Shown here one piece after another: positions 1-11,816 of a stretch of 11,816 nt of DNA. The DNA lies in assembly GCA_002344625.1 (NCBI GenBank), contig DDUE01000015.1:1-11816 (forward strand), in the 5' to 3' direction. The translations under genes were made by a program, and so were the position numbers. Every line of letters begins with the position of its first letter. Position 1 is the first letter of the stretch. The notes under the pieces are model-generated. The model was not told the origin of the DNA, ran no database searches, and worked only from the letters and a program-made list of their open reading frames with translations. This DNA comes from Rhodocyclaceae bacterium UBA2346 (lineage in GTDB: Bacteria > Pseudomonadota > Gammaproteobacteria > Burkholderiales > Rhodocyclaceae).

Positions 1-12
1 CTCTTCCGATCT
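1..12. other. Illumina adapter remnant at contig end
   Basis: The first twelve bases, CTCTTCCGATCT, are identical to the 3' end shared by the standard Illumina TruSeq read 1 and read 2 adapters. Coding sequence of a permease begins immediately after, in mid-gene. I read this as untrimmed adapter at the end of an assembled contig and not as genomic sequence. A chance 12-base match exactly at base 1 is very unlikely. Nothing biological should be inferred from these bases. Confidence 0.92.
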
Positions 13-13
13 C

Positions 14-454
14 GTGCAGGGCGGCTATCTTTTCGACCGCGCCTGGCATCTGGTGCTGCCGGTGGTGGCGATGTCCTACGGCGGGCTGGCGTTCCTGGCC
101 AAACTCACCCGCTCGTCGCTGCTCGAAAACCTCGCCGCCGACTATGCCCGCACCGCCCGCGCCAAGGGCGTGGATGAAGAAACCGTGCTGTGGCGGCATG
201 TGTTCCGCAATTCGCTGTTGCCACTCATCACCGTGTCTGCGGGCCTGTTGCCGAGCCTGCTGGCCGGGTCGGTGATCATCGAGAGCATCTTCAGCATCGA
301 CGGCATGGGCAAGCTTGCGGTCGAGGCGGTGCAGACCCGCGACCGCGAACTGGTGCTGTCGGTGACGCTGATCTCCGGCCTGCTCACGCTCGCCGGCTAC
401 CTGCTCGCCGACATCGCGTATGCGATCGCCGATCCGCGGGTGAGCTATGACTGA
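14..454 (+). CDS. ABC peptide transporter permease, OppB/YejB type (5'-truncated)
   Basis: This is the C-terminal 146 residues of an inner-membrane permease of the binding-protein-dependent transport family (BPD_transp_1, OppB/DppB/YejB branch). The first codon after the adapter remnant, GTG, is internal and not a start. The EAA loop that docks on the ATPase is visible at about residues 43-66 (DYARTARAKG, then WRHVFRNSLLP). It is followed by hydrophobic helices and the family's usual ending, in which an ADPRV motif closes the last membrane segment. Full-length relatives have about 310-360 residues, so more than half the gene is missing upstream. The stop overlaps the next gene by 8 bp (447-454), which implies translational coupling. 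It would pair with the next permease and the double ATPase to import peptides or related solutes. The exact substrate cannot be told. Confidence 0.9.
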   Translation: MQGGYLFDRAWHLVLPVVAMSYGGLAFLAKLTRSSLLENLAADYARTARAKGVDEETVLWRHVFRNSLLPLITVSAGLLPSLLAGSVIIESIFSIDGMGKLAVEAVQTRDRELVLSVTLISGLLTLAGYLLADIAYAIADPRVSYD

Positions 455-1622
455 GGTCACGGCGCCGAGGCCGTGGGGGCGGCAGGTGCTGGCGGCGCTG
501 CTGCGGCGCGCGAGCGCCCGCCTCGGGCTGGCCTGGATCGGCTTCCTGGTGCTGATCGCGATCTTCGCGCCGCTGCTCGCCAACACCCACCCGCTCTACA
601 TGGTCGTCGATGGCCAGGCCAGCAGTCCGGCGCTGGCCCGGCTCGAAGCGCTCGACTGGCTGTGGATGGGCGGGTTCGGGCTGGCGCTGGTGCTGCGCTT
701 GGTGCCGGGCCCGTTCGTGAAGCGCTTCGGTCTGTGGCTGCTGGGGCTCGCGGGCACGGCGGCGCTGGCCTACGGCCTGGCCGCGCCGCAAACGCTCACG
801 GTCTACGAGCGCTATCGCGAACTCGAGGCCTCTGGCCGGATCGAGGCGCTGGTGCGCGCGCCGATCCCGTACTCGCCCAAGGACTATCTGCGCGATTTCG
901 GCGACACCGGCATCGAGGCGCCGCTCGCGGCGAGCGGGCGGACGCACTGGCTGGGCACCGAGGAGAACGGCGCCGATGTCGCCTCGCGCATGATCCACGC
1001 GACCCGGGTCGCGCTCGGCATCGGCTTCATCGCGACCGGCATCGCGATCGTGATCGGCATCGTCGTTGGCGGGCTGATGGGCTACTTCTCGGGCGTCGTC
1101 GACATGATCGGGATGCGCCTGGTCGAGATCTTCGAGGCGATCCCGACGCTGTTCCTGCTGCTCACCTTCGTCGCGTTCTTCGGCCGCTCGATCTACATGA
1201 TGATGGTGATCATCGGCATCACCTCGTGGTCGGGCTATGCCCGCTTCGTGCGCGCCGAGTTTCTCAAGCTGCGTGACCAGGATTTCGTCCAGGCGGCGGT
1301 GGCGTGCGGACTGCCGCTGCCGTCGATCCTGTTCCGCCACATGCTGCCGAACGGGCTCGCGCCGCTGTTGGTGGCGGCGAGCTTCGGCGTCGCGTCGGCG
1401 ATCCTGGCCGAGGCGACGCTGAGCTTTCTCGGCCTCGGGCTGGTCGACGACCCGTCGTGGGGGCAGATGCTCAACCAGGCGGTGCAGTCGTCGAGTTTCA
1501 ACTGGTGGCTGGCGGTGTTTCCCGGCGGGGCGATCTTCCTGACCGTGTTCGCCTACAACCTGGTCGGCGAGGCCTTGCGCGACGCGGTCGATCCGCACAC
1601 CCAGCGCGGCGGGGCGGCGTGA
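447..1622 (+). CDS. ABC peptide transporter permease, OppC/YejE type, with extra hydrophobic insertion
   Basis: The 391-residue inner-membrane permease is the second half of the channel with the preceding OppB/YejB-type protein. The first membrane segment is at about residues 28-46. The conserved segment HWLGTEENGADVASRMIHATR starts at about residue 167, and the EAA loop is at about 280-302 (DFVQAAVACG, then FRHMLPN). The end VGEALRDAVDP is typical of OppC/YejE. The family usually has 280-345 residues. The excess is between helix 1 and the WLGTE motif, where residues 69-86 and 93-112 look like two additional membrane segments followed by a charged stretch (ERYRELEASGRIEAL). E. coli YejE also has a long loop here, but as far as I recall it is not this hydrophobic. 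The start ATG lies inside the previous gene's end (ATGACTGA), and the stop shares one base with the next ATG. Confidence 0.92.
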   Translation: MTEVTAPRPWGRQVLAALLRRASARLGLAWIGFLVLIAIFAPLLANTHPLYMVVDGQASSPALARLEALDWLWMGGFGLALVLRLVPGPFVKRFGLWLLGLAGTAALAYGLAAPQTLTVYERYRELEASGRIEALVRAPIPYSPKDYLRDFGDTGIEAPLAASGRTHWLGTEENGADVASRMIHATRVALGIGFIATGIAIVIGIVVGGLMGYFSGVVDMIGMRLVEIFEAIPTLFLLLTFVAFFGRSIYMMMVIIGITSWSGYARFVRAEFLKLRDQDFVQAAVACGLPLPSILFRHMLPNGLAPLLVAASFGVASAILAEATLSFLGLGLVDDPSWGQMLNQAVQSSSFNWWLAVFPGGAIFLTVFAYNLVGEALRDAVDPHTQRGGAA

Positions 1623-3283
1623 TGGCGAAACTGCTCGAGATCGACGGGCTGGTCACCGAGCTGGGAAACGGGCGTGACTGGGTGCGCGCGGTGGCCGGCG
1701 TGAGCCTGGTGGTGCAGCGTGGCGAGACCGTGTGCCTGGTGGGCGAATCGGGCAGCGGCAAATCGGTGACGGCGCTGTCGGTGATGGGTTTGCTGCCTCG
1801 GGGGCGCTTCCGCCATCCGCAGGGGCGCATTCGCCTCCATGCCGAGCGCGCGGATGGCACGCAGGAAGGCGGCGAGGCGCTGGACCTGCTCGGTGCCGAC
1901 GCGGCTACGCTCACCCGCATTCGCGGCGCGCGCATCGGCATGATCTTCCAGGAGCCGATGACCTCGCTGAACCCGGTCATGACGATCGGCGAGCAACTGG
2001 GCGAGGTATTGCAACTGCATCGCCCCGAACTGTCCGACGCGGCGCGCGCGGCGCGCGTGGTGGCGGCGCTGGAGGAAGTCCGCATTCCGGACGCGGTGCA
2101 GCGGGCGAAGGAGTATCCGCACCGGCTCTCGGGCGGTCAGCGCCAGCGGGTGATGATCGCGATGGCGCTGATCTGCGAGCCGGCGCTGTTGATCGCGGAC
2201 GAACCGACCACCGCGCTCGACGTCACCGTGCAGGCCGAGATCCTGCGGCTGATGCGCGAGCTGCAGACCCGGCGCGGCATGGGCATGCTCTTCATCACTC
2301 ACGACTTCGGCGTGGTCGCGCAGATCGCCGACACCGTGGGGGTCATGCAGAAAGGGGCGCTGGTCGAGTGCGGACCGGTGGCCGCGGTGTTGCATGCCCC
2401 GCAACATCCGTATACCCGCAGCCTGATCGCGGCCTTGCCGGAGCACCTGCCGCGCGGCGCGCGCACCCCCGGCGGCGGTGACACCTTACTGGCCCTCGAG
2501 GATCTGGCGGTGCATTTCCCGGTGCGGCGCGGGCTGCTGAGGCGGGTCGTGGATCACTTTCGCGCGGTCGACGGGGTGTCGCTCGAAGTGCGTGCCGGCG
2601 AGGTGCTGGCACTGGTCGGCGAGTCGGGCTGCGGCAAGACGACCTTGGGGCGCGCCCTGCTGCGCCTGATCGAGCCGACCGCCGGGCGTGTCGTGTTGCA
2701 GGGCCAGGACATCACCCGCCATTCGTCGCGCGCGCTGCGGCCGCTGCGGCGGCAGATGCAGGTGGTATTCCAGGACCCGGGTTCGAGCCTCAATCCGCGC
2801 CTGCCGATCGTGACCACCCTGGTCGAGCCGATGCGGGTGCACGGTATCGGCCGCGACGACGCCGAGCGCCGCGCCCGCGCGGCCGAGCTGCTCGCACGGG
2901 TCGAAATGCCGCCCGACAGCCTGTGGCGCTATCCGCACGAGTTTTCGGGCGGCCAGCGCCAGCGGCTCGCGATCGCGCGTGCGCTGGTTCTCGAGCCGCG
3001 CTTCATCGTGTGCGACGAGGTCACCTCGGCGCTCGACGTATCGGTGCAGGCGGGCATCCTGAAGCTGTTGCGGCGCCTGGTCGATGAGCAGCGGCTGGGT
3101 ATCTTGTTCATCACCCACAACATCGGCGTGGTCGCGTATCTGTCGGACCGGGTGTGCGTGATGCAGTCCGGCCGCGTGGTCGAGCAGGGAGCGACCGACG
3201 AGGTGCTGCAGCGGCCGCGGCACGCCTACACCCAGGTGTTGCTCGCGGCGGTGCCGCGGCTGGAGCCGGGTGCGGCACCGTGA
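1622..3283 (+). CDS. Peptide ABC transporter, fused double ATP-binding protein (YejF-like)
   Basis: The 553-residue protein carries two complete nucleotide-binding domains in tandem and powers the preceding permease pair. Domain 1 has Walker A GESGSGKS at 41-48, Q-loop Gln110, signature LSGGQ at 169-173, Walker B with DE at 193-194 and H-loop His227. Domain 2 has Walker A GESGCGKT at 333-340, Q-loop Gln384, signature FSGGQ at 441-445, Walker B with DE at 465-466 and H-loop His499. Domain 2 reads DEVTSALD where DEPTSALD is commonest, and ITHN where ITHD is usual. All core ATPase residues remain. The start ATG at 1622 overlaps the preceding TGA by one base; an in-frame upstream extension is only read-through of the other gene's frame. 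Length and last position in the operon match YejF (yejABEF) better than GsiA, whose gene comes first. The cysteine-rich C-terminal motif of OppD/OppF is absent. Confidence 0.93.
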
Positions 3284-3311
3284 GGCGTGTCGTGCGAGCG
3301 GGACGGTGGCC

Positions 3312-3332
3312 GGCCCCCCGGATGGGCGGGCC
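3312..3332. terminator. GC-rich stem-loop between two convergent operons
   Basis: The bases GGCCC+CCC pair with GGG+GGGCC around a GGAT loop, giving 8 bp with a single bulged C (3327). It lies in the 65-bp gap between the convergent stops of the double ATPase (3283) and the OppF-type gene (3349), the right place for a bidirectional transcription end. No T-run follows on either strand, so it is not a textbook intrinsic terminator. It may act as a Rho-assisted terminator or 3'-end protector. Bases 3317-3332 are identical to 7483-7498. Confidence 0.45.
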
Positions 3333-3348
3333 TGCTGGTGCGGGCGGT

Positions 3349-4413
3349 TCAGCGCTGGATCGCGCCGCCGTGCGCCCGACCCTCGCCGATGGCATGGCAT
3401 GCCGCGAATTGCCCGGGTGAAACCTCGGCCAGGGCCGGCGCCTCGCGCTTGCAGCGCTCGTTGGCGAGCGGGCAGCGGGGGTGGAAGGTACAGCCTGGGG
3501 GCGGTGTGATCGGGTTCGGCACCTCGCCCCTGACCGTTTCCTCGCGCGTGCCGGTCATCGAGATGTCGGGGATCGTCGCGAGCAGCATGCGGGTGTAGGG
3601 GTGGCGCGGATCCTCGAACAGGCTGCGGCTGGCGGCGATCTCGACGATGCGGCCGAGATACATCACGCCGATGCGGTTGGCCATGTGGCGCACGACCGCG
3701 AGATCGTGGCTGATGAACAGGTAGGTGAGGCCCAGTTCGTCCTGCAAGTCCTTCATCAGGTTGAGGATCTGCGCCTGCACCGATACGTCGAGCGCCGATG
3801 TGGGCTCGTCGCACACCAGGAATTCGGGGTTGTTCGCCAGCGCCCGGGCGATGCAGATGCGCTGGCGCTGGCCGCCGGAGAATTCATGCGGAAACTTGTG
3901 CCCGTCAGCCGGTGACAGGCCCACCAGGGTCAGGAGCGCCGCGACCCGCGCCTGGATCGCGGTGCTGTCGTCGATCAGCCGGAAGACCCGAATCGGCTCG
4001 GCGATGATGCGGTCCACCCGCCAGCGCGGATTGAGGCTGGCGTAGGGGTCCTGAAAGATCATCTGGAAACGCCGCCGCAAGGCCTGCATCTGTGCGCCCG
4101 AGCGGATCTGGCCGACGTCCTGGCCGTCGAACACGATGCGCCCGTCGGTGGATTCGTAGAGGCCGACGATCAGGCGTGCGACGGTGGATTTGCCGCAGCC
4201 GGATTCCCCGACCAGGGCGAAGGTTTCGCCGCGCGCGATCTCGAACGAAACGCCGTCCACTGCCTTAAGGAAGCGTCGCGGCTGGCGTTCGAGCACGCGG
4301 TTCAGGAACGGCCTGGAGACGTCGAACGCGCATTTGAGGTTCTCGACCCGCAGCAGCGGCGCAGCCGGCGTGACGGGGAGCGTGGCGGGCGGGGTGCGGA
4401 TGAAGGCCGTCAT
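3349..4413 (-). CDS. Peptide ABC transporter ATP-binding protein, OppF/DppF type
   Basis: The 354-residue cytoplasmic ATPase subunit works as a heterodimer with the OppD-type protein encoded just upstream. It shows Walker A GESGCGKS (69-76), Q-loop Gln121, signature FSGGQ (178-182), Walker B with DE at 202-203 and SHD with His236. The oligopeptide/dipeptide C-terminal extension has HPYTR (271-275) and four cysteines, C308, C314, C321 and C339, in the pattern GCTFHPRCP...C...C. In structures of some DppD/OppD relatives such a cluster binds a [4Fe-4S] centre; here that is inference. I chose the ATG at 4413 because it overlaps the OppD-type stop as ATGA, and because the 13 residues before it are only read-through of another frame. 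It is the last gene of the minus-strand operon and converges on the fused ATPase gene. Confidence 0.94.
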   Translation of the reverse strand: MTAFIRTPPATLPVTPAAPLLRVENLKCAFDVSRPFLNRVLERQPRRFLKAVDGVSFEIARGETFALVGESGCGKSTVARLIVGLYESTDGRIVFDGQDVGQIRSGAQMQALRRRFQMIFQDPYASLNPRWRVDRIIAEPIRVFRLIDDSTAIQARVAALLTLVGLSPADGHKFPHEFSGGQRQRICIARALANNPEFLVCDEPTSALDVSVQAQILNLMKDLQDELGLTYLFISHDLAVVRHMANRIGVMYLGRIVEIAASRSLFEDPRHPYTRMLLATIPDISMTGTREETVRGEVPNPITPPPGCTFHPRCPLANERCKREAPALAEVSPGQFAACHAIGEGRAHGGAIQR

Positions 4414-5411
4414 CGCGTCTGCTCGCTTGCGTGTCCGGCATCGAACAGCCAACAGGCCGCGCGGGTCGCGCCGGCCGGCAGCAGGTCGGGCCGGTCGCTG
4501 CGGCAGCGCTCGAAAACCGCGCCGCAGCGGGGGTTGAACGCACAGCCCGGCGGGATTGCGTTGAGCCGCGGCATTGCGCCGTCAATCTGTACCAGACGCC
4601 GGATGTCGGCGCCCAGCACCGGGATCGAGCCCATCAGCCCGCGGGTGTACGGGTGGTGCGGCGTCTGCACCACCGCGCGCACCGGGCCGATCTCGGCCAG
4701 GCGTCCGGCATACATCACCGCGACCCGGTCGGCGGTTTCGGCGATCACGCCCATGTCATGGGTGACGAGCATCACCGCGGTGTCGTGCTCGCGGCACAGG
4801 CGCTTGAGCAGCGTGATGATCTGGGCCTGCACCGATACGTCGAGCGCGGTGGTCGGCTCGTCGGCGATGATCAGCTCGGGCTGGGCGCACAGCGCCAGCG
4901 CGATCACCACCCGCTGGCGCATGCCGCCGGAGAACTGGTGCGGGTAGTGGTCGATGCGCTCCGCCGGCGCGGGAATGCCGACTTCGTCGAGGAGCGCGAT
5001 CGCGCGCTTGCGCGCGCCGTCCTCGTCCACGTCGAGATGGGTCAGGATCGTTTCGCCGAGTTGCTGGCCGATTGTCAGCAGCGGATTCAGGCTGGTGAGC
5101 GGATCCTGGAAGATCATCGCGATGCGCCGGCCACGGATGTGGCGCATCTGGTCGGGGCGCAAGCGGTGGATGGGGTCGCCGTGGAGCAGGATCTCGCCCG
5201 CCGCGATCCGCCCGGGGGGCTCGAGCAGGCCGATGATCGCCGCGCCGGTGAGCGATTTGCCGGCGCCGGATTCGCCGACCACGCCCAGCACTTCGCCGCG
5301 GGCGATGTCGAAGGAGACGTCGTCGATCGCGACCAGGGTGCCGCGCCGGGTCGGGAACTCGATGCGCAGGTTGCGCACCGACAGGAGGGGGGGCGGGGTC
5401 GGGTCGCTCAT
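4410..5411 (-). CDS. Peptide ABC transporter ATP-binding protein, OppD/DppD type
   Basis: The 333-residue ATPase subunit is the partner of the OppF-type protein. It shows Walker A GESGAGKS (46-53), Q-loop Gln102, signature FSGGM (160-164; Met in place of Gln is common in OppD/DppD), Walker B with DE at 184-185 and H-loop His218. The C-terminal family extension has HPYTRGL (253-259) and cysteines C290, C296, C303 and C320, the same spacing style as the neighbouring ATPase, so it may also hold an iron-sulfur cluster (inference). The ATG at 5411 overlaps the permease stop as ATGA, and its own stop overlaps the next start the same way, so three genes are translationally coupled. A longer in-frame reading upstream (to 6455) only crosses the permease gene in a wrong frame and is not real. 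Confidence 0.95.
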   Translation of the reverse strand: MSDPTPPPLLSVRNLRIEFPTRRGTLVAIDDVSFDIARGEVLGVVGESGAGKSLTGAAIIGLLEPPGRIAAGEILLHGDPIHRLRPDQMRHIRGRRIAMIFQDPLTSLNPLLTIGQQLGETILTHLDVDEDGARKRAIALLDEVGIPAPAERIDHYPHQFSGGMRQRVVIALALCAQPELIIADEPTTALDVSVQAQIITLLKRLCREHDTAVMLVTHDMGVIAETADRVAVMYAGRLAEIGPVRAVVQTPHHPYTRGLMGSIPVLGADIRRLVQIDGAMPRLNAIPPGCAFNPRCGAVFERCRSDRPDLLPAGATRAACWLFDAGHASEQTR

Positions 5412-6367
5412 CGCAGTTTCGGGTTGAGTGCGTCGCGCAGCCAGTCGCCGAGCAGGTTGACCGCCAGCGCCAGGGCCAGCAGGGTGAGGCCGGGGAACAG
5501 CACGATCCACCACTCGCCGGAAAACAGGAAATCCTGCCCGACCCGGATCAGGGTGCCGAGGCTGGGCTGGGTGGGGGGTACGCCGACGCCGAGAAACGAC
5601 AGTGTCGATTCGAGAATGATCGCCAGCGCCAGCCCGATCGTCGCGATCACCAGCACCGGCCCCATCACGTTGGGCAGGATGTGGCGCAGCAGGATCACCG
5701 GCGCCGGCACCCCGATCACGCGCGCGGCCTGGACGTATTCCTTGTTCTTCTCGGCCAGGGTCGAACTGCGCACGGTGCGCGCGTACTGCACCCAGTCGGA
5801 CAGGCCGATCGCCGCGATCAGCACGTAGATCGCGACCTTGTCCTGCACACTCGGGGGGACGATGCCCTTGAACACGCCGAAGATCAGCAACGCGATCAGG
5901 ATCGCCGGAAAGCTCAGCTGCACGTCGGCGATGCGCATGATCAGGCTGTCGACCCAGCCGCCGACATAGCCCGAGACGAGTCCGAGGGTGATGCCGAGCA
6001 CCGCCGCGAACCCGACCGCGGCGAAGCCCACCAGCAGCGACACCCGCGAGCCGTACAGGATCGCCGAAAAGATGTCGCGCCCCTGGGCGTCGGTGCCCAG
6101 CCAGAACACGTTGCCGGTGAAGGCGTTGGGCGCCATCGGCGGGGTGAAGCCTTCCATCAGGTTGAGGGTAGCGGGGTCGAACGGGTTCTGCGGCGAGATC
6201 AGCGGCGCGCACAGCGCGGCGGCGAAGATCACCAGCGTCACCACCGCCGCGGCCACCGTGAGGGGCGAGCGGATGAAGCTGTAGAACAAGTCGTTGTCGG
6301 CGATACGGGCGAACAGTGACGGCGTCTTGATGCCGGACGATGCACTCACGATGGGCTTCCCATTCAC
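5408..6367 (-). CDS. Peptide ABC transporter permease, OppC/DppC type
   Basis: The 319-residue inner-membrane permease pairs with the OppB-type protein. The cytosolic N-terminus contains LFYSFIRSP. Membrane segment 1 is at about 36-57, the conserved FWLGTDAQGRDIFSAILYGSR is at 88-108, the EAA loop is at about 211-233 (EYVQAARVIG, then LRHILPN), and the protein ends LGDWLRDALNP. I chose GTG at 6367 because an AGGAGGG Shine-Dalgarno (6375-6381) sits 7 bases upstream and the resulting N-terminus looks like that of DppC relatives. The alternative ATG at 6448 overlaps the OppB-type stop as ATGA and would add 27 residues (MSAAARPPEGG and so on). These are encoded by a palindromic repeat and resemble no permease N-terminus, and that ATG has no evident ribosome binding site. 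The stop overlaps the OppD-type start. Confidence 0.93.
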   Translation of the reverse strand: MNGKPIVSASSGIKTPSLFARIADNDLFYSFIRSPLTVAAAVVTLVIFAAALCAPLISPQNPFDPATLNLMEGFTPPMAPNAFTGNVFWLGTDAQGRDIFSAILYGSRVSLLVGFAAVGFAAVLGITLGLVSGYVGGWVDSLIMRIADVQLSFPAILIALLIFGVFKGIVPPSVQDKVAIYVLIAAIGLSDWVQYARTVRSSTLAEKNKEYVQAARVIGVPAPVILLRHILPNVMGPVLVIATIGLALAIILESTLSFLGVGVPPTQPSLGTLIRVGQDFLFSGEWWIVLFPGLTLLALALAVNLLGDWLRDALNPKLR

Positions 6368-6374
6368 TGGACGA

Positions 6375-6381
6375 CCCTCCT
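6375..6381 (-). promoter_or_regulatory. Strong Shine-Dalgarno deciding the OppC-type start
   Basis: On the minus strand this reads AGGAGGG, followed after 7 bases by GTG at 6367. It lies at the edge of a palindromic repeat, and GGAGGG (6375-6380 on the plus strand CCCTCC) can pair with the repeat's own 6407-6412, so ribosome access may depend on RNA folding. It is the main reason for preferring GTG 6367 to ATG 6448. Confidence 0.6.
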
Positions 6382-6420
6382 GTCGCTGTGCGACATCCTC
6401 CCCAAGGGAGGGAACGCCTC
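6375..6420. repeat. Palindromic intercistronic repeat with nested hairpins
   Basis: Three inverted pairs are packed together in the gap between the OppB- and OppC-type genes. They are TGTCGC/GCGACA with a 3-base loop (6381-6386 with 6390-6395), CCTCCC/GGGAGG with a 3-base loop (6397-6402 with 6406-6411), and an outer pair CCCTCC/GGAGGG (6375-6380 with 6407-6412) that competes with the second. Its translation on the minus strand (ARPPEGGVPSLGEDVAQRQEG) resembles read-through of short interspersed repeats that I recall from betaproteobacterial genomes. It looks like an inserted repeat unit, not part of either gene. The copy number elsewhere in the genome is unknown. Confidence 0.55.
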
Positions 6421-6444
6421 CTTCGGGCGGCCGGGCGGCGGCGC

Positions 6445-7428
6445 TCATGAACCACGCCCGCTGCGCTTCACGCGCAGGCGCGGGTCGACGGCAAAGTAAA
6501 GGAGGTCGACGATCAGGTTGATGACGACGAAGATCAGCGCGATCAGCACCAGGTAGGCCGCCATCACCGGCACATCCACGAACTGCACCGCGGTGATGAA
6601 CAGCAGGCCCACGCCGGGCCACTGGAATACCGTTTCGGTGATGATCGCGAACGCGATGATCGAGCCGATCTGCAGGCCGGTGATCGTGATCACCGGCAGC
6701 AGGGTGTTCTTGAGCGCATGGCGAAAGTGCACGCTGCGATCCGACAGCCCGCGCGCACGTGCGAACTTGATGTAGTCGGTGCGCAACACTTCGAGCATCT
6801 CGGCGCGCACCAGGCGCATGATCAGCGTGAGCTGGTACAGCCCGAGCGTGATCGCCGGCATGATCAGCGACTTGAGACCGCTTTCGGTCAGCAGCCCGGT
6901 GCTCCACCAGCCGAGCCGCACCACCTCGCCGCGGCCGAAAGCCGGCAGCACCTGCAGTTGCACCGCGAACACGTAGATCAGCAGGATGCCGATCAGGAAG
7001 GTCGGCAGCGAAACCCCGATCAGCGACAGGCTCATGATGATCTGGCTCAGCCACCCGTCGCGCCGCAGCGCGGTATAGACGCCCAGCGCGATGCCCACCA
7101 CCAGCGCGCCGATGCCGGAAATCAGCGCGAGTTCGAGCGTGGCCGGCAGGCGTTCGAAGATCACGTCGGCGACCGGGCGCGCCATGCGGTAAGACATGCC
7201 GAACTGGCCCTGCGCGGCGTTCGCCACGAAGCGCGCGAACTGCACCGGAACCGGGTCGTTCAGGCCGAGTTGCGCGCGCAACTGTTCGCGTTCGACCAGC
7301 GTCGCTTCCTGGCCGACCATGTTGTTGATCGGGTCGCCGATGTAGCGGAACAGGCCGAACGCGACGAGCGCGACGGTCAGCATGACGAGCACCGACTGGA
7401 GCAGGCGCCGGATGATGAAGGCTAGCAT
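6445..7428 (-). CDS. Peptide ABC transporter permease, OppB/DppB type
   Basis: The 327-residue inner-membrane permease matches the usual OppB/DppB length. It starts MLAFIIRRLLQS and runs into the first helix (about 9-30). It then has the family periplasmic segment with LGLNDPVPVQF (54-64) and FGMSY (76-80), a membrane core, the EAA loop at about 218-241 (DYIKFARARGL, then FRHALKNTLLP), and the ending VDLLYFAVDPRL. It follows the binding-protein gene after a 97-base gap filled with GC-rich hairpins. No good Shine-Dalgarno precedes ATG 7428, so translation may be weak or structure-controlled. Together with the OppC-type subunit it forms the channel for the binding protein encoded upstream. Confidence 0.95.
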   Translation of the reverse strand: MLAFIIRRLLQSVLVMLTVALVAFGLFRYIGDPINNMVGQEATLVEREQLRAQLGLNDPVPVQFARFVANAAQGQFGMSYRMARPVADVIFERLPATLELALISGIGALVVGIALGVYTALRRDGWLSQIIMSLSLIGVSLPTFLIGILLIYVFAVQLQVLPAFGRGEVVRLGWWSTGLLTESGLKSLIMPAITLGLYQLTLIMRLVRAEMLEVLRTDYIKFARARGLSDRSVHFRHALKNTLLPVITITGLQIGSIIAFAIITETVFQWPGVGLLFITAVQFVDVPVMAAYLVLIALIFVVINLIVDLLYFAVDPRLRVKRSGRGS

Positions 7429-7470
7429 CGCGACGTGGTCGGGCCGGCGTCAGTGTGGAGCGGGTTCGAT

Positions 7471-7500
7471 CCGGCCCGGCTGCCCGGATGGGCGGGCCGG
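7471..7500 (-). promoter_or_regulatory. Intercistronic stem-loop between binding protein and OppB-type permease
   Basis: CCGGCCCG (7471-7478) pairs with CGGGCCGG (7493-7500). Inside it CCC (7483-7485) pairs with GGG (7490-7492) around a GGAT loop, and GCTG (7479-7482) bulges on one side. It lies downstream of the binding-protein stop on the transcript. In other ABC importer operons, for example malE-malF, intercistronic hairpins protect the binding-protein mRNA and lower permease output; that role here is inferred. The inner 16 bases recur at 3317-3332. Confidence 0.5.
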
Positions 7501-7525
7501 GTGCCGTGCGGTCGGGCGGGTTCGC

Positions 7526-9112
7526 CTACTTGGTGTATTTCAGCCACTTGAAGTGCGGATAGTTCATCGAATGTACCGGGAAGTCGATGTTGCTCTTCAT
7601 CGCCCAGTTGAGCATCTGGTGGTGCAACGGCAGGTAGATCACCTCGCTCTGCACCGTGTTCCAGACCTTGGCCACCATTTCGGCGCGGCGATCCGGGTCG
7701 GTTTCGCGCGTCATCGCGTCGATCAGGCCGTCGATTTCGGCGTTGGAGAAGCCGGTCGAGTTCCACGAGCCGCCCTTGTCCGAACGGGTCTCGATCAGGT
7801 AGTGGAACACGTAGTGCGAGTCCATCGTCGGCACGCTCCAGCCGAGCAGATAAAAGTCGAGTTCCCCCTTGGGCAGTTCGGCGAAGTGGATGCTCTTCGA
7901 GCGCGCATCCAGGCGGGCCTTGACCCCGATCTGGCCGAACATGCCGGTCACCGCCTGGCAGATGGCCTCGTCATTGACATAGCGGTCGTTGGGGCAGGCG
8001 AGCGTCACCGCGAAACCGTTGGGATAGCCGGCCTCGGCCAGCAAGGCCTTGGCGCGCGCCACATCGACGGTGGGTACCCGGTCGAGCTCGGCGCTGTAGC
8101 CGTCGACGAAAGGCGGCGCGATCATCCCGGCCGCGACCGACTGGCCGCGCATCACCACCTTGCCGATCGCGTCGCGATTGATCGCGATGTTCAAGGCTTC
8201 ACGCACGCGCTTGTCGGCGAACGGGTTCTTGCCTTTCACGTCCGAGGTGCGCAACTCGGGTACCGCCTGCTGCATGCCGAGGAAGATGGTGCGGTTCTCG
8301 GGGCCGCTGCGCACCGCCAGGCCGCGCGCCGCGGCGAGCCGGTCCAGATCCTGGACCGGTGGGTCGAGCAGGAAGTCGATCTCGCCCGAGAGCAGCGCCG
8401 CGACGCGGGTCGCCGAGGATTTGATCGGGGTATAGACGATGCGGCTCACCTCCAGCGGATACTGGCCCTTGCCCCAATAGTCGTCGTTGCGCGCCAGTTC
8501 GGTCTTGACGTCGGCCTCGCGCGATATGAGCCGGTATGGACCGGTGCCGTTGGCGTTGCGCACCGCGTAGGTTTCCTCGCCCGCCTTGAAGTTCTGCGGC
8601 ACCGCGACCTTGTTCTCTTCCGACCATTCCTTGTCCATGATGAACAGGTCGGTCAGGTTGTTCGGCAGCAGCGGGTTGGGGCCGTCGGTGCGCAGGCGCA
8701 CGGTGTGGTCGTCGACCTTGATGGCTTCGACCACGGTGGTGAGCAGGCCCTTCATGTCGGCGTTCTCATGCTTGGCGCGCATGATCGAAAACACCACGTC
8801 GTCCGCCGTGAAGGGGTTGCCGTTGTGGTATTTGACGCCCTCGCGCAGCTTGAACTCCCACACCGTCGGGTCGTCGGTCAGCTTCCATTCGAGCGCCAGG
8901 CGCGGCGTGAGCTTCATCTCCTGGTTGCGATAGACCAGCGAATCGTAGATCTGGTGGCTCATCGCATGGGTCGGCCCTTCGTTCTGCGAATGCGGGTCCA
9001 ATGTGAGCGAATCACCGGCGCTCGACCATCGCAGGGTTTCGGCCGAGACGCTCGCCGACAGGGCCAGGGTGGAGGAAAAGGCCAGCAGCGTAGCCATTCG
9101 CGTCAGGTTCAT
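7526..9112 (-). CDS. Peptide ABC transporter periplasmic substrate-binding protein (SBP family 5)
   Basis: The 528-residue solute-binding protein has the size usual for the DppA/OppA/NikA family (SBP_bac_5). The N-terminus is a signal peptide with Arg5, a hydrophobic core at about 7-20 and a probable cleavage after VSA at residue 24. Mature motifs of the family follow: LTLDPHSQNEG near 37-46, and the family signature region around 78-112 with VWEFKLREGVKYHNG and TADDVVFSI. Later comes ARNDDYWG, typical of the domain facing the ligand. The start ATG 9112 has GGAG about 9 bases upstream; the longer in-frame reading to 9802 runs antisense through tag and is not real. It is the first gene of the minus-strand operon, and delivers ligand to the OppB/OppC-type channel. 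Peptides are the likely ligand, but members of this family also bind nickel chelates, opines and glutathione. Confidence 0.94.
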   Translation of the reverse strand: MNLTRMATLLAFSSTLALSASVSAETLRWSSAGDSLTLDPHSQNEGPTHAMSHQIYDSLVYRNQEMKLTPRLALEWKLTDDPTVWEFKLREGVKYHNGNPFTADDVVFSIMRAKHENADMKGLLTTVVEAIKVDDHTVRLRTDGPNPLLPNNLTDLFIMDKEWSEENKVAVPQNFKAGEETYAVRNANGTGPYRLISREADVKTELARNDDYWGKGQYPLEVSRIVYTPIKSSATRVAALLSGEIDFLLDPPVQDLDRLAAARGLAVRSGPENRTIFLGMQQAVPELRTSDVKGKNPFADKRVREALNIAINRDAIGKVVMRGQSVAAGMIAPPFVDGYSAELDRVPTVDVARAKALLAEAGYPNGFAVTLACPNDRYVNDEAICQAVTGMFGQIGVKARLDARSKSIHFAELPKGELDFYLLGWSVPTMDSHYVFHYLIETRSDKGGSWNSTGFSNAEIDGLIDAMTRETDPDRRAEMVAKVWNTVQSEVIYLPLHHQMLNWAMKSNIDFPVHSMNYPHFKWLKYTK

Positions 9113-9164
9113 GCTTGTCGTCTCCAAGTCGATGGATGAGCCACCCGCTCGGGTGTCGTCAGCG

Positions 9165-9193
9165 ATTGTTCCACCGCCGCCCGCGTAATGCAA
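9165..9193 (-). promoter_or_regulatory. Candidate sigma-70 promoter for the binding-protein operon
   Basis: On the minus strand TTGCAT (plus 9188-9193) and AACAAT (plus 9165-9170) are separated by 17 bases, about 50 bases before the start codon at 9112. Agreement with consensus is only 3/6 and 4/6, so this is a weak guess from position and spacing. Confidence 0.25.
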
Positions 9194-9206
9194 ACTTGTA
9201 ACCGGC

Positions 9207-9235
9207 TTGTCTCGGCGCGGAATTTCGGTTATCAC
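9207..9235 (+). promoter_or_regulatory. Candidate sigma-70 promoter for tag-lysR
   Basis: TTGTCT (9207-9212) and TATCAC (9230-9235) are separated by exactly 17 bases and each matches the consensus at 4 of 6 positions. The site lies 40-68 bases upstream of the tag start in the divergent intergenic region (9113-9274). The -10 element overlaps the left side of an inverted repeat. Confidence 0.35.
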
Positions 9236-9259
9236 GTGGCGAAAACAAGCCACGAACCG
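9226..9259. promoter_or_regulatory. Bulged inverted repeat over the tag promoter and leader
   Basis: CGGTT (9226-9230) and CGTGGC (9235-9240) pair with GCCACG (9249-9254) and AACCG (9255-9259). The loop is GAAAACAA and four bases, ATCA, are unpaired on the left. It overlaps the candidate -10 box and ends 15 bases before the tag ATG. It could be an operator or a leader-RNA hairpin. No T-run follows on either strand. Confidence 0.4.
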
Positions 9260-9274
9260 GCCGGGAGTCCCCGC

Positions 9275-9862
9275 ATGAACTGTCGCTGCGCCTGGGTGGG
9301 CGAAGATCCGCTCTACATCGAATACCATGACCGCGAGTGGGGCGTGCCGGTGCGCGATCCACAGCGGCTGTTCGAATTCCTGCTGCTGGAAGGCGCCCAG
9401 GCGGGGCTGTCGTGGCTCACCGTGCTGAAGAAACGTGCCCGCTATCGCGAGGTCTTCGAGGGTTTCGACCCCGCCAGGGTCGCGCTTTTCGATGATGGGT
9501 ACAAGGCGCGGCTGCTTGCCGATCCGGGCATCATCCGCAATCGCGCCAAGGTTGACGCGGCGATCGGGAATGCGCGGGCATGGCTCGAACTGCAGCGGGA
9601 AGGTATCGACCCGGCTGCCTGGCTGTGGGGTTTCGCCGGTGGCGTGCCGCGGCACAACGCGCCGGCCAGCCTGGCCGACGTGCCGGCCGCGACGCCCGAG
9701 TCGGTCGCGATGAGCAAGGCACTGCTCGGGCGCGGCTTCAAGTTCGTCGGTCCGACCATCTGCTACGCTTTCATGCAGGCGGTCGGCATGGTCAACGACC
9801 ACACCACCGACTGTTTCAGACAGCGCCAGGTGGCCGCGCTGTCGGTGGTGCCGCGGCCATGA
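9275..9862 (+). CDS. tag: DNA-3-methyladenine glycosylase I
   Basis: The 195-residue base-excision repair enzyme removes 3-methyladenine from alkylated DNA in the cytoplasm. The sequence follows E. coli Tag (187 residues) closely: CAWVGEDPLYIEYHD near the start, LEGAQAGLSW (38-47) and GFKFVGPTICYAFMQA (154-169). The zinc ligands known for E. coli Tag (C4, H17, H175, C179) correspond to C5, H18, H176 and C180, all present. The glutamate of the LEG motif, Glu39, matches catalytic Glu38. ATG 9275 is preceded by GGGAG at a normal distance. An in-frame reading from 9188 adds 29 residues absent from the family and crosses the promoter region. Its stop overlaps the regulator start as ATGA, so the two genes are coupled. 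It is divergent from the peptide-binding protein gene. Confidence 0.97.
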   Translation: MNCRCAWVGEDPLYIEYHDREWGVPVRDPQRLFEFLLLEGAQAGLSWLTVLKKRARYREVFEGFDPARVALFDDGYKARLLADPGIIRNRAKVDAAIGNARAWLELQREGIDPAAWLWGFAGGVPRHNAPASLADVPAATPESVAMSKALLGRGFKFVGPTICYAFMQAVGMVNDHTTDCFRQRQVAALSVVPRP

Positions 9863-10740
9863 GCACCTCCTTGCGCAGGGTGCCGCCGCTGCATGCGCTG
9901 GCCGCTTTCGAAGCGGCTGCGCGCCTGTCCGGCTTTGCGCAGGCCGCGCAGGAGCTGTGTGTCACCCCCAGCGCGGTGAGTCACCGCATTCGCCAGCTCG
10001 AGGCCCAGCTCGGCATGAGCTTGTTCGATCGCGGCCCCGGCGGGGTCCGTCTGACCACGGCCGGGCGGATGTATCTCGACAACGTGCGCGAAGCGTTCGA
10101 CAAGCTGGCTCAGACGAGCGGCGTGCTCAGCCCGCCGGCGCGCGAGCGGCTGCGCGTTTCGGTACCGCCGACCTTTGCGCGCCAGTTGCTGATGGCGCGC
10201 CTGCCCGAGTATCTGCGCCTGCATCCGGAGGTCGAGCTCGAGGTGCACCTGTCGATTCCGTTGCAGGACGTCACCGCCGAAGCGGCCGATGTGGAGGTGC
10301 GGTGGGGGCGTGGCGATTACCCGGGCCGTGACGCGGTGCGCCTGTTCGCTGACGTGGTGCTGCCGCTCGCCGCGCCCGCCTACGTGGCCGAACTCGGTTT
10401 GCAGGCGCCTGCCGATCTGGGCCGCGCCGTCTTGCTGCGCTCGCCTTTGCTGCCCTGGCGGACCTGGCTGGAAGCGTGCGGCCAGACGCGCGGCGAGCCC
10501 GAACAGGGGGCGGTGTTCAATGATCTGGGGATGCTGTTCGAAGTCGCGGCGGCCGGGCTCGGCGTGGCGATGGGCACCCGCCGCCTGTCGGCCGCCTGGG
10601 TCGACTCCGGGCGGCTGGTGCCGCTCTTCGGCTTGACCGCGGCGTCACCGTTCGACTACTACGTCGTGACGACACCGCAGCAGGCCGCGCGCTCGGCCGT
10701 CGCCGATTTCACCGACTGGCTGGCGGCGGCGCTGGGCTGA
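9859..10740 (+). CDS. LysR-family transcriptional regulator, GcvA-like
   Basis: The 293-residue protein has the standard length of LysR regulators. The winged helix-turn-helix covers about residues 11-70: LHALAAFEAAARLSGFAQAA, then VTPSAVSHRIRQLEAQLG, then LFDRG and RLTTAGR. These features are typical of the GcvA/AmpR-like branch (RxVPPLxALxAFEAAAR opening). The substrate-binding domain covers about 95-293. The effector is unknown. ATG 9859 overlaps the tag stop (ATGA), so it is made from the same message. LysR proteins usually control a divergent neighbour; here the first gene upstream is tag on the same strand, and the divergent target could be the peptide importer starting at 9112, which is only a suggestion. 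Tag in other bacteria is generally constitutive, so control of tag is not implied. Confidence 0.93.
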   Translation: MSTSLRRVPPLHALAAFEAAARLSGFAQAAQELCVTPSAVSHRIRQLEAQLGMSLFDRGPGGVRLTTAGRMYLDNVREAFDKLAQTSGVLSPPARERLRVSVPPTFARQLLMARLPEYLRLHPEVELEVHLSIPLQDVTAEAADVEVRWGRGDYPGRDAVRLFADVVLPLAAPAYVAELGLQAPADLGRAVLLRSPLLPWRTWLEACGQTRGEPEQGAVFNDLGMLFEVAAAGLGVAMGTRRLSAAWVDSGRLVPLFGLTAASPFDYYVVTTPQQAARSAVADFTDWLAAALG

Positions 10741-10843
10741 GCGATAGCCGCCGCGGGTCGTACCGGGTCCGCTCATTGGCCCGTCTTCGGCATGCCTCAA
10801 GTCTCCGCGCGGTCGTGTGCATGGCCGCCTCTCACGAGCCGTC

Positions 10844-10860
10844 CGGCACCGTCTGTGCCG
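10844..10860. other. Perfect 6-bp hairpin in the lysR-TIR gap
   Basis: CGGCAC (10844-10849) and GTGCCG (10855-10860) flank a 5-base loop and are followed by CAAAAA on the plus strand. It may end the tag-lysR transcript, but without a T-run it is not a canonical terminator on either strand. The rest of the 214-base gap (10741-10954) holds no credible gene. Confidence 0.3.
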
Positions 10861-10873
10861 CAAAAACGCGACC

Positions 10874-10902
10874 TTGATTGTGTCTCGATCGAGTGCAATA
10901 GT
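10874..10902 (+). promoter_or_regulatory. Candidate promoter for the TIR gene with embedded palindrome
   Basis: TTGATT (10874-10879) and AATAGT (10897-10902) are 17 bases apart, and each matches the sigma-70 consensus at 4 of 6 positions. They lie in the most AT-rich patch of the gap, about 50 bases before the TIR-protein ATG. The spacer contains a perfect 10-base palindrome, CTCGATCGAG (10884-10893), placed where a repressor or activator dimer could act. Confidence 0.4.
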
Positions 10903-10954
10903 GAAATCCGGGGCGGGGCCGCAGGCGGCCCGGACGACTTGACAGGAGCATCGC

Positions 10955-11816
10955 ATGGCCTACGTCGGTTCGCCGTTCGTGCATGACGTGTTCGTGAGCT
11001 ACAGCCATGGCGACGATGGCAGCGGGCAGAGTTATCTGCAGCCGTGGTCGCTTGCGTTCGCGCGCGAGCTCGAGCGGGAGTTGCGTTCGGATCGACGCTT
11101 TCGCCAGGACCTGCGGCTGTTCCTGGATGACAGCCACCGGCCGGGGCAGGGAATCGATCCGATGGCGCCGCTCACCGACCAGTTGCGCGACGAGATCGGC
11201 GCGAGTGCGATCCTGGTGGTGCTGATGTCGCCCGACTATCTCGCGTCGAAGTGGTGTGCCGACGAGCGCGACTGGTGGTGCGAGCGCCAGTCGGCGCTCG
11301 GGCTGGCCGCCGACGAGCGCATCGCGGTGGTCAGGATCTGGCCGACCGGCGGCGAGCCCTGGCCGGCTTCGCTCGTCGATGCGCGTGGTCACCCGTTGGT
11401 CGGGTTTCCGTTTTCGGAGCCGGTGGGGGGGAGCGACTCGCACCGTCCGCTCGGATGGCTCGAACTGCCCGGTCCGTTCTCGATCGCCTTTCGCAAGGCA
11501 ATGATCGCGATCGTCGGCAGGCTCTACCTGCGTCTCGATGCGTTCCGGGCCACGCTCGAAAGCCGCCAGCGGGCGGACGCGGAACGCGCGCGCCTGGGCC
11601 GCGACGGCGGGCAGACGATCTATCTGCACGGGCGGGCCGACCATGCCAAGGCTTGGGAAGCGGCCGGGATGGCATTGATCGAAAGTGGCTACGCGGTCGT
11701 GCCGGGCGAGCCGGACGCGGTCGAGCATGACCCGAAGAGGCTGCAAGGCGTGCGCGAGCGCCGGGTCGAGGCATTGTGCGGCTGCGATGCCTTGCTGCTG
11801 CTCGGCACCGACGACG
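10955..11816 (+). CDS. TIR-domain protein with second alpha/beta domain (3'-truncated)
   Basis: This reading frame is open to the window edge: 287 codons and no stop. ATG 10955 has AGGAG about 7 bases upstream. Residues 10-130 form a TIR domain. HDVFVSYSHGDD (10-21) is strand A and the first loop, LRLFLDDSHRPGQGI (53-67) is the BB-loop region, and SAILVVLMSPDYLASKWCADE (84-104) holds the conserved WCxxE, in which Glu104 corresponds to the catalytic glutamate of NAD-cleaving TIR enzymes. After a linker with an amphipathic charged helix (about 195-216), residues 220-287 begin a second Rossmann-like unit: TIYLHGRADHAKAWEAA, ESGYAVVPGE, then CDALLLLGTDD. I do not recognise it by name. Proteins of this general build often continue into STAND-type NTPase or repeat sensor regions, which cannot be seen here. 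NADase activity and a role in anti-phage defence or signalling are inferred from the family. Confidence 0.88.
   Translation, partial: MAYVGSPFVHDVFVSYSHGDDGSGQSYLQPWSLAFARELERELRSDRRFRQDLRLFLDDSHRPGQGIDPMAPLTDQLRDEIGASAILVVLMSPDYLASKWCADERDWWCERQSALGLAADERIAVVRIWPTGGEPWPASLVDARGHPLVGFPFSEPVGGSDSHRPLGWLELPGPFSIAFRKAMIAIVGRLYLRLDAFRATLESRQRADAERARLGRDGGQTIYLHGRADHAKAWEAAGMALIESGYAVVPGEPDAVEHDPKRLQGVRERRVEALCGCDALLLLGTDD

Follow-up and report, generated by a model that had tools for sequence, protein, structure and literature searches.

The window analysed here, an 11,816-nucleotide stretch of a Rhodocyclaceae contig, closes on the 5′ part of a gene for a TIR-domain protein with a second alpha/beta domain (Table 1). 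The question raised by this locus is whether that protein works alone or as one part of a larger system, and what such a system may do. The preliminary description, made from the letters of the window, left room both for a standalone NLR-like protein and for a gene that opens a defence operon.

Table 1. Coordinates of the TIR gene and its parts within the window
Feature	Position	Strand	Remark
5′ part of TIR-alpha/beta gene, first 287 codons of ~369	10955..11816	+	run of N from 11817
AGGAG, Shine-Dalgarno-like, 6 nt ahead of ATG	10944..10948	+	direct sequence reading
TIR domain, ~residues 10-175	10982..11479	+	
WCADE motif (W100-C-A-D-E104), putative catalytic Glu104 at 11264-11266	11252..11266	+	
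Long linker helix, residues 177-214	11483..11596	+	AlphaFold2 model
C-terminal alpha/beta domain start, residue 221 onward (to ~368 in P0001)	11615..11816	+	AlphaFold2 model

The open reading frame (10955-11815, plus strand) supplies 287 aa and is open at its 3′ end; full-length relatives of the protein have ~369 aa. Its truncation had been put down to the end of the contig. In fact the contig totals 12,216 bases, with 280 N beginning at 11817, and beyond this scaffold gap the match to the same TIR protein picks up again at residues 285-325. Because the protein matches flanking the gap overlap at residues 285-288, its stated size is probably a placeholder. The suggestion that the gene has its own promoter found no support: a scan of 10700-11000 for the sigma-70 consensus gave 0 sites, a result that leaves room for promoters of other types. 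With gene names assigned by eye, a LysR-type regulator-like ORF (end 10740) separates the TIR gene from an upstream glycosylase-like gene in the window (9188-10955), whereas in the related locus L002 (L002:2345-3204) the glycosylase-like gene directly precedes the TIR gene.

Relatives with sequence downstream of the TIR gene were available at eight loci, namely L002 and seven others from the bacterial family of the host. At all eight the next gene encodes an nSTAND1 ATPase, joined to the TIR gene by a 4-nt stop/start overlap (ATGA or GTGA); at L002, a Zoogloeaceae MAG contig with 90% identity, the GTG start of the partner overlaps the TIR stop in this way. The two genes also occur together. 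The TIR gene has a patchy distribution: of 395 genomes from the bacterial family, 9 have it (the window's own included), and of 68 genera, 5. A close partner, at 51-95% identity and with E no higher than 1e-189, was detected in the eight TIR-gene genomes besides the window's own and in none of the other 386; the next-best match anywhere had E 8e-77 and 38% identity. At most two candidates were scored per genome, so that additional copies may have escaped. The window's own assembly, which is 53% complete, gave no close nSTAND1 partner, because the scaffold ends inside the TIR gene.

Two further comparisons argue for the pairing. Among the matches listed, 24 of 120 TIR clusters (24 of the 70 whose longest contig is at least 3,500 bases) have a longest contig of exactly the same size as that of one of the 119 listed nSTAND1 matches with lengths; with the sizes displaced up or down by 1 to 10 bases, the 20 offsets gave 0 to 3 coincidences each. 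For these 24 TIR/nSTAND1 pairs the distance matrices correlate with r 0.858, a value reached in 0 of 5000 permutations and to which common descent of the hosts contributes. On the equal contig sizes, the correlated distances and the joint presence across the 395 genomes we reject a chance neighbour, and on the partner gene standing next at 8/8 loci a standalone TIR protein. We conclude that the TIR and nSTAND1 genes very probably form a real, conserved two-gene module. Of the two options left by the preliminary description, the operon is thus the one supported, an nSTAND ATPase downstream being what it had named as supporting evidence; the standalone NLR-like protein is not, since STAND is encoded by a gene of its own.

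The partner at L002 matches PF20703 with E 5.8e-72 and 243.8 bits (cut-off 27.1), and this family was found in 62/62 partners. All 62 share a P-loop of the GxSGxGKSS type and a DQFEE motif (G56, S58, G59, G61, K62, S63, S64 and D149-E153). The predicted fold matches ORC/CED-4-type AAA+ proteins, in a comparison that hardly covers the C-terminal domain, to which the Pfam scans assigned no family. A single membrane helix and a coiled coil are predicted. A TM-like segment is present in 61 of 62 aligned partners, compared with 89 of 1240 shuffles, with Lys+Arg at 5.4 before it and 2.6 after. Beyond this segment C698 and C704 occur in 62/62 partners, and 61/62 have no other Cys past residue 560. 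Because the Walker motifs, the TM-like segment and the downstream Cys pair are all conserved, the sequences suggest an ATPase in the cytosol and, at the C-terminus, a sensor predicted to lie in the periplasm. This topology rests on hydropathy and charge, and the Cys pair is not necessarily disulfide-bonded. Relatives P0264 and P0268 bear additional C-terminal sequence, that of P0264 being weakly Ig-like (Cep192_D4, E 3e-6, below cut-off).

For the window protein, the preliminary description of a TIR domain with a WCxxE motif held up well. Both TIR_2 (PF13676, E 7.1e-7, residues 12-109) and TIR (PF01582, E 4.7e-6) pass their Pfam cut-offs. Across 67 aligned homologues W100 and C101 are invariant (67/67) and E104 is kept in 66, the exception having Gln; S92, D58 and the SYSH stretch are, like Glu104 and W100, invariant or nearly so. 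The TIR part matches the TIRs of RUN1 and SPARTA, which are NAD-cleaving. The window TIR is probably an NADase-type, NAD-destroying enzyme.

The second alpha/beta domain, placed from about residue 220 on first inspection, also appears in structure prediction. The AlphaFold2 model of P0001 (99% identical to the window protein, full length at 369 aa; 67-row alignment) has a mean pLDDT of 90.6, and its residues 221-368 form five alternating strands and helices. The proposal that this is a degenerate second TIR is plausible, not proven: the domain has no family in the Pfam scan and a profile comparison with the N-terminal TIR gave no significant match. In structure comparison a nucleoside deoxyribosyltransferase (NDT) comes out best, level with unrelated alpha/beta folds; that a family is missing from such match lists does not show that it is unrelated. 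The domain is thus a candidate for either an NDT/DRHyd or a degenerate TIR fold. When it served as the only query, the best 120 of 243 matching proteins carried no Pfam domain besides TIR, although for many of them no domains were precomputed. Mean conservation is 0.763 in the C-terminal domain versus 0.755 in the TIR core. One observation from a more distant locus bears on its nature: in the upstream ORF of L071 (L071:3-1409), Pfam TIR_2 matches the C-terminal domain (residues 335-414) and not the N-terminal one, which hints at a TIR-like character of the proposed coupling domain at the C-terminus.

The surroundings of the module are mostly ordinary. Searches of the order (1/399 genomes) and of the phylum (1/398 genomes) each recovered the window's own genome only, which marks the cassette as rare; Pseudomonas, Halomonas and Thioalkalivibrio are among the holders named in the protein list. 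Plasmid and phage records matched no relatives, and among 81 pattern matches in viral contigs none was a relative; transport as mobile-element cargo is rejected as far as these collections reach. Ten flanking ORFs at five loci encode monomeric isocitrate dehydrogenase, glutamate dehydrogenase, an M50 peptidase, RtcB, MnmG/GidA, an enoyl reductase, two proteins without a family and, at L027, a Trypsin_2/TPR-S protein and an alpha/beta hydrolase. The last two lie directly downstream of the pair on the same strand (L027:4520-7155); the trypsin/TPR-S protein is the only one of the ten that looks defence-like, with weak PADLOC matches to protease-bearing models (E 1e-7 to 1e-4). Because the flanks are ordinary apart from L027, we make no defence-island argument, and no third conserved gene is evident in the flanks examined. 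That the flanks are mostly housekeeping genes weighs against the model given below, as do the lack of plasmid, phage or viral-contig matches and of a convincing PADLOC match.

How might the two proteins work together? Gene 1 would supply a cytosolic TIR effector of the NADase type, with its C-terminal alpha/beta domain as the docking part. Gene 2, translationally coupled to it, would supply the nSTAND1 protein, an NLR/AAA+-like ATPase that would have one membrane helix, a coiled coil and, in the periplasm, a C-terminal sensor bearing the Cys pair. The periplasmic domain would register an event at the envelope, whether an entering phage, damage or an attack by contact; the ATPase would then oligomerise in the membrane and gather TIR proteins via their C-terminal domains, and the clustered TIR domains would cleave NAD+, leading to growth stop or cell death before an invader multiplies. 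The cassette probably acts as a switch for defence or cell death that is NLR-like and targets NAD+, and it possibly senses at the envelope. To the whole sequence of steps, a split NLR-like suicide or dormancy module running from envelope signal through ATPase oligomerisation and TIR clustering to NAD+ cleavage, we assign a probability of roughly 0.6. A bolder version is tentative, and we would lean slightly against it: a membrane-embedded split NLR whose nSTAND1 protein senses outside the cytoplasm via a periplasmic domain with a disulfide and sets off a TIR NADase that is a separate protein in the cytosol, the two coupled by a C-terminal domain of the TIR superfamily. In this version nSTAND1 proteins as a class would be trans-membrane immune receptors, in line with the hydrophobic segment seen after the ATPase in the two TIR-fused and four other nSTAND1 proteins described below.

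Bacterial NLR-like defence proteins have mostly been studied as cytosolic sensors of phage proteins produced in the cell. If our reading is true, the cassette would be an early-warning NLR variant able to react at the envelope. The two-gene layout allows sensing, ATPase assembly and NADase activity to be tested apart. Since the Pfam scans placed neither C-terminal domain in a family, these domains would be sensor and coupling parts of a new sort.

Known systems resemble the module in parts. PADLOC gave no convincing match, its weak P-loop or TIR matches being ThsB for the window protein (E 0.037-0.076), mad8 for the L002 partner (E 0.0035), mad3 for P0225 (E 2.9e-5) and mad8 for P0164 (E 6.5e-4). 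The best NCBIfam match of the TIR part is FxsC_Nterm (NF040588, E 3.7e-10), a likeness to FxsC of the FxSxx-COOH system that stays at 40 bits, below the model cut-off of 130. Thoeris sets a ThsB TIR beside a ThsA effector, whereas here the neighbour of the TIR gene is nSTAND1 at 8/8 loci. The TIR-NLR of P4-like satellites likewise combines a TIR effector with a STAND NTPase, and its authors propose NAD+ degradation; as described in the accessible part of that paper (PMC9122126) it is a single TIR-STAND-TPR polypeptide with C-terminal TPRs, in contrast to two genes with a predicted membrane helix and periplasmic domain. More generally, single-protein STAND defence of the TIR-NLR/Avs type has its effector fused, whereas here separate genes overlap by 4 nt at 8/8 loci.

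That effector and STAND can be encoded in separate genes is already in print, since the accessible text of PMC8195603, which names nSTAND1, describes a bDLD3-STAND-FGS gene beside a bDLD3-TIR gene as a two-gene STAND conflict system with a shared adaptor. The likeness lies in a TIR effector and a STAND ATPase encoded apart in one neighbourhood; the difference is that the bDLD3 proteins both carry the same death-like domain, whereas coupling here would fall to the alpha/beta domain of the TIR protein. The partner appears to leave no room for an N-terminal adaptor, because nSTAND1 begins at residue 17, and Pfam matched no EAD or death-like domain on the TIR protein or the partner, a scan that a diverged adaptor pair could escape. 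Thiohalocapsa STAND proteins, some with sensors predicted to be periplasmic, share that aspect of the partner; in the portion of PMC10907252 available they combine NACHT and C-type-lectin domains with hypermutation and no split TIR is described, in contrast to nSTAND1 and a separate TIR. DUF4062/Swarozyc proteins are presented in the available part of PMC13174449 as TIR-like NADases, DUF4062 being said to resemble TIR and NDT; the idea of a TIR-superfamily NADase is common to both, but neither the window protein nor P0001 has a DUF4062 match. A TIR/nSTAND1 pair with these domains was not met in PADLOC 2.0.0, NCBIfam 20, Pfam or the literature covered, subscription journals being mostly outside its scope.

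A possible objection is that the same biochemistry serves an envelope-stress or kin/contact response rather than anti-phage defence, with a damaged membrane, the toxin of a rival or contact with non-self as the trigger. The predicted periplasmic sensor, the extra C-terminal sequence of P0264 and P0268 (weakly Ig-like in the former) and the chromosomal housekeeping neighbours all fit such a switch. We consider it rather unlikely, given the patchy presence of the TIR gene and a TIR-STAND architecture otherwise known from anti-phage systems (PMC9122126, in the part available).

The other objections concern the enzyme. ThsB in Thoeris makes an ADP-ribose-type messenger, and the window TIR might likewise yield such a signal, to be bound by the second alpha/beta domain or the ATPase, with no depletion of NAD+ by the TIR itself. 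A weak NCBIfam match to ThcB4 of Thoeris type III (19.6 bits, cut-off 220) leans this way, as does the C-terminal domain, which may bind a small ligand because its fold is Rossmann-like and it is conserved as highly as the TIR core. A ThsA-type effector gene, however, adjoins the TIR gene at none of the eight loci, the partner being an nSTAND1 protein with a TM segment and coiled coil, and we regard a signal-making TIR as distinctly improbable. Many TIR domains serve as scaffolds, and NAD cleavage by the window TIR is putative; the Gln in place of Glu104 in one homologue would suit a catalytically idle scaffold or adaptor, with the ATPase alone signalling. The near-invariance of Glu104, W100, S92, D58 and the SYSH stretch makes this a very improbable account.

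Related layouts occur more widely in the bacterial family. Its 395 genomes gave 18 further, distant nSTAND1 matches (36-41% identity), and 17 of these loci were examined (L054-L068, L070, L071). An ORF with a WCxxE-type motif precedes the nSTAND1 gene in 15 of the 17 (L066 is cut off and L071 lacks the motif), with a 4-nt overlap in 12. The upstream ORFs are TIR-like and longer (~470-505 aa), with two further alpha/beta domains; Pfam TIR_2 was found in all four scanned, and that of L056 has a DUF4062 match, below cut-off, in its middle domain. The C-terminal domain of these longer proteins aligns in register with that of the window's family, a comparison (hhalign P 0.0015, probability 17%) that is suggestive only. 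WD40 was found in the one distant nSTAND1 protein scanned, the L056 partner, and a hydrophobic segment follows the ATPase in 4/4 other nSTAND1 proteins and in the two TIR-fused nSTAND1 proteins looked at. From the distant nSTAND1 genes that follow TIR-like ORFs, separate TIR and nSTAND1 genes therefore seem to be a recurring layout in the family, beside fused TIR-nSTAND1-WD40 proteins. The latter share TIR and PF20703 with the module and differ in being single proteins with a WD40 C-terminus; one (L005, G000:C47:32081-33349) lies in the window's own genome and another (L010) in a close relative.
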